Part shown: one piece after another, positions 1 to 64,000 of the stretch
How the letters are laid out: each line of letters starts with the position of its first letter
Numbering within the stretch: position 1 is the stretch's first letter
From: Candidatus Ruthturnera sp. Tsphm01
GTDB lineage: Bacteria; Pseudomonadota; Gammaproteobacteria; PS1; Pseudothioglobaceae
Length of the DNA: 64,000 nucleotides
Direction: 5' to 3'
Assembly: GCA_030142985.1 (NCBI GenBank)
Contig: CP125320.1
Span: 1,307,639 to 1,371,638, forward strand
Notes under the pieces: generated by a model
What the model was told of the DNA's origin: nothing
Databases searched by the model: none
Seen by the model: the letters and a program-made list of their open reading frames with translations, nothing else
Translations under genes and position numbers: made by a program

Positions 1-1
1 C

Positions 2-718
2 GATATCCATTTAATTGCAGGCAAAGAAAAATCTCAAGAAGAATTTTTTCACATTTTCAATTTTCTATTTAGTGGTAAAAAACAAATTATTTTTACCTGC
101 GATCAGCCACCTAAAAACATAAAGTCATTAGAAGATCGTCTAAAAACCCGATTCTCTCAAGGCTTAAACCTGCATTTAACCCCACCAGAATTAGAAATGC
201 GCGCTGCTATTTTGCTTAAAAAATCACAAAATGAAAGAATTAACATCAATTTAACAGAAGACACCGCTTTGTTTATTGCTGGTCATGTTGTTTCCAATGT
301 TAGAGACCTTGAAGGAGCACTTCTTAAACTCAAAGCCTTTATTGATTTTTCAAAAATAGACCATGATTTTATTTCTAAAGAGGTTGTGGAAACAGCCCTA
401 GGTGATTTAATCAAACCTCAAATTAAAAACATCGATATTAACGATATACAAAAAGCAGTAGCTAGGCATTACGCTTTAACCATCTCTGATTTAAGTTCAA
501 AATCCCGTAAACAACACATGGTTCTTGCTAGACAAATGGCAATATTCATTTGTCATGAACTAAGTTCTTTGTCGTTAAGTAAAATTGGAAAACATTTCGG
601 AAACAGAGATCACTCCACTGTTCTACATGCGATTAAAAAAATAAAAGAAAAACACCTAGAAAGCACTGAAATAAAGAATGATTATGAATTAATAAAATTA
701 AAATTAGCCCACTTATAA
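2..718 (+). CDS. dnaA: Chromosomal replication initiator DnaA, 3' part only
   Basis: DnaA binds DnaA boxes and opens the origin. The gene is cut by the window start: the reading frame is open from base 2 and begins inside the AAA+ domain, just at the Walker B aspartate (DIHLIAGKEKSQEEFF matches the usual DDIQFxAGKxxxQEEFF). The next part carries the arginine-finger region (EDRLKTRFSQGL). Domain IV follows, from about residue 155 of the 238 visible residues, with the signature IGKHFGNRDHSTVLHA that contacts the DnaA box. The first ATG seen in frame, at 197, is internal and is not the start. dnaN follows after an AT-rich gap with DnaA-box-like sites, the classical origin layout. Confidence 0.97.
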   Translation, partial: DIHLIAGKEKSQEEFFHIFNFLFSGKKQIIFTCDQPPKNIKSLEDRLKTRFSQGLNLHLTPPELEMRAAILLKKSQNERININLTEDTALFIAGHVVSNVRDLEGALLKLKAFIDFSKIDHDFISKEVVETALGDLIKPQIKNIDINDIQKAVARHYALTISDLSSKSRKQHMVLARQMAIFICHELSSLSLSKIGKHFGNRDHSTVLHAIKKIKEKHLESTEIKNDYELIKLKLAHL

Positions 719-933
719 ACATATCCACACCCAACTTAACCAACCAACTGTTGATAACATTAATAACCTAAACACTTTACAAAATTTATGCACATATCCA
801 CATTTTTTTACATAAAATACTCAAATATTATCAACAGGCTAAATATTTATTTTTTAAAGAAAAATAAATATTATTAACATAAAATAACCGTACTAATATT
901 AATAATAACTTCTTAATAAAAGGATTTTTTTTA
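719..933. other. dnaA-dnaN spacer, candidate oriC / DnaA-controlled region
   Basis: This 215-base, very A+T-rich spacer holds four 9-mers close to the DnaA box TTATCCACA: ATATCCACA at 721-729 and 794-802, TTATCAACA at 828-836, and its reverse complement TGTTGATAA at 749-757. An almost pure A/T stretch (about 837-925) could serve as an unwinding element. The same sites could instead serve DnaA autoregulation. Boxes were read by eye; the origin role is inferred from position. Confidence 0.55.
842..872. repeat. AT-only 13-bp inverted repeat before dnaN
   Basis: AATATTTATTTTT (842-854) is the exact reverse complement of AAAAATAAATATT (860-872), with a 5-base loop TAAAG. It may be a weak terminator of dnaA or part of an unwinding region; nothing in the sequence separates these. 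Confidence 0.5.
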
Positions 934-2037
934 ATGAACACAAAACTCTCTGTTAAAGAACTACTTGAACCCTTACAAACAGTTATTAGTGTGGTTGAGA
1001 AAAAACAGACATTACCTATTCTTTCTCACGTCCTTATCCAACTTAAAGATAACTTGCTAACTTTAACCACAACAGATATGGAAATTGAGATAAGAGCTTC
1101 TCAAATTGTAAAAACCCAAGAGGAGATTTCTTTTACAATTTATGCAAAAGATTTAATTGATATTATTAAAAAATTGCCAGAATGTACAATAATTGAATTT
1201 ATCATTAAAAGTTCTAAAATTTACATCAAAGCCAATAAAAACTCATTCGAACTTAATACCTTCAATCATCAAGATTTCCCCTCATTACCAAAAATAGAAA
1301 ACAGTGATATTATCAAAATCAAACGTTATGTTTTAAAAGACTTAATTGAAAACACTAGTTTTTCAATGGGTAATCAAGACATTAGAGCCTACTTAAATGG
1401 TTTATATCTTGAAGTTAATAAAAATAGCATTACTATTGTTGCTACTGATGGTCATCGCCTTTCTATTGGCAAAGTAAAACAAGACAATAACTTACCCAAT
1501 AAAAAAACAGTTATTTTGCCAAGAAAGGCAGTACTTGAATTAACCAAATTACTTAATAAAAATGGACATGAGGAAATTAACATTCATTTATCAAATAACT
1601 ATTTTTACCTTATTAGTGATAACACAACCATTATTAGTCGATTAATTGATGGTAACTTCCCTAATTATTTACAAGTATTACCTACAAACTTCGATAACAC
1701 AACCATTATTAACCGTTTGGATTTTTTAAATGCGTTACAACAAGCCTCAATTTTTGTTGAAGAGCGCACCAAAGGTGTTAAATTAGTGTTTAAAGATTCC
1801 CAATTACATATTTTTTCACATTCTGAAAGAGGGCAGGCTAAAACACAAATTGACACTAAAAATTTTAACAAAGAAATTGAAATTGCATTTAATATTCATT
1901 ACTTAATTTCAATTTTAGATAAATTACATACTAATGAAATTAATATAGTACTACCTAATGAAGAAAGCCAATCTTGTTTATTAAGTGGTATAAATGATGA
2001 CATTTACCAGTATGTTGTTATGCCTATGCGTATCTAA
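934..2037 (+). CDS. dnaN: DNA polymerase III sliding clamp (beta subunit)
   Basis: The beta clamp is a ring dimer that tethers DNA polymerase III to the template and recruits repair and regulatory factors. The 367 residues match the usual length and three-domain repeat. Recognisable stretches are the start (KLSVKELLEPLQTVISVVEKK), TLPILSHVLI, VATDGHRLS near residue 170, and the C-terminal VMPMRI, close to the normal VMPMRL ending. An AAAGG ribosome site lies about 10 bases before the ATG. It sits between dnaA and recF, with only 14 bases to recF, so the two are probably cotranscribed. Confidence 0.98.
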   Translation: MNTKLSVKELLEPLQTVISVVEKKQTLPILSHVLIQLKDNLLTLTTTDMEIEIRASQIVKTQEEISFTIYAKDLIDIIKKLPECTIIEFIIKSSKIYIKANKNSFELNTFNHQDFPSLPKIENSDIIKIKRYVLKDLIENTSFSMGNQDIRAYLNGLYLEVNKNSITIVATDGHRLSIGKVKQDNNLPNKKTVILPRKAVLELTKLLNKNGHEEINIHLSNNYFYLISDNTTIISRLIDGNFPNYLQVLPTNFDNTTIINRLDFLNALQQASIFVEERTKGVKLVFKDSQLHIFSHSERGQAKTQIDTKNFNKEIEIAFNIHYLISILDKLHTNEINIVLPNEESQSCLLSGINDDIYQYVVMPMRI

Positions 2038-2051
2038 TATTATTAATACCT

Positions 2052-3137
2052 ATGACTGTTATTAATAAACTGTTTATCAATCAGTTTCGTAACCTTAATA
2101 ATCAATTAATCAAACCTGGTAAAAATATTAATTTATTTATTGCCGATAATGCTCAAGGTAAAACTAATTTAATTGAGGCTATTTATTATCTAGGTCATAA
2201 TCGTTCCTTTAAAACCAAGATTATTAAAGAGTTAATCAATATAGATAATGATAATTTCCAACTCAATGCTATTACTGACACACATAAAATTAAATTAGAA
2301 AAATATAGAAAGAAAACAATTATTAATATCAATCAACAACGGTTGAAAAACACCAGTGAATTGGCACAAATACTACCCATTCAAATTATAACACCTGACA
2401 AAGGTTTTATTGTTAATGGCACACCTAAAAACAAAAGATCCTATCTTGATTGGGGGGTGTTTCACGTGAAACCAACTATTTCAAGTTATTTTAAAAATTA
2501 TAATAAAACCCTGAAAAACATTAATTTATTACTTTTAAGTAACAAAGTACAAGAACTTAACTTTTGGTTTTTAGAAATTGCAAAAATATCTGCTAAAATT
2601 AACCAAGCTAGAGTTGATTATACTAACCAACTTAAAAAGATTCATTCAAATGAAATATTACCTTTGTTATCTGAATTGTTTAACTCCGTTAAAATATTTG
2701 ATTATCAGTTAAAATCAGGATGGCCAAAAGAGGTTAATGCGTCGGATTATCAAAGTATTTACCAATACCTAACCCAAAATAAAACTTTTTTATTGAAAAC
2801 AAAATATTTAAATTATGGACCTCATAAGGCCAATATTAAATTTTTTCTAAATTCAAAAGAAGAGTTTTTCTTATCTCGGGGTCAACAAAAAACTTTATCA
2901 ATTGTATTCTGGCTAACTCAAATACTAATATTAGTTAAATCAGGCACTAATCCAATTGTGCTCATTGATGATATTTCATCTGAATTAGATGAAAAAAAAA
3001 TTAAAATAATATTACATTATTTAAACACCTTAAATGTACAAATTTTCATGACCAATATTAATCCAAATTTACCCTTAAATAAAGATGGCAATACAAATAT
3101 TTTTCATATTAACAAAGGTGTTATCACACCTTTATAA
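2052..3137 (+). CDS. recF: DNA replication and repair protein RecF
   Basis: RecF is an SMC/ABC-type ATPase that binds gapped DNA and helps RecOR load RecA. The 361 residues are of normal length. The Walker A loop is ADNAQGKT (about residues 31-38, with A in the first position, which the [AG]xxxxGK[ST] pattern allows), the ABC signature is LSRGQQKT near residue 276, and Walker B is VLIDDISSELD near residue 303. It lies directly behind dnaN in the standard dnaA-dnaN-recF-gyrB order. Its presence suggests the recombination toolbox is less reduced than in the smallest clam symbionts, but the rest of that toolbox is not in view. Confidence 0.96.
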   Translation: MTVINKLFINQFRNLNNQLIKPGKNINLFIADNAQGKTNLIEAIYYLGHNRSFKTKIIKELINIDNDNFQLNAITDTHKIKLEKYRKKTIININQQRLKNTSELAQILPIQIITPDKGFIVNGTPKNKRSYLDWGVFHVKPTISSYFKNYNKTLKNINLLLLSNKVQELNFWFLEIAKISAKINQARVDYTNQLKKIHSNEILPLLSELFNSVKIFDYQLKSGWPKEVNASDYQSIYQYLTQNKTFLLKTKYLNYGPHKANIKFFLNSKEEFFLSRGQQKTLSIVFWLTQILILVKSGTNPIVLIDDISSELDEKKIKIILHYLNTLNVQIFMTNINPNLPLNKDGNTNIFHINKGVITPL

Positions 3138-3224
3138 TCTTATAATAGTTATTGCTATAGCCCTTTAAAAATAACAACATAAACAACAATCAAAAATTAT
3201 AAACAAATAGGATTTATCTGTTTG

Positions 3225-5667
<2,443 letters not shown>

Positions 5668-5696
5668 TAAGAGCTAATACAAATAAGGAGACAAAT

Positions 5697-6584
5697 ATGT
5701 CAAATAAACACCCAGTTATTGTAGTTACAGGCTCATCAGGCGCCGGAACAACCTTTGTTAAACGTGCTTTAGAGCATATTTTTAGAAAAGAAAGTATTAA
5801 TCCTTTGATTATTGAAGGGGATAGTTTTCACAAATATGATCGTGCTTCAATGAAGGCAAATGTTACAAAACAAGAAAATTTAGGTAATAATTTCTTTTCT
5901 CATTTTGGTCCTGATGCTAATTTATTTTTAAAAATTGAACAATCTTTTAAAGATTATGGCAAAACAGGCAAGTGTGATCGCCGTTATTATTTACATTCTG
6001 AGAAAGAAGCTGCTGAACATAATCAACGTCTAAACACCAATTTAAATCCAGGCGAGTTTACTCCTTGGGAAAAAGTGGGCAATGATACAGATTTATTATT
6101 TTATGAAGGCTTGCATGGTGCAGTAGTTACAGATAATGTAAATATGGCGCAATATGGCGACTTAAAAATTGGCGTTGTGCCTAGTGTTAATCTTGAATGG
6201 ATTCAAAAAATTCACCGTGATAATGCAGAAAGAGGTTATGCAGCAAAAGAAACAGTAGATACTATTTTACGCAGAATGCCAGATTATATTAACTATATAA
6301 CACCACAATTCTCACAAACAGATATTAATTTTCAACGTGTGGCGACGGTAGATACATCCAATCCTTTTATTGCTCGAGATATTCCAACACCAGATGAAAG
6401 TTTTGTAGTGATTCGCTTTAATGATTTAGACAAAACACCAGTTGATTTTGTATACTTATGCAATATGATTAATAGTTCGTTTATGTCTAGACGTAATACA
6501 ATCGTTGTTCCGGGCGGAAAAATGAGTTTAGCAATGGAAATTATACTTTCTCCAATTGTTAAGAAAATGATTAAAAGAAAGTAA
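5697..6584 (+). CDS. prkB: Phosphoribulokinase (Calvin cycle)
   Basis: Phosphoribulokinase converts ribulose 5-phosphate to ribulose 1,5-bisphosphate with ATP, the step that supplies RuBisCO, in the cytoplasm. The 295 residues fit the proteobacterial class I enzyme. The P-loop is GSSGAGTT (residues 12-19), followed by IEGDSFHKYDR with the catalytic aspartate, then YYEGLHG-type LLFYEGLHGAV and the ERGYAAKETVDTILRRMPDY region that binds the sugar phosphate. A strong AAGGAGA ribosome site lies 7 bases before the ATG. No RuBisCO or other cbb gene adjoins it; it stands 29 bases behind gyrB and may ride on that transcript. It is the clearest sign of autotrophy in the window. Confidence 0.96.
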   Translation: MSNKHPVIVVTGSSGAGTTFVKRALEHIFRKESINPLIIEGDSFHKYDRASMKANVTKQENLGNNFFSHFGPDANLFLKIEQSFKDYGKTGKCDRRYYLHSEKEAAEHNQRLNTNLNPGEFTPWEKVGNDTDLLFYEGLHGAVVTDNVNMAQYGDLKIGVVPSVNLEWIQKIHRDNAERGYAAKETVDTILRRMPDYINYITPQFSQTDINFQRVATVDTSNPFIARDIPTPDESFVVIRFNDLDKTPVDFVYLCNMINSSFMSRRNTIVVPGGKMSLAMEIILSPIVKKMIKRK

Positions 6585-6920
6585 ATTTTTCTTTTAAGAG
6601 GCCTTTGCGTAATTCATAATTTCTCACCCTAATTCCAATTTCTATATTTTTTCAAAAATATTTTCAAAATTTGTTGTTTTTTTCCAACAAAACCTAAAAA
6701 CATCTTGTTTTTCTAGTGCTTTCAAACTTGATTTTTCTATTTATAGAATCTCACTGGGTAAATTTCTATAATGAACTAAGAACTGGTAGAAAAACATCAC
6801 TATATTTCTGAGTATCGTTTTCTACACGCACTTCATTACACTATGGTATTGCTAGGTCTTGAAGCACAACAATTATTGACCGATTAATATTTGGCGTGAT
6901 TGGTGTGCGCCTGTCATTAG
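6585..6920. other. Non-coding debris between prkB and an IS3 remnant
   Basis: No intact gene is seen. GAGGCCTTTGCGTAA (about 6599) resembles the terminal repeat of IS5-type elements and is followed by about 170 bases of A/T-rich sequence. Around 6785-6885 one frame is open without a start codon (reads LHALHYTMVLLGLEAQQL) and may be the ghost of a gene; I do not recognise it. Confidence 0.4.
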
Positions 6921-6980
6921 TATGCAGATGAGCGCTTAAAAGCAATGATTGTACAAGAGGCATTAACAAAAAAGTTTTAA
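6921..6980 (+). pseudogene. Last 19 codons of IS3-family OrfA
   Basis: The frame reads YADERLKAMIVQEALTKKF and stop, the usual end of IS3-family OrfA (ENxxLKKMYADExLK...). The heptamer A-AAA-AAG at 6968-6974 is the classic slippery site for -1 frameshifting into OrfB, and the OrfB frame is indeed -1 relative to this one. Everything upstream, including the left IS end, is missing. Confidence 0.75.
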
Positions 6981-7000
6981 GACCATCTTTACGTAAGAAG

Positions 7001-7795
7001 ATGGCGAATAATCTCAAAAATAAGCGTCAAGTCTCAGTTGGTTTTGCTTGCACTTGTTTTAATATCAGTAAAAGTACTTATTACTATCAGCCAAAATTAA
7101 GTGATGACAATATCCTAATTTCGGATTATTTACTACGTTTAACCGCAACGCATAAGCGTTGGGGCTTCAAGCTGTGTTATTTGTATCTGCGTAATGTCAA
7201 AGGCTACAAATTTAACCATAAGCGAGTCTATCGCATCTATCGTGAACTAGAACTAAATCTAAGAATCAAACCAAGGAGAAGAATTAAAAGAGACAAGCCC
7301 GAAGCGCTCAGTGTACCAACAGGCATTAACCAAACCTGGTCAATGGACTTCATGGCAGATTCACTAACAGATGGCAGAAGCATTAGAACCTTTAATGTAG
7401 TAGACGACTACAATCGAGAAGGGTTAAATATTGATGTCGATCTATCACTGCCAGCAAGACGGGTTATTCAATCGCTAGAGCGTTTAATCCAATGGCGTGG
7501 CAAGCCTAAAACCATCAGATGTGATAATGGTCCAGAATACATTAGCCAAGCTTTGCGAGATTGGGCACAAGGGCGCGATATTAAGCTAAGATACATCCAA
7601 CTAGGTAAACCAACTCAAAATGCCTATGTTGAGAGATTTAATCGCACAGTAAGGCAAGAGTGCTTGGATCTTCATTTATTTGACTCAGTTGAGTCAGCAC
7701 AAGATGCAACCACACAATGGCTTTGGGTTTATAACAACGAGCGACCACATTTTGCACTAGGTGGCATTCCACCTAGGCAAAAGTTGGCTTCGTAA
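7001..7795 (+). CDS. IS3-family transposase OrfB (DDE integrase core)
   Basis: OrfB is the catalytic part of the IS3 transposase. The 264 residues have an N-terminal HTH_21-like region (ISKSTYYYQPK and THKRWGFKLCYLYLR), then an rve integrase core with the catalytic triad visible: D in WSMDFM (about residue 115), D in RCDNGPEY (about 176) and E in NAYVERFNR (about 211). In an intact element it is made by -1 frameshifting from orfA at 6968-6974, so the ATG at 7001 is internal to the fusion; the frame is open back to about 6932. The core looks intact but orfA is lost, so the protein is probably not made or not active. Confidence 0.9.
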   Translation: MANNLKNKRQVSVGFACTCFNISKSTYYYQPKLSDDNILISDYLLRLTATHKRWGFKLCYLYLRNVKGYKFNHKRVYRIYRELELNLRIKPRRRIKRDKPEALSVPTGINQTWSMDFMADSLTDGRSIRTFNVVDDYNREGLNIDVDLSLPARRVIQSLERLIQWRGKPKTIRCDNGPEYISQALRDWAQGRDIKLRYIQLGKPTQNAYVERFNRTVRQECLDLHLFDSVESAQDATTQWLWVYNNERPHFALGGIPPRQKLAS

Positions 7796-7810
7796 GGATA
7801 GTAAAATAAT

Positions 7811-7919
7811 GATTGGCTCTACGAAATTTAACAAACCCAATATCAACTGTCAAGGGACGCTAACGCTCAAGCCCTTGACAGCTGACACTGGATTTGTTGG
7901 TATAATGGATCAGCCAATC
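7811..7919. repeat. 109-bp imperfect palindrome inserted in the IS3 copy
   Basis: The ends are GATTGGCT (7811-7818) and AGCCAATC (7912-7919). The inner arms AACAAACCCAATATCAACTG and its partner (about 7830-7855 against 7872-7897) pair with a few mismatches, closing on CAAGGG/CCCTTG. The right arm carries TTGACA (7875-7880) and TATAAT (7901-7906), 20 bases apart. It may be a miniature mobile or REP-like hairpin, or a terminator-like structure; no matching second copy was noticed in the window. Confidence 0.7.
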
Positions 7920-7990
7920 AGGGCTAAAAATGACTGTAAACAGTCGAGATTCTACTTAAAAGTTGTGTGGGGAATGGGGGTATTACATAA

Positions 7991-8361
7991 GCATTGAAAT
8001 AGACCACTCATTACCAGCACAACGAGTGATTCAATCATTAGAGCAACTTATTCAATGGCGTAGCAAACCCAAAGCCATCAGATGTGATAATGGTCCAGAA
8101 TATATATCTCATATACTCAGAGAATGGGCACAAGCAATGGATATTGAGCTTATGTATATACAACCAGGCAAACCAACCCAAAATGCCTATATAGAAAGAT
8201 TTAACAGAACAGCAAGAAACGAATGGTTGAATATGCATATTTTTGATTCGATTGAGCACGCTCAATCGTTAGCAACACAATGGATGTGGGTATATAATAA
8301 CGAACGACCTCATAGTTCGATTGGTGGTATTCCACCAAGAAAGCTACTTGAGGCTATTTAA
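7991..8361 (+). pseudogene. 3' fragment of a second IS3-family transposase
   Basis: From the codons IEIDHSLPAQRVIQSLEQ onward the frame matches the C-terminal half of the neighbouring OrfB, with the second D (CDNGPEY) and the E (NAYIERFNR) kept. The first D and the whole N-terminus are missing. It begins within a few bases of the right end of the preceding element, so the two copies abut. Many substitutions separate the two copies, so this is a related but different IS rather than a recent duplicate. Confidence 0.85.
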
Positions 8362-8371
8362 ACAACGGAAA

Positions 8372-8407
8372 TTCTATTTTTAGCAGTGGTTAAAAATGGG
8401 AGGATTA
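8372..8407 (+). repeat. Right terminal repeat of the second IS3 copy
   Basis: The sequence from TTCTATTTTTAGCAGTGG to GGGAGGATTA lines up with the right ends of the other two copies (TCTACTT...GGGGGTATTA). It marks the right boundary of the IS graveyard. Confidence 0.6.
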
Positions 8408-8487
8408 CAGAAACAAAAAGATAAAGAGTCGTTTTTTAGAGGCTTTTAGCCGCGAGTGCTTGTTTTAGTGTTATTGTGTGCAATAAA

Positions 8488-8519
8488 CCAAGACATAAGT
8501 AGAGAGCTGTATGTCTTGG
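8488..8519 (-). terminator. Likely rpsB-tsf terminator hairpin
   Basis: CCAAGACATA (8488-8497) pairs perfectly with TATGTCTTGG (8510-8519) over a 12-base loop. Read on the minus strand the stem is followed by TTTATT. It lies about 30 bases beyond the tsf stop codon. The U-run is weak. Confidence 0.45.
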
Positions 8520-8551
8520 ATAATAAGGAGAATCTTTTTAATCAGTAATAA

Positions 8552-9430
8552 TTAGCCTTGAATTTGAGCCATAACTTCATCAGCAAAGCTCTCTTCTTTC
8601 TTTTCAATGCCTTCACCAACTTCAAATCGCACAAAAGACTTAACTTGCGCATTATTTAATTGTGCAAGTTGTCCTACTGTTGTGTCGGGGTCTTTAACAA
8701 AAGGTTGACCATATAGCGTTACTTTATTAACAAATTTTTCCATACGACCAACAATCATTTTTTCAATGATATTATCTGGCTTTCCTGATTCTTTGGCCTG
8801 TTCAACAAAGATTGCTTTTTCCCTTTCTAGAAGTTCTGTAGATAATTCTGCTTCAGTAATGCATTCTGGTTTGCTAGCTGCAATGTGCATTGCAATGTCT
8901 TTTGCTAGTGTTTCATCGCCACCTTCTAGCACCGTTACTACGGCAATACGTTCACCATGTTTGTATGCGCCAATGACGCCGTTATTGGCTGTGATTGTTT
9001 GTACACGTCTGATTGCAATATTTTCACCTACTTTTGTAATGATATCTTCACGTGCTTTTTCTAATGAATCGCCATTATCTAGCGTTTGAGACAAAAATTC
9101 TTCAATGTTGGCGGGTGTTGTTTTAAGTGCCAGTGCGCCTAGCATGTCAACAAAGCCAATAAAGGCATCGCCTTTGGTAACAAAATCAGTTTCAGAATTA
9201 ATTTCTAAAATGGTGACTGTTTTCTTGTCAGCACTAATGTTAACTTTAACCAAGCCTTCGGCCGCAACACGACCTGCTTTTTTAGCAGCTTTAGCAGCGC
9301 CTGAAGTGCGCATTAAGTCAATGGCTGCTTCCATGTCGCCATTGGTTTCAGTTAAGGCTTTTTTGCAGTCCATCATGCCTGCACTTGTTCTTTGTCTTAA
9401 TTCTTTAACTAAAGAGGCTGTAATTGCCAT
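8552..9430 (-). CDS. tsf: Elongation factor Ts
   Basis: EF-Ts is the nucleotide exchange factor that regenerates EF-Tu-GTP. The 292 residues are close to the E. coli length. The N-terminal UBA-like module reads LVKELRQRTSAGMMDCKKAL, containing the family signature LRxxTGAGMMDCKKAL with S in place of G, and EINSETDFV lies near residue 78. The end (FVRFEVGEGIEKKEE and DEVMAQ) is typical. A GGAGATTAAT ribosome site precedes the ATG. It follows rpsB by 71 bases in the conserved rpsB-tsf operon. Confidence 0.98.
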   Translation of the reverse strand: MAITASLVKELRQRTSAGMMDCKKALTETNGDMEAAIDLMRTSGAAKAAKKAGRVAAEGLVKVNISADKKTVTILEINSETDFVTKGDAFIGFVDMLGALALKTTPANIEEFLSQTLDNGDSLEKAREDIITKVGENIAIRRVQTITANNGVIGAYKHGERIAVVTVLEGGDETLAKDIAMHIAASKPECITEAELSTELLEREKAIFVEQAKESGKPDNIIEKMIVGRMEKFVNKVTLYGQPFVKDPDTTVGQLAQLNNAQVKSFVRFEVGEGIEKKEESFADEVMAQIQG

Positions 9431-9501
9431 AATTAATCTCCTGTTTGTATTGCATCCTTATCTATTGAAAATAGTCAGAATGCAATAATTAATGCGTTGA
9501 A

Positions 9502-10440
9502 CTATGCAAGTTTTTCGATAATTTGCGCCTTAGTGTCGCCACTATTAATAGCCACGTCTTGTGTTTCAGCATAAGCAATTAGATCAGCTTTTTTCATTTT
9601 GTTTAAAGCTGTTTTGTTTAGTGTTTCAGGCTTGTCTTTTTTGATAGGCTCTTTGGTAGCTTCTTCTTTTACTGGAGCCTTCTTAACAGGTGCTTTTTTG
9701 GTGGCTGGTTCTTTAGTTTCTGATTTTTTAATCGAAACTTTTCTCTCAGTTGATGAGCCAGTGGCAGCTTTTGCTTCTAAAATTGCGTTCGCAATTTCTC
9801 TTGCGTAATAACCAATTGCCCTGATGGAGTCATCATTACCAGGAATAACATAATCAATGCCTTCAGGGTTGTGGTTAGTGTCTACAATGCCAATAATAGG
9901 TAAGTGTAGTTTTTTAGCTTCTGCAACTGCGTTTTTTTCAACACCAATGTCAATTACAAAAACAACATCTGGAATGCCACCTAAATCTTTAATACCACCA
10001 AGACTGCGCTCTAATTTTTCCATTTCACGCGTCATCATTAGTGCTTCTTTTTTGCCAAATTGATTAAAATTCTCTTCTGCTAGAAACTCAAGGTCTTTTA
10101 GGCGCTTAATAGAGGCTTTAATGGTTTTGTAGTTTGTCATCATACCACCTAGCCATCGGTGGTTAACGTATGGCATGCCACAACGTATGGCTTCTTGTTT
10201 GATGATATCGCTCGCTGCTCTTTTTGTGCCTACAAATAAAATTGATCCGCCGGCTGCCGCGGTTTTGCTTGCAAAGTTAAGCACATCATTAAACATGGGT
10301 AGTGTTTTTTCTAGATTAATAATATGAACACCGTTACGAGTGCCGTAAATAAAGCGCTCCATTTTTGGATGCCAGAAACGAGAGCGGTGACCAAAGTGCA
10401 CACCAGCTTCTAGCATTTTTTTCATTGAGGTTTTTGCCAT
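9502..10440 (-). CDS. rpsB: 30S ribosomal protein S2 with C-terminal extension
   Basis: S2 is a primary 30S protein needed for S1 binding. The first 225 or so residues are canonical ([56 protein letters not shown]). The protein is 312 residues against about 241 in E. coli. The extra tail has a Lys/Pro/Ala-rich linker ([18 protein letters not shown]) and a final 35-residue piece ([16 protein letters not shown]...AQIIEKLA) that looks like a Rho-N/SAP/HeH-type helical nucleic-acid-binding module. Linker and module are read from the sequence; their role is unknown. A long structured leader precedes the gene. Confidence 0.97.
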
Positions 10441-10646
10441 TATATTTTCTCCAAGGGGTTAAATAAAGCGCCTATTAACGCCTTCTTCCACAACTTCTAC
10501 CAGTCAACTCTTTTGCAAGAGCACCCTGACTAATATGTCGAGTTGTGTGATACATTAAAACAAGTTGAGCGTCGGGCTTTTAAGTCAGACACTCAGCCTA
10601 ACTTTTGAATCTATTACGATTTAGTGTCATAATAGATTCAATAAAG
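10441..10646 (-). promoter_or_regulatory. Structured 5' leader of rpsB
   Basis: About 200 bases separate the likely rpsB start of transcription from its ATG. Two hairpins are seen. TGAATCTATTA (10606-10616) pairs perfectly with TAATAGATTCA (10630-10640), and GAGCGTC (about 10567-10573) pairs with GACACTC (about 10588-10594) with one G-U. In gammaproteobacteria the rpsB leader is known to mediate feedback by S2; that this leader does so is inference. Confidence 0.55.
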
Positions 10647-10652
10647 CGAAAG

Positions 10653-10658
10653 ATTATA
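10653..10658 (-). promoter_or_regulatory. -10 box of the rpsB-tsf promoter
   Basis: TATAAT on the minus strand lies about 215 bases before the rpsB ATG and just beyond the rpe stop codon. The -35 region is A/T-rich without a good match. It places the transcription start at about 10646, ahead of the two leader hairpins. Confidence 0.5.
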
Positions 10659-10686
10659 CCGAATATGGGACAACCATTTAAGCTAA

Positions 10687-11358
10687 TTAAGCCTTAGCAA
10701 GCTCCACACGCATTGCATCAATGGTTGTTTTGTAATCTTCAGTACTGAAGATTGCAGAGCCAGCAACAAAGGTATCTGCGCCAGCTTCAGCTACTTCACG
10801 AATGTTGTCAATTTTTACACCGCCGTCAATTTCTAAACGAATATCTCTACCGCTTGCATCGATCAGTTTTCTGACTTTACGACATTTTTCCAATGTATGA
10901 GGAATAAAAGACTGCCCGCCAAAACCAGGGTTAACCGACATTAATAAAATCATGTCTAGTTTGTCCATAACGTTTTCTAGTGCATGTAGTGGTGTTGCAG
11001 GGTTAAATACTAGACCAGTTTTACAACCTCCTTCTTGAATCATGCTTAATGTTCTGTCAATATGCTCTGATGCTTCTGGGTGAAAAGTGATATATGACGC
11101 GCCAGCTTTAATAAAATCAGGAATAATTCTATCAACGGGTTTCACCATTAAGTGAACATCAATTGGCGCACTAACGCCATGATTTCTAAGCGCTTCACAT
11201 ACCAAGGGGCCAATTGTTAAATTTGGTACGTAGTGATTGTCCATGACGTCAAAGTGAACGATATCTGCACCATCTCTAAGCACGTTGTCAACTTCTTCGC
11301 CTAGTTTAGCAAAGTCTGCTGCAAGAATTGAAGGGGCAATAAAATTAGCTTGTTTCAT
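10687..11358 (-). CDS. rpe: Ribulose-phosphate 3-epimerase
   Basis: Rpe interconverts ribulose 5-phosphate and xylulose 5-phosphate, in the pentose phosphate pathway and in the Calvin cycle, where it feeds phosphoribulokinase. The 223-residue TIM barrel has [18 protein letters not shown] at the start, the metal-ligand motifs [12 protein letters not shown] (about residue 36) and DVHLMV (about 67), [12 protein letters not shown] (about 140) and EIDGGV with the catalytic aspartate (about 177). An AAGGAG ribosome site is 7 bases before the ATG; a run of eight C residues lies just upstream of it. It follows gpmI by 46 bases and is probably in the same operon. Confidence 0.97.
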
Positions 11359-11404
11359 GGGTTTCTCCTTATATGGGGGGGGTGGGGTTGGTTTTATTGT
11401 TATT

Positions 11405-12943
11405 TTACCTAAACGTTAATAAGCTATTGCCAGTCATTTCATCTGGTTTTTCAATGTCCATCATTGCTAATAGAGTTGGTGCAATGTCTGATAATGTGCC
11501 TTTTTCTGGCTTGGCAATGTTCACTTTACGCTCACCAACAAAAATTAAAGGCACTGGGTTGTTGGTGTGTGCTGTGTGCACTTCATGTGTTTGTGGGTTA
11601 ATCATTTGTTCTGCGTTGCCATGATCGGCGGTGATTAGCATTTCGCCACCAACGGCAAACATGGCTTTGTGGACAATACCTAAGCAACTATCAACGGCTT
11701 CAACAGCTTTAATGGTGGCGTCTAGTTTGCCAGAATGCCCCACCATGTCTGTGTTGGCAAAATTGCAAATAATTAAATCATACTTTTGACTTTCAATGCT
11801 TTCAACCAATGCGTCTGTTAGTTCAAATACACTCATTTCAGGCTGTAAATCATAAGTGGCAACATCAGGCGAAGGAATTAGTATACGATCTTCGCCATTA
11901 AAGGCTTGTTCGATGCCACCGTTGAGGAAAAAAGTGACGTGTGCATATTTTTCAGTTTCGGCAATTCTAAGTTGGGACATGCCTAAATTTGATAAATATT
12001 TACCTAAAACATTATTCAATTTAGAAGATGGATAAGCCGCCGGTAAATTAAAGTCTTTTTTGTATTCAGTTAGGCAAACAAACTGTGTTGGGATAAATGT
12101 TCCACGTGAAAATCCTTGAAGGTTTTCATCAGTGAAGGCGCGTGTAATTTGCCTAGCACGGTCTGCGCGATAATTCATAAAAATTAACACATCACCTTTT
12201 TTAATTGAGACCGATACTTTAACTGAGGTTGATTGGATGAATTCATCGGTTTCGCCGCGTGCGTATGCTAATTCAACAGCATGTAGGGCAGATTGGGCTA
12301 AAAACTTCGCCTTACCTTTTGCGATAAGTTCATAAGCACAACGTATGCGCGACCAGCGATTGTCTCGATCCATTGAAAAGTATCGACCGATAATGCTAAC
12401 AATTTCCCCTGTACCAAGGGCGACCATTTTAGCTTCAAGTTTTTGGATGTATTTTTTGGCACTTTTTTGTGCACAATCTCTACCATCCGTAAATAGGTGT
12501 AAATAGACGTCTTTGCAGCTTTGTTTGTGCGTCATTTCCAACATGGCGTGGATTTGTTCTTCGTGTGAATGTACACCGCCATCAGACAAAAGCCCCATAA
12601 TATGAACCGCTTTGTTGTTATCATTTGCGTATTCTAGTGAACTCTTTAAGGTTGGGTTTCTAAAGAAGTCACCATTTTTAAGCTCATTATGAATGCGAGT
12701 AAAGTCTTGTTTAACAATGCGTCCTGCGCCTAGATTAAGGTGTCCTACTTCTGAATTGCCCATCTGCTGCCCAGGCAAGCCAACGTTTTTACCGCTGGTG
12801 TGGATTAATGAATTGGCGAACTCCGTGTTAAGCTTATCCCAAATAGGCGTATTTGCCATCGCAATGGCGTTGCCTTCAATATTGTTAGAATACCCCCAAC
12901 CATCTAGGATTAATAGTAGTTTTGTTTGTCTTTTAGATTTCAT
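11405..12943 (-). CDS. gpmI: Phosphoglycerate mutase, cofactor-independent
   Basis: GpmI interconverts 3- and 2-phosphoglycerate in glycolysis/gluconeogenesis without 2,3-bisphosphoglycerate, using two manganese ions. The 512 residues match the family. [11 protein letters not shown] carries the first metal aspartate, [14 protein letters not shown] (about residue 61) contains the serine that is phosphorylated, and [17 protein letters not shown] and [10 protein letters not shown] near the C-terminus hold the other metal ligands. ychF precedes it by 18 bases and rpe follows, suggesting one carbon-metabolism transcript. Confidence 0.97.
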
Positions 12944-12961
12944 TAGTAAAATTCATATCAA

Positions 12962-14053
12962 CTATACATTAAATAGAAAATGCATCACATCGCCATCTTG
13001 AACGATATATTCTTTGCCTTCTGAGCGCAATTTTCCAGCCTCTTTTGCGCCTTTTTCACCACCAAATTCAATAAAATCAGAAAATGTGACGGTTTGGGCG
13101 CGAATAAAGCCTTTTTCAAAATCACCGTGAATTTTTCCAGCAGCTTGCGGAGCGTTGTCACCAATGTTAATTGTCCATGCGCGCACCTCTTGCACGCCAG
13201 CAGTAAAATATGTTTGCAGTCCTAATAATTGATATCCTGCTTTAATTAATCTGTCCAGCCCTGATTCGCTTTGCCCCATTTCGGATAGAAATTCTTGCTT
13301 TTCATCTTTGTTTAATTCGGCAATTTCAGCCTCAATTTCAGCACAAATAGCAACAGTTTGTGCGTTTTCGCTGTGGGCGCATTTTTCTATTGCTTCCAAG
13401 TGAGTGTTATCAACAAAGCCGTTTTCGCTTACGTTGGCAACGTATAAGACGGGTTTAATGGTGAGCAGTTGAAGTCCTTTTAATAGTTTTAATTCTTCCT
13501 CGTCAAATGAGAGTGTTCGGACACTTTTTCCCTGCTCAAGCATAGGCAATATTTTTGCCAATAGGTTTTTAAGGGGGGCGCCATCTTTTTGACCCGACTT
13601 AGTGTTTTTAAGGGCTTTTTGATATAGTTTTTCAACCATATCTAAGTCAGCTAAAATAAGTTCAGTGTTGATAATTTCAATATCATCAAGCGGTGCAACC
13701 TTTCCTGATACGTGAATAATGTCATCATCATTAAAGGCGCGAACGACGTGAATGATGGCGTCTGTTTCACGGATATTGGTTAAAAATTGATTGCCCAGGC
13801 CTTCGCCTTTTGAGGCGCCTTCGACTAATCCAGCAATATCAACAAACTCCATTGCGGTGGATAGAATTTTTTTAGGGTTAACAATTTTTGCCAACTCATC
13901 TAAGCGCAAGTCATTCACAGGCACAATGCCAATATTTGGTTCAATTGTGCAAAAAGGGTAGTTAGCAGACTCAATGCCAGCCTGAGTTAATGCATTAAAC
14001 AAGGTTGATTTCCCAACATTTGGCAAGCCTACTATGCCACATTTAAATCCCAT
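12962..14053 (-). CDS. ychF: Ribosome-binding ATPase YchF (OLA1 family)
   Basis: YchF is an Obg-like P-loop protein that prefers ATP, binds the ribosome and affects stress responses. The 363 residues are of normal length. The P-loop is GLPNVGKST (residues 8-16), the switch region has [13 protein letters not shown]3 is [16 protein letters not shown], and NVSENGF takes the place of the usual NKxD motif, which explains the ATP preference of the family. The TGS domain ends with [16 protein letters not shown]. It sits 23 bases behind pth, the common pth-ychF pair. Confidence 0.97.
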
Positions 14054-14076
14054 TTTTAATCATTCCTTTAAATTAT

Positions 14077-14652
14077 TTATTCTTTTGTGTGTAAAGTTTT
14101 TATGGCTTTATCAAACTTGCCTTTAATTATCTCTTCAATGACTTGCAGCGAATCACTCAAAGCGTCTTGTATTTTTTCTAATTCGTTTTTGCTGGGCACA
14201 TGTAGCACAAAGCTAGCCACCTGTGATTTATCGCCTGGGTGACCTATGCCAATTCTTAGCCGGTGAAACGCTTTAGTACCTAAGGCTTTAATGGTGTCTC
14301 TTAAGCCATTATGACCGCCATGACCGCCATTAAATTTAATTTTTGCAATGCCAGGGTTGATATCTAGCTCATCATGTACAATCAATATTTCATCAGCATT
14401 AATTTGATAAAAATTAGCAATGCTTTGAATAGATTGTCCCGAACAATTCATAAATGTAGTGGGCTTGAACAATCGAACATTGTGACCAGATATATTAACT
14501 TGGGCGACTTCACCAGAAAACTTAGTTTCTTTTTTAAAATTACCAGCGTATAGACGAGCCAAAGCATCACAAAACCAAAACCCCACGTTGTGACGATGAG
14601 ACTGATAGTCTTTGCCTGGGTTGCCCAAGCCAGCAATCAACTTTATCGTCAT
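14077..14652 (-). CDS. pth: Peptidyl-tRNA hydrolase
   Basis: Pth frees tRNA from peptidyl-tRNAs that drop off the ribosome. The 191 residues show the family motifs: AGLGNPGKDYQSHRHNVGF with the catalytic histidine at about residue 21, KPTTFMNCSGQS (about 63), VHDELDINPG (about 93) and GGHGGHNGLRD (about 110). It lies between rplY (16 bases upstream) and ychF, the usual rplY-pth-ychF order. Confidence 0.97.
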   Translation of the reverse strand: MTIKLIAGLGNPGKDYQSHRHNVGFWFCDALARLYAGNFKKETKFSGEVAQVNISGHNVRLFKPTTFMNCSGQSIQSIANFYQINADEILIVHDELDINPGIAKIKFNGGHGGHNGLRDTIKALGTKAFHRLRIGIGHPGDKSQVASFVLHVPSKNELEKIQDALSDSLQVIEEIIKGKFDKAIKTLHTKE

Positions 14653-14668
14653 GTTAGTTCAGTATAAA

Positions 14669-15355
14669 TTATGAATCTGATTTATCTTTGTCAGCGTTAC
14701 TACTTTCGGTATTTTCATCTTCAGCATCTTCAGCATCTTCAGCGACAACAGGTGTTTCTTCTTCAATTTCAGCCATTTTTCTAGGCTCTTGAACCGCAGC
14801 AACACTTTGATCGTGTGCTTCAATATCGCCATGTGTTAATGCGGTAATAATCACGCCTTTTGGCATGTTAAGATCTGTCAAACTAACATGTTCGCCTATT
14901 ACAAGGCTACTGATGTCAATATTAATAGCGTGAGGTAAGTCTGTTGGCAAGCAAGAAACCTCAATCGAAGTAACAAACTGGTTAAGAATTGCACCTAGGC
15001 GCATTGCTTCGTTATCTTTTTCGCCATTAAAGTGTAAAGGGACGCTGGTGACAATAGCTTGTTTTAAGTTAATACGCAAAAAATCAACATGAGTGAGGAT
15101 GTTTTTAGCAGGGTGGCGTTGTAAATCTTTAATAATTACAATCTCTTTTTTCTTATCAACCATTAGATTAAGTACCGAAGTGTAAGACTCCTCGTTTTCC
15201 AATAGGTGGGTAATTTCAAAAACATCCAAGGTGATATTGTTAGGGGCTTTGCCAGCGCCATAAACAATAGCAGGAATTTTATGATTGCGACGTAGGCGGC
15301 GGCTCGCACCTTTGCCTTGATCGTCTCTTGTTAAAGCGTTAATTGTTAAACTCAT
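14669..15355 (-). CDS. rplY: 50S ribosomal protein L25 (long, CTC/TL5 type)
   Basis: L25 binds 5S rRNA. The 228 residues make it the long, two-domain CTC-type form. The N-terminal part (LTRDDQGKGASRRLRRNHKI, then PAIVYGAG and HVDFLRI) binds 5S rRNA; the TL5 beta-barrel domain runs from about 95 to 185. The tail of about 35 residues is strongly acidic and contains AEDAEDAED, encoded by three perfect 9-base repeats at 14717-14743. Between this gene and ubiB, GATATATTT (15409-15417) and AAATATATC (15425-15433) form a small inverted repeat near its likely promoter. Confidence 0.96.
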   Translation of the reverse strand: MSLTINALTRDDQGKGASRRLRRNHKIPAIVYGAGKAPNNITLDVFEITHLLENEESYTSVLNLMVDKKKEIVIIKDLQRHPAKNILTHVDFLRINLKQAIVTSVPLHFNGEKDNEAMRLGAILNQFVTSIEVSCLPTDLPHAINIDISSLVIGEHVSLTDLNMPKGVIITALTHGDIEAHDQSVAAVQEPRKMAEIEEETPVVAEDAEDAEDENTESSNADKDKSDS

Positions 15356-15508
15356 GCTGACACTCCAAAAAATAAAAAAACACCGCAGTGGGCGTTACTT
15401 ACATAAAAGATATATTTTGCGACCAAATATATCAAGAGGGTTATTTTACCCGAAAATCTAATCAAAAGTAAAACAACAAAATTTCTATGCTTGAACTGGG
15501 AAAGTTAT

Positions 15509-17113
15509 TTATTTAGACTTGAGCCAAAACATTAAAGCAATAATACTGCTGAGCAAGCTTGGCAGCCAAAACGAATTAACCGCTAAAATGCCACTGAGGA
15601 TAGCCAAAGCACCAGAAAAAATAGCATAAGTTTGCCTGTTTGCATTGTCTTTGAGTTGGCTAACAATGCTATTGGTTTGCTGGGCATAAAGATGCCCCAT
15701 GTCTTTTATTTTGTTTAATTGTTTGAGTACATTAATAGTTAGAGCAGGCAACTCTGGAATATCTTTTAGGAGTTGCGGCGCTTGGTCTTTTATTTTCTTA
15801 AAGGTGTTTTTCACACTGTATTTTTCTTTAACTAAATCTTCTAAAAAAGGTTTTGCAGTTGTCCATAAGTCAAGTTGTGGGTATAGTTGCCTACCAAGCC
15901 CTTCAATATTTAATAAGGTTTTATCTAATAATAACAGTTGTGGCTGAATGGTGATGTCAAAATTTTTGGACTCTTGAATAAGTTCAAGCAACACTTGTCC
16001 AAAAGAGATTTCACCTAGGGGTTTTTCAAACATTGGCTCACAAATTCTTTTAACAGCAGCCTCAAAGGCAGATATGTCTGTTGTTGGGCTTATCCAGCCA
16101 GAGTCAATATAAGTTTGGGCTACTTTTTTATAATCTTGGTTGAAAAAAGCCAGAAAAATATCCGCTAGAAAGTCTTTGTCAGTCTCGGTAAGCGTGCCCA
16201 TAATGCCAAAATCAACCCCTATATATTGCCCGTTAGTATTGACAAAAATATTACCAGGGTGCATATCAGCATGGAAAAAATTATGCTCAAAAACTTGAGT
16301 GAAGAAAATAATTACACCTTCTTCTGCCAATCGTTTCATGTCAATATGATTGGCTTTTAGTTGTTGAATATCGCCCACTGGAATGCCATGAATACGTTCG
16401 GTGGTTAGAATGTTCTTATGGCACAAGTCTGGGTAAACTTTTGGAATGTAAAGTAGGTTAGAATTTTTAAAATTTTTGCCAATTTTTTCACAGTTCTTAG
16501 CCTCAATGCGCATGTCTAGCTCATTTAGGATAATGCCTTCAAACTCTGCCACGACTTCTATAGGGCGTAGTTTTTTACTAATTGGATGTTTATTAAATAG
16601 CCTTGCTAAGGCGTACATTAGTTTAATATCACGCCTGATGGCTTTATCGATATCTGGTCTAACCACCTTAACCACTACTTCATTGTTGTCATGGGTTAGT
16701 GCGGTGTGCACTTGGGCAATTGAGGCTGAGGCTAGAGGCTTAATATCAAAGCGCTTAAATAAACGATTAGTAGGCGCGCCTAGTGATCGTTCAATAATTT
16801 GCTTAGCCTTTATCGGGTCAAAAGCGGGGCAGTTGTCTTGCAATTTTGCTAATTCATCACCAACATCCTCTGGTAGCAAGTCACGCCTAGTGGAAAGCGT
16901 TTGCCCAAATTTGATAAATATAGGGCCTAACTCCTCTAATGCTAAGCGAATGCGCTCGCTTCGTGTGTATTTTTTAACAGGAAAGTAATGCCAAGGAATG
17001 AGATATACCAAAGGCTTGAAACCTTTCAACAGTGGTGTTGATAACACCAGGGAGTCAAGGCGATAACGCATTAAAACACGAGAAATTTTAATAAATCTTA
17101 GAAGGCTATGCAT
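15509..17113 (-). CDS. ubiB: UbiB, ABC1/ADCK-type ATPase for ubiquinone biosynthesis
   Basis: UbiB is a membrane-anchored atypical kinase/ATPase needed for ubiquinone synthesis. The 534 residues match the E. coli length. The family-defining KxGQ motif is in IFIKFGQTLSTRRDLLP (about residues 80-96), the Ala-rich loop in ASASIAQVH (about 126), and FHADMHPGNIF and VDFGIMG carry the metal-binding residues. Two C-terminal membrane helices (AIFSGALAILSGILAV and LPSLLSSIIALMFWL) are clear. I prefer the ATG at 17113 (MHSLLRF), one base after the ubiJ stop, to a TTG ten codons upstream. Last gene of ubiE-ubiJ-ubiB. Confidence 0.96.
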   Translation of the reverse strand: MHSLLRFIKISRVLMRYRLDSLVLSTPLLKGFKPLVYLIPWHYFPVKKYTRSERIRLALEELGPIFIKFGQTLSTRRDLLPEDVGDELAKLQDNCPAFDPIKAKQIIERSLGAPTNRLFKRFDIKPLASASIAQVHTALTHDNNEVVVKVVRPDIDKAIRRDIKLMYALARLFNKHPISKKLRPIEVVAEFEGIILNELDMRIEAKNCEKIGKNFKNSNLLYIPKVYPDLCHKNILTTERIHGIPVGDIQQLKANHIDMKRLAEEGVIIFFTQVFEHNFFHADMHPGNIFVNTNGQYIGVDFGIMGTLTETDKDFLADIFLAFFNQDYKKVAQTYIDSGWISPTTDISAFEAAVKRICEPMFEKPLGEISFGQVLLELIQESKNFDITIQPQLLLLDKTLLNIEGLGRQLYPQLDLWTTAKPFLEDLVKEKYSVKNTFKKIKDQAPQLLKDIPELPALTINVLKQLNKIKDMGHLYAQQTNSIVSQLKDNANRQTYAIFSGALAILSGILAVNSFWLPSLLSSIIALMFWLKSK

Positions 17114-17114
17114 G

Positions 17115-17654
17115 CTAACTGTTTTTATGTTTGTATTGTTCAAATTTAATTGGATTGATTAACAAGGCGGTTAGCCCATCTTTAATTATCTCAAGCGGGT
17201 TGTTTGATTCCATGTTAGTAGGGTTGAATTTTTTCGTTAGTTTTCCAAGTTGGTTAGCAATTATATCGCCTGTGTATTTTGATGCTATTTCTTCTAGGTC
17301 GATATCAACTTCTTTTAGTAAATCAACCAATAATTGAGCAGTTTTAACGTCACCATGAATGCTGATTTTATCTTGTCTAAGCAACTCAGTTAAATCTTCG
17401 CCATGGAGCAAGGATATAAACACCATAGATTTGAGTTTAATATCAACATCTGTGGGTTTGTTAGTGGCGGACAAAACAAATATTCGCTCATTGGCACATA
17501 CAAAGTGGACATCCAGTGGTAAGTCTTGTAAAGAAAAACCAATCGTTTTGCCATTAAGTACGCTAATACCAACTTCGCCGTTAGTAATTAAACGGTTTAA
17601 CGCCTGCTCAAGGATAATGGTTTGCTTATGCCAAAAAATTGCAAAGGGTTGCAT
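17115..17654 (-). CDS. ubiJ: Ubiquinone biosynthesis accessory factor UbiJ (SCP2 domain)
   Basis: UbiJ carries an SCP2 lipid-binding domain and, with UbiK, helps assemble the soluble Ubi complex that binds ubiquinone intermediates. The 179 residues start with EQALNRLI and an SCP2-like beta/alpha region (VGISVLNGKTIGFSLQDL, then ISIHGDVKTAQLLVDLL), followed by a helical tail starting IDLEEIASKYTGDIIANQLG. Sequence conservation in this family is weak, so the call leans on its place between ubiE and ubiB, 6 bases from ubiE. Confidence 0.9.
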   Translation of the reverse strand: MQPFAIFWHKQTIILEQALNRLITNGEVGISVLNGKTIGFSLQDLPLDVHFVCANERIFVLSATNKPTDVDIKLKSMVFISLLHGEDLTELLRQDKISIHGDVKTAQLLVDLLKEVDIDLEEIASKYTGDIIANQLGKLTKKFNPTNMESNNPLEIIKDGLTALLINPIKFEQYKHKNS

Positions 17655-17660
17655 TAGGTT

Positions 17661-18401
17661 TTATACTTTGATGCCTTTATGCAAAGCAACAATACCGCCC
17701 GATAAATTATGATATTCGCAAAAGTCAAAGCTTGCATCCAGCACCATACCTTTAAGGGTTTCTTGGTCTGGATGTTTGCGGATTGATTCAGCCAGATATT
17801 GATATGAAGCCTCATCATCAGCAATAATACCACCGAGTTTTTGTATAATATTGAATGAATAAAAGTCGTATAATTTTTTTAATAATGCAGAATCAGTTGT
17901 TGAAAACTCTAAAATCAACAAACAACCACCAGGCTTTAAAATACGATACACCTCTTTAAGTGCTTGGTCTTTGTCAGTCACATTTCTAAGGCCAAAAGCA
18001 ATGCTCACACAGTCAAATGTGCTGTTATCAAAGGGCAAGTATTCTGCGTTGAGTTGTATAAACTCAACACCAAAAACACCCTTATTGATTAAGTTTTTAC
18101 GACCTTCATTCAACATAGCAGCATTTATATCGCTTAGTATGACCTGCCCACTGTCACCCACTTTTTTCCTAAATTCGATGGCTAAGTCGCCAGTGCCACC
18201 AGCAATATCTAGCACTTTATCGCCATCCTTAACATTGCTTGAAGCAATCGTATAACGCTTCCAAAGACGGTGTGCACCAAAGGACAGTACATCGTTCATT
18301 AGGTCGTATTTGCCTGCAACAGAGTTAAAAACATCCCTAACTAAACTTTGTTTGTCGTTTGTGGCGACCTGCTTAAACCCAAAATGTGTGGTATTTTCCA
18401 T
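17661..18401 (-). CDS. ubiE: UbiE C-methyltransferase (ubiquinone/menaquinone)
   Basis: UbiE methylates the benzoquinol ring with S-adenosylmethionine. The 246 residues are of normal length. Motifs are [19 protein letters not shown] (about 26), RLWKR, the SAM-binding [10 protein letters not shown] (about 66), [15 protein letters not shown] (about 136) and [12 protein letters not shown] (about 158). It starts the ubiE-ubiJ-ubiB series and follows gltA by 2 bases, so ubiquinone synthesis is probably cotranscribed with the TCA-cycle gene. Confidence 0.97.
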
Positions 18402-18403
18402 GA

Positions 18404-19540
18404 TTATTTTTTAGGATAGTCTCTAAAATCAGCCCCTGTATAGACCTGTGTGGGTCTGAAAATGCGATTGTGTCTAACTTGTTCATGCCAATGAGCTGTC
18501 CATCCGGCAGAGCGAGCCATGGCGAAAATAGGCGTAAAGTGTGTTTGCGGGATTTTAAAAATTTCGGCGTATAAAATGCCTGAGTAAAAATCTACATTTG
18601 GATAAACGCCTTTGCTTGATAGTAATTCTTCACAAATTTTCTCTACCTCTAGTGCAGTTTCAAAGCGTTTAGAAAGGCGCATGTTGGATTTTTTGACATA
18701 GGCTTCAATCATGGCTTGTAAAATACTTGCACGAGGGTCTTTAACGCTATATTCTCTATGTCCCATACCCCAAATGACTTGCTTGTTTTTTAAGCGGTTT
18801 TTAATATAAGCACGAGCATTTTTAGCATCACCAATTTCATCCAACATTTTAAGTACATCTTCATTTGCACCACCATGTAATGAGCCTGCTAAAGTGCCAA
18901 CTGCAGCTGAAATCGAAGCAAAGGGATTGGCAAGCGTGGAGGCAGTTACCAGGGCAGAAAAAGTTGAGGCATTAATGGTATGCTCTGCATGCAAAATTAA
19001 ACAAGCATCAAAAAGCTTAACAATATCATCATTAGGCTCTTCTCCAAACGACATATATAAAAAATTCTTAGCGTATGACATTTCTTTGCTGGGCGGAATA
19101 GGGTCATAACCAACACTAATACGTGCCCACATTGCCACTAGAGTGCTCATATTAGAAATAATTTTAGTCAACGCGCTTTGTGTGTAGACAGAATTGGGGT
19201 TTTGTGCACCAGCATCGGGATAAAACGTTGCCATAGCAGCAATGGCAGTTTGCAAAACATCCATTGGGTGCCCAGTGGCGGGCAAAGACCACATCATAGA
19301 ACGGATATTGCGCTTTACTTCATAGCGCTTGTGTAAAACATCTTTAAAGTTATCCAGACTATTTTCGTCTGGCAGCTCTCCATCTCGAAGTAGCATAGAC
19401 ACTTCTTCAAAAGAAGCGTATTTAACCAAGTCTTCAATTGAGTAGCCACGATAAGCCAAAATACCATTTTTCCCATCAATAGAAGAGATGGAAGATTCTG
19501 TTGCAGGAATGCCTGCCAAGCCTGGGATATATTCAATCAT
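18404..19540 (-). CDS. gltA: Citrate synthase
   Basis: Citrate synthase condenses acetyl-CoA and oxaloacetate. The 378 residues make it the short form rather than the roughly 430-residue, NADH-sensitive enzyme of E. coli. The catalytic residues are in place: H in HAEHTINAS (about 188), H in [10 protein letters not shown] (about 224), H in GMGHREYS (about 264) and D in NVDFYSG (about 317). The end is [20 protein letters not shown]. It sits between erpA (3 bases) and ubiE. A 2-methylcitrate synthase is possible from length alone, but no prp genes are near. Confidence 0.93.
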
Positions 19541-19543
19541 AAT

Positions 19544-19897
19544 TTATACCGAGAAAGACGAGCCACAACCACAAGTGGTTTTTGCATTTGGGTTATGAAT
19601 AATAAAGCGTGCGCCTTGTAAGTCTTCTAAGTAATCAACAGTTGCACCAATTAAGTATTGATAACTCATGGGGTCAACCACTAATTGTACGCCACCATTT
19701 TCAACACTTGAGTCGCCTTCTTTATAGGCTTCATCAAAAGTAAAGCCATAGGAAAAGCCAGAGCAACCACCACCTGTGATATAAACACGCAAATGCAAGT
19801 TGTCATTTTTTTCCTCTTCAATGAGCGTTGATACTTTTTTAGCTGCATTGTCGCTAAAAACAATGTCAGCCTTTTCTAAAACTTGTTCTGTTTCCAT
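19544..19897 (-). CDS. erpA: Iron-sulfur cluster insertion protein ErpA
   Basis: ErpA is an A-type carrier that delivers [4Fe-4S] clusters to apoproteins. The 117 residues have the three conserved cysteines: one in [11 protein letters not shown] (about residue 45) and two in [11 protein letters not shown] at the C-terminus (about 109 and 111). The N-terminus contains [20 protein letters not shown]. IscA is the close alternative, but no isc genes adjoin it and the ending fits ErpA. It lies between argC and gltA. Confidence 0.9.
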
Positions 19898-19906
19898 GTT
19901 GCCTCC

Positions 19907-20929
19907 TTATGGCAATAAGCCAACCTGTTCCAACCCTAAACCTTCATCAAGTCCAAACATGAGGTTCATGTTTTGAATGGCTTGCCCTGAGGCGCCCTTA
20001 CCTACGTTATCAATAACCGTCATAATAATAAGTTTGTTATTTGATTTTTGAATGCCAATATGGCAATTATTCGTACCTTTAACTGATTTGGTTTGTGGAT
20101 AAATGCCAGCTGGCAGTACATAAATAAACTGGCTGTCTTGGTAGTGATTTTCAAACAATTCTTGTGCGTCGATGTCCTTTGTTAAATCAACGTAAATACT
20201 GGCAAGCATGCCCCGAGTCATGGGTATCAAGTGTGGGGTAAAGATAAAATCCACATCTGTATTTGCAATATCTGTTAACACTTGTTGTGTTTCAGGCTTG
20301 TGGCGGTGTTGATTAACATTATAAGGCTTTAAGGACTCATTTACTTCGCAAAAAAGTGTGGCAATATTAGCGCCTCTACCTGCGCCACTAACGCCTGATT
20401 TGCAATCAGCAATAATACTTTTTGTGTCAATGGCATTTGCTTCAAGTAAGGGCTTAAGTGCTAGCGTGATTGCAGTCGGGTAGCACCCAGGATTGGCAAC
20501 CAAGGTGGCGTTTTTGATTTGTGAACTATAAACTTCAGGCAAGCCATAAACGGCATTTTCTAATAAAGAACTTTGCGTATGTGCCATGCCGTACCATTTG
20601 CTCCATTCAGCGCTATCTTTAATGCGAAAATCAGCACCTAGGTCAACTATTTTGATGCCTTTGTCTAAAAATTGACCAACGCTATTCATAGCCACGCCGT
20701 GCGGTGTGGCAAAGAAAATGACGTCGCATTCAAACAATGTCTTATCATTTGGCGCAACAAAGTTAAGACCAACATAGCCTATTAGACTGGGAAATTCCTC
20801 AACAACTGGCTTGCCAGCATTTGCCCTTGAGCATAGGACAATAATTCTTGCGCTTGGGTGGTTATGTAAAAGACGTATAAGTTCCAGTCCTGTGTACCCA
20901 GTAGCGCCAATAATACCTACTTTAATCAT
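19907..20929 (-). CDS. argC: N-acetyl-gamma-glutamyl-phosphate reductase
   Basis: ArgC makes N-acetylglutamate semialdehyde with NADPH in arginine synthesis. The 340 residues begin with the dinucleotide-binding GIIGATGYTGLELIRLL, contain the active-site cysteine in VANPGCYPTAITLAL (about residue 148), the SGVSGAGRG stretch (about 180) and PHLIPMTRGMLASI (about 238). No other arg gene is close. It starts 1 base behind accC and ends 9 bases before erpA, so it belongs to the long aroQ-to-ubiB run. Confidence 0.97.
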   Translation of the reverse strand: MIKVGIIGATGYTGLELIRLLHNHPSARIIVLCSRANAGKPVVEEFPSLIGYVGLNFVAPNDKTLFECDVIFFATPHGVAMNSVGQFLDKGIKIVDLGADFRIKDSAEWSKWYGMAHTQSSLLENAVYGLPEVYSSQIKNATLVANPGCYPTAITLALKPLLEANAIDTKSIIADCKSGVSGAGRGANIATLFCEVNESLKPYNVNQHRHKPETQQVLTDIANTDVDFIFTPHLIPMTRGMLASIYVDLTKDIDAQELFENHYQDSQFIYVLPAGIYPQTKSVKGTNNCHIGIQKSNNKLIIMTVIDNVGKGASGQAIQNMNLMFGLDEGLGLEQVGLLP

Positions 20930-20930
20930 A

Positions 20931-22289
20931 TTAATGAGCTCCCAGCATTTTTTCTAGATAGTGGATATTCATACCACCTTTTTGGAAGGTTTTATCATCC
21001 ATAATTCTTCTTTGCAAGGTAATATTGGTTTTAATGCCATCAATCACCATTTCATCAAGTGCATTTTGCATTTTGATAATAGCACCTAGTCGAGTATCAG
21101 CAAAAGTAATCAATTTACCAATCATGGAGTCATAATAAGGTGGCACGGTATAGCCATTATATATATGTGAATCAACGCGTACGCCTAAACCACCAGCGAC
21201 ATGATATTGGGTGATTTTCCCTGGTGAAGGCATAAAATTGTTAGGGTCTTCGGCATTAATACGACATTCAATAGCATGACCCTTGATGTGTACTTCATCC
21301 TGTGTAAATGAGAGTGTTTGACCATCAGCAATGCGTATTTGTTCGCGCACAATGTCAATACCAGTAATCATCTCGGTGACAGGATGCTCTACTTGAATGC
21401 GAGTATTCATTTCTATGAAATAGAATTCATCATTTTCGAATAAAAATTCAAACGTGCCGGCACCACGATAGTTAATGGCTTTACAAGCATCTGCGCAAGC
21501 GCTACCGATTTTGTTGCGTAGTTCTGTTGTAATGCCGGGTGCTGGCGCTTCTTCTACCACTTTTTGGTGGCGTCTTTGCATTGAGCAGTCACGCTCGCCT
21601 AAGTGTACGACATTGCCATGTTCGTCAGCTAATATTTGAATTTCAACATGCCTAGGTGTGGTTAAAAATTTCTCCATATACACTTCGCCATTGCCAAAAA
21701 AGTTAAGTGCTTCTGTTTTAGTCAGCTCAATTGAATCAAGTAGGTCGGATTCTTTTTCAACCACACGCATGCCACGACCACCGCCACCGCCAGAGGCTTT
21801 GATGATAATTGGAAAGCCAATATCACAAGCAAGTTTAGTGTTTTGAGTGGCATATTCAGTCAAACCACCATCTGACCCAGGCACACAGGGTACGCCAGAT
21901 TTTTGCATGGCCTCAATGGCGGCAACTTTATCACCCATTACGCGAATATTATCCGCACGCGGACCAATAAAAATAAAACCACTTTCTTCAACGCGTTGTG
22001 CAAAATCTGCACTTTCAGATAAAAAACCATAACCAGGATGAATGGCATCAGCGTGAGTAACCTCTGCGGCAGCAATCAGTGCGGGGATGTTTAAATAACT
22101 GTCTTTTGATGGATGTGGGCCAATACATACAGCCTCATCAGACAAACGCACATGCTTAAGGTTTTTGTCTGCTGTTGAATACACAGCAACGGTTTTGATG
22201 CCTAATTCCTTACAAGCTCTTAAAATTCTGAGTGCAATCTCGCCACGGTTAGCAATGAGAACTTTGCGAATTTTGTTCATTGGTGTCAT
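20931..22289 (-). CDS. accC: Acetyl-CoA carboxylase, biotin carboxylase subunit
   Basis: AccC carboxylates biotin on AccB with ATP and bicarbonate, the first step of fatty-acid synthesis. The 452 residues show [20 protein letters not shown] at the start, the glycine-rich ATP loop [14 protein letters not shown] (about 163), [20 protein letters not shown] (about 237) and [20 protein letters not shown] (about 290) with the catalytic residues. The ATG overlaps the accB stop as ATGA. Another ATG three codons later (MNKIRK) would give the form seen in many relatives. Confidence 0.97.
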
Positions 22290-22732
22290 TGAATGACGAC
22301 TAGTGTTTGACTAAATTCAACCGCATCACCATCTGTACATAAGATTTCAGTGACTGTTCCAGATTGGTCTGCTTCAATTTGGTTCATGATTTTCATGGCC
22401 TCAACGATACAAATTGTATCGCCTTGGCTGACATGTTGACCAATTTTAACAAAAGCATCAGAAGCGGGCGATGCTGCGCCATAAAAAGTACCAACCATAG
22501 GTGAAGTGATAGGATGTCCATTTACTGTTGGTGTATTATTCTCAGATGGCACTGCTACTGTAGAGGGCTCTGCTGGTACTACGACAGGGGTTGTTATTGC
22601 TACTGCTGGTGCTATTGGGGCGTTGCCATAGCGCGAGATACGCACGGATTCTTTACCTTCAACAATTTCAATTTCATTCATGCCAGATTGTTCTAGCAAT
22701 TCCATTAATTTTTTTACTTTACGAATGTCCAT
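22286..22732 (-). CDS. accB: Acetyl-CoA carboxylase, biotin carboxyl carrier protein
   Basis: AccB carries biotin between the carboxylase and the transferase. The 148 residues have an N-terminal helix ([20 protein letters not shown]), a Pro/Ala/Val-rich linker (about 38-72) and the biotinyl domain, with the lysine in [15 protein letters not shown] (about residue 114) and the protruding-thumb region after [13 protein letters not shown]. It directly follows aroQ and overlaps accC, the common aroQ-accB-accC order. Confidence 0.97.
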
Positions 22733-23182
22733 TCATAACCTCTTTAATTGTTGAATATATTGAATTGCGGCTTGTAGTGCAAATTCATAGCCTTGAGCGC
22801 CAAAGCCTGAAATGACACCTTGTGCAATGTCTGAAAAATAAGATTGTTTGCGAAAATCTTCACGCTTATACACATTGGACAAATGAATTTCGCTAAATTC
22901 AATACCTACAGCAAGCAGAGCATCACGTAAAGCGACTGATGTGTGTGTAAAAGCCGCAGGGTTGATAATGATATATTGAACGCCGTTATTTACAGCATTG
23001 TGAATATGTTCAATAAGGACTACTTCTGAATTGTCTTGATGATGTTCAAGCGTAAGCCCAGCGTCATTTGCTATTTTTGCAAGATTACTGGCAATGTCAT
23101 CTAGTGTTTGTGTACCGTAATAATCAGGCTCACGAGTGCCAAGCAAATTAAGATTAGGTCCGTTTAATAATAGAACATCCAT
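22733..23182 (-). CDS. aroQ: 3-dehydroquinate dehydratase, type II
   Basis: AroQ dehydrates 3-dehydroquinate in the shikimate pathway. The 149 residues match type II enzymes: [19 protein letters not shown] with the catalytic tyrosine (about 23), [16 protein letters not shown] (about 52), [17 protein letters not shown] (about 75) and [20 protein letters not shown] (about 99). It abuts accB without a gap. Confidence 0.97.
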
Positions 23183-23268
23183 TTGTTAACAAGTAGAATT
23201 TAAATAAAATTGATTTTACCACCAATATCATGCACGTTAATAGCGTTTTACCAACGCTTTCGATCGTT

Positions 23269-25497
23269 TTATTTAGTTTTATTTAGTTGTTTGAGAAAGT
23301 CTTGCGCGCTAATTTCGCCAACAATTCTTTGCGAGCGATTTTCAATGCCGTTTTTGAAGAACAAAATAGCAGGCGGACCAACAATATCAAATCGTTTCAT
23401 CAATGCTTTATCATTGGCATTGTTTTCAGTCACATCAGCTTGAAGTGCTATAACATTAGCCATTTCGTTAATCACATTAGCATTAGAAAATACAAAACGC
23501 TCAAGTTCTTTACAAGAGATGCACCAGTCAGCATAAAAATCTAGCATAACAATTTGGTTGCTACTTTTCGCTTTTGCTAGAATTTGGTCTAGTTCATCCA
23601 CCGATTTGATGCGTTCAAATTTTATATGTACTGATTCGGTTGCCACACTTGATGTGCCCCAGTCTGATAATGGCTGTAACATGTCGCCACCACCGCGTGC
23701 TACCAACACCCAAAGCAAGATACCATAGCCCAGCATAATTAAACCTAAGGCTTTGAAAACACGTTGCCAAGGGCTTGAAGCGCTTGTTTGTGTGTTCAGT
23801 GTGCCCATTGCAATTGGCGATATGGTAATGAGCATCGCCCATAATGCAAGTGAGGCAAGGGGTGAGATAATCCTATCAAGCATATAAATTGCCACGGCTA
23901 GCATTAAAATACCAAAGATGTATTTAACATTATTCATCCAGCTACCTGCTTTAGGTAGTTTGCTTACGCCCGCACCAACCGCAATAAGTGGCGCGCCCAT
24001 ACCTAAACTCATCACAAACAGCGATAGTCCGCCTAATAATGCGTCGCCAGTTTGCCCGATATAAATCAGCGCACCTGCTAACGGTGGCGCAACACAAGGC
24101 CCCACAATGAGTGCTGATAAAAACCCCATTACAGCCACACCAATCAGGTGCCCGTTTTCTTGATTGCTACTTATTTTTGCGATTTTTCCTTGTAAACCAA
24201 CAGGCAGTTGAATCTCATAATAACCAAACATAGAAAACGCCAAGGCGACAAAAATCAAACTGAAAATAGCCAGTATCCAAGGGGCTTGGAACAACACTTG
24301 TAAATTTTCACCAAAATAACCTGCTAATACACCTGCAATTGAATAAGTTACGCTCATGGATAATACAAACACAATGGACATAATTAGTGCTTTTTTGGTG
24401 CTAACTCCACCTTTTTGGCCTACAATAATGCCTGACAGAATTGGGATCATTGGAAACACGCAAGGGGTTAATGACAGCAATAAGCCAAAACCAAAGAAAC
24501 TCGCCAATATTAATAATATGTTGTCTTGTTGGAGTAGTGCGGTAATTTTATCAGTTTCGTTTAATTCAACTTGTGCAACATTGGGTGCTTGAACTTTCTC
24601 AGGCATGGTATTGATATTAGAGTTGCTCGCCTGAAAAGGCAACATAATGTTTTTGGTTTTTTCTTGTGGCGGATAACAAACGCCACCCTCCCAACAGCCT
24701 TGATATTTAACGATAAGAGTAATTGGTTGAGTACTGACATCAGTGAGCGGAATCTTAACTTCTAATACACCTTTGTGAACCTCAATTTTGCCAAAGAACT
24801 CATCGTCTTTAATTTTTCCTTTTGGAAAGACAATATTGCCAAATTTTGCCCCTTTGATATCAAAGAAAAACTTATTATGGTATAAATAATATTCTTGATG
24901 AATGGACCATCTTGCTAGTAGCGTATTAGCATCAATTGCCACCACTGAAAATTTAAATGCATCGTCTGCAGGTAGAGGCTCATCAGAGATTGGAATGATT
25001 TTCTCAACAATTGATTGTGCCTTGTTAGTGACTTGTGAAAATAGATTAAATGCATTGTCAGCCAAGGGGGGCGTTGAGCGTATTGAGCCGATATCAAGTG
25101 TAACTGATTTAGTAATAGGTGGATAGCAGACACCTAAATCAGCACAACCTTGATAATTAACGGTTAGTAAAATAGATTTGGCATCATCATTAAGAACAGG
25201 AACCACCACTGTGGCATGATTGCGATAAACCCCAATTTTGCCAAAAAATTCATCATTTCTAGTTTTTGCTTTTGGGAACTTGGCACTGCCTAGTTGGTTA
25301 GAAAAATCAGCAGAAATCCTAATCTTTTCTTTATAAAGATAGTAGTCTTTAGCAATGTCCCAAGTAAGTAGTATTTCATTATTAACCACTTTAGCCTTAA
25401 AGGCAAACGCACTATCTATTGGCAACAAATCGTTTTCTGCTTGTACTAATGAAAATGCGGACAATAATAAAAACAAGGGTAGTAATAAACGTTTCAT
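23269..25497 (-). CDS. dsbD: Thiol:disulfide interchange protein DsbD with two alpha domains
   Basis: DsbD carries electrons from cytoplasmic thioredoxin to the periplasm. The 742 residues exceed the usual 565 or so because the periplasmic N-terminal alpha domain is present twice. After a signal peptide (MKRLLLPLFLLLSAFSLVQA) come copy 1 (about 24-140, Cys pair in QGCADLGVCYPP) and copy 2 (about 175-285, QGCWEGGVCYPP). The membrane domain follows (about 325-600, cysteines in SLTPCVFPM and VGPCVAPP), then a thioredoxin domain with DWCISCKELE (about 652). All three Cys pairs are kept. It lies behind another periplasmic thioredoxin-like gene. Confidence 0.95.
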   Translation of the reverse strand: MKRLLLPLFLLLSAFSLVQAENDLLPIDSAFAFKAKVVNNEILLTWDIAKDYYLYKEKIRISADFSNQLGSAKFPKAKTRNDEFFGKIGVYRNHATVVVPVLNDDAKSILLTVNYQGCADLGVCYPPITKSVTLDIGSIRSTPPLADNAFNLFSQVTNKAQSIVEKIIPISDEPLPADDAFKFSVVAIDANTLLARWSIHQEYYLYHNKFFFDIKGAKFGNIVFPKGKIKDDEFFGKIEVHKGVLEVKIPLTDVSTQPITLIVKYQGCWEGGVCYPPQEKTKNIMLPFQASNSNINTMPEKVQAPNVAQVELNETDKITALLQQDNILLILASFFGFGLLLSLTPCVFPMIPILSGIIVGQKGGVSTKKALIMSIVFVLSMSVTYSIAGVLAGYFGENLQVLFQAPWILAIFSLIFVALAFSMFGYYEIQLPVGLQGKIAKISSNQENGHLIGVAVMGFLSALIVGPCVAPPLAGALIYIGQTGDALLGGLSLFVMSLGMGAPLIAVGAGVSKLPKAGSWMNNVKYIFGILMLAVAIYMLDRIISPLASLALWAMLITISPIAMGTLNTQTSASSPWQRVFKALGLIMLGYGILLWVLVARGGGDMLQPLSDWGTSSVATESVHIKFERIKSVDELDQILAKAKSSNQIVMLDFYADWCISCKELERFVFSNANVINEMANVIALQADVTENNANDKALMKRFDIVGPPAILFFKNGIENRSQRIVGEISAQDFLKQLNKTK

Positions 25498-25562
25498 GCC
25501 TCTCTCCTCAATGTGTCAATTGTTCCTTACTATATTACACGCTTAGTTGTAGCAAATAAATA

Positions 25563-26582
25563 TTATTTACGAACATTGATGTCAATGCCCTGTTTAAGCA
25601 ATTCTCTTTGTTTATACGCAAGATAGGCGTTATAAGTTGCAAATTCTTGATAAAAATCACCACTCACGTAGCGCAATACTTCTTGAAAATGAAAGTTGTA
25701 TAAAAATCCATCAATGCGGGTGATTTCATCGCCTTCATTAAACAAAACAATACCAGGTCGGTAATTGAGTTTGAGTTGTTGTACCCAGTCTTTAGGCGTG
25801 GTTTGGTTGCCTTTATTATCAATAATAGTTTGTGTGGAGTTAGCATCAAAACGCACCACACTAAAAGCGTTAAACTCATTGACGACAGCACTGTCTTTGA
25901 GCGTTGTGTTATAAAAATAAGCACAAGCGTCGCAACTTTTATCTTCAAAAATTATGGCTAATGGCGTTTTAAGAGTGGAAAAATCCTTAATTTTTTGAAA
26001 CATTTCGTGGTTTTGCGGTTGGTAATCGCTCGTTTTTTTGGTTGTTTCAATATATTGTGCTAAGGTTAACTCTGCATACGCTTTGCTATATATGTAGTCT
26101 AAAACTTTTTTCAATTTTTTAGGCTTGCGATAGCCATTTGTTCGTGCTACTACTTCATTTTTTTGATTTAAAAAAATCACAGTCGGTGTATATTGCACTT
26201 CGACTTGTGCTGCTAGTTCTTTCTCGCTCAACGATTGATTTTCATTAATTGCCACTTCTTTGTCGCCTCGAATATTAATAGCAATCACGTCAAAATGTTG
26301 CTGAATAAATTTTTTAAGCGACGGCTGATTAAAATCTTTCACCATTTGGTCGCAATAAGGACATTCATCTAAATGAAAGAATAACAACACATGTTTATTA
26401 TTCTGCTTTGCCTCATCAACATCGTCAGCAATTTCTAAAAAACCGTCTTTAAACCAGGGCAACATTGCGTGTGTTACACCGCCAGTAATTACGCCTGATT
26501 TTATAGGCGGTTGTGTATTGGCAATGCTAGTAAATGTTAATATTATCAAAATGATAATAGGTTTTAGGTTATAAATTTTCAT
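25563..26582 (-). CDS. Periplasmic protein with two thioredoxin-like domains (SoxW-like)
   Basis: The 339 residues begin with a signal peptide (IIILIILTFTSIANTQP). The first thioredoxin-like domain (about 50-165) has HLDECPYCDQM and the cis-proline YTPTVIFL. The second (about 195-310) has EDKSCDACAYFY and the cis-proline YRPGIVLF. The first half resembles SoxW-type thioredoxins of sulfur oxidisers, which keep Sox proteins reduced; that link is inference. The adjacent dsbD could supply its electrons. A plain thioredoxin-family annotation is the safe fallback. Confidence 0.8.
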   Translation of the reverse strand: MKIYNLKPIIILIILTFTSIANTQPPIKSGVITGGVTHAMLPWFKDGFLEIADDVDEAKQNNKHVLLFFHLDECPYCDQMVKDFNQPSLKKFIQQHFDVIAINIRGDKEVAINENQSLSEKELAAQVEVQYTPTVIFLNQKNEVVARTNGYRKPKKLKKVLDYIYSKAYAELTLAQYIETTKKTSDYQPQNHEMFQKIKDFSTLKTPLAIIFEDKSCDACAYFYNTTLKDSAVVNEFNAFSVVRFDANSTQTIIDNKGNQTTPKDWVQQLKLNYRPGIVLFNEGDEITRIDGFLYNFHFQEVLRYVSGDFYQEFATYNAYLAYKQRELLKQGIDINVRK

Positions 26583-26586
26583 GTGC

Positions 26587-26766
26587 TTACTCTTGTTGGC
26601 ATAATTTTAATATTTGTTGAGCGGTTACTTCCCCAATAAGGCGATGCTCTTTCCCGTAGTTATCAAATATAATCATTTCTGGAAGGTATTGAACGTTCAA
26701 TACTTGGATTAATTTTACCTCTCTATCAATGTTAATTTTAAAAAAGTTGAATTTTTTTGTATATTT
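26587..26766 (-). pseudogene. Truncated thioredoxin-like gene, 3' end only
   Basis: The last 60 or so codons read like the C-terminal half of a thioredoxin domain: FFKINIDREVKLIQVLNVQY, then LPEMIIFDNYG and LIGEVTAQQILKL, close in pattern to the end of the DsbD thioredoxin domain. The N-terminal half with the CxxC is missing: it breaks off at GAGACCTTTGCAAA, which looks like an IS end. The frame stays open to 26829, but those codons come from the inserted sequence. Confidence 0.7.
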
Positions 26767-26843
26767 TGAGACCTTTGCAAATGATTCGACATAATTATAT
26801 TTCCTTATGTAGAGTATTGATACTATCAAAATTGATAGTTTTT
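26767..26843. mobile_element. Possible IS5-type terminal remnant and hairpin
   Basis: GAGACCTTTGCAAA (about 26767) resembles an IS5-type terminal repeat and abuts the broken thioredoxin-like gene. Further on, ACTATCAA (26822-26829) pairs with TTGATAGT (26832-26839), followed by TTTTT, a small terminator-like hairpin reading on the plus strand. No transposase is left and the second end was not found. Confidence 0.35.
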
Positions 26844-26852
26844 AAGAATTAC

Positions 26853-27494
26853 ATGACTGTATCAACACAAGCCAGTCTTTACAGTCATATTGTCCAGTTG
26901 GAGTGGTGTACTAATATTGAGTAAGTTGCGTTTTGGACTTGTAGTGATGAATGGATTGGACGTTACAATCAACAGAACTATAGCCAAATTGACCCAAAAA
27001 TGCGTTATGCTGATACGCATCATATGCCCATATTTTGGGATGCTAGCCTGATTAAAGAACAACCAAGTCGTCAGTAATTGATCGAGATTAATTTTTGGCA
27101 AGATAGTTTGGAGATGGGAATAACTAGTGGCATTATCACCCCTATTCGTGGCGTTGCTAGTAGTAAAGGTTCATTGTGTGTTGTGTTTGACGCAAATACA
27201 CCGAGTGATGAATTGGCGTTATTGCCAAATTGTGAAGTTTGGACAATGTATTTGCACAACCATGTGGAAAGTCTTTATGTCTCAGTGCAGCTACAAACTC
27301 CGTTGTCTAGGTGTGAAACAGAAGTGCTGGAATGGACAGTATCTGGCAAAACCTGTAGTGAAATCGCACAAATTCTAATCATTTCTCAAAATACAGTTTT
27401 ATTTCATTTAACCAATCTACGCTATAAACTTGACGTGAATAATAAGCACCATCTTATTGCCCGTGCTTTGTCATTAGGCCTAGTTGAATTATAA
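26853..27494 (+). pseudogene. LuxR-family regulator with autoinducer-binding domain, inactivated
   Basis: One frame reads from ATG 26853 to TAA 27494 apart from two in-frame TAA codons at 26922-26924 and 27075-27077. Between them lie hallmarks of an acyl-homoserine-lactone-binding domain: DEWIGRYNQQNYSQIDP and HHMPIFWDASL. W, Y, D, P and W keep the exact spacing of W57, Y61, D70, P71 and W85 of TraR. After the second stop come GITSGIITPIRG and a LuxR HTH (LSRCETEVLEWTVSGKTCSE, IAQILIISQNTVLFHLTNLR). About 30 residues normally found ahead of the W are missing. A TTG at 27078 could start a 138-residue HTH-bearing remnant. Confidence 0.85.
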
Positions 27495-27505
27495 AACGGC
27501 ATTGT

Positions 27506-28081
27506 CTATTGGACAACCACTACCATTGCTGGACGAACCAAGCGACCATTTAAAGTAAAACCAAATTGTACGACTTCTAAAACAGAATTTGAGTCTTTGT
27601 CTGGCATGGGCATCATGGTAACGGCTTCGTGTAATTCTGGATTAAAGACTTCACCTTCTGGGTTAATCATTTCTACGCCAAATTTTTCTAGGGCTGAGAG
27701 GAAAACTTTATCGGTCATTTCTAGCCCCTCAACAACGTGTTTAACAGTGGCTTTTTCTTCTTGTGCGGTTTTAATGCCCATGCTTAACGAGTCTTTGACC
27801 TCAAGTAATGCTTTGACAAAACCATCCAATGCAAATTTGTGTGCATTTTCAACATCTTTGGCGTTGCGGCGTTTGAGGTTCTCCATTTCTGCTTGAGATC
27901 TTAGAAGTTTATCCCAATTATCTTTAGCAGATTGTTGTGCTTGGGCTAGTTGTTCTTGCAAATCATCATTTTTAGGCGTTTGTGAGGCAGCTTTAATGGC
28001 GGCTTCAATATCCTCTTTTTTTGTTGGGTTTTTTTTCTGGTTCTTATTTTCTGGTTTCTTTTTTGTCATTTTGTTGCTCAA
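27506..28081 (-). CDS. grpE: Nucleotide exchange factor GrpE
   Basis: GrpE releases ADP from DnaK. The 191 residues have a Lys-rich, disordered start, a long coiled coil (about 40-110, with [20 protein letters not shown]) and the beta-wing end ([13 protein letters not shown] and [20 protein letters not shown]). dnaK and dnaJ are not in the window. It diverges from nadK-recN, the arrangement known from E. coli and relatives. Its upstream region holds a promoter that could be read by either the housekeeping or the heat-shock sigma factor. Confidence 0.97.
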
Positions 28082-28144
28082 CTCATGTATATTTGTTAGA
28101 AGTATTGATCATGGGTAAGATTAAAATTATCCACAAAGTGCTTG

Positions 28145-28174
28145 ATTATATGGTGACTATTTTAAAAAATTCAA
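28145..28174 (-). promoter_or_regulatory. Promoter of grpE, sigma70 or sigma32 type
   Basis: On the minus strand TTGAAT (28169-28174) and TATAAT (28145-28150) are 18 bases apart. The same stretch also reads TTGAA, 14 bases, then CACCATAT, close to the heat-shock pattern CTTGAAA-N13-17-CCCCATnT. grpE is a heat-shock gene in gammaproteobacteria, so overlapping use is plausible. Confidence 0.5.
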
Positions 28175-28192
28175 TCTTAATGATTAACAAAT

Positions 28193-29011
28193 ATGTTTAA
28201 CACAATTGGAATTATTACCAAACCCTTTGATTCTGTGAGTGAAAACACAGCCATTGAGTTGAGTGAATTTTTATCAACCCAAGGCGTAGGCGTGGTGTTT
28301 GATGAAAAAAGCATTGCTCAACAAGCGGATTTGATTATTGTTTTGGGCGGTGATGGCTCGCTACTTAATACGGCGCGCAGTTTTGTTGATAACAACATCC
28401 CAATTTTAGGCATTAATCTTGGACAGTTAGGGTTTTTGGCAGATGTGCCACTAACAAGCATGTTTGATATCGTTTCTGAGGTTTTAAGTGGTGAATACAC
28501 CAAAGAGGAGCGCTGTTTGCTGTCTTGTCAAACAGAACAGAACAACGAAACATTAGACAACTTTTTGGCGTTGAATGATGTGGTTATTCATCGAAAAGAG
28601 CATTTAAAAATGGTTGAGTTTGATGTTTATATTGATGATAAATTTGTCAGTAATCAGCGCGCCGATGGTTTGATTATTACCACACCGACAGGATCAACCG
28701 CTTATGCGTTATCCAGTGGCGGTCCTATTATGCATCCAGGTGTGAATGCTATTGGCTTGGTATCAATTTGTCCACATACCATGAGCCATCGTCCTTTGCT
28801 GGTTCCAGGCGATAGCGAAGTGGTGATTCAAGTGAAAGATTCAGACGATGGAGCAATTGTTAGTTTTGATGGGCAGACTTCAGTTGCTATTAAAGCTGGT
28901 GAAGATATTCGTGTGCGACAGCACAGTAGTTTTATTCATTTATTACACCCCAAGGATTATGATTATTTTGAGATTATTCGTTCTAAATTACACTGGGGTC
29001 ATAAACTCTAA
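28193..29011 (+). CDS. nadK: NAD kinase
   Basis: NadK phosphorylates NAD to NADP. The 272 residues contain the catalytic GGDGSLLNTAR (about residue 53), LGINLGQLGFLAD (about 74), ALNDVVIHR (about 121), TPTGSTAYALSSGGPI (about 163) and SICPHTMSHRPLLVP. It is followed after 3 bases by recN and diverges from grpE. Confidence 0.97.
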   Translation: MFNTIGIITKPFDSVSENTAIELSEFLSTQGVGVVFDEKSIAQQADLIIVLGGDGSLLNTARSFVDNNIPILGINLGQLGFLADVPLTSMFDIVSEVLSGEYTKEERCLLSCQTEQNNETLDNFLALNDVVIHRKEHLKMVEFDVYIDDKFVSNQRADGLIITTPTGSTAYALSSGGPIMHPGVNAIGLVSICPHTMSHRPLLVPGDSEVVIQVKDSDDGAIVSFDGQTSVAIKAGEDIRVRQHSSFIHLLHPKDYDYFEIIRSKLHWGHKL

Positions 29012-29014
29012 TCG

Positions 29015-30676
29015 ATGCTGTCTCAATTAAGTGTTAAAAATTTAGCGGTTGTTGAGGTCTTAGACTTGTCTTTTAAGCAAGGCATGAGTGTTGTTACAGG
29101 TGAAACAGGTGCAGGAAAATCCATTCTTTTGCAAGCCCTTAACTTGGCATTGGGTGGTCGTGGTGACGCCACATTGGTGCGTCTTGGCGCAGATAAAGCT
29201 GAAATTAATGCCAATTTTAATGTGGCTCATTATCCAAAAATCCAAAACTATCTTCAAGTGCAATCATTAGAAGATGAGGGCGAGTGTATTTTGCGTAGAG
29301 TGTTGAACGCTGATGGTCGTTCAAGGGCGTTTGTCAATGGTATTCATGTACCTTTGTCAGTAATGCGCGGTGTCGGTGAGTTGTTGGTTGATATGCATGG
29401 TCAGAACGAGCACCAACTTTTATTGCGCCCTAATCAACAACGGCAATTATTAGACACGTACGCTGATACGCAAGCACTTTGCGCTTCGCTTAATTTGGTG
29501 GTGAATGCATACAAACAAGTGAGCGGGCAAATTGAGGATCTGAATAACAGTTATCAAACAAGGCTACAACAACAAGAATTACTCACTCACCAGCTCAAAG
29601 AATTAAATGATGCAGTATTAAATGAACAAGAGCTAAGCACGATTGAGGCTGAATTTAAGGCCTGTGCAAACAGTGCGGCATTAATTGAGAAGGCTTCAGA
29701 TGTGTTGAATCAGCTTGAAAATGAAGCGGGTATTAATACCCAATTATTAAGTGTTAATCACGCTTTATCTGAGGCGATAGACATGGACAAGGCGTTATCC
29801 CAAACTGTAGAATTACTCTCAAATGCTCAGTTGCAAACCCAAGAGGGTATTTATGAGCTCAACCACTATTTGAGCAGTTTATCTGTTGATGATGAAGCCG
29901 TTAAAATATTAGAGGCACGTCTTGGCGAATTGCATGATTTGGCTAGAAAGCACCATTGCCAAATTTCTGAATTATTAACCATCAAAAACAACATTAATTT
30001 GCAATTGGACGAGATAGGTGCTAATACGCACTCGCTTGATGAGCTTGCTCATCAAAGAAATCAATTGCAAACAGATTATCAAGAAAAAGCAGCACAACTC
30101 AGCAAAATTAGAACCAGCAAGGCACATGAGTTATCAAGTTTGGTCACACAAACCATGCAAGTACTGGGTATGCCTAGTAGTGAATTTTCATCTGCTTTAC
30201 ACTCTAAGCCTGATGGCGTGCATTTAAATGGTACAGAATCGGTTGATTTTTTAGTCAAAACCAACGCAGGGCAAGATTTTAAGCCTTTAAAAAAAGTCGC
30301 CTCAGGCGGTGAATTATCACGTATTTCATTAGCTATTTCAGTGATTAGTAGCGACAGCGAACACACCCATACTTTGATTTTTGATGAAGTAGATGTTGGC
30401 ATTAGTGGTGCAGTGGCTGAAGTCGTTGGGAAAAAACTCAAACAATTAAGTATAGATTATCAAGTCATTTGTATTACCCATCTAGCGCAAGTTGCTGCTT
30501 TTGGTCATCAGCATTTACGTGTGCAAAAATCACAAGATAAAGACGGCGCACAAACCACAGTAATGCAGCTATCTAGCAATGAACGCGTGGATGAAATTGC
30601 GCGTATTTTAGGAGGCGCAACCATCACTGAGAAAACTCGAAATGCTGCTGCAGAAATGATTGAGATGAGTGCTTAA
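29015..30676 (+). CDS. recN: DNA repair protein RecN
   Basis: RecN is an SMC-like ATPase that acts in double-strand break repair. The 553 residues match the family. Walker A is GETGAGKSILL (about residues 29-39), the N-terminal lobe continues with RRVLNADGRSRAFVNG and DMHGQNEHQLLL. The middle 165-370 is a coiled coil. The C-terminal lobe has KKVASGGELSRISLAI (signature, about 429), LIFDEVDVGISG (Walker B) and CITHLAQVAA. It directly follows nadK. An IS30 remnant lies just downstream. Confidence 0.97.
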   Translation: MLSQLSVKNLAVVEVLDLSFKQGMSVVTGETGAGKSILLQALNLALGGRGDATLVRLGADKAEINANFNVAHYPKIQNYLQVQSLEDEGECILRRVLNADGRSRAFVNGIHVPLSVMRGVGELLVDMHGQNEHQLLLRPNQQRQLLDTYADTQALCASLNLVVNAYKQVSGQIEDLNNSYQTRLQQQELLTHQLKELNDAVLNEQELSTIEAEFKACANSAALIEKASDVLNQLENEAGINTQLLSVNHALSEAIDMDKALSQTVELLSNAQLQTQEGIYELNHYLSSLSVDDEAVKILEARLGELHDLARKHHCQISELLTIKNNINLQLDEIGANTHSLDELAHQRNQLQTDYQEKAAQLSKIRTSKAHELSSLVTQTMQVLGMPSSEFSSALHSKPDGVHLNGTESVDFLVKTNAGQDFKPLKKVASGGELSRISLAISVISSDSEHTHTLIFDEVDVGISGAVAEVVGKKLKQLSIDYQVICITHLAQVAAFGHQHLRVQKSQDKDGAQTTVMQLSSNERVDEIARILGGATITEKTRNAAAEMIEMSA

Positions 30677-30768
30677 TGTTTGAGTTTAACTGATGTTTTT
30701 ACCTAAGAATTGCGACCAGTATCGACATCTGCCATCCAATCAATGCCAGACAATTCCCTAATTTATTT

Positions 30769-31139
30769 TTGAAATTCAAGCGTAACCCCCAAAAATTAAT
30801 TACCAACAAAACCGCACAGACTGCAAATGACGTTATTATCAAGTCACTCACGCCACTTAAGCACTGGGTTAAAACCCTAACTTTTGACAATGGCAGAAAG
30901 TTTAGTTGGCATGATAGACTGGCTAAAGCATTAGATTATGGTGCTTATTTTGCTAAACTATATCACAGTTGGGAACGTGGACTAAATAAGAACCATAACG
31001 GCTTGTTAAGGCAATTATTCTCAAAGAAAATGGCTTTGGATATCAGCGAAAAAGAAGCCTTTATAGGGCAACGGATTTAATAAACAATAGACCTAGAAAA
31101 CGCTTAGGGTGGAAGACCTTGTTTGAGGTTTTTGCATAG
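30769..31139 (+). pseudogene. IS30-family transposase, 3' fragment, frameshifted
   Basis: The frame from about 30805 matches the C-terminal half of IS30 transposases: TAQTANDVIIKSLTPLKHWV, then TLTFDNGRKF with the second catalytic D, then YFAKLYHSWERGLNKNHNGL and LRQLFSK. It hits a stop at 31080, but a shift at about 31070 restores INNRPRKRLGWKTLFEVFA, the normal family ending, up to 31139. The first catalytic aspartate and the HTH are missing. The normal E of the DDE triad falls in ERGLNENxNG, where this copy has K for the second E. Confidence 0.85.
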
Positions 31140-31272
31140 ATGACTAGCAAGGACTATTTTTTAAATGGTAGTGTTGAACTTATAGGTTTAATTCACCTGA
31201 TATTAATTGTAATAAGGCGTCATTTAACTGATTAAAATCATAAAAAACTACTTTTTTAATAAGCTATACCAG

Positions 31273-31278
31273 TATAAT
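31273..31278 (+). promoter_or_regulatory. -10 box ahead of the atp operon
   Basis: TATAAT lies only 9 bases before the GTG start of atpI and no strong -35 is seen. If used, it would give a very short or absent leader for atpI, or serve atpB from a start inside atpI. It is the best -10 match in the gap. Confidence 0.35.
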
Positions 31279-31287
31279 CTAAACTTT

Positions 31288-32513
<1,226 letters not shown>

Positions 32514-32534
32514 TTATTTTATAAATAGGAGTAA

Positions 32535-32771
<237 letters not shown>

Positions 32772-32806
32772 AATAAAAAAACGATTTAAAATGCAAGGGT
32801 TGAGCT

Positions 32807-33280
32807 ATGAATATTAATTTGACAATGTTTGGGCAGTTAATCATGTTTGCCATGTTTACTTGGTTTTGCATGAAATTTGTTTGGCCGCCTATTGTGATGG
32901 CTATGGAAGAGCGTAAAAAACGTATCGAAAGTGGCTTATTAGCGGCGGAGCGCGGTCGTTCTGAGCAAGAAGAGGCGCAAGCCAAATCTCAAGAGATGAT
33001 TAACCAATCTAAAGACCAGGCAGCTGAGATTATTGCAAACGCCACTCGTCAAGCATCAAATATGGTTGAAGATGCAAAAGACATTGCTTTTAAAGAGGCA
33101 GGTAAGGTTAAGGAAAAAGCACAAGTAGAGCTTGAACAAGACACAATTCGCACTCGTAATGAGTTAAAAAACCAAGTATCTGACTTGGTTATGCAAGGCG
33201 TTAGTGCAGTGCTTGACAAGGAGGTTGATGCGAAGGCGCATCAACAAATGTTGGGTAAATTGTCACAATCGCTGTCGTAA
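32807..33280 (+). CDS. atpF: ATP synthase F0 subunit b
   Basis: Subunit b is the peripheral stalk. The 157 residues have one N-terminal membrane helix (MFGQLIMFAMFTWFCMKFVW) followed by VMAMEERKKRIESGL and a long charged helix with AKDIAFKEAGKVKEKAQVEL. The length and the VWPPI-type motif match gammaproteobacterial AtpF. It ends 6 bases before atpH. Confidence 0.97.
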   Translation: MNINLTMFGQLIMFAMFTWFCMKFVWPPIVMAMEERKKRIESGLLAAERGRSEQEEAQAKSQEMINQSKDQAAEIIANATRQASNMVEDAKDIAFKEAGKVKEKAQVELEQDTIRTRNELKNQVSDLVMQGVSAVLDKEVDAKAHQQMLGKLSQSLS

Positions 33281-33286
33281 TTAGTT

Positions 33287-33838
33287 ATGGAATTAGCCGT
33301 TATTGCCAAACCTTATGCTAGTGCAATTTTTGAATTAGCACAGCAAAATAAATCGCATTTGCAGTGGAAAATGGTTTTAGATGCAGGCGCACAATTGTTT
33401 TTTGATGAACAAATGCGTAGATTTATCGCCTCTCCTAGCGTTTTGGAACAAGATAAATTAAGCGCCATTAAGGCATTACTCAAGTCAATATTGGCAAGAG
33501 AGTTGAGTGAGCATGAGGCAACATTTATTGGCGTGCTATTAGACAATAATCGCACCGACGCATTGCCAAGCATTGCCACCTTGTTTGAAGGTTTGATGAA
33601 CACAATAAATGATACTAAGGTGTTTAATGTCATTAGTGCTTATCAGTTAAGCGAACCTGAAAAAAAGAAAATTGAGAGTGATTTGGCAAATCAATACAAC
33701 AAAGTAGTAAGCATTGACACCGCTATAAACAAAGACTTAGTAGGTGGCGTTATTGTTAAAGACGGTGATAAGGTTATCGATATGTCAATCAAAGCTCGAG
33801 TGAATGAGTTGGGATTGTGTTTATCAATAACACACTAA
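33287..33838 (+). CDS. atpH: ATP synthase F1 subunit delta
   Basis: Delta links the b stalk to the top of F1. The 183 residues begin VIAKPYASAIFELAQ and end with DKDLVGGVIVKDGDKVIDMS-like sequence (NKDLVGGVIVKDGDKVIDMS), the family signature. It stands between atpF and atpA, as usual. Confidence 0.97.
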   Translation: MELAVIAKPYASAIFELAQQNKSHLQWKMVLDAGAQLFFDEQMRRFIASPSVLEQDKLSAIKALLKSILARELSEHEATFIGVLLDNNRTDALPSIATLFEGLMNTINDTKVFNVISAYQLSEPEKKKIESDLANQYNKVVSIDTAINKDLVGGVIVKDGDKVIDMSIKARVNELGLCLSITH

Positions 33839-33865
33839 ATTATTAAAATTTAAAGAGGAATGACT

Positions 33866-35407
33866 ATGCAATTAAACGCTCATGAAATTAGTGATTTAAT
33901 TAAAAAGCAAATAGAAGGATTTGACTTTACCGCTGAGGTACGCACAGAAGGTAGGGTGGTTAGTGTGAGTGATGGCATTGTTCGTATTCATGGTTTGGCC
34001 GATGTGCAATTTGGTGAGATGCTTGAATTCCCAAATAATACTTTTGGCATGGCACTTAACTTAGAGCAAGACAGTGTTGGTGCAGTTATTTTAGGCGATT
34101 ATTTGCATATTTCAGAAGGCGACATCGTTAAATGTACCAATCGTTTAGTCGAAGTGCCTGTTGGTGAGGCTATGTTAGGTCGAGTGGTTAATCCATTAGG
34201 CAAGGCTATTGATGGCAAAGGTGATATTGATGCCCAAGAGACAAGATTACTAGAAATAATGGCACCCGGCGTGATTGATCGTAAATCAGTAGACCAGCCT
34301 ATTCAAACAGGTATTAAGGCAATTGATGCGATGGTGCCAGTGGGTCGTGGTCAGCGTGAGTTAATTATTGGCGATCGTCAAACAGGCAAAACAGCTGTCG
34401 CGGTTGATGCGATTATCAATCAAAAAGATAGTGGCGTTCGTTGTGTATATGTTGCCATTGGTCAAAAAGATTCATCAGTAGCGGCGGTTGTGCGCAAATT
34501 AGAAGAACATGGCGCATTAGCAAACACTATTATTGTGACTGCAGGCGCTGCATCAGCACCAGCACTACAATACATTGCGCCTTATGTAGGGTGCGCTATG
34601 GCTGAGTATTTCCGCGATCGAGGCGAAGATGCACTGATTGTTTATGACGATTTAACCAAGCAAGCTTGGGCCTATCGAGAGGTTTCTTTATTGCTTAAAC
34701 GCCCACCAGGGCGTGAGGCTTATCCTGGTGATGTGTTTTATTTGCATTCACGTTTACTTGAGCGTGCCTCACGTGTTAATGCAGAATATGTAGAAAAGAT
34801 GACTAATGGCGAAGTTAAGGGCAAAACAGGCTCTTTAACAGCATTGCCAATTATTGAAACGCAAGGTGGCGATGTATCAGCGTTCGTGCCTACCAATGTG
34901 ATTTCAATTACAGATGGTCAAATTTTCTTAGAAACGGACTTATTTAATGCAGGTATTCGTCCAGCGATTAATGCTGGTTTGTCAGTATCACGTGTGGGTG
35001 GTGCAGCGCAGACCAACATTATTAAAAAATTGGGTGGTGGTATTCGTCTTGATTTGGCACAATATCGTGAACTGGCGGCTTTTGCGCAATTTGCCTCTGA
35101 TCTTGATGTAGAAACCAAGGCACAAATTGACCGTGGTCAGCGCGTGACAGAATTAATGAAACAAAATCAATACTCACCTTTATCAATTGCTGAAATGGCG
35201 ACCTCGTTGTTTGCTGCTAATTCAGGCTTGTTAGATGATATCGAGGTAAATAAAGTAGTTGCTTTTGAAGCGGCACTTATCGTTTATATGAATGCAAACC
35301 AAGCACCATTGATGGATAAAATTAATCAAACAGGCGATTACGATGATGGAATTTCAAACGAATTACAAGCGGCAATTAATGACTTTAAGGCGAACCATAC
35401 TTGGTAG
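33866..35407 (+). CDS. atpA: ATP synthase F1 subunit alpha
   Basis: Alpha is the non-catalytic nucleotide-binding subunit of the F1 hexamer. I place the start at ATG 33866 (MQLNAHEIS), giving 513 residues, the E. coli length; the ATG two codons earlier overlaps the AGAGGA ribosome site. The P-loop is GDRQTGKTA (about 169-177), Walker [18 protein letters not shown] (about 260), and the arginine finger lies in ISVTDGQIF-like ISITDGQIF...[17 protein letters not shown] (about 345-375). Confidence 0.98.
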
Positions 35408-35420
35408 AATGGGGTAGATA

Positions 35421-37687
<2,267 letters not shown>

Positions 37688-38104
37688 ATGCCAACCATTC
37701 ATGTTGATGTTGTTAGTGCAACAGAATCTCTCTATTCGGGTGAGGCGTTGTGTGTATTTGCGCCTGCATCTACAGGTGAATTAGGTATTTATCCAAAACA
37801 TACAGCACTTTTATCAACCTTAAAACCAGGCGAAGTTCGAGTAGAAACGAATAAAGGCATAGAGTCTATTTATATTTCTGGCGGTATTATAGAAGTCCAG
37901 CCAAATGTTGTGACTATTTTTTCTGATACTGCAATTAGAGCAAGCGATTTAGACGAGTCTAAGGTGTTAGATGCTAAACAGCGCGCGCAAGAGGCAATGG
38001 AAAATGCGACTGAGAGTCAAGATATTTCAGCAACACAAGCAGCACTTGCTGAGTCAATGGCACAATTGCAAATGATTAATAGAATGCGTGGTAAGAAAAT
38101 TTAG
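37688..38104 (+). CDS. atpC: ATP synthase F1 subunit epsilon
   Basis: Epsilon is a rotor subunit that couples F1 to the c-ring and can inhibit ATP hydrolysis through its C-terminal helices. The 138 residues have the beta-barrel part (VDVVSATESLYSGEA, ELGIYPKHTALLSTLKPGEV) and the two-helix tail with AKQRAQEAMENA and AALAESMAQLQMINR. It directly abuts atpD and closes the operon. Confidence 0.97.
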   Translation: MPTIHVDVVSATESLYSGEALCVFAPASTGELGIYPKHTALLSTLKPGEVRVETNKGIESIYISGGIIEVQPNVVTIFSDTAIRASDLDESKVLDAKQRAQEAMENATESQDISATQAALAESMAQLQMINRMRGKKI

Positions 38105-38131
38105 AAAACCACAATCCTTAATTAGTTAAGA

Positions 38132-38170
38132 CTCTTAAAAAAACTGTTAATCAAGTTTTTTAGTTATAAG
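38132..38170 (+). terminator. Possible atp operon terminator
   Basis: AAAAAACT (38138-38145) pairs with AGTTTTTT (38154-38161) over an 8-base loop, flanked by CTCTTA and TATAAGAG that can lengthen the stem. It lies about 30 bases after the atpC stop. The T-run is within the stem, so strength is doubtful. Confidence 0.4.
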
Positions 38171-38279
38171 AGACCTAAAAACACCTTTAGCCCTGCTAGG
38201 AGTGGGGAGTGGATTTAGAAAATTTTCAAGTTGATAAAACCTGTTATTTTTCTAATCATCCCTGTTTGTGCAAAAGACT

Positions 38280-38582
38280 CTATAAGTAAGTAATGTTTTC
38301 AAAGTCAACAATTTTGTTGTTAACCACCTCAACACCCTCTTTTTGTAGGCGTTTTATTTTGATTTTAATATTTTCTGAGAAGTAGCCCAAATCTCCATTT
38401 GACTTAACCACACGATGGCACGGCACTTCGGGCGCAAAAGGGTTTTTGTTCATTGCAGAGCCGACAGCCCTATAGTCGTTGGGGTGGTTAATGAGTTTGG
38501 CAAGGCCAGCGTAGGTAATTACCTTGCCAGCAGGAATTTTATCTTTAAGGGCTCGGTAACATTTTTGTTGAAACAGGGTCAT
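38280..38582 (-). CDS. Alkylated-DNA repair protein, single-domain Ogt/ATL-like
   Basis: The 100 residues correspond only to the C-terminal DNA-binding domain of O6-alkylguanine-DNA alkyltransferases. ALKDKIPAGKVITYAGLAKL is the wHTH part, and YRAVGSAMNKNPFAPEVPCH with RVV holds the PCHRV active-site motif, with the acceptor cysteine at about residue 56. Most ATL proteins of this size have Trp in that place, so this one may be an active methyltransferase. It overlaps kdsC by 4 bases (ATGA), so it is translated from the same message. Confidence 0.85.
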   Translation of the reverse strand: MTLFQQKCYRALKDKIPAGKVITYAGLAKLINHPNDYRAVGSAMNKNPFAPEVPCHRVVKSNGDLGYFSENIKIKIKRLQKEGVEVVNNKIVDFENITYL

Positions 38583-39112
38583 GTCAGGTACTTTTTCATG
38601 GCTTTATCAAAGGCATTTTGAGCTTTTAGTAATAAATCACAAACTTCTCTTACTGCGCCATGTCCGCCTATCTTTTTAGTCACAAAATAAGCATTTTCTT
38701 TAACCAGTTCATGGGCATTGGCAACAGCAATTGGCAGACCAGTTTTTCTCATAGCGGGTAAATCAATAATGTCATCGCCCATATAAGCAACTTGTTCAGA
38801 TTGAAATGATAGTTTTTTGATAAGATTATTAAAAGCAACAAGTTTATCATCTTGTCCTTGGTAAAAATGTTCAATACCTAAGTTTTTCATTCGGTGCGCT
38901 ACATTTTTAGAGCTTCTAGCGCTAATAACAGCCACTTCAATGCCGTTTTGTTTAAGCAGTTTAATCCCTAGCCCATCAAGTGAATTAAAGCGTTTAAGTT
39001 CTGTACCTTCATCAGAGAAATATAAGCCACCGTCTGTTAATACGCCATCTACATCAAAAATAATCAGTTTGATTTTTTTGGCTTTTTGGTTTAATTTATC
39101 AAGTAATTGCAT
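38579..39112 (-). CDS. kdsC: 3-deoxy-D-manno-octulosonate 8-phosphate phosphatase
   Basis: KdsC removes phosphate from KDO 8-phosphate for lipopolysaccharide synthesis. The 177-residue C0-type HAD protein has IIFDVDGVLTDGGLYF (motif I, about 18-33), VAVISARSS (motif II, about 61), and YMGDDIIDLPAMRKTGLPIA (motif IV, about 110). The neighbourhood is not the lpt/kdsD cluster of E. coli; here it overlaps ampD by 14 bases. Confidence 0.93.
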   Translation of the reverse strand: MQLLDKLNQKAKKIKLIIFDVDGVLTDGGLYFSDEGTELKRFNSLDGLGIKLLKQNGIEVAVISARSSKNVAHRMKNLGIEHFYQGQDDKLVAFNNLIKKLSFQSEQVAYMGDDIIDLPAMRKTGLPIAVANAHELVKENAYFVTKKIGGHGAVREVCDLLLKAQNAFDKAMKKYLT

Positions 39113-39623
39113 GTAGTTTATTCCACTTAAAACAGGGCCCGGGATCCGTTTTTCTTAACGGAGAAATGTCACTATGACCCTTGATAGCACTTATTGGGTA
39201 ATGAAATTTTAATAAATCTATCACATTGTTTAAGGCTTTATATTGTACCAATTCATACGGCGTATTGTCATCTCCTTGTAGCTCAATACCGATAGAAAAA
39301 TCATTACAGTTATGCTGACCTTTGTAAGCCGATTCTCCTGCATGCCAAGCACGTTGATTAAAAGGTACGAACTGAATTACCATGCCGTTGCGTTTGATCA
39401 GCAGATGCGCGGATACTTTAAGGTCTTTAATGGTTTTAAAATAAGTGTGTTGTCTGGTGTCAAGCTGATTGGTAAAAAAATCTTCAATATGGTGGTTGTT
39501 GAATTTGCCAGGTGGTAGTGAAATATTATGAATAACAATCAAAGATATGGCTTGGTTGGGTCTTTTATTAAAGTTTGGCGAGATGATTTGCTTGGCATTT
39601 TCAAGTAGGTGATTGTTAATCAT
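39099..39623 (-). CDS. ampD: 1,6-anhydro-N-acetylmuramoyl-L-alanine amidase AmpD
   Basis: AmpD is a cytoplasmic zinc amidase that recycles peptidoglycan fragments. The 174 residues have the zinc ligands in place: H in ISLIVIHNISLPPG (about 31), H in AIKGHSDISPLRKTDPG (about 150) and the D of KTDPGP (about 158). No signal peptide is present, as expected. It is translationally linked to kdsC. Confidence 0.95.
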   Translation of the reverse strand: MINNHLLENAKQIISPNFNKRPNQAISLIVIHNISLPPGKFNNHHIEDFFTNQLDTRQHTYFKTIKDLKVSAHLLIKRNGMVIQFVPFNQRAWHAGESAYKGQHNCNDFSIGIELQGDDNTPYELVQYKALNNVIDLLKFHYPISAIKGHSDISPLRKTDPGPCFKWNKLHAIT

Positions 39624-39638
39624 CGCTCAATTATAACC

Positions 39639-40499
39639 CTAATTTAATCGGTTAAAGTAACGAACTCTAAGTAACAGCCTTGGATTGGGCGGATTGTCAA
39701 TAAATTCGGAGCGTTTGTGTAGGATATTGTTGCATAATATACCCTGATTGGCAGTCATGGTATGGCTAAAGTGATGTTCAGAAGTCGTGCTTAAATGCGC
39801 ATCTAAAACGGTAATGGCTTGTTTAACTTCTTGGGCGTTTAAAAATTTTATGTTTTTCTTTCTTTGCGTATAGCGCATATAAAGTTGTGAGCTGGGTTCG
39901 TCAATAAAAAAAATGGCACCTATGGAGGCTTTACGCCTGACAACGCCGTTCACAACGTGCTCAGGTATGCTCATGGCTTGGATGTGAGTAAGCGCCTTAG
40001 TAACATCGGGATTAGACTCTCTTAGTTGTAAATACACCATTTGCTGGTCAATCCATTGGTTTTCTCCACCATGGTTTGCAGGTGTGACACAAAACAAAGA
40101 AAAAGCACGTATGCGCTGCTCTATTGTGTTGTAATAACCATCTGTGTGCCAGCCGATGGCTTTATTGGTATAGGGAATAAATTCAGCTTGGTCTTTTTTA
40201 ACGTTTTGGGTAATATACGCCAAGCCCTGATCTTGAACGTGTAAATGTGGGTCATAATCTGTCAACCCAAGCTGTTTATTAATGGCAATAATGGCTTGCT
40301 GATAGTTGTCTTGTTGTTCAATGTTAAACAGGGCAAAATTGTTTTGCTGGCATAAAAGCTTAATCCTGCCTTTTTCTGAGCGTGTAAGCTTAAAAGGATT
40401 ACTAATTTCAATTAGACAGGCTTCAATCTTAGTGTTAGCATTTGCCAGTTTATCATCTCGCCAACGTTTATATTCATCCAAATTGTTGAGAATAGACAT
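39639..40499 (-). CDS. TauD/TfdA-family Fe(II)/2-oxoglutarate dioxygenase
   Basis: The 286 residues look like a TauD/TfdA-type oxygenase. The iron motif HxD is in AIGWHTDGYYN (about residues 113-123), and the end has the distal His and Arg in NILHKRSEFIDNPPNPRLL. Relatives oxidise small sulfonates, amino acids or siderophore precursors; the substrate here cannot be read from the sequence. It lies between yidC and ampD with 15 bases to ampD, so there is no pathway hint. Confidence 0.75.
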   Translation of the reverse strand: MSILNNLDEYKRWRDDKLANANTKIEACLIEISNPFKLTRSEKGRIKLLCQQNNFALFNIEQQDNYQQAIIAINKQLGLTDYDPHLHVQDQGLAYITQNVKKDQAEFIPYTNKAIGWHTDGYYNTIEQRIRAFSLFCVTPANHGGENQWIDQQMVYLQLRESNPDVTKALTHIQAMSIPEHVVNGVVRRKASIGAIFFIDEPSSQLYMRYTQRKKNIKFLNAQEVKQAITVLDAHLSTTSEHHFSHTMTANQGILCNNILHKRSEFIDNPPNPRLLLRVRYFNRLN

Positions 40500-40508
40500 A
40501 ATAATTTT

Positions 40509-42134
40509 TTAGCCATTAATGCGTTTATTGATTACCCATTGCTGGGCAATTGATAAGATATTGTTAATCACCCAATAAAGTACTAATCCAGATGGGAACC
40601 ATAGAAAGAAAATGGTAAACACAAAAGGCAATGCCATCATAATTTTTGCCTGCATTGGGTCAGGTGGCGGTGGGTTTAGTTTTTGTTGAACAAACATCGA
40701 AATACCCATGATGAGTGGCAATATGTAGTAAGGGTCTTGGGCTGATAAATCGGTTAAATACCAAAATGGCGTTTGGCGTAATTCAACCATTTCTAATAAT
40801 ACCCAATAGAGTGAAATAAATACAGGAATTTGCACCAATATGGGCAAACAACCAGAGGCAGGGTTGATTTTTTCCTTCTTATATAATTCCATGGTTTTTT
40901 GACCCAGTTTTTGCTTGTCATCACCATAGACATCTTTAAGTTTTTTCAATCTTGGGGCAAGCTGTCGCATGCCCGCCATTGATCGGTATGATTTTTCACT
41001 GAGTTTATAAAATGCCAATTTGATTAACAAAGTAAGGATGATAATAGAATAACCCCAAGAATGAATTATTGAATAAATCCAGCTAAGCAGTTCAGATAAT
41101 GGCTTGGCAATAATAAATAATACGCCATAGTCAACAGTTTTGTCTAAACCTGGTGCAACATTGTTAATTTGATCTTGCTCCTTAGGTCCAATATAAAGAC
41201 TGCTGCTTGGTAGAGTTGCTGTTGCGCCAGGTGCAATTACTATTTCTGGGTTTACAATGGTTAGTAAATATTCATCGTTGATAATTTTTGATGAATAGAT
41301 ATGCGTTTGGTCTGCATCTGGGATTGCAGCCACAAAAAAGTAATGCTCAATCATTGCTATCCAGCCGCCTTTGGAGGTGGTTTTTGGCTGATCACCAAAG
41401 TCTTCAAACTCTATTTTTTCATACACATCTTGGTCATCAAATCTTGCACCACCCGTATAGGTTGGCATCATCATGTTGGATTGGTCAAGCTCATTGCGAA
41501 CCAGTTGTGTGTAGCTAGTTATATTTAATGTATTGTTGGTGGCGTTGGTTACTTGGTAATCAATACCAACCACGTAACTGTTTTTGTTAAAGTGATATCG
41601 CTTGGTGACTTTGATGCCATTCTCACTTTGCCAAGTAAAGGGCACAACCAAACTACTGCTATTCATTTGATAATGGCTATTTTTTGAACTAAATATTGAG
41701 TGGTGAGTAGGCATTTGTCCTTGTGGCAATAAACCACTTTGTGCTTGGAATATTTCACCAGTTTTATCATTGAGCAGTTGAAACTTTTGCTCAGAATTAA
41801 GCTCTATTGGATAATCATTAAGCCATGCGTTTTGGATAGTGCCACCCTTGTGGCTAATCTCTAGGGTTAGTAAATCTGTTGTGACTGTTGTAAATGGACC
41901 TTTATTTTTTGCAACAGCATTAGGAAGGTCTAACTCGGCATTGCGATTTGTAACACTGGGCACATCTAGGTTTTGATTTACTAAGGAGTCGTTTGTTGTG
42001 TTAACGTCTTTAATTTTGGTTTGTTTGATTAGATTGCCGTTTACATCCACCGCATGTGTTGCTTCCCACCTGTCCCATAAGAGAAAAATACTTAAAAAAA
42101 TAGCAGCGATGAGAAAGAATTTTTGATTGTTCAT
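40509..42134 (-). CDS. yidC: Membrane protein insertase YidC
   Basis: YidC inserts and folds inner-membrane proteins with or without SecYEG. The 541 residues match gammaproteobacterial YidC. One membrane helix at the N-terminus (FFLIAAIFLSIFLLWDRWEA) is followed by a large periplasmic beta domain (about 55-330) and the conserved helices: GWGYSIIILTLLIKLAFYKL with the groove arginine nearby (LSEKSYRSMAGM), ASGCLPILVQIPVFISLYWV and PSGLVLYWVINNILSIAQQW. It is downstream of yidD. Confidence 0.97.
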   Translation of the reverse strand: MNNQKFFLIAAIFLSIFLLWDRWEATHAVDVNGNLIKQTKIKDVNTTNDSLVNQNLDVPSVTNRNAELDLPNAVAKNKGPFTTVTTDLLTLEISHKGGTIQNAWLNDYPIELNSEQKFQLLNDKTGEIFQAQSGLLPQGQMPTHHSIFSSKNSHYQMNSSSLVVPFTWQSENGIKVTKRYHFNKNSYVVGIDYQVTNATNNTLNITSYTQLVRNELDQSNMMMPTYTGGARFDDQDVYEKIEFEDFGDQPKTTSKGGWIAMIEHYFFVAAIPDADQTHIYSSKIINDEYLLTIVNPEIVIAPGATATLPSSSLYIGPKEQDQINNVAPGLDKTVDYGVLFIIAKPLSELLSWIYSIIHSWGYSIIILTLLIKLAFYKLSEKSYRSMAGMRQLAPRLKKLKDVYGDDKQKLGQKTMELYKKEKINPASGCLPILVQIPVFISLYWVLLEMVELRQTPFWYLTDLSAQDPYYILPLIMGISMFVQQKLNPPPPDPMQAKIMMALPFVFTIFFLWFPSGLVLYWVINNILSIAQQWVINKRING

Positions 42135-42162
42135 AAGATTATTTTTTAATTAAAGAGCGATA

Positions 42163-42381
42163 TTATTTTTTTGGTACGGGGTCAAATCCGCCATCATGCC
42201 ATGGATGGCACTTACCAATGCGTTTTAAACTAAGACCAAGCCCCTTAAAAAAACCGTGCACTTGGATTGCGTCATAGGAATATTGCGAGCAAGTTGGCTG
42301 AAAACGACAATTAGAGCCCAGTAGCGGGCTAATAAATAGTTGGTAAAATTTAATAGGCATTAAGAGTAAGTAACGCATCAA
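42163..42381 (-). CDS. yidD: Membrane protein insertion efficiency factor YidD
   Basis: YidD is a short protein that assists YidC-dependent insertion. The 72 residues show the family core [28 protein letters not shown] and [14 protein letters not shown] with the conserved cysteines. It overlaps rnpA by 4 bases and precedes yidC by 28. Confidence 0.96.
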
Positions 42382-42719
42382 TGAGTGGTTATTTTTTTGA
42401 ATAAATGTAATAAGTCATCGGTCATTATAGAGTTTTTAGCGGGTTTTGAATGCCTTGCCATCACTACAAACTCCCAATGATTTAAGTCATTTTTATGTGT
42501 TCTAAAGGTTTCGCGTGCAATTCTCTTGGCTTTATTTCTATCAACAGCTAATTTATAAACTTTTTTTGAAATAGCAAGCCCAAGGCGAGGTGTGGGCGCA
42601 TCAACCTTTCGTGCGATGATTTTCCAGTATTGCCCTTTGGTTGTTTTGCCATGGTTAAAAATGGCTTTATAGTCAAAGGGTTTTAAAACTCTTAAGTTGC
42701 GCGTTAGCCTGAGGGACAC
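42378..42719 (-). CDS. rnpA: Ribonuclease P protein component
   Basis: RnpA is the protein subunit of RNase P, which trims tRNA 5' ends. The 113 residues have [20 protein letters not shown] and KRIARETFR, the family signature for RNA binding. It lies 9 bases after rpmH in the standard rpmH-rnpA-yidD-yidC order. Confidence 0.96.
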
Positions 42720-42728
42720 TTAAATTAG

Positions 42729-42869
42729 CTAAGCTGCTAAACGCTTACGCCCTTTTTTTCTACGTGCATTAATAACAGCGCGCCCTGATTTGGTGCTCAT
42801 TCTTGATCTGAAACCGTGTGTACGTTTACGTTTGATGACACTCGGCTGAAAGGTTCTCTTTTGCTTCAT
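42729..42869 (-). CDS. rpmH: 50S ribosomal protein L34
   Basis: L34 is a very short, basic 50S protein. Translating the minus strand from ATG 42869 gives 46 residues, starting [20 protein letters not shown] and ending [11 protein letters not shown], the same length as in E. coli. It is easily missed because of its size. In many gammaproteobacteria this cluster sits beside dnaA; here it lies about 42 kb away from dnaA, so the ancestral block has been split. Confidence 0.97.
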
Positions 42870-42899
42870 AATGGAATATCTTTAGATAAAATCTTACAA

Positions 42900-42912
42900 T
42901 TTTACCATAATT
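42900..42912 (-). promoter_or_regulatory. Extended -10 promoter of rpmH
   Basis: On the minus strand TGGTAAAAT (TGnTAAAAT) lies about 30-40 bases ahead of the rpmH ATG. No clear -35 was found. Coordinates are approximate to a few bases. Confidence 0.4.
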
Positions 42913-42975
42913 TAATTCACTAGCCTTATATTTGTTGCCTTGTTAAGGTGTTAGCGTTTTAATATTGCATCGTTT

Positions 42976-43005
42976 TTTATGTCCATATTTAAAAAATGCT
43001 ACAAT
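42976..43005 (+). promoter_or_regulatory. Promoter of dprA-smg-topA
   Basis: TTTATG (42976-42981) and TACAAT (43000-43005) are 18 bases apart and lie 33 bases before the dprA start. GCCTT/AAGGC further on could form a small hairpin in the leader. Confidence 0.45.
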
Positions 43006-43038
43006 AGCCTTTTTTGTAAATTAAGGCAAAGGGTCTAG

Positions 43039-44127
43039 GTGGATATTGTTTATTGGTTAATGTTGTTAAAGGCGCCTTACCTTGGGGTAAAAACGTTTTA
43101 TAAAGCATTAAAACATTTTGAATCGCCACAGCAAGTGTTTGAGGCGTCTAATGAGCAGCGCAAGCAATCAGGCTTATTTAAAAACGAGACATTAGCACAC
43201 TTGCAACAAGCCGACAAAACACTGGTTCAGGCAGACATTAATTGGGCAAAAAACGAGAATTGCCACATCTTGACCCTTATTGATGAAAAGTATCCCAAGC
43301 AACTAAAAACCATTTCAGACCCACCACCACTGCTGTATGTTAGAGGAGATGTTGACTGTTTATCAAAGCCACAATTAGCCATTGTCGGCAGCAGAAACCC
43401 AACATCAGGCGGCAAAGATAGTGCCTATGCCTTTGCTTTTGAACTATCTAAACTAGGCATGGTGATTACCTCAGGCATGGCAAGTGGCATTGATGCTAAG
43501 GCGCACATTGGCGCTTTAGATGCAGACGCACAAACAATTGCGGTTTGTGGCACAGGGCTTGATAGAATTTACCCAGCAAAGCATAAATCTTTAGCACATC
43601 AAATTTCAATGTGTGGCGCGCTTATTTCGGAGTTTCCCATTGGTACTTCCCCTATGGCTAGTAACTTTCCAAGGCGTAATCGTGTGATTAGTGGGCTAAG
43701 TCTCGGCACTTTAGTGGTGGAGGCAAGTATTAAAAGTGGTACCATGATTACTGCAAAATTAGCCGCTGAACAAGGCAGAGAAGTGTTTGCAATACCCAGT
43801 TCAATTCATAACCCATTATCAAAGGGCTGCCATCAGCTTATTAAGCAAGGCGCTAAACTAACTGATAATATTGAAGACATATTATCCGAGTTACCCAAAG
43901 GGCTGGGCTTGTCAGTTTTACTTAAAAAAGAGCCTATTTACGTAAAAAATGTAGACAAAACAGGCTCTATGCTATTAAAATGTCTGAGTTATGACGCAGT
44001 GACGGTTGATGGACTGGTTGAAAAAACTAACCTTAGCCCACAGATAATTACTCAGGCGCTTTTATTGCTTGAACTTGAAAATAAGGTAGCTAAAATTGCG
44101 CAGTCAGGCTACGTACTAACTAAGTGA
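43039..44127 (+). CDS. dprA: DNA-processing protein DprA (Smf)
   Basis: DprA binds incoming single-stranded DNA and loads RecA during natural transformation; it is also conserved in non-competent bacteria. The 362 residues include an N-terminal SAM-like part, the Rossmann core with LAIVGSRNPTSGGKD (about 112-126), TSGMASGIDAKAHIGAL (about 148), AVCGTGLDRIYPAKH (about 173) and FPRRNRVISGLS (about 213), and a C-terminal winged helix. The start is GTG with AAAGGG upstream. It heads the dprA-smg-topA series. Confidence 0.95.
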   Translation: MDIVYWLMLLKAPYLGVKTFYKALKHFESPQQVFEASNEQRKQSGLFKNETLAHLQQADKTLVQADINWAKNENCHILTLIDEKYPKQLKTISDPPPLLYVRGDVDCLSKPQLAIVGSRNPTSGGKDSAYAFAFELSKLGMVITSGMASGIDAKAHIGALDADAQTIAVCGTGLDRIYPAKHKSLAHQISMCGALISEFPIGTSPMASNFPRRNRVISGLSLGTLVVEASIKSGTMITAKLAAEQGREVFAIPSSIHNPLSKGCHQLIKQGAKLTDNIEDILSELPKGLGLSVLLKKEPIYVKNVDKTGSMLLKCLSYDAVTVDGLVEKTNLSPQIITQALLLLELENKVAKIAQSGYVLTK

Positions 44128-44133
44128 GATTTT

Positions 44134-44625
44134 ATGACAAATAATATTCTTGATGTTTTAACCTATATGTTTGATTATCTTTTTGAAGAAGCAGAGCAAG
44201 ACTCTACTCATGAAATTAATGATACTGAACTAAAAGCACATCTTTCAGACATTGGATTTGATACAATACGCATTGACAAGGCGCTTAGTTGGCTAGAAAA
44301 CATCGCCACCATTCAAGATGGCAAGATTAAGCCTTTCAAGACGACTTATCAAGGCAGTATGCGCATTTATACTGAGGTTGAAAAAATAAAACTTAGTGCT
44401 AAATCTAGAGGGTTTTTACTGTTTATGGAAAATATTGGTCAGTTAGATGCCAATCAGCGTGAGATGATTATTGATCAAATTATGTCATTGGGCGATGCCA
44501 GTATCTCTCTAGAAGATCTTAAATGGGTAGTGATGATGGTATTAGGAAATAGTAATGATGGCGAAACATCAGCGCAATGGCTAGAATCCATTGTGTTTCT
44601 TGATGATAATCACACCATTCAATAA
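44134..44625 (+). CDS. smg: Smg protein (DUF494)
   Basis: Smg is a conserved small protein of unknown function found next to dprA and topA. The 163 residues begin NNILDVLTYMFDYLFEEAEQ, have an HTH-like part (LKAHLSDIGFDTIRIDKAL, then SWLENI) and the family stretch GFLLFMENIGQLDANQREMI. The stop overlaps the topA ATG by one base, implying coupled translation. Confidence 0.93.
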   Translation: MTNNILDVLTYMFDYLFEEAEQDSTHEINDTELKAHLSDIGFDTIRIDKALSWLENIATIQDGKIKPFKTTYQGSMRIYTEVEKIKLSAKSRGFLLFMENIGQLDANQREMIIDQIMSLGDASISLEDLKWVVMMVLGNSNDGETSAQWLESIVFLDDNHTIQ

Positions 44626-46958
44626 TGGCAAAAAATCTTGTTATTGTTGAGTCTCCTGCCAAGGCCAAAACCATTGAAAAATTTCTAGGTAAAGACTTTA
44701 GCGTTAAATCTAGTATTGGCCACATCCGCGACATGCCCAAGAAAAACATGGGTATTGACATTGAAAACAACTTTAAACCCACCTATGAAATTACCACGGA
44801 TAAGAAAAAAGTAGTCGCCGATTTACGTAAGGCCGTAAAAGTAGCAGAAAAAGTCTACCTTGCAACGGACGAGGATCGCGAAGGTGAAGCCATTGCTTGG
44901 CATTTACTAGAAGCACTCAATTTGCCCAAAGACACCCCAAGAATTGTCTTTCATGAGATTACCAAAAGTGCAATTACTCACGCTATTGTTAGGCCTAGAA
45001 CGGTTGATTATCAGTTGGTAGATGCTCAACAAGCACGCCGCGTTATTGATAGATTAGTAGGTTTTGAAATATCGCCTGTTCTATGGCGCAAAATTTCAGG
45101 TGCGCGTTCCGCTGGTAGGGTGCAATCCCCAGTGATGCGCCTTGTGGTTGAAAGAGAGCGAGAAATTAGCCAACATATTACCAATTCTACTTATAAAGTC
45201 AAAGCAGAGTTGGTGAGTGAAGGTGGCGAGATATTTGAGGTCAAACTGAGCAAAGAGTTTGAATCTAAAGAGCAGGCATTAGCCTTTGCCAATGCACTTT
45301 TATCAGCCAACTTAACCGTTGCATCAACTGAGAAAAAACCCTCTAAACGCTCACCAAAATCACCCTTTATTACCTCAACCTTACAACAAGAAGCCTCTCA
45401 AAAATTAGGCTTTTCGGTTAAGCAAACCATGACTTTGGCACAAAATTTGTACCGTGAAGGCTCTATTACTTACATGCGAACCGATTCATTTACGCTATCA
45501 GAAACAGCAATTGAGGCAGCTGGTCAAGTCATTGCAAAAGAATTTGGTAGTGACTATCACCACATAAGACGATATAAAACCAAAGATGCAGGCGCACAAG
45601 AAGCGCATGAGGCAATTCGCCCAACTGATTTAACCAAGCCCAGTATTTTTGGTATTGAAGATCAGGCCGCTAAATTATATAGCCTTATTTACAAACGCAC
45701 ATTGGCTTGCCAAATGAGCGACGCTCAATTACAAAAAACCCAAATAAAAATCAACATTTTAGGGTTTGAGGAAAAATTCCTAGCTAATGGCGAAATATTG
45801 ACATTTCCAGGTTTTTTAAGAGTTTATGATTATCTATCGTCAGAAGATAAATTATTACCCGATTTAAACAAAGGCGACACATTGAGTTTGACCAGTTTTA
45901 AAGCCAGAGAGAGTTTTTCAAGAGCCAGACCTCGCTACACTGAAGCCTCACTAGTGAAAAAAATTGAAGAAATGGGTATCGGCAGACCTTCAACATTTGC
46001 TACTATGGTATCGACAGTACAAGACAGAAATTATGTCACAAAAGAAACCAGAGAAGGTGTTGAACGTGCATACCAACTGATTGAAATCAAAGACAACCAA
46101 GTCATTCAATCTCAACCAAGCGAAGTAACAGGTGTTGAAAAAAACAAACTATTTCCAACTAATGTTGCCTATTTACTCACCGATTTTCTAATCAAATATT
46201 TTGACAACATTATCGATTATAAATTCACTGCCAAACTTGAAAGTGATTTTGACACCATTGCCACACAAAATGTCCCGTGGCAAGGTGTGGTTAAGAATTT
46301 TTACACCCCTTTTCATCAAAAAATAGAAGACGCTACTGACATTTCCAGAGAAGAAACCCACGGCATGCGCGAACTTGGCGCAGACCCAAAAAGCGGCAAA
46401 CCCGTTAGCGTGCGCTTCGGCAGATACGGCGCTTTCGCCCAAATCGGTCATAAAGACGACGAAGACAAGCCAGTCTTTGCCTCACTCAGAGGCTCATTAG
46501 ACATTGAAAGAATCACTCTTGATGAAGCTTTAGAATTATTCAACATGCCCCGCACTGTCGGCGAAACTGATGATTTTGGCACTATCAAAGCCAACTATGG
46601 CCGCTTTGGCCCCTACATCCAATATGGCAAGAAATACGTCTCACTCAAAGAAGACACGCCAGAAGAAGTCAGCCTAGAAAAAGCACTAGAACTCATTAAA
46701 GCTAAAGAAAAATTCGACGCTGAACGCATCATAAAAACCTTCGATGACTCCGACATCCAAGTCCTTAACGGTCGTTTTGGCCCCTACATCTGGAACGGCA
46801 AGAAAAAAGGCAAAGGTCAAAAAAACATCACCATCAAAAAAGTATTCGGTGATAAAGATCCAGCAGATTTAACCCTTGAAGAATGTAAAAAAGCGGTTTC
46901 TGGCAAAATTAAGCCCAAAGCCAAACCTAAAAAGAAGACAGTTAAGAAAAGTTACTAA
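44625..46958 (+). CDS. topA: DNA topoisomerase I, form with C-terminal repeats
   Basis: TopA relaxes negative supercoils by cutting one strand. The 777 residues have the TOPRIM start (NLVIVESPAKAKTIEKFLG, then YLATDEDREGEAIAWHL with the metal-binding DxDxE), GARSAGRVQSPVMRL (about 160), and the active-site tyrosine in EGSITYMRTDSF (about 286). Instead of the Cys4 zinc ribbons of E. coli TopA, the last 200 residues carry repeats of the TOPRIM C-terminal type (VRFGRYGAFAQIG, NYGRFGPYIQYGKKYVSL, NGRFGPYIWNGKKKG) and a Lys-rich tail. Such endings are usual in other phyla and some reduced lineages. Confidence 0.96.
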   Translation: MAKNLVIVESPAKAKTIEKFLGKDFSVKSSIGHIRDMPKKNMGIDIENNFKPTYEITTDKKKVVADLRKAVKVAEKVYLATDEDREGEAIAWHLLEALNLPKDTPRIVFHEITKSAITHAIVRPRTVDYQLVDAQQARRVIDRLVGFEISPVLWRKISGARSAGRVQSPVMRLVVEREREISQHITNSTYKVKAELVSEGGEIFEVKLSKEFESKEQALAFANALLSANLTVASTEKKPSKRSPKSPFITSTLQQEASQKLGFSVKQTMTLAQNLYREGSITYMRTDSFTLSETAIEAAGQVIAKEFGSDYHHIRRYKTKDAGAQEAHEAIRPTDLTKPSIFGIEDQAAKLYSLIYKRTLACQMSDAQLQKTQIKINILGFEEKFLANGEILTFPGFLRVYDYLSSEDKLLPDLNKGDTLSLTSFKARESFSRARPRYTEASLVKKIEEMGIGRPSTFATMVSTVQDRNYVTKETREGVERAYQLIEIKDNQVIQSQPSEVTGVEKNKLFPTNVAYLLTDFLIKYFDNIIDYKFTAKLESDFDTIATQNVPWQGVVKNFYTPFHQKIEDATDISREETHGMRELGADPKSGKPVSVRFGRYGAFAQIGHKDDEDKPVFASLRGSLDIERITLDEALELFNMPRTVGETDDFGTIKANYGRFGPYIQYGKKYVSLKEDTPEEVSLEKALELIKAKEKFDAERIIKTFDDSDIQVLNGRFGPYIWNGKKKGKGQKNITIKKVFGDKDPADLTLEECKKAVSGKIKPKAKPKKKTVKKSY

Positions 46959-47038
46959 AAAGCAGATCCAGTGCCGAGTATTTAATTAAAATTAAAAACA
47001 CTATTGTGTCTTTTTCTTTTAGTTTTTAATTATGAATT

Positions 47039-47899
47039 ATGCCAACCTCTAAAAACACCTTTCAACCTCAAGCCAAGCCATTTTTAAAATGGGCGGGCGG
47101 GAAAAGAGGGTTAATAACACAATTATTTGCCAAATTTCCCACTGATTTTAATAACTATCATGAGCCATTTTTAGGTGGTGGTGCGGTATTTTTTGAACTT
47201 TATTCAAGGGGGTTGCTAAAAGGTAAAAATGCGTATCTTTCTGATATAAATTCAGAACTTATTAATACTTACCATGTGGTTAAGAATAATCCCGATGAAC
47301 TAATTTCTAATTTAGAAATTTATAAAAAAAACCACAATAAGGATTTTTATTATCAAACGAGAGCCTTAGATAGACTAGATAATTTTAAAACATTGTCTGA
47401 ATTAGAGAGGGCGACACGGTTTATCTATCTTAACAAAACTTGTTTTAATGGGCTTTATCGGGTTAACTCAAAAGGCTATTTTAATACACCAATCGGTAGT
47501 TATAAAAATCCAAACATTGCCAACAAGGAAGCGATTTTAAATGCTAGTAAGGCGTTACAAGATGCAATAATTTTTAATCAAGCCTTTGATAAAACATTGG
47601 TTAATGTCAATCCAAATGATTTTATTTATCTTGACCCACCTTACTATCCACTAACAAAAACAGCTGCTTTTACCGCTTATGATGAGAATGCTTTTTTAGA
47701 TGAAAAACAAAAACAGTTGTTTAATATGTTTAAAAAACTACATCAAAAAAAATGTACAGTTATGAAAAGCAATTCTGAGACAAGTTTTATTAGAGATTTG
47801 TATCAAGAATATGAGATTAATTCTGTGCAAGCAAATCGTTTTATAAACAGTAAGAGTAGCGGTCGTAACAAAATTAATGAAATTTTAATAAGGTGCTAA
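47039..47899 (+). CDS. DNA adenine methyltransferase, D12 class (DpnM/Dam-like)
   Basis: The enzyme should methylate adenine N6 in GATC. The 286 residues show the D12-class order: SAM motifs PFLKWAGGKRGLITQLFAKF (about 14-33) and PFLGGGAVFFEL (about 43), and the catalytic DPPY in IYLDPPYYPLTKTAAFTAYD (about 199-218). NGLYRVNSKGYFNTPIGSYK (about 140-159) is typical of Dam/DpnM. The gene begins 80 bases after topA and is followed by an unknown gene and a DpnII-like nuclease, so it is the protective methylase of that system. The GATC specificity is inferred from the nuclease. Confidence 0.92.
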   Translation: MPTSKNTFQPQAKPFLKWAGGKRGLITQLFAKFPTDFNNYHEPFLGGGAVFFELYSRGLLKGKNAYLSDINSELINTYHVVKNNPDELISNLEIYKKNHNKDFYYQTRALDRLDNFKTLSELERATRFIYLNKTCFNGLYRVNSKGYFNTPIGSYKNPNIANKEAILNASKALQDAIIFNQAFDKTLVNVNPNDFIYLDPPYYPLTKTAAFTAYDENAFLDEKQKQLFNMFKKLHQKKCTVMKSNSETSFIRDLYQEYEINSVQANRFINSKSSGRNKINEILIRC

Positions 47900-47900
47900 T

Positions 47901-48515
47901 ATGAATTGTGACGGCTTAAAAGACGATTTTAAATTAGTTGATAAAGTGGATTTTTTTGTTCAAACAAATACTGGAAATTGGGAGAAAGACAGAAAAAACA
48001 TTAGAGATGAAGTTATTGAGTTATTTAAATCTGAAGAGGCAGGAACAGGCAGAAAAGAAAAATCTGTAAGAGTTAGGTATTGCGTAGAGAAAACATGTAA
48101 TAATGAAATTGTATATTTACAACGACCTACTCGCTTAAACAAAGGTTTTGATTTTACTGTTAATGTCAAAAAATACAAATTCAAAGCACCAACAGAAAAG
48201 AACCCTAAAAGAGAAACAACAACCCCAAGACATGACAGCGTGTATTTAGAATTACAAGCCATTAATAAGCAAAATAAAAAACATTCTGTTTTAATGGGCG
48301 AGGCTATAGAGAGAATTTACAATTGTGAAGATCCTAGCGAAATTTTAAAAGATGGAAAAATTGCACAATTAAAGAATTGCTACATTGGTAGCGTTGAATA
48401 TGAAACATTATTAAAAACTATAAAATGGCTATTTATAGAGCAAGACATAACTTATTGGAGTTTTTCTGGAAGGGCGATGTTTAAAAATGATATAGATAAA
48501 AATGTACGATTTTGA
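47901..48515 (+). CDS. Unrecognised protein inside the restriction-modification island
   Basis: I do not recognise this 204-residue, Lys-rich protein. It starts 1 base after the methyltransferase stop and overlaps the nuclease by 14 bases, so it is surely made with both. It has no signal peptide or membrane segment. Landmarks are KSVRVRYCVEKTCNNEIVYL (about 53-72), LQRPTRLNKGFDFTVNV, TTPRHDSVYLELQA (about 111) and TYWSFSGRAMFKND near the end. A part of the enzyme, an accessory subunit or a cargo gene are all possible. Confidence 0.75.
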   Translation: MNCDGLKDDFKLVDKVDFFVQTNTGNWEKDRKNIRDEVIELFKSEEAGTGRKEKSVRVRYCVEKTCNNEIVYLQRPTRLNKGFDFTVNVKKYKFKAPTEKNPKRETTTPRHDSVYLELQAINKQNKKHSVLMGEAIERIYNCEDPSEILKDGKIAQLKNCYIGSVEYETLLKTIKWLFIEQDITYWSFSGRAMFKNDIDKNVRF

Positions 48516-49383
48516 TGATTTAAAAACTACATTCCAAGACTCAATATTTACATGGAGTTATTTCACAGACTTTAACAAGGTCAAATTAAATGTTGCAAAA
48601 GTCAATGTGGAGCTTAATATTTTAAATAGTTTGATTGGGAAAGATGATATAGAAAATGAGTTTATATCATTGATAAAACAATATCCAAATATCAGGAGGG
48701 CATTACCGCTTTTAATCGCTACTAGAAAAAATAAGCTTCAAGATACATCGATTGTTTCAGATGTGGGCGAGTTAATTTTTGAGAATAAGTCGTATATTTT
48801 CTATAACGCTATTGATGAAAAAATTAAAAAAGAATTGTTGATCTTTTTTAATGAAAGCGGCTTAAAAGAAATTTTTATAAATAAACACGTTAAAAACTTA
48901 GTAGATTATTGTTTTGGTGTAGAGGTGGGTTTTGATACCCATGCAAGGAAGAATAGAACGGGCAAATTAATGGAGGGTATTGTTTCTCAATATTTGCAAG
49001 ATTTTTGTAACGAAAATAACAATTTTAGCTACATAGATCAAGCAACACAGACAAGTATCAAAGCAATGTTTGATTATGAAATTAGAATTGATAAAAATAA
49101 TCGTCGATTTGATTTTGCCCTATATGACGAACAGAATAGAAAATTATATCTAATTGAAGTCAATTATTATGGTGGTGGTGGATCTAAATTAAAAGCAACT
49201 GCGGGTGAATATCAAGCATTGAATGATTTTGTTAAATCACAAGGTTTAAATTTTATTTGGATTACTGATGGCAAGGGATGGTTGACAGCGCTCAATCCTT
49301 TGGAAGAAACCTTTAATCACAACGATCATGTTATCAATTTAAATATGCTAAAAAACAATACCCTAAAAGATATTTGTATTTAA
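48502..49383 (+). CDS. Type II restriction endonuclease, DpnII family (GATC)
   Basis: DpnII-type enzymes cut unmethylated GATC. The 293 residues match the family: an N-terminal helical part (TTFQDSIFTWSYFTDFNKV), VSDVGELIFENKS (about 93), and a PD-(D/E)xK-like core: YCFGVEVGFDTHARKNRTGK and MEGIVSQYLQ (about 137-166), RRFDFALYDEQNRKLYLIEV (about 200) and NYYGGGGSKL. The FDFALY...IEVN pair would supply the D and E-x-N/K catalytic residues. It overlaps the unknown gene upstream. It is placed after its methylase, as is common. Confidence 0.92.
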   Translation: MYDFDDLKTTFQDSIFTWSYFTDFNKVKLNVAKVNVELNILNSLIGKDDIENEFISLIKQYPNIRRALPLLIATRKNKLQDTSIVSDVGELIFENKSYIFYNAIDEKIKKELLIFFNESGLKEIFINKHVKNLVDYCFGVEVGFDTHARKNRTGKLMEGIVSQYLQDFCNENNNFSYIDQATQTSIKAMFDYEIRIDKNNRRFDFALYDEQNRKLYLIEVNYYGGGGSKLKATAGEYQALNDFVKSQGLNFIWITDGKGWLTALNPLEETFNHNDHVINLNMLKNNTLKDICI

Positions 49384-49395
49384 TTTTATATCTTT

Positions 49396-49437
49396 TGTAT
49401 ATTATTTTATTTACAATAATAAAAATTAGATTATAAT
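49396..49437 (+). promoter_or_regulatory. Promoter/operator region of the small HTH gene
   Basis: TTTACA (49410-49415) and TATAAT (49432-49437) lie 16 bases apart, but the -10 is 1 base before the ATG, so a start from it would fall inside the gene. TTGTA (49396-49400) and TACAA (49412-49416) form an inverted repeat that could be an operator. Which element is used is unclear. Confidence 0.35.
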
Positions 49438-49438
49438 C

Positions 49439-49663
49439 ATGTTTGAGAAAGATATTAAGATTGAATTGATAAAAAGAGACGTGAAACCTAGTGAAGTTTA
49501 TAAAGCGTTAGGACTTGAAAGGGCGCATTTTTATCAAGCAATCAAAAGCTATAATCTAAATAACAAAACTTTAAAAAAGATTTTGAATTATTTAGGGCTG
49601 GAAGTATCTGTTACTTTGAAACATAGAGACTGCTTGAATGATGCCAAAAATAAAAAAACTTAA
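49439..49663 (+). CDS. Small HTH protein, possible R-M controller
   Basis: The 74 residues contain a helix-turn-helix-like region (VKPSEVYKALGLERAHFYQA, then IKSYNLNNKTLKKILNYLGL) that resembles XRE-type DNA-binding folds. Its place between a restriction nuclease and a second methyltransferase, its size and its overlap of 26 bases with the next gene suggest a controller or antitoxin-like role; this is inference. It could be part of a different system from the DpnII-like genes. Confidence 0.65.
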   Translation: MFEKDIKIELIKRDVKPSEVYKALGLERAHFYQAIKSYNLNNKTLKKILNYLGLEVSVTLKHRDCLNDAKNKKT

Positions 49664-50390
49664 TCCTGAAAATTTTGAACAAGAATGTGCCACAGTATGG
49701 AGTTTTCCTCGGCGTGGAAATTGGGCAACCCATAAAAGCACTTATAGGGGGAATTGGGCGCCAGAAGTTGTTAGAAATTTAATTTTAAGGTATTCAAAAC
49801 AAGGCGATTATTTACTTGACCCTATGATTGGCGGTGGCACAACTGCTATAGAGTGCAAACTATTAAATAGAAATTTGTTAGCACTTGATATAAATCCAAA
49901 TGCAATCAAAATTACAGAAACTGCACTTGATTTTGAGAGTGAATTTAATCCAACTATAAGAATAAACATTAACGATAGTAGAGATTTGTCCATGTTGAAG
50001 GATGGCAGTATCAACTTTATTCTTAACCACCCACCCTATGTAGATATTATCAAATATTCTGATAAGAAAATAGAACAAGATCTGTCTAATATTCATGATT
50101 TGGATGTGTTTTGTGATGAGATGGAAAAAGTTGCAAAAGAATTTTATCGGGTGTTGAAGCATGGCAAATACTGTGCTATTTTAATTGGCGATACTAGACG
50201 TAATAAGATGTATCAACCTTTGGCGTTTAAGGTAATGCAAAGGTTTTTTAATGTAGGATTTGAATTAAAAGAAGATATTATTAAACATCAGCACAATTGC
50301 AAGGCAACTGGCTTTTGGGTTAATAAAAGTAAAGATTATAATTTTTTGTTAATTAAGCATGAGCATTTGTTTGTATTTAAGAAAGTATGA
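49638..50390 (+). CDS. Second DNA methyltransferase (N4-cytosine/N6-adenine type)
   Basis: The 250 residues form a SAM-dependent DNA methyltransferase. LLDPMIGGGTTAIECKLLNR (about 56-75) is the SAM motif, LLALDINPNAIKI binds the adenosine, and the catalytic motif is NHPPYVDIIKYS (about 130), a variant of (D/N)PPY with H in the second place. The N-terminal ATVWSFPRRGNWATHKSTY (about 19-37) resembles a class with permuted or N-terminal target contacts. The start may be the second ATG. No partner nuclease other than the DpnII-like one is present, so it may be an extra methylase of that system or an orphan. Confidence 0.85.
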   Translation: MMPKIKKLNPENFEQECATVWSFPRRGNWATHKSTYRGNWAPEVVRNLILRYSKQGDYLLDPMIGGGTTAIECKLLNRNLLALDINPNAIKITETALDFESEFNPTIRININDSRDLSMLKDGSINFILNHPPYVDIIKYSDKKIEQDLSNIHDLDVFCDEMEKVAKEFYRVLKHGKYCAILIGDTRRNKMYQPLAFKVMQRFFNVGFELKEDIIKHQHNCKATGFWVNKSKDYNFLLIKHEHLFVFKKV

Positions 50391-50422
50391 TAGTTTTGAA
50401 AAATAATTAAAAGGAGCGCGTT

Positions 50423-50698
50423 ATGTATGATTATCAAATTATTTGTTTGAATGGTGCTAGTAGAACGAAAGATGAAGAAACCACAGATGCAACAGTAATT
50501 CACCCAATAAGCAAGGCGTGTGAAGTTTTTATCGAGAAATTTTGCCAAGAAAATAGTATAGTGTGTTTAGGCGGTGTTGCGTTTGGCAAGGGCTTGTTGA
50601 GAAATTTAATTTATGCATTAGAAGAAAATAATTTTAAAGAAAATTGGACATTTTTTAGCGATACATATACCGATCAATTAGAGTCCATGACATGTTAA
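50423..50698 (+). CDS. Unrecognised small protein, possibly frameshifted at its end
   Basis: I do not recognise this 91-residue protein. It has a strong AAGGAG site 10 bases before the ATG, so it is probably expressed. It holds a central hydrophobic part (SIVCLGGVAFGKGLLRNLIY) and acidic ends, with no signal peptide. Just past the stop, another frame continues as HVNAELKKDIEKLKP and stops at about 50738, so a one-base change may have shortened the protein. Confidence 0.55.
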   Translation: MYDYQIICLNGASRTKDEETTDATVIHPISKACEVFIEKFCQENSIVCLGGVAFGKGLLRNLIYALEENNFKENWTFFSDTYTDQLESMTC

Positions 50699-50817
50699 TG
50701 CTGAATTAAAAAAAGACATTGAAAAATTAAAGCCTTGAACTATTTTGACCAAGATAGAGCATAAAAATGTTAATGTGAATGTGCGGTAAAATACTAGATT
50801 TTTACAACTAAAAGATT

Positions 50818-51000
50818 ATGCTATTGTTAAGCGAAGTGATTATTGCCAATCCTCAAGTGGATAATTTTGAGGCGTTGGTTGTGGTTTTGAAACAGGTGTC
50901 TAATGGGTCTGATGAGCGGTTTTTTAGGATGGATGTGAAACCTGATTATGTGGATGTGCCTGATAATTGGGAGGATCGCTTAGAGGCGGCCTTTTATTAG
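50818..51000 (+). CDS. Small conserved-looking protein upstream of trpF
   Basis: The 60 residues begin MLLLSEVIIANPQVDNFEAL and end with DYVDVPDNWEDRLEAAFY. I do not recognise it. It is 10 bases before the next unknown gene and in line with trpF-trpB, so cotranscription is likely. It has no signal peptide despite the hydrophobic start. It could be a real gene or the remnant of a longer one. Confidence 0.5.
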   Translation: MLLLSEVIIANPQVDNFEALVVVLKQVSNGSDERFFRMDVKPDYVDVPDNWEDRLEAAFY

Positions 51001-51010
51001 GAGATAGCTG

Positions 51011-51718
51011 ATGGGAAAATACTTAAATAAAGAGCAGATTTTTGATGCTGAGGGTGGTGAGGATTTATATGCCAATGAAGAGCAACTTCAGTCTAGGCTA
51101 GATTATTTTGAAAAACAGATCCAAGCGCAAACTGAGGATACGCCTGCTGAGGAGCAAATTAAGAATTTATTAGAGATTGGTAGAATTCAAGTTGAGCGTT
51201 ATAAGGGTTCAGATGCTTGGGAAAAAGCCTTTAGTGCTTTTGGTATCGCAAGAGATAATGAGCTTTGGGAGTTGGCAGTTGAAGCCTGTGATGTGATGTT
51301 TTTATCCGAAGGACCAGATGCTTTGAAGGCGTTAGGTCATGCGTTGTGGTTAGGTGTGACTTTTCCAATTGACCCAGAATTGACTGTTGCAATGCTACAA
51401 CATTTGGTAGAGGAGTCACCAAAAGAGGCAGATACTCGTGCCATTGCCGCTGCAACGGCGCATTATATTACTTCTATGCGTTGTGGTGTGGATGATGATT
51501 TAACTTTTTTTGCCTCACAAATGATGGCATCTGTTGCGGACGAACATTCGCATGTGACTGACCAGTCAACTTTTGATTTATGGCGCAAAACCTTACAACT
51601 AGACAAGTCAGAAGTGTTTTTGAAAAAACTTTCAGGTGCTGTTGACCAGTTAGTGGCTGATGATTGGTGGGTTGATAGAGATAAGATTAAAGCAAAATTA
51701 GACGCTGAGGGTAAGTAA
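51011..51718 (+). CDS. Unrecognised acidic, helical protein upstream of trpF
   Basis: This 235-residue cytoplasmic protein is not one I recognise. It is rich in Glu/Asp and predicted helical, with repeat-like helices (LWELAVEACDVMFLSEGPDA, then LKALGHALWLG, TVAMLQHLVEESPKEADTRA and IAAATAHYIT) that recall TPR or HEAT-like folds. AGGAGATAGCTG precedes the ATG. The stop overlaps the trpF ATG by one base, so it is coupled to tryptophan genes, though a role in that pathway is not shown. Confidence 0.75.
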   Translation: MGKYLNKEQIFDAEGGEDLYANEEQLQSRLDYFEKQIQAQTEDTPAEEQIKNLLEIGRIQVERYKGSDAWEKAFSAFGIARDNELWELAVEACDVMFLSEGPDALKALGHALWLGVTFPIDPELTVAMLQHLVEESPKEADTRAIAAATAHYITSMRCGVDDDLTFFASQMMASVADEHSHVTDQSTFDLWRKTLQLDKSEVFLKKLSGAVDQLVADDWWVDRDKIKAKLDAEGK

Positions 51719-52326
51719 TGAAGATTAAGGTTTGTGGATTCACCAATGCAGATAATGCCAATCAAGCTGCCATGCTTGGTATTGATGCAATTGGTTTGGT
51801 GTTTTATGACAAGTCTCCACGCTGTATTGATGTCGAAACTGCGATTGATATTATAAGTGCATTGCCACCCTTTGTGAATCGTGTGGGTTTATTTGTGAAT
51901 GCGGACTCTGATTTTATTGATGAAGTGCTGTGCGAAGTGCCGCTGGATACTTTGCAATTCCATGGCGACGAGCCAGCACATGAGTGTGTTCAATATGCCA
52001 TGCCGTTTATTAAGGCGCTACGTGTGAATGCGCAGACCAATATCACCAAAATGGCAGATGAGTATCATCAAGCTAGTGGTTTGTTATTAGATGCATTTAA
52101 CAAAGATATTTATGGTGGCACAGGTGAGCATTTTGATTGGCACTTGGCTAAGATTGATATTGACCTGCCTATTATTTTAGCGGGCGGACTTAGTCCTGAT
52201 ACTGTGACTAATGCGATTAGCCGAGTACATCCTTATGCAGTTGATGTGTCAAGTGGCGTTGAAAGCGAAAAAGGCATTAAAGATATTAATAAGATTAAAC
52301 AATTTATTCAAAAAGCAAACCTATGA
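51718..52326 (+). CDS. trpF: Phosphoribosylanthranilate isomerase
   Basis: TrpF isomerises phosphoribosylanthranilate in tryptophan synthesis. The 202-residue TIM barrel has [15 protein letters not shown] with the catalytic cysteine (about residue 5), [19 protein letters not shown] (about 78) and [10 protein letters not shown] (about 156) with [15 protein letters not shown] (about 174). It is a separate TrpF, not fused to TrpC. It overlaps trpB by 4 bases. Confidence 0.97.
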
Positions 52327-53528
52327 GTAATTACAATTTACCAGACGATAAAGGTCATTTTGAGCAATATGGTGGTGTTTTCATTGCAGAAACACTCATG
52401 ACAGCTGTTACTGAACTCAAAGATGCTTATGCTAAATATAAAGATGATAAAGATTTTATTCGTGAGTTTGAGCAGGATTTAAAGCATTATGTAGGTCGTG
52501 AAACGCCACTTTACTATGCACAAAATTTAAGCAAGAAGCTGGGCGGTGCTCAAATTTATCTTAAACGTGAAGATTTAAATCATACGGGCGCACATAAAAT
52601 TAACAATACCATTGGTCAAGCACTACTTGCTAAGCGTATGGGCAAAACACGCATCATTGCTGAAACAGGTGCTGGTCAGCATGGCGTGGCAACGGCAACG
52701 GTTGCAGCGCGTTTGGGGCTAGAATGTGTGGTTTATATGGGTGAGGTGGATGTGGCTCGCCAAGCGCTCAATGTGTTTCGTATGAAGTTATTAGGTGCCA
52801 CGGTTGTTCCAGTTACTTCAGGTTCAAAAACACTCAAAGATTCACTTAATGAAGCGATGCGTGATTGGGTGACGAATATTGATGATACATTTTATATTAT
52901 TGGCACAGTCGCAGGCCCGCATCCTTATCCAATGATGGTGCGAGATTTTCAAAGCATTATTGGCAAAGAAGCAAAAATACAATTTGCTAATCAAGTAGGT
53001 GGTCTGCCTGATGCTTTGGTGGCGTGCGTGGGTGGCGGTTCAAATGCGATTGGCTTGTTCCATACGTTTATTGATGATGCCTCAGTTGAAATTTATGGCG
53101 TTGAGGCGGCAGGATATGGCCTGGAAAAAGGTCCAACCGCACACGCCGCCCCACTTTGTGCAGGTAACGTGGGTGTGTTACACGGTAATCGTACTTATTT
53201 AATGGAGGATGAGAACGGGCAAATTATTGAAGGGCATTCAATCTCAGCAGGCCTTGATTATCCGGGCGTTGGCCCTGAGCATGCGTATTTAAAAGATAGT
53301 GGTCGTGCGCAATATGTGGCAATTGCTGATAAAGAAGCATTAGAAGCATTTCATATACTGACTAAAGTTGAAGGTATCTTGCCAGCACTGGAATCTTCCC
53401 ACGCCGTGGCGTATGGCATCAAACTTGCAAAAGAATTAGGTAAAGATAAACATATCATTATTAATCTTTCAGGTCGTGGTGATAAAGACATCCATACCAT
53501 TGCACAAATTGAAGGCATTGAGTTTTAA
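52323..53528 (+). CDS. trpB: Tryptophan synthase beta subunit
   Basis: TrpB joins indole and serine with PLP. The 401 residues show [20 protein letters not shown] with the PLP lysine (about residue 90), [17 protein letters not shown], the phosphate-binding [10 protein letters not shown] (about 233) and NLSGRGDKD near the end. trpA, its partner, is not in the window; a regulator-like gene follows instead, overlapping by 1 base. Confidence 0.98.
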
Positions 53529-54046
53529 TGAACATGTCTCAAAAAACTCAGAATACACCCTCTAAGCAGATTGTTTTGATGGCATTAATTTATATATTTT
53601 TTTCAAATGCTATACCATTTGTTAAGGATATTATAGAAGGTGATAGCCTTATGCACTTGCTACACGAAGGTGTTATTGCTTTTTTGTGTGTTATTGCAAT
53701 CTATATTGTTTGGCGTGAAATTATGATTAATAGCCGTTACACGCAGGATTTGCAACAGGATTTACAGCAAGCAAACAAGGATAGAAAAACCTATTCCAAA
53801 CAAATTAAAATTTTTAAGAATGAGTTATTTAAAGTTCTAGAAATTCAATTTAAAGGATGGTCTTTAAGCAAATCTGAACAAGAGGTGGCATTACTATTAT
53901 TAAAAGGCTTAAGCCTTGAAGAAATTAGCCAAATAAGAGGCACCAAGGAAAAAACGATACGCCAGCAAGCTTCGACAATTTATCAAAAATCTAACTTAAA
54001 GGGTCGGCACGAACTATCAGCCTATTTTCTTGAAGATTTATTCTAA
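53528..54046 (+). CDS. Membrane-anchored LuxR-type regulator
   Basis: The 172 residues have two membrane helices (VLMALIYIFFSNAIPFVKDI and EGVIAFLCVIAIYIVWREIM), a coiled coil (about 70-105, with DLQQDLQQANKDRKTYSKQI) and a C-terminal GerE/LuxR HTH (LSKSEQEVALLLLKGLSLEE, then ISQIRGTKEKTIRQQASTIY and QKSNLKGRHELSA). It could sense a membrane signal and act on DNA without leaving the membrane. The target is unknown. It starts at the trpB stop (TAATG) and may be made on the trp message; ATG 53534 is an alternative start. Confidence 0.8.
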   Translation: MNMSQKTQNTPSKQIVLMALIYIFFSNAIPFVKDIIEGDSLMHLLHEGVIAFLCVIAIYIVWREIMINSRYTQDLQQDLQQANKDRKTYSKQIKIFKNELFKVLEIQFKGWSLSKSEQEVALLLLKGLSLEEISQIRGTKEKTIRQQASTIYQKSNLKGRHELSAYFLEDLF

Positions 54047-54071
54047 GGAGAACATTATCGTGCGACTTGTT

Positions 54072-54632
54072 TTAATCGCCATCGTCATATCGTAATTTAG
54101 AATTAGGTATGCGCACTTGGTCATCATCATAATTACCTTTTGAAGCTTTTTTATGGCATGCCTCACAGTTTGAAAGTGTGCCAACTTCCGGTTGGATGAT
54201 CAATCTTTGGGGTATGTCACTATGTTTTCTACGTATATAAGGTGTTTTTAATATACTCAATGGCGCATCATTATATGACAAGGACTTCATAATTTTTCGC
54301 GAACGTTTAAACGATGAATTATCAGCTGCATTGACAATCATGTAATTAAGCAGTTGTTTTCTTATCCGTTGCTCATCAAATACGATATCTTCGCCAAAAT
54401 GATTTTCTAATGATAAATTGTTCATCATCTTCTCCCATGACTTGGCTGGTAATAATCCAGGCTGATAAGGGAAGTGGCAGACACCACATTCTTCTAAATA
54501 TAACAAGTCTTCAACTGGGGCGACACCCGGCTTTTTGCCAAAAAAACTACTAAAAATATTATCTGCTTGACTATAAAGCGAATAAAAAGATATAGTAAAT
54601 AATGACATAATTGTTAAGTATTTTCTAAACAT
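54072..54632 (-). CDS. Dihaem cytochrome c (DHC family)
   Basis: The 186 residues begin with a signal peptide (MSLFTISFYSLYSQA) and carry two c-type haem motifs, CGVCH (about 49-53) and CEACH (about 155-159). The pattern, with the ENHFGEDI stretch and the ending YDDDQVRIPNSKL, fits the dihaem cytochrome that accompanies SHP and a cytochrome b561 in other bacteria. It should be periplasmic and pass electrons to or from SHP. It lies 10 bases behind the cytochrome b561-SHP gene, so it is cotranscribed. Confidence 0.85.
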   Translation of the reverse strand: MFRKYLTIMSLFTISFYSLYSQADNIFSSFFGKKPGVAPVEDLLYLEECGVCHFPYQPGLLPAKSWEKMMNNLSLENHFGEDIVFDEQRIRKQLLNYMIVNAADNSSFKRSRKIMKSLSYNDAPLSILKTPYIRRKHSDIPQRLIIQPEVGTLSNCEACHKKASKGNYDDDQVRIPNSKLRYDDGD

Positions 54633-54642
54633 AATTTCCTCC

Positions 54643-55617
54643 TTAGTTTCTTCTAATAAACTCTATAAAATTAACTTTTTCTGCTGCTGTGCACTCTCGT
54701 TTGTAGGTAAATTTGCAATTTCTTTTTAGCCACTTGTTTATCTTTTTGGTGTTGGTTAATCTTTTTTGGTTAATTTTTGGTGACATGGGTTTAATTAATT
54801 TTTTAGTTTTTACATGAGTGCCATTTTTTTTAAGATTGTTGGTATGGCAACTTGTACAGCTTTTATTAGGAATTAGTTCTCTTTTCCAAAGTTGCTCCCC
54901 TTGGGTTGTATTTATTGTTGTAATGTCAACCCCCCATGAGCGATACAATTGGTTGAAATCTATTGCTCCAGAATGGACATTAAAGGCGTATAAAGATAGC
55001 AGGGCTATGTATTTATATGTGCTCATTATTAGCTTTTTTTTATTAAAAAATGTAATTTTTCCAGTAACCATCATTATTGGAAGATTCGCCTTGTAAATAT
55101 AACTAGAGTAAATAACGCCAGAAATGTGAAAGCCAATTGTAACCAATAAAATATATGACAAGAAAAAGTGTATGTCTTTGATGATAAGGGCTTGTGAGTC
55201 ATTAACATAAGTTGCAAGTAACAAAAAGATGCCTTCTAATTCAAATAAGGATTGTATTAATAAACCACTTGTTATTATTGCTACAAGCATAATTATCATT
55301 ATTAAAATCATTGTACCGCCAGCAGGATTATGGGCTTTGAATTTTACTGGCGTTAGGCTGGATAATTTAAGCAAGTAATTGAATGTTGATTTTGGGCTGT
55401 ATAGATAATTATGCCACAATGCATTTTCATTACCCATAAAACCCCAAACGATTCTTGCTAATACAAAACTGGTTAATAAATAGCCTGAGATAATATGTAT
55501 CGCATTTCCTCCATTATTGTTATTACCTGTAATAAAAAGAGCAATAAACAAAGCAACTAGAAACCAATGAAAAATTCTAATCATGATATTGATATCGGTG
55601 TTATTGGAATGTACCAT
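54643..55617 (-). CDS. Cytochrome b561 fused to SHP-type haem c domain (DUF1924)
   Basis: The 324 residues join two proteins normally encoded apart. Residues 1-190 are a four-helix cytochrome b561 with likely haem ligands H17, H41, H150 and H164. Residues 198-324 match SHP: a signal-like helix (MSTYKYIALLSLYAF), the haem motif CTSCH (254-258), and NC (300-301) and REC (307-309), the Asn ligand and cysteine pair known from SHP. The junction runs through T6 and A8 tracts; one extra T in the T6 tract would bring a stop (TAA) right after GKITFF. M198 (ATG at 55026) could still start SHP alone. Located directly ahead of the dihaem cytochrome gene. Confidence 0.85.
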   Translation of the reverse strand: MVHSNNTDINIMIRIFHWFLVALFIALFITGNNNNGGNAIHIISGYLLTSFVLARIVWGFMGNENALWHNYLYSPKSTFNYLLKLSSLTPVKFKAHNPAGGTMILIMIIMLVAIITSGLLIQSLFELEGIFLLLATYVNDSQALIIKDIHFFLSYILLVTIGFHISGVIYSSYIYKANLPIMMVTGKITFFNKKKLIMSTYKYIALLSLYAFNVHSGAIDFNQLYRSWGVDITTINTTQGEQLWKRELIPNKSCTSCHTNNLKKNGTHVKTKKLIKPMSPKINQKRLTNTKKINKWLKRNCKFTYKRECTAAEKVNFIEFIRRN

Positions 55618-55815
55618 CTTTTCACGTTGTTGTACAATTTAAATGAATGATAACTATATTAAATGCGGTTTTATATTGGGCAAAGGTCTTATTGTGGACG
55701 CTTTTATACATACGTCTAATAAAAAAGGAAGATGAGCGACCTTGAGAACGTTGTTATTTCAAATCAGGGTTTTATTTGGAGTTGTGTTGATTTTTTCCTT
55801 AGTCAGCACAATATG
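55618..55815. other. Gap upstream of the cytochrome cluster with a possible broken gene
   Basis: This 198-base stretch should hold the promoter of the cytochrome b561-SHP gene. On the plus strand a strong AAGGAAG precedes ATG 55732. From 55742 another frame reads LRTLLFQIRVLFGVVLIFSL, a basic residue plus hydrophobic helix like the N-terminus of a sensor kinase, and is cut at 55816 by the IS3-derived element. A one-base insertion would explain the ATG being out of frame. This is a weak, short reading. Confidence 0.35.
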
Positions 55816-56250
55816 TAATACCTCAAAAAACCAAACACTTCTAAAGTAGAAAATTCTACAATAAAAAACAAGGAGTTTTCACATGAAGAAATTAAGATGC
55901 ACAGACACACAAATCGTTAATATTCTTAAACAAAATCAAGCAGGAGAGTCTGTTGCATAATCTATGCCGTGAATACGGCATGTCTCAATCCACTTTCTAA
56001 ATGTGATAGATGATTACAATCAGGAAGAATTAAATATTGATGTAGATTTATCCATGCCAACAAGACAGGTGGTTCAATCATTAGAACGTTTAATCCAGTG
56101 GCGTGATAAACCCAAGGTAATTAATGGCTATGGATTTATAATAATGAACTTGCCCTAGGTGGAATACCACCAAGAGCAAAGGTGGCGTAATAAGATGGCT
56201 CTAAACAGTCAAACCTCTACTTTAGAGTTGTATGGAAAATGGGGGTATTA
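55816..56250 (+). mobile_element. Shrunken IS3-family element with both ends
   Basis: The left end begins TAATACC with CTAAAGTAGA inside (55841-55850), and the right end finishes in GGGGGTATTA with TCTACTTTAG inside, its inverted match. Between them are the first codons of orfA (MKKLRCTDTQIVNILKQNQA at 55883) with a frameshift after QAG, a join to a piece of orfB (NVIDDYNQEELNIDVDLS and SLERLIQWRDKPKV) and a second join to its last codons (WLWIYNNELALGGIPPRAKV). Two internal deletions reduced it to 435 bases. It belongs to the same family as the copy at 6921-7985. Confidence 0.8.
55883..56190 (+). pseudogene. Remnant of IS3 orfA/orfB in the shrunken element
   Basis: Start and end of the transposase are joined with the middle missing. 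No catalytic residue is left: the D of CDNGPEY and the E of YVERFNR lie in the deleted parts. The orfA piece keeps the first helix of its HTH and then reads, in a shifted frame, HNLCREYGMSQSTF. Confidence 0.75.
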
Positions 56251-56295
56251 TAGTTTGGCAATATTATTGTATCAATCAATGGCATAATACCAACC

Positions 56296-56844
56296 ATGCG
56301 CAAGAGGAGTCCCACAGTATTAAATATTAAAACCATTGCCACAACGCGTTTTTTCAACATTGAGGAAATGGATATTGAGTTTTCAAATGGCTCGAAGAGA
56401 GTATATGAGCGCTTAAAGCCGCCAGGAAATGGCGCAGTATTGGTCGTACCGATGTTAGATATTGAAACTGTATTAATGATTTATGAGTATTCTGGTGGCA
56501 CAGACCGATATGAACTTGCATTAACCAAGGGAAAAATTGATGATGGTGAAACACCTATTGAAGCCGCTAATAGAGAGCTGATTGAGGAAATTGGCTATGG
56601 CGCTAACAAATTAACTTTTATCAAAGAAATGACCATTGCGCCGGGCTATCAATCTAGTATTACTTATATTATACTAGCACAGGATTTATATAAAGCAAGC
56701 GCACAAGGTGATGAACCGGAGCAATTAGAGGTGGTAGCATTTAAGATGACTGATTTAGAAAACTTGGTTCACAATGAAGATTTAACCGAAGCTAGAAGTA
56801 TTGCAGCTTTATATATGGCAAGAGATATGATTAACAATCAGTAA
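56296..56844 (+). CDS. nudE: ADP compounds hydrolase NudE
   Basis: NudE is a Nudix enzyme that hydrolyses ADP-ribose, NADH and similar compounds. The 182 residues hold a complete Nudix box, from GKIDDGETPIEAANRELIEE to IG (about 76-97), matching GX5EX7REUXEEXGU. The flanking parts (ERLKPPGNGAVLVVPML and TIAPGYQSS) match NudE rather than NudF. It begins 45 bases after the IS3-derived element, which may have replaced its natural promoter. Confidence 0.9.
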   Translation: MRKRSPTVLNIKTIATTRFFNIEEMDIEFSNGSKRVYERLKPPGNGAVLVVPMLDIETVLMIYEYSGGTDRYELALTKGKIDDGETPIEAANRELIEEIGYGANKLTFIKEMTIAPGYQSSITYIILAQDLYKASAQGDEPEQLEVVAFKMTDLENLVHNEDLTEARSIAALYMARDMINNQ

Positions 56845-56857
56845 CACAAGAATCTTC

Positions 56858-57517
56858 GTGATTGAAATACCTAAAAATTTTATTTTGTCATCTGTTGACA
56901 CTCCTTTTGTAAATGTTGAGCTTGCGTTAAAAGAGCCTAATGGGTTGATTGCATTAGGTGGTGAATTAACAACCCTTCGGCTTTTAGAGGCGTATCGACG
57001 GGGAATTTTCCCTTGGTATGGTGAGTCAGAGCCAGTGCTTTGGTATTCTCCAGACCCAAGAATGGTGATTACTTTAGAGCGGCTTCATATTTCAAAAAGC
57101 CTTAATAAAACGATTCGTTCTGATAAGTTTGAGGTTAAAGTTGATTCAAACTTTGAACGTGTGATTCGCCATTGTAAAACCATTCAGCGTAAAAATCAAG
57201 ACAGCACTTGGATTGATAATGACATGGTACATGCTTATATTAAACTTCACTCACAAGGATTTGCACATTCGGTTGAGGTGTATGAAGATTCTAAATTGGT
57301 AGGCGGGCTTTATGGCGTTGCTTTAGGGCAGGTGTTTTTTGGTGAGTCTATGTTTTCATTAGTGCGAGACGCTTCTAAAATTGCTTTTGTGTATTTGCTC
57401 ATGAATATGCCTTATAAATTGGTTGATTGCCAAGTTGAGAATCCGCATTTAAAAAGCCTAGGCGCTTTTAATATACGGCGTTGTGTGTTCACCAAACTAT
57501 TAAAAGAATTACTGTAA
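56858..57517 (+). CDS. aat: Leucyl/phenylalanyl-tRNA-protein transferase
   Basis: Aat adds Leu or Phe to N-terminal Arg/Lys of proteins, marking them for ClpS/ClpAP. The 219 residues have GLIALGGELTTLRLLEAYRR, GIFPWYGESEPVLWYSPDPR (about 50-69), VGGLYGVALGQVFFGESMFS (about 147) and DCQVENPHLKSLGA (about 191). The start is GTG. It follows nudE by 13 bases. Confidence 0.95.
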   Translation: MIEIPKNFILSSVDTPFVNVELALKEPNGLIALGGELTTLRLLEAYRRGIFPWYGESEPVLWYSPDPRMVITLERLHISKSLNKTIRSDKFEVKVDSNFERVIRHCKTIQRKNQDSTWIDNDMVHAYIKLHSQGFAHSVEVYEDSKLVGGLYGVALGQVFFGESMFSLVRDASKIAFVYLLMNMPYKLVDCQVENPHLKSLGAFNIRRCVFTKLLKELL

Positions 57518-57557
57518 AATAAGCACAGAGTTTATAATAATAAATAGGTAAAAAGAA

Positions 57558-57701
57558 ATGAAAAAAATAATTAAATTTATGGCATTGGTCTTTGTTATTG
57601 CAGGTATTTCTTCTTGTGGAAAGATGGGAGAATTAGAACGCGTAAAGCCTGAACAAGTTGTTGCACCAGAATTAAACATTCTTCCATATAACTCTAAGTA
57701 A
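57558..57701 (+). CDS. lptM: Small lipoprotein LptM (YifL-like)
   Basis: LptM is a tiny lipoprotein that assists assembly of the LPS translocon LptD/LptE. The 47 residues start MKKIIKFMALVFVIAGISSC, a signal peptide with the lipobox ISSC at residues 17-20, then GKMGELERVKPEQVVAPELN. It is directly ahead of lysA, the common lptM-lysA pair. It is easily overlooked because of its size. A GGTAAAAAG ribosome site precedes the ATG. Confidence 0.8.
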   Translation: MKKIIKFMALVFVIAGISSCGKMGELERVKPEQVVAPELNILPYNSK

Positions 57702-57704
57702 TCT

Positions 57705-58946
57705 TTGAGTTTCTCTTATAAAAATAATACTCTATATGCCGAATCTGTCAATATTACAGATTTGATGGAAGTTTATGGATCGCCACTTTATGTTTATTCT
57801 CGTACTGATATTGAAAATAACTGGCATGAATTTGACCAGGCATTTGGTGCACATCCGCATTTAATTTGCTATGCGGTTAAAGCCAACTCTAATTTAGCAG
57901 TGCTTAATGTTTTGTCTAAAATAGGCTCAGGTTTTGATATCGTATCCATTGGTGAGTTAGAGCGCGTTTTATTTGCTGGAGCAGATACATCCAGTTGTGT
58001 GTTTTCAGGCGTGGCTAAAACAAAGGCTGAAATTAAACGCGCTTTAGAGGTAGGTATTTTTTGTTTTAATGTTGAGTCCATGGCGGAGATGAATCGTATT
58101 GAGAAAGTGGCAAAAGATATGGGCGCGCAAGCGCCAATTTCGCTACGTGTTAATCCTAATATTGATGCAAAAACACACCCATATATTTCAACAGGACTTA
58201 AAGAAAATAAGTTTGGTGTTGATATTGACGATGCTATTCCTATTTACCAAATGGCACATGACTCACCTTATTTAACCGTTAAAGGACTGGATTGTCATAT
58301 TGGTTCACAGTTAATAGAAGTGTCTCCTTTTTTAGATGCACTTGATAAAGTGCTTGAACTGGTTGACAAACTTAATAAGATTAATATTCGTATTGCTCAT
58401 TTGGATTTAGGTGGCGGTGTTGGCATTAAGTATGACAACGAACAAACGATTGATATTAATGCTTATATTGCCTCAATTCTTGACAAAGTGGGCGATTTAA
58501 AAATTATTTTAGAGCCAGGTCGGGCAGTTGTTGGCAATGCTGGTGTATTTATTACCAAAGTTGAATTTTTAAAGAAAAATTCAGATAAGTCATTTGCAAT
58601 TATTGATGGTGCAATGAATGATTTATTACGCCCTGCCTTTTATCAGGCTTATCATCAAGTATTGCCCGTTAATGAAAATTCTAAAGGCGTTGGTGCCAAT
58701 TGGGATTTGGTGGGGCCAATTTGTGAAACAGGTGATTTTTTAGCTAAAAATAGAAAACTTTCCTTATCTGAAGGAGACTATTTAGCACTCATGTCTGCTG
58801 GTGCTTATGGTTTTGCCATGAGCTCAAATTACAATTCTCGCCCTAGAGTGGCAGAAGTGATGGTATCAGGCGACCAACATACACTAGTGCGAGAACGTGA
58901 AACCATTCAAGATTTATTTAACAAAGAATATATGATTAATGATTAA
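57705..58946 (+). CDS. lysA: Diaminopimelate decarboxylase
   Basis: LysA makes lysine from meso-diaminopimelate with PLP. The 413 residues have the PLP lysine in HLICYAVKANSNLAVL (about 56), GSGFDIVSIGELERVLFAGA (about 74), HIGSQL (about 199), LDLGGGVGIKYD (about 227), EPGRAVVGNAGV (about 268), and GPICETGDFLAKNRKL (about 344) with the conserved cysteine. The start is TTG 3 bases after lptM; no better start is near. It overlaps yhbY by 8 bases. Confidence 0.96.
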   Translation: MSFSYKNNTLYAESVNITDLMEVYGSPLYVYSRTDIENNWHEFDQAFGAHPHLICYAVKANSNLAVLNVLSKIGSGFDIVSIGELERVLFAGADTSSCVFSGVAKTKAEIKRALEVGIFCFNVESMAEMNRIEKVAKDMGAQAPISLRVNPNIDAKTHPYISTGLKENKFGVDIDDAIPIYQMAHDSPYLTVKGLDCHIGSQLIEVSPFLDALDKVLELVDKLNKINIRIAHLDLGGGVGIKYDNEQTIDINAYIASILDKVGDLKIILEPGRAVVGNAGVFITKVEFLKKNSDKSFAIIDGAMNDLLRPAFYQAYHQVLPVNENSKGVGANWDLVGPICETGDFLAKNRKLSLSEGDYLALMSAGAYGFAMSSNYNSRPRVAEVMVSGDQHTLVRERETIQDLFNKEYMIND

Positions 58947-59241
58947 ATTAACCAACAACCAAAAAAAATTTCTTAGATCAAAAGGACACAGTTTAAAACC
59001 TATCGTAATTGTAGGACAACATGGACTAAGTGAATCTGTTTTGGCAGAGCTTGAAGCAACCATGGAAAAGCATGAATTGCTAAAAATTAAAATACGTATT
59101 GATGAGAGAGAGGGAAAGCAAAAAATAATTGATAAAATTATTAATACTTCTAATGCATATTTGGTACAAGTAATTGGCAATATTGTGGTGATTTACCGCA
59201 GCTTTGATGAAGAACCACAAATTATCCTTCCAAGAAAGTAA
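58939..59241 (+). CDS. yhbY: RNA-binding protein YhbY (CRM domain)
   Basis: YhbY is a single CRM-domain protein tied to 50S ribosome assembly. The 100 residues show LTNNQKKFLRSKGHSLKPIV, then IVGQHGLSESVLAELEATM with the GxxG-like loop, ELLKIKI and IGNIVVIYR near the end, as in the family. Overlaps lysA and is followed after 7 bases by lpxB. Confidence 0.95.
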   Translation: MIKLTNNQKKFLRSKGHSLKPIVIVGQHGLSESVLAELEATMEKHELLKIKIRIDEREGKQKIIDKIINTSNAYLVQVIGNIVVIYRSFDEEPQIILPRK

Positions 59242-59248
59242 GAGTCCA

Positions 59249-60334
59249 ATGAGGATTGCAATTAGTGCAGCGGAAACCTCAGGTGACCTGATTGGCTCTA
59301 AGTTGGTTCAATCCTTAAAAAAGAAAAATCCCAATGTTAGTATTGAGGGTTTGGCTGGGGATAAAATGACTGCTGCTGGATGTGTGCAACATTGGAATCA
59401 AAAGCAAGTCAACGTGATGGGCTTTAGTGAGATTTTTAAAAAATTGCCGTCTTTATTGCGTTTGCGAAAACTTATTATTGTCTATTTTTCTAATCAAAAA
59501 CCCGACGTTTTTATTGGCGTTGATGCGCCAGATTTCAATTTTGTGATTGAGAAAAAGCTTAAATCTCAAGGGGTAAAAACCGTGCATTTTATTTCGCCTT
59601 CAGTTTGGGCTTGGCGTCAGTCCAGGATTAAAAAAATTAAACAATCAACAGATTTGATGTTGTGTTTATTTCCATTTGAAGTGGATTTTTATCAAGCGCA
59701 TAATCAAAGAGCGTTATTTGTTGGGCATCCTTTAGCACAAAGTTTACTGCCTAGAAAGTCACATATTAAGACAAAAAACATTCTTTTAATGCCGGGCTCT
59801 AGGCAAAGTGAAATTAAGAGACTACTGCCTGAAATGTTGTTGGCAGTTAAAATAATGTCTGTGCAAGATCCAACACTAACCTTTCACTTGGCTTTAGCGA
59901 ATGATGAATTATTAGATTGGGCGACTGTTCAAGTGGGAAATGCCCCAGTTGAAATTTCACTTGGGTGTGCACATACGCGTATGTTAAAAGCAGATTTGGC
60001 ATTAGTCGCATCAGGTACTGCGGCGTTAGAGTTGGCACTGATTGGTGTGCCTATGGTGGTTGTTTATAAGCTGTCTAGGTTTAGTTATTTTATTGCTTCA
60101 AGATTGGTTAAGAGTAAATATATTAGCCTGCCAAATATAATTACCAATAAAAATTTAGTGCCAGAATTGATTCAAAATAATGCCAATGGCAATAATATCG
60201 CCAAACATGCCATGACAATCATGAGTCGTGATAATAAATCACTAATCAAAGAATTTAATGCAATCCATCAACAGTTAGACTTAGATGCTAGTAATGAGTC
60301 AGCGCGTATTATTTATGAACTCATTAACGAATAA
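59249..60334 (+). CDS. lpxB: Lipid A disaccharide synthase
   Basis: LpxB joins UDP-diacylglucosamine and lipid X in lipid A synthesis at the inner membrane. I chose ATG 59249 (MRIAISAAETSGD), giving 361 residues. Motifs are AAETSGDLIGSKLV (about 7), NVMGFSEIFKKLP (about 59), GVDAPDFNF (about 91), SVWAWRQSRIKKIK (about 120), FVGHPLAQSL (about 157), MPGSRQSEIKRLLPEM (about 180) and VASGTAALELAL (about 254). The frame is open upstream into yhbY, but those codons are not expected. Confidence 0.96.
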   Translation: MRIAISAAETSGDLIGSKLVQSLKKKNPNVSIEGLAGDKMTAAGCVQHWNQKQVNVMGFSEIFKKLPSLLRLRKLIIVYFSNQKPDVFIGVDAPDFNFVIEKKLKSQGVKTVHFISPSVWAWRQSRIKKIKQSTDLMLCLFPFEVDFYQAHNQRALFVGHPLAQSLLPRKSHIKTKNILLMPGSRQSEIKRLLPEMLLAVKIMSVQDPTLTFHLALANDELLDWATVQVGNAPVEISLGCAHTRMLKADLALVASGTAALELALIGVPMVVVYKLSRFSYFIASRLVKSKYISLPNIITNKNLVPELIQNNANGNNIAKHAMTIMSRDNKSLIKEFNAIHQQLDLDASNESARIIYELINE

Positions 60335-61148
60335 ACACATTTCCAATAGTGTGGCATTGGCCTTGGCTGAGGATTTTGGTGCTGGTGATGTTTCTGCTGG
60401 CCTGTTGTTAGATAAAACAATCATAGCTAATATTATCTCAAGAGAATCAGGCATTATTTGTGGCGTGGAGTATGCACAAAGCACGTTTTTATCACTTGAT
60501 GACAAAATCAAACTAGATTGGAAAGTTAAAGATGGCGAGAGCATTAGTTCGGAACAGGTTTTATGCGTTCTAATAGGCTCTTCTAAGTCCATTATTAGTG
60601 CCGAAAGGGTGGCGCTTAATTTTTTACAGACGTTAAGTTCTGTGGCGACAAAAACTCACTACTTAGTGAGTAAAATTAATCATACTAACGCACAATTGCT
60701 AGACACTAGAAAAACCATTCCTGGGCTAAGATTGGCACAAAAATATGCAGTAAAATGCGGTGGCGGTGTTAACCATCGTATGGGTTTGTATGATTGTATT
60801 ATGCTAAAAGAAAATCATATTATTGCCTCAGGCTCGATCACCTTGGCAGTTAAATTAGCAATAAAGCGGCACCCAAACATTCCTTTAATTGTTGAAGTTG
60901 AAGACTTGAATCAATTACAAGAAGTGCGCACACTTAGTGGTGTAACCCGAGTGTTGTGTGATAATTTTCTCATAAGTGATTTAATACAAGCAGTTGGCAT
61001 GGTTAAAGGTAAATTACTTTTGGAAGCTTCTGGCAATATTAATGAAAATACTATTGTAGAAGTGGCTAATACTGGCGTTGATTTTATTTCTATAGGCAGT
61101 ATCACTAAGAATATTCAAGCAATAGATTTGTCTTTAAGGTTTGTTTGA
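60315..61148 (+). CDS. nadC: Nicotinate-nucleotide pyrophosphorylase
   Basis: NadC turns quinolinate and PRPP into nicotinate mononucleotide for NAD synthesis. I chose ATG 60315 (MNSLTNKHI), 277 residues, overlapping lpxB by 20 bases. Motifs are LALAEDFGAGDVSAGLL (about 15), SGIICGVEYAQ (about 47), AERVALNFLQTLSSVAT (about 97), LLDTRKTIPGLRLAQKYAVK (about 133), CGGGVNHRMGLYDCIMLKEN (about 153) and LEASGNI (about 236). The end overlaps the convergent cysQ gene by 15 bases. Confidence 0.96.
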   Translation: MNSLTNKHISNSVALALAEDFGAGDVSAGLLLDKTIIANIISRESGIICGVEYAQSTFLSLDDKIKLDWKVKDGESISSEQVLCVLIGSSKSIISAERVALNFLQTLSSVATKTHYLVSKINHTNAQLLDTRKTIPGLRLAQKYAVKCGGGVNHRMGLYDCIMLKENHIIASGSITLAVKLAIKRHPNIPLIVEVEDLNQLQEVRTLSGVTRVLCDNFLISDLIQAVGMVKGKLLLEASGNINENTIVEVANTGVDFISIGSITKNIQAIDLSLRFV

Positions 61149-61916
61149 GGCAAAGAAAATTGGGCTGGTTAAATCGTCTTTAGTGTTATAACTTAGAGGC
61201 TGTCCATTTTGATCAACAACACCTCCTCCTGCACCTTGTAAAATGCATACACCAGCAGCAGTATCCCATTCAGAACAAGGGCCAAATCTTGGATAATAGT
61301 CATATCTGCCTTCTGCAATAGCGCAAAATTTTAATGCACTACCCAATTGAGACGTCTTATAAGTGCTGCATTTTCCTAAATGGTCTTGCAATTGTTTGTT
61401 GTGTGATGACCAATGACCAGTGACAATTCTTAAAGGGCGATGATTAGAGCATACATTTAATGGTTGAATAATATCCTCTTGTTGTTTGAACGCTTTGTTT
61501 GTATTTGTTGTATAGTAGTGCGTTTTACTTAGTGGCGCATAAATCATGCCAAATATTGGTTTGTGTTGTTTAATATAGGCAATACAAATACAAAACTCAC
61601 CTGTTTGCTCAAGAAAGTCACGAGTGCCGTCAAGCGGGTCGATTAGCCAGTATTCATGCCATTTAGAGCGTTCAGAAAATTCAATTATTTCAGACTCCTC
61701 TGAAAGTATGGGCGTGTTTGGTGTAAGTTTTGAGAGCGCCTCAATAATCAATTTATGCGCATTTTTATCAGCAACGGTAAGCGGTGTTTCGTCTAATTTG
61801 ATTTTAATATCAAGTTCACTTTTGTAAAGCGACATAATCATATCACCAACTTGAGTGGTTAGTCTAATTAGTGGTGGTATGAGAAAATCAAACATAGTCA
61901 TATTATCATACCTCAT
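61134..61916 (-). CDS. cysQ: 3'(2'),5'-bisphosphate nucleotidase CysQ
   Basis: CysQ hydrolyses phosphoadenosine phosphate, a by-product of sulfate assimilation and sulfonation. The 260 residues of the IMPase fold have the metal motifs LSEESEII (about 75), WLIDPLDGTRDFLEQTGEF (about 93) and SEWDTAAGVCILQGAGG (about 215). TPLTVADKNAHKLIIEAL is the family start. The ATG five codons in (MTMFDF) is an alternative start. It runs against nadC. Confidence 0.92.
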   Translation of the reverse strand: MRYDNMTMFDFLIPPLIRLTTQVGDMIMSLYKSELDIKIKLDETPLTVADKNAHKLIIEALSKLTPNTPILSEESEIIEFSERSKWHEYWLIDPLDGTRDFLEQTGEFCICIAYIKQHKPIFGMIYAPLSKTHYYTTNTNKAFKQQEDIIQPLNVCSNHRPLRIVTGHWSSHNKQLQDHLGKCSTYKTSQLGSALKFCAIAEGRYDYYPRFGPCSEWDTAAGVCILQGAGGGVVDQNGQPLSYNTKDDLTSPIFFASNKP

Positions 61917-61941
61917 TGGATGTGATAAGTATTGATGAAAA

Positions 61942-62018
61942 TGGTGGGCCTACTTGGACTTGAACCAAGGACCAATCGATTATGAGTCGATTGCTCTAAC
62001 CAACTGAGCTATAGGCCC
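61942..62018 (-). tRNA. ileX: tRNA-Ile2 (anticodon CAU, read as AUA after lysidine)
   Basis: Read on the minus strand, the acceptor stem pairs GGGCCTA with TAGGCCC and the CCA end is encoded (61942-61944). The D-loop has AGCTCAGTTGGTTAGAGC, the T-loop GGTTCAAGTCC, and the anticodon loop CTCATAA with CAT. The anticodon stem-loop and its 3' flank (TCGACTCATAATCGATTGGTC apart from one split) match the isoleucine-2 type, not elongator or initiator Met. It starts 7 bases after the rpoD stop and is probably processed from that message. Confidence 0.93.
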
Positions 62019-62025
62019 TAAAGGG

Positions 62026-63837
62026 TTATTCTAGGAAGCTTTGTAATTTATGTGCACGAGAAGGGTGTCTTAGTTTGCGTAGTGCTTTAGCCTCAATCTG
62101 ACGAATACGCTCACGAGTGACATCAAATTGACGACCAACCTCTTCTAAAGTGTGATCAGTGTTCATATCAATACCAAAACGCATTTTTAATACTTTAGCT
62201 TCGCGAGGCGACAAGTTGGAAAGTAACTCGCTTGTAGTTTCTCTTAAGCTTTCCTTGGTGGTTATCTCAACGGGTGAGGATAAATTAGTGTCTTCAATAA
62301 AATCACCAATATTAGAGTCCTCATCATCACCGACCGGGGTTTCCATTGACAAAGGCTCTTTAGCAATTTTTAGAATTTTGATAATTTTGTATTCTGGTAA
62401 CTCCATCTCAATTGCTAATTCTTCAGGAGAGGCCTCACGGCCAAACTTTTGCAAGAGTTGGCGGCGTACACGATTAAGTTTATTAATGGTTTCAATCATA
62501 TGAACTGGAATACGAATAGTTCTTGCTTGGTCTGCAATAGAGCGAGTAATAGCTTGGCGAATCCACCAAGTGGCGTAAGTAGAAAATTTGTAACCACGGC
62601 GATATTCAAATTTATCGACCGCTTTCATTAAGCCAACATTACCTTCTTGTATTAAATCTAGGAATTGTAAGCCACGGTTGGCATATTTTTTTGCAATTGA
62701 AATCACCAGTCTAAGGTTTGCCTCAATCATTTGTGATTTGGCTTTTTTAGCATGGCGATCACCACGGCGATACATTTTGTTTAATGTCTTAAGTTCAGCA
62801 ATGGTGAGTTGCATTTCTTCTTCAAATTGTTGAAGATTTTTTTGCGCATAATAAATATCATCTTTACTGACCTTTAGCTTTTTTTCAGTTTTCTCATCTA
62901 GTTCAATGCTACTAAGCCAGTCAAAATTAGTTTCATTATTAGAAAATGATTCAAAAAAATGTAATCGATCCATACCTGCATCTAAGCATGCATTTTGAAT
63001 GGTTTTTTCTTGTTTTTTGACTTGATTCACACGGTCACAAATAACTACCGCCATAGTGTTGACCAGTTTGGGTGCTAGACGTAAGTCTGACAAACCTTTA
63101 GATAATTGTTGACGTGCTTCAATTGTTTTTTTATGACGAAAGCCAAGTTTTTCGTTGGTTTTGTTGTAAGTTTCGGAACGTTCTGATATGGTCACAAAAC
63201 GGCTATATACTTGATTTTCATCAGGTCCTGTATATTCCATTTCTTCCATGTCTTCGTATTCTTCGTTATCATCAAACTCGCCCGCATCAAAAGCGGCCTT
63301 TTTTGCAGCAAAGTCTTCTGCATCGCCTTGATAGCCAATAATGACATCGGTTATCTTACATTTTCCTTCCTCTAGACGAGTGTGCGCTTTGAAGAAAAAA
63401 CTGGTAATCATAGGATATAAAGTAATGCTTTGCATGATTTCAAACACGCCAGCTTCAATTTCTTTAGCAATACGAATTTCATCTTCTTGCTCTAGTAAAT
63501 CGACAACGCCCATCTCACGCATGTACATTCTAACTGGGTCTGTTGTTCTGCCAAATTCTGAATCCAGTGCTGCAAGTGCTGCTATTGCTGCTTCTGCTGA
63601 CGTTGATTGTGCTTTAGCACCAGATTCAACTACCAAGGTATCTGCATCTGGCACTGTATCAGAAACAGTAATATCTAACTCTTCAAGAATTGTAACAATA
63701 GGCTCTACTTGCTCTTGGGTTAATAAGTCTTCTGGCAGAATGTCGTTAATTTCAGAGTAGGTTAAATAACCTTTCTCTTTGCCAACCATAATTAGTTTTT
63801 GTAGTGCTTGCTTGTGTGCTTTAGTTGTGGATTTCAT
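62026..63837 (-). CDS. rpoD: RNA polymerase sigma factor RpoD (sigma70)
   Basis: RpoD is the housekeeping sigma factor. The 603 residues have region 1.1 ([20 protein letters not shown], residues 9-28), region 1.2 ([20 protein letters not shown], about 100), a non-conserved insert (about 160-330), region 2 ([20 protein letters not shown], then [20 protein letters not shown] and [20 protein letters not shown]), region 3 and region 4 ([20 protein letters not shown]). All DNA-contacting motifs are normal. A tRNA gene follows 7 bases downstream. Confidence 0.98.
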
Positions 63838-63856
63838 AAATTAAAGTTAATGTGTT

Positions 63857-63907
63857 TGACAAACCAAAGGACAAATTATACCCAAAAGTTAAGGCTAAGG
63901 TTTGTCA
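63857..63907. promoter_or_regulatory. rpoD promoter inside a 9-bp dyad
   Basis: On the minus strand TATAAT (63875-63880) lies about 38 bases before the rpoD ATG. It is bracketed by TGACAAACC (63857-63865) and its exact reverse complement GGTTTGTCA (63899-63907), 33 bases apart. The dyad could be an operator or form a stem-loop in DNA. No strong -35 is seen. Confidence 0.45.
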
Positions 63908-63946
63908 CCTTGAATGTACTTATTATAAGTACATTCAAGGTTTTTT
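63908..63946 (+). terminator. Strong hairpin with T-run between rpoD and the gene upstream
   Basis: CCTTGAATGTACTT (63908-63921) pairs perfectly with AAGTACATTCAAGG (63927-63940) over a 5-base loop, then TTTTTT (63941-63946). The U-run would follow on the plus strand, although the neighbouring genes run on the minus strand. It lies 10 bases past the stop of the gene entering from the right. Confidence 0.65.
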
Positions 63947-63950
63947 GAAT

Positions 63951-64000
63951 CTATTCAACTGTCATAGAGTCGTCGTCAGAAAAAATTGCACTAATGGATT
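63951..64000 (-). CDS. C-terminal end of an unidentified minus-strand gene
   Basis: The frame that ends at TAG 63951-63953 reads SISAIFSDDDSMTVE, an acidic tail, and is open to the window edge. The family cannot be told from 15 residues. dnaG, the usual neighbour of rpoD, does not normally end this way. Confidence 0.4.
   Translation of the reverse strand, partial: SISAIFSDDDSMTVE

Follow-up and report, generated by a model that had tools for sequence, protein, structure and literature searches.

A pseudogene of a LuxR solo receptor, broken at least twice independently within one genus

Within a 64,000-nucleotide stretch of DNA, hereafter the window, a LuxR-type reading frame on the plus strand (26853..27494) is interrupted by two stop codons. 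Does it represent a signal receptor that this lineage has lost, and if so, when was it lost and what might it have sensed? Our analyses showed that the locus is a true pseudogene, that its decay is fairly recent, and that the gene was a LuxR solo. We hold with high confidence the overall explanation, in which a gene for a solo LuxR-type transcription factor lost its function as the genomes of this genus were reduced.

The interrupted frame and its lesions

The frame starts with the ATG at 26853, ends with a terminal TAA at 27492-27494 and contains, as originally predicted, in-frame TAA codons at 26922 and 27075. When both stops were read as X, PF03472 (Autoind_bind) matched with 56.9 bits (cut-off 23; positions 40-147 of the 149 of the profile) and PF00196 (GerE) with 55.2 bits (cut-off 23.5). 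Failure to find an autoinducer-binding domain by profile search had been named as evidence against this reading; both this domain and the predicted helix-turn-helix (HTH) were recovered well above their cut-offs. At the DNA level, the search of the whole genome (a single contig of 1,523,273 bases, scored 100% complete) gave 57.5 bits (E 1.0e-15) for PF03472, and the pseudogene was its sole match at E ≤ 10. GerE had eight matches in the same genome at E ≤ 10, five of them above the cut-off; the luxR pseudogene ranked second, behind a response regulator at 1.448 Mb. A match due to chance is excluded. Elsewhere in the window, a weak match to the LuxR-type HTH (29.6 bits) was observed in a 172-residue protein with a hydrophobic N-terminal half, encoded on the plus strand (53528-54046) directly after a trpB-like gene.

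The predicted equivalence of a W-Y-D-P-W series to TraR W57, Y61, D70, P71 and W85 holds, the same residues being aligned at all five positions. Together with G113, E178, L182 and G188, they make up the nine residues that we take to be the LuxR hallmarks in TraR numbering, and all nine are identical in the window, in two intact orthologues described below, and in TraR. The positions of TraR Y53 and T129, which we assume to belong to the ligand pocket, are occupied by Cys in the window and in both orthologues.

Alignment to the two intact relatives showed that both stops replace sense codons and that a single in-frame gap of 93 bases, near codon 24, removes 31 residues, close to the 30 or so that had been estimated. 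The remaining gaps inside the frame are small and all multiples of three, and zero frameshifts were found; the first 39 positions of the PF03472 profile are absent. The frame is divided into an N-terminal fragment of 23 codons plus the first TAA (26853..26924, + strand), which corresponds in alignment to the N-terminal end of the intact orthologues, a ligand-domain fragment (26925..27077, + strand) carrying the equivalents of the five TraR residues and ended by the second TAA, and an open remnant of 138 residues from a TTG codon (27078..27494, + strand), which contains the rest of the ligand domain and a complete GerE HTH. With two stops and this deletion, the window copy lacks the intact reading frame of a LuxR-type receptor. 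Because the 31-residue deletion takes away the beginning of the ligand domain, a normal fold would not be expected even if both stops were read through.

Ancestral position and separate breakage among genus mates

Among the 83 genomes of the family, the window's own included (the order level holds the same 83), PF03472 was found above cut-off in only three, namely the window's genome (G000), G054 and G069, and a wide presence in the family was thus rejected. Intact orthologues of 241 residues were found in two of the 82 other genomes, G054 and G069. Between them, these genomes correspond to the public records JAQRMT010000031 (Gammaproteobacteria MAG3) and JAQRMS010000047 (Candidatus Thioglobus sp. 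MAG2). The two proteins share 73% identity, and each is 58-59% identical to the window frame. A collection of public genome contigs contained no relatives beyond these two, a viral contig collection contained zero relatives, and plasmid matches were distant, all below 60% identity.

In all three genera, the luxR-type gene is divergently oriented from a thioredoxin-like gene (PF13098; intact in the window, 25563..26582, − strand), and the order aroQ-dsbD-thioredoxin-like-luxR is common to the three genomes, dsbD and aroQ being names assigned from sequence. The neighbour on the other side is grpE in the window (27506..28081, − strand), adk in G069 and a transposase-like gene in G054, whereas G051, which has no luxR, carries adk and grpE after the thioredoxin-like gene. 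A search for an intact orthologue between grpE and the thioredoxin-like genes had been suggested; in both genomes the orthologue was found beside the thioredoxin-like gene, and grpE is not adjacent to it. Since the intact orthologues stand beside the same thioredoxin-like gene, the window copy is a true pseudogene that still occupies the ancestral site. Between these two divergent genes, we also observed an 80-residue remnant of a second, small thioredoxin (26587-26829, − strand; PF00085, 26 bits) that is missing the N-terminal active-site part; in G059 (L034), a counterpart whose frame is open for about 112 residues and includes WCGSC adjoins the thioredoxin-like gene.

PF03472 was absent from all 11 remaining genomes of the genus. 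When all 11 grpE loci were searched for 1.5 kb on each side, scraps of the luxR 3' end were detected beside grpE in four (G036, G039, G040, and G041), and no luxR scrap was accepted in the other seven; one weak match in G038, on the opposite flank of grpE (E 0.012), was taken as chance. All four scraps have a net gap of 2 bases at about the same place, and those of G036, G039, and G041, whose alignments extend further, share a second such gap; the window has neither. In G040, 134 bases comprising the luxR promoter and 5' end (L068:2209-2342) lie beside a broken thioredoxin-like gene at 0.26 Mb, away from grpE and the 3' scrap at ~1.23 Mb of the 1.45-Mb contig. An early stop of its own lies within this 5' scrap, which runs on into sequence that is deleted in the window. 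The gaps absent from the window, together with a 5' scrap that reaches the deleted sequence, indicate that the lesions of the window are private to its lineage, and the luxR-type gene was thus broken at least twice independently in the genus. The intact syntenic orthologues and the differently broken scraps corroborate the decay that had been proposed from the window alone. The thioredoxin-like neighbour is itself broken in G040 (L068:2415-3388) and in G039 (L037).

Its position and the scraps show that luxR dates back at least to the last ancestor shared by the window's genome and the four scrap-bearing genus mates. As to its origin, the gene may have reached three lineages of the family by transfer instead of descending from the family ancestor, a reading compatible with the pseudogene. 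The presence of PF03472 in so few genomes would agree with such a transfer, as would the trees. In the accC tree (29 genomes, G046 being left out), genera g1, g8 and g9 were each recovered as a group, two of them starred, whereas in the tree of the thioredoxin-like gene (19 rows) g1 remained together but G069, of g9, was placed with three g8 genomes. This placement, at moderate support (90/94), suggests that the thioredoxin-luxR pair may have moved within the family. However, the identical place beside thioredoxin-like-dsbD-aroQ in all three genomes, and the remnants in the same place in several genus mates, which put the gene early in the genus at the latest, make us regard transfer as rather unlikely.

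Candidate signal, operator, and mode of decay

A check for a luxI-type synthase in the genome had been suggested, and none was found: PF00765 had 0 matches in the window's genome at E ≤ 10, and none in G054 and G069 at E ≤ 0.01. The luxR-type gene is, on this ground, a solo receptor, which would respond to signals from other bacteria, or to a ligand other than an acyl-homoserine lactone (AHL), and not to its own quorum. That its ancestor sensed AHLs is plausible given the pocket residues that were kept. The sole LuxI-type synthase among the 83 family genomes was observed in G071 (L025:1453-2013; PF00765, 98 bits), near transposase-like frames; this genome is without a PF03472 receptor and was scored 4% contaminated.

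An 18-base dyad, ACTATCAAAATTGATAGT (8-2-8; 26822..26839), is located 13 bases upstream of the start codon and is a candidate operator of lux-box type, its size being presumably that of a tra/lux-box. Its 8-base arms are perfect in the window, which contains eight perfect 8-2-8 dyads of this kind, and imperfect in G054 and G069. When 10 genomes were searched with the dyad consensus at 0-1 mismatch, a single match was obtained in each of G000, G054, and G069. G040 gave two, of which one is exact and at luxR, and the six others gave none. Among 12 loci of the thioredoxin-like gene, the dyad was found with 0 mismatches at all four that keep the luxR 5' end, whereas within the nearest 400 bases of the eight without it (G057, G056, G052, G049, G059, G071, G051, and G039) the best sites had 5 or 6 mismatches. 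The dyad thus tracks luxR and not the thioredoxin-like gene, which fits an autoregulatory operator and makes this role likely, although its conservation could partly reflect mere relatedness of the flank. A wider regulon was not supported, as the counts at 3 mismatches were like or below those of a backwards control (53:53 in G000, 48:138 in G040, 34:32 in G054, and 38:36 in G069); only the site before luxR stands out.

We propose that an ancestral solo gene, standing in the order aroQ-dsbD-thioredoxin-like-luxR, would have encoded a receptor that most likely bound an AHL or a similar molecule from other bacteria. The receptor would also have dimerised and occupied the dyad ahead of its start codon, thereby controlling its own expression and perhaps that of the divergent thioredoxin-like gene. 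With two stops and without the start of the ligand domain, the gene of the window lineage cannot yield a functional receptor; in other members of the genus, it was broken separately and is nearly gone. A broader proposal is more tentative: the gene may have been an AHL-eavesdropping solo that two or more branches of the genus (genomes of 1.0 to 1.6 Mb) broke separately, its loss marking the step from life among other bacteria to life in a host. The intact orthologues in Thioglobus-type genomes might sense foreign AHLs and exert their effect at one dyad operator, which the divergent thioredoxin-like gene would share.

The substitutions agree with a recent decay or with a constraint that was weak all along. 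With synonymous sites near saturation, pN/pS is a rough ratio, and it was 0.23 between the intact pair and only moderately raised, at 0.34, between the window and each intact gene. A relative-rate comparison with the neighbouring thioredoxin-like gene (46:27 versus 43:44 unique residues) was not significant (P = 0.11). Drift alone is thus no proof of decay, which is provided by the stops, the deletion, and the scraps in the genus mates.

It could be argued that the 138-residue remnant is translated from the TTG at 27078 and acts as a shortened, ligand-independent HTH regulator, since its frame is open, its GerE domain is complete (56.4 bits), the TTG stands immediately after the stop codon, and LuxR proteins that lack their N-terminal part can show constitutive activity. 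However, no purine-rich ribosome-binding site is visible upstream of this TTG, and the genus mates have either lost this stretch or retain it with gaps that break the frame. Moreover, the HTH has not been spared: the last 65 columns hold 12 residues unique to the window, as opposed to 1 and 2 for the two intact genes, and pN was 0.21-0.23 for the window, versus 0.09 between those genes. A preserved function of the remnant is thus unsupported by these counts, no special preservation was observed, and we consider such a regulator very improbable. That the gene is in truth intact and was misread or misassembled, with which the absence of frameshifts would agree, appears hardly credible, given two stops and a clean 93-base gap in a single-contig genome scored as complete, and the loss of the gene in the genus mates as well; a sequencing error had been judged unlikely from the outset.

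Comparison with known systems

The bacterium looks like a symbiont with a shrinking genome, and the loss of luxR, while real, is ordinary reductive evolution that left an ordinary pseudogene. Judging by the genome sizes and the Thioglobus relative, it may be a symbiont of the vesicomyid-clam type. A report on a vesicomyid clam symbiont describes a genome of 1.03 Mb with 47 pseudogenes, and the words "quorum" and "luxR" are absent from its main text (PMC7826175). In the partly accessible literature on symbiont quorum sensing, LuxR loss, and clam-symbiont genome reduction (including PMC13345370), nothing on this gene was found, and no publication mentioning JAQRMT010000031 or JAQRMS010000047 was found. 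Our results place the loss of a signal receptor in order within a lineage undergoing genome reduction, and identify two genomes that offer an intact receptor, together with its likely operator, for experiment.

The autoinducer-binding and GerE domains are likewise found in RhlR and in the LuxR solos SdiA and QscR, which resemble this gene in having no luxI in the genome but differ in that the window copy is inactivated. An intact orthologue matched RhlR chains at 2.7e-20 (the best being an engineered variant), QscR at 9.1e-17, and SdiA at 4.3e-15. The intact orthologues are not SdiA (67 and 57 bits against an NCBIfam equivalog cut-off of 350) and not TraR (51 and 52 bits against 250). Their best NCBIfam match, over nearly the full length, was to the PA1136-type regulators (TIGR03541; 77 and 75 bits), which indicates a likeness and not membership, the equivalog cut-off of 215.6 bits being far above these scores. 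The locus also parallels the pseudogenes of reductive symbiont genomes in its stops, its deletion, the scraps left at the old position, and the lineage-specific lesions.

Follow-up and report, generated by a model that had tools for sequence, protein, structure and literature searches.

The haem protein SHP (DUF1924) is known from an operon for which a common pathway has been proposed across the family, in which quinol reduces a membrane cytochrome b (CytB), electrons pass to the dihaem cytochrome c DHC and then to SHP, and SHP binds oxygen (PMC2909971). The transfer from DHC to SHP was demonstrated for Rhodobacter sphaeroides, and an Asn (sometimes Asp or His) as sixth haem ligand, followed by a pair of cysteines, is a feature of SHP (PMC2909971). 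A sequence-only reading of the DNA analysed here had taken cytochrome b561, SHP, and DHC to be known as three separate genes of one cluster. This background was incomplete, as CytB-SHP and CytB-DHC chimeras were both reported in 2010 (PMC2909971). The CytB-SHP fusion, mentioned in one sentence for Rhodospirillum rubrum, joins SHP to the diheme cytochrome b of its own operon (PMC2909971). This is the arrangement found in the present locus, with which it was compared by description only; the R. rubrum SHP differs in having Asp in place of Asn as sixth ligand, and the fusion is regarded as an independent event because it belongs to a different lineage. The CytB/mDHC chimera of R. sphaeroides is likewise a chimeric membrane cytochrome b of the same pathway, but its partner is DHC and not SHP.

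The window, which is the whole 64,000-nucleotide stretch of Candidatus Ruthturnera sp. Tsphm01 DNA that was analysed, contains this three-gene operon, with b561, SHP, and DHC adjacent and in the same order as in Candidatus Ruthturnera sp. CSMAG_640 (G044), the closest intact relative, and in G061 of the SUP05 family. The haem motifs are also those of this standard operon, and protein identity with G044 is 83-86% (86% for b561). The difference lies in the first two genes, which are separate and overlapping in the standard operon. In the window, positions 55617-54643 of the minus strand form a single frame of 324 codons that starts with ATG and has no internal stop. Codons 1-197 (55027..55617) encode the cytochrome b561 part (PF01292; Pfam match at residues 11-182, E 6e-20, 72.1 bits against a cut-off of 30.1), with four predicted transmembrane helices (11-31, 39-61, 98-126, and 140-175) and the histidines His17, His41, His150, and His164, which make up two haem-b pairs. 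The remainder (54643..55026) was formerly a separate gene including its signal peptide MSTYKYIALLSLYAFNVHS, and its start ATG at 55026 is now residue 198 of the fused frame. This part encodes SHP (PF09086; residues 234-321, E 3e-29, 101.8 bits against a cut-off of 22.5), with the class I haem-c CxxCH motif as CTSCH at 254, and with the Asn sixth ligand and a Cys pair 8 apart (R-N-C-KFTYKRE-C), which were present in the window and in every relative aligned. The intact DHC gene (PF09626; 54072..54632, minus strand) follows 10 bases downstream. The earlier description of b561 and SHP as one 324-codon frame with the haem residues kept was thus borne out, and at the gene level the locus is a CytB-SHP fusion, in which two intact domains lie within one open frame.

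Structure models agreed with these assignments. With 1dw0 and 1e8e as the PDB references for SHP, the model of the SHP domain matched 1dw0 (Foldseek E 1.3e-5, TM 0.82 by target length) and has the SHP fold, and the b561 part gave a weak fold match to the cytochrome b of formate dehydrogenase N (FdnI, 1kqf_C). The AlphaFold model of the fused protein consists of the four b561 helices, a low-confidence helix at 196-214, and a confident SHP domain.

The junction (55034..55050, minus strand) was analysed by aligning the DNA of the locus with that of other genomes of the genus (G044, G039, G040, and G041) and by translating alternative tract lengths. On the coding strand it reads ACA-TTTTTT-AAT-AAAAAAAA-GCTAATA-ATG, with T6 at about 55045-55050 and A8 (T8 on the plus strand) at 55034-55041, and the fused frame encodes the peptide around FFNKKKLIMSTYK. 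In G044, which has the same T6, b561 continues through FFNNEKEVNNEPI to a stop 14 nt inside the SHP gene. The ancestral phase is also retained in G040, G041, and G039, where b561 has the overlapping end ...NNE.I-stop and the operon is broken elsewhere, so that phase 0 at the junction was found in the window and the ancestral phase in all four relatives. From the start of the T run to the ATG there are 24 nt in the window (phase 0), compared with 22 nt in G040 and 28 nt in both G044 and G041 (all phase 1). In five SUP05-family genomes that are more distant, the position of the b561 end relative to the SHP ATG varies between a gap of 3 nt and an overlap of 8 nt. Since the genes overlap or abut in the relatives, the ancestral state is taken to be an overlapping or abutting pair, which was probably translationally coupled. 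With A9 the window would read FFNKKKANNEHI and end in ...KKKANNEHI, and with A6 it would read ...FFNKKANNEHI, in both cases with the stop 14 nt inside SHP as in the relatives. The fusion is therefore a one-frame slip in an overlapping gene pair, and the frame departs from that of the relatives at A8 and the former Shine-Dalgarno stretch; the strong AAGGAGG that precedes the SHP ATG in G044 is absent from the window.

These alignments changed the origin proposed from the sequence alone, which was the loss of one T from a T7 tract. A frame change on the scale of a homopolymer does make the fusion, but the tract concerned is A8 with the former Shine-Dalgarno stretch. T7 was rejected as the ancestral state, and the loss of a T is not supported as the cause of the fusion, as the closest intact relative has T6 and two genes. 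An extra T does stop b561, after 'ITFF', but no relative ends there: the close relatives have two genes, as one of the outcomes envisaged, with an overlapping stop in place of the predicted TTT TTT TAA. G039 does have T7, but the extra T is offset by the absence of one A immediately upstream, and its b561 frame still reaches the same overlapping stop.

The change could be an error of assembly or base-calling, in which case the true tract would be A9 (or A6) and the operon would have two overlapping, translationally coupled genes as in the relatives. The A8 tract is just the type of site at which bases are miscounted, a one-base change there restores the layout of the relatives exactly (...KKKANNEHI, 14-nt overlap), and the frame change is an isolated one between two domains that are otherwise intact. 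The accuracy of the assembly at such sites was estimated from 864 kb of the window's genome, set against the open frames in 1.2 Mb of G061 (1,512,449 bases). The 413 non-overlapping conserved orthologues sampled contained 58 A/T runs of 8 or 9 (49 of 8 and nine of 9), at none of which was a clean frameshift seen, and 239 runs of 7. The one gene split between frames, which by eye is TauE/sulfite-exporter-like (G000:C1, about 1,097,900-1,098,560), has several lesions unlike homopolymer miscounts and is for this reason most likely a true pseudogene. Within the window, seven other runs of at least 8, including an A8 within the SHP part, all lie in intact frames. Together these counts indicate that the assembly rarely miscounts such runs, and they argue against a high rate of homopolymer errors in it. 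A result of 0/58 is nevertheless compatible with an error rate of a few percent, and as the genes of a genome this large would be expected to contain on the order of a hundred such runs, one error somewhere would be unsurprising. An error at this site is accordingly considered unlikely, but far from negligible.

A slippage-controlled switch had also been suggested, in which RNA polymerase (or replication) would slip at A8 and give a mixture of fused (A8) and two-gene (A9) messages. Both frames would yield intact proteins, transcriptional insertions at A/T runs grow exponentially with run length in Escherichia coli and Buchnera (PMC5574713), and for Blochmannia, slippage has been proposed as a means by which homopolymer frameshifts are rescued (PMC3017870). 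Eight bases are, however, at the low end for this process, the former study reports no case of a frame restored by slippage (PMC5574713), and there is no sign of regulation at the locus. The length and context of the tract differ in each relative, and no conserved slippery tract with both products under selection was found among the relatives aligned at the locus. The suggestion of a switch thus found no support and is regarded as very improbable. The frameshifts of Blochmannia (PMC3017870) resemble the present case in that an indel arose in an A run of an otherwise intact gene in an AT-rich animal symbiont, but there one gene was split, whereas in the window two genes were joined.

The explanation preferred here, with a probability of about one half, is that the locus is an SHP operon for electron transfer from quinol to SHP in which a real, probably recent, small indel in the A run joined the first two genes. 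Comparison with G044 gave dN/dS values of 0.16 for b561, 0.22 for SHP (0.15 for residues 25 onward), and 0.12 for DHC. With the outgroups G039 and G040, the synonymous and nonsynonymous changes on the window's branch numbered 12:10, 6:9, and 29:19, respectively, a ratio of about 1:1 against the roughly 1:3 expected without selection. The three genes look to be under purifying selection, although such pairwise and branch averages say little about the time since the fusion, and the genes were kept through most of the window's branch. That branch is longer than the branch of G044 (0.106 against 0.059, with a support of 68 for the pair), which may reflect relaxed constraint.

The same indel could instead be the first step of gene decay, in which case useful production of SHP would have ceased and the operon would be following other members of the genus towards loss. 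Besides the intact copy of G044 and the fused one of the window, ten genomes of the genus have a decayed operon or none: it is broken in five (G036, G039, G040, G041, and G042), cut down to DHC scraps in two (G035 and G038), and absent from three (G034, G037, and G043). As every stage of loss is thus represented, early decay is a serious rival. Upstream of the fused frame, the stretch at 55618..55811 (minus strand) can be aligned to the relatives and reaches an MFS transporter gene of which the 3' end alone remains; in G044 this gene precedes b561, and in the window an IS-like remnant (55811..56295, strand not assigned) is in its place. Decay would also fit the missing Shine-Dalgarno sequence of SHP. 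On the other hand, b561, SHP, and DHC contain no stops or frameshifts, their dN/dS values are 0.12-0.22, and the frame change leaves SHP translatable through the fusion rather than destroying it. Incipient decay is therefore judged improbable. The loci L047, L048, L049, L050, and L051 form a graded decay series of the b561-SHP-DHC cluster within one genus, in which the formation of pseudogenes can be followed as a natural time course. The repeat at 55811-56295, probably an insertion sequence, has many partial copies: about 60 other places in its own genome match part of it, as do about 50 in G040.

If the preferred reading of a real joining indel is correct, SHP would be made mainly as a b561-SHP polypeptide, because no ribosome would stop near the SHP start and no Shine-Dalgarno sequence precedes it. 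The four b561 helices would leave the chain on the cytoplasmic side of the membrane, where the KKK stretch would remain, and the old SHP signal peptide would then act as an internal helix that crosses the membrane and places SHP in the periplasm, the site of haem c attachment. Signal peptidase I may subsequently cut this helix. Electrons would pass from quinol through the b haems to DHC and SHP, with the function unchanged or SHP only tethered. The sequence-only reading had proposed that the old signal helix anchors SHP to the membrane. This is possible but not favoured, as the linker helix is short and weakly hydrophobic, falls below the threshold in a hydropathy scan, is the least confident inner part of the AlphaFold model, and ends in the signal-peptidase-like site VHS|G. 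A motif of this type is retained in all three fusions seen in this study (VHA|A and ALA|A in the other two). SHP may for this reason be freed after export rather than stay anchored, and a gene fusion need not equal a protein fusion. An extended form of this idea, in which a polyprotein is cut at its internal signal peptide by signal peptidase I and the choice between fused and separate translation is set by an A-run length that varies between or within symbiont populations, is considered highly improbable.

The two other fusions came from a survey of two partly overlapping even samples, one with 370 genomes from the class and one with 397 from the phylum. DUF1924 matches were obtained in 64 and 65 genomes, respectively, and all well-supported matches in open frames of at least 236 aa were inspected. 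True b561-SHP fusions were identified in G493 (L090) and G787 (L091). Both have the domain order of the window in one frame, with a helix between the domains that carries the signal-peptidase-like site. They differ from the window in that they come from unrelated genomes with a locus GC of 0.56 and 0.67 and no junction homopolymer was noted, and in the G787 protein the ligand is Asp ('RDC') and the b561 part is divergent, scoring below the Pfam cut-off. The CytB-SHP fusion is thus of a known, rare, and recurrent kind, and the window adds one more independent case with an unusually clear origin. It is a small variant, probably of recent origin, in a clam-symbiont-type bacterium, not a new system, and it leaves what is known of the SHP pathway unchanged. 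If real, it catches an overlapping, translationally coupled pair passing into a gene fusion through a slip of one frame, and it does so within a genus that also shows this operon intact, broken, and lost altogether. Such a fusion can function from the start, as the downstream gene supplies its own signal peptide, and this may be why CytB-SHP fusions arose repeatedly.

The remaining long frames in the survey were rejected. Those in G137, G141, G340, G422, G454, G480, G527, G486, and G816 are stop-free stretches out of the b561 frame. The G314 frame (L086:1343-2353, minus strand) proved to be SHP-DHC, in which SHP without its last helix reads into DHC including the DHC signal peptide (PF09086 at 1-89, then PF09626). 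In G448 (L096, minus strand, about 3090-1970), a CytB-DHC chimera, which is of the second type already known, lies beside a separate SHP, whose start overlaps the end of the chimera and which is followed by a second DHC. The order-level survey gave the same result as the family-level survey, and no match was found in the phages searched. Convergent to the operon of the window, positions 53528-54046 (plus strand) encode a small protein that has a hydrophobic stretch at its N terminus and a helix-turn-helix of the LuxR type (GerE). It is possibly a membrane-bound regulator and is kept in G044.
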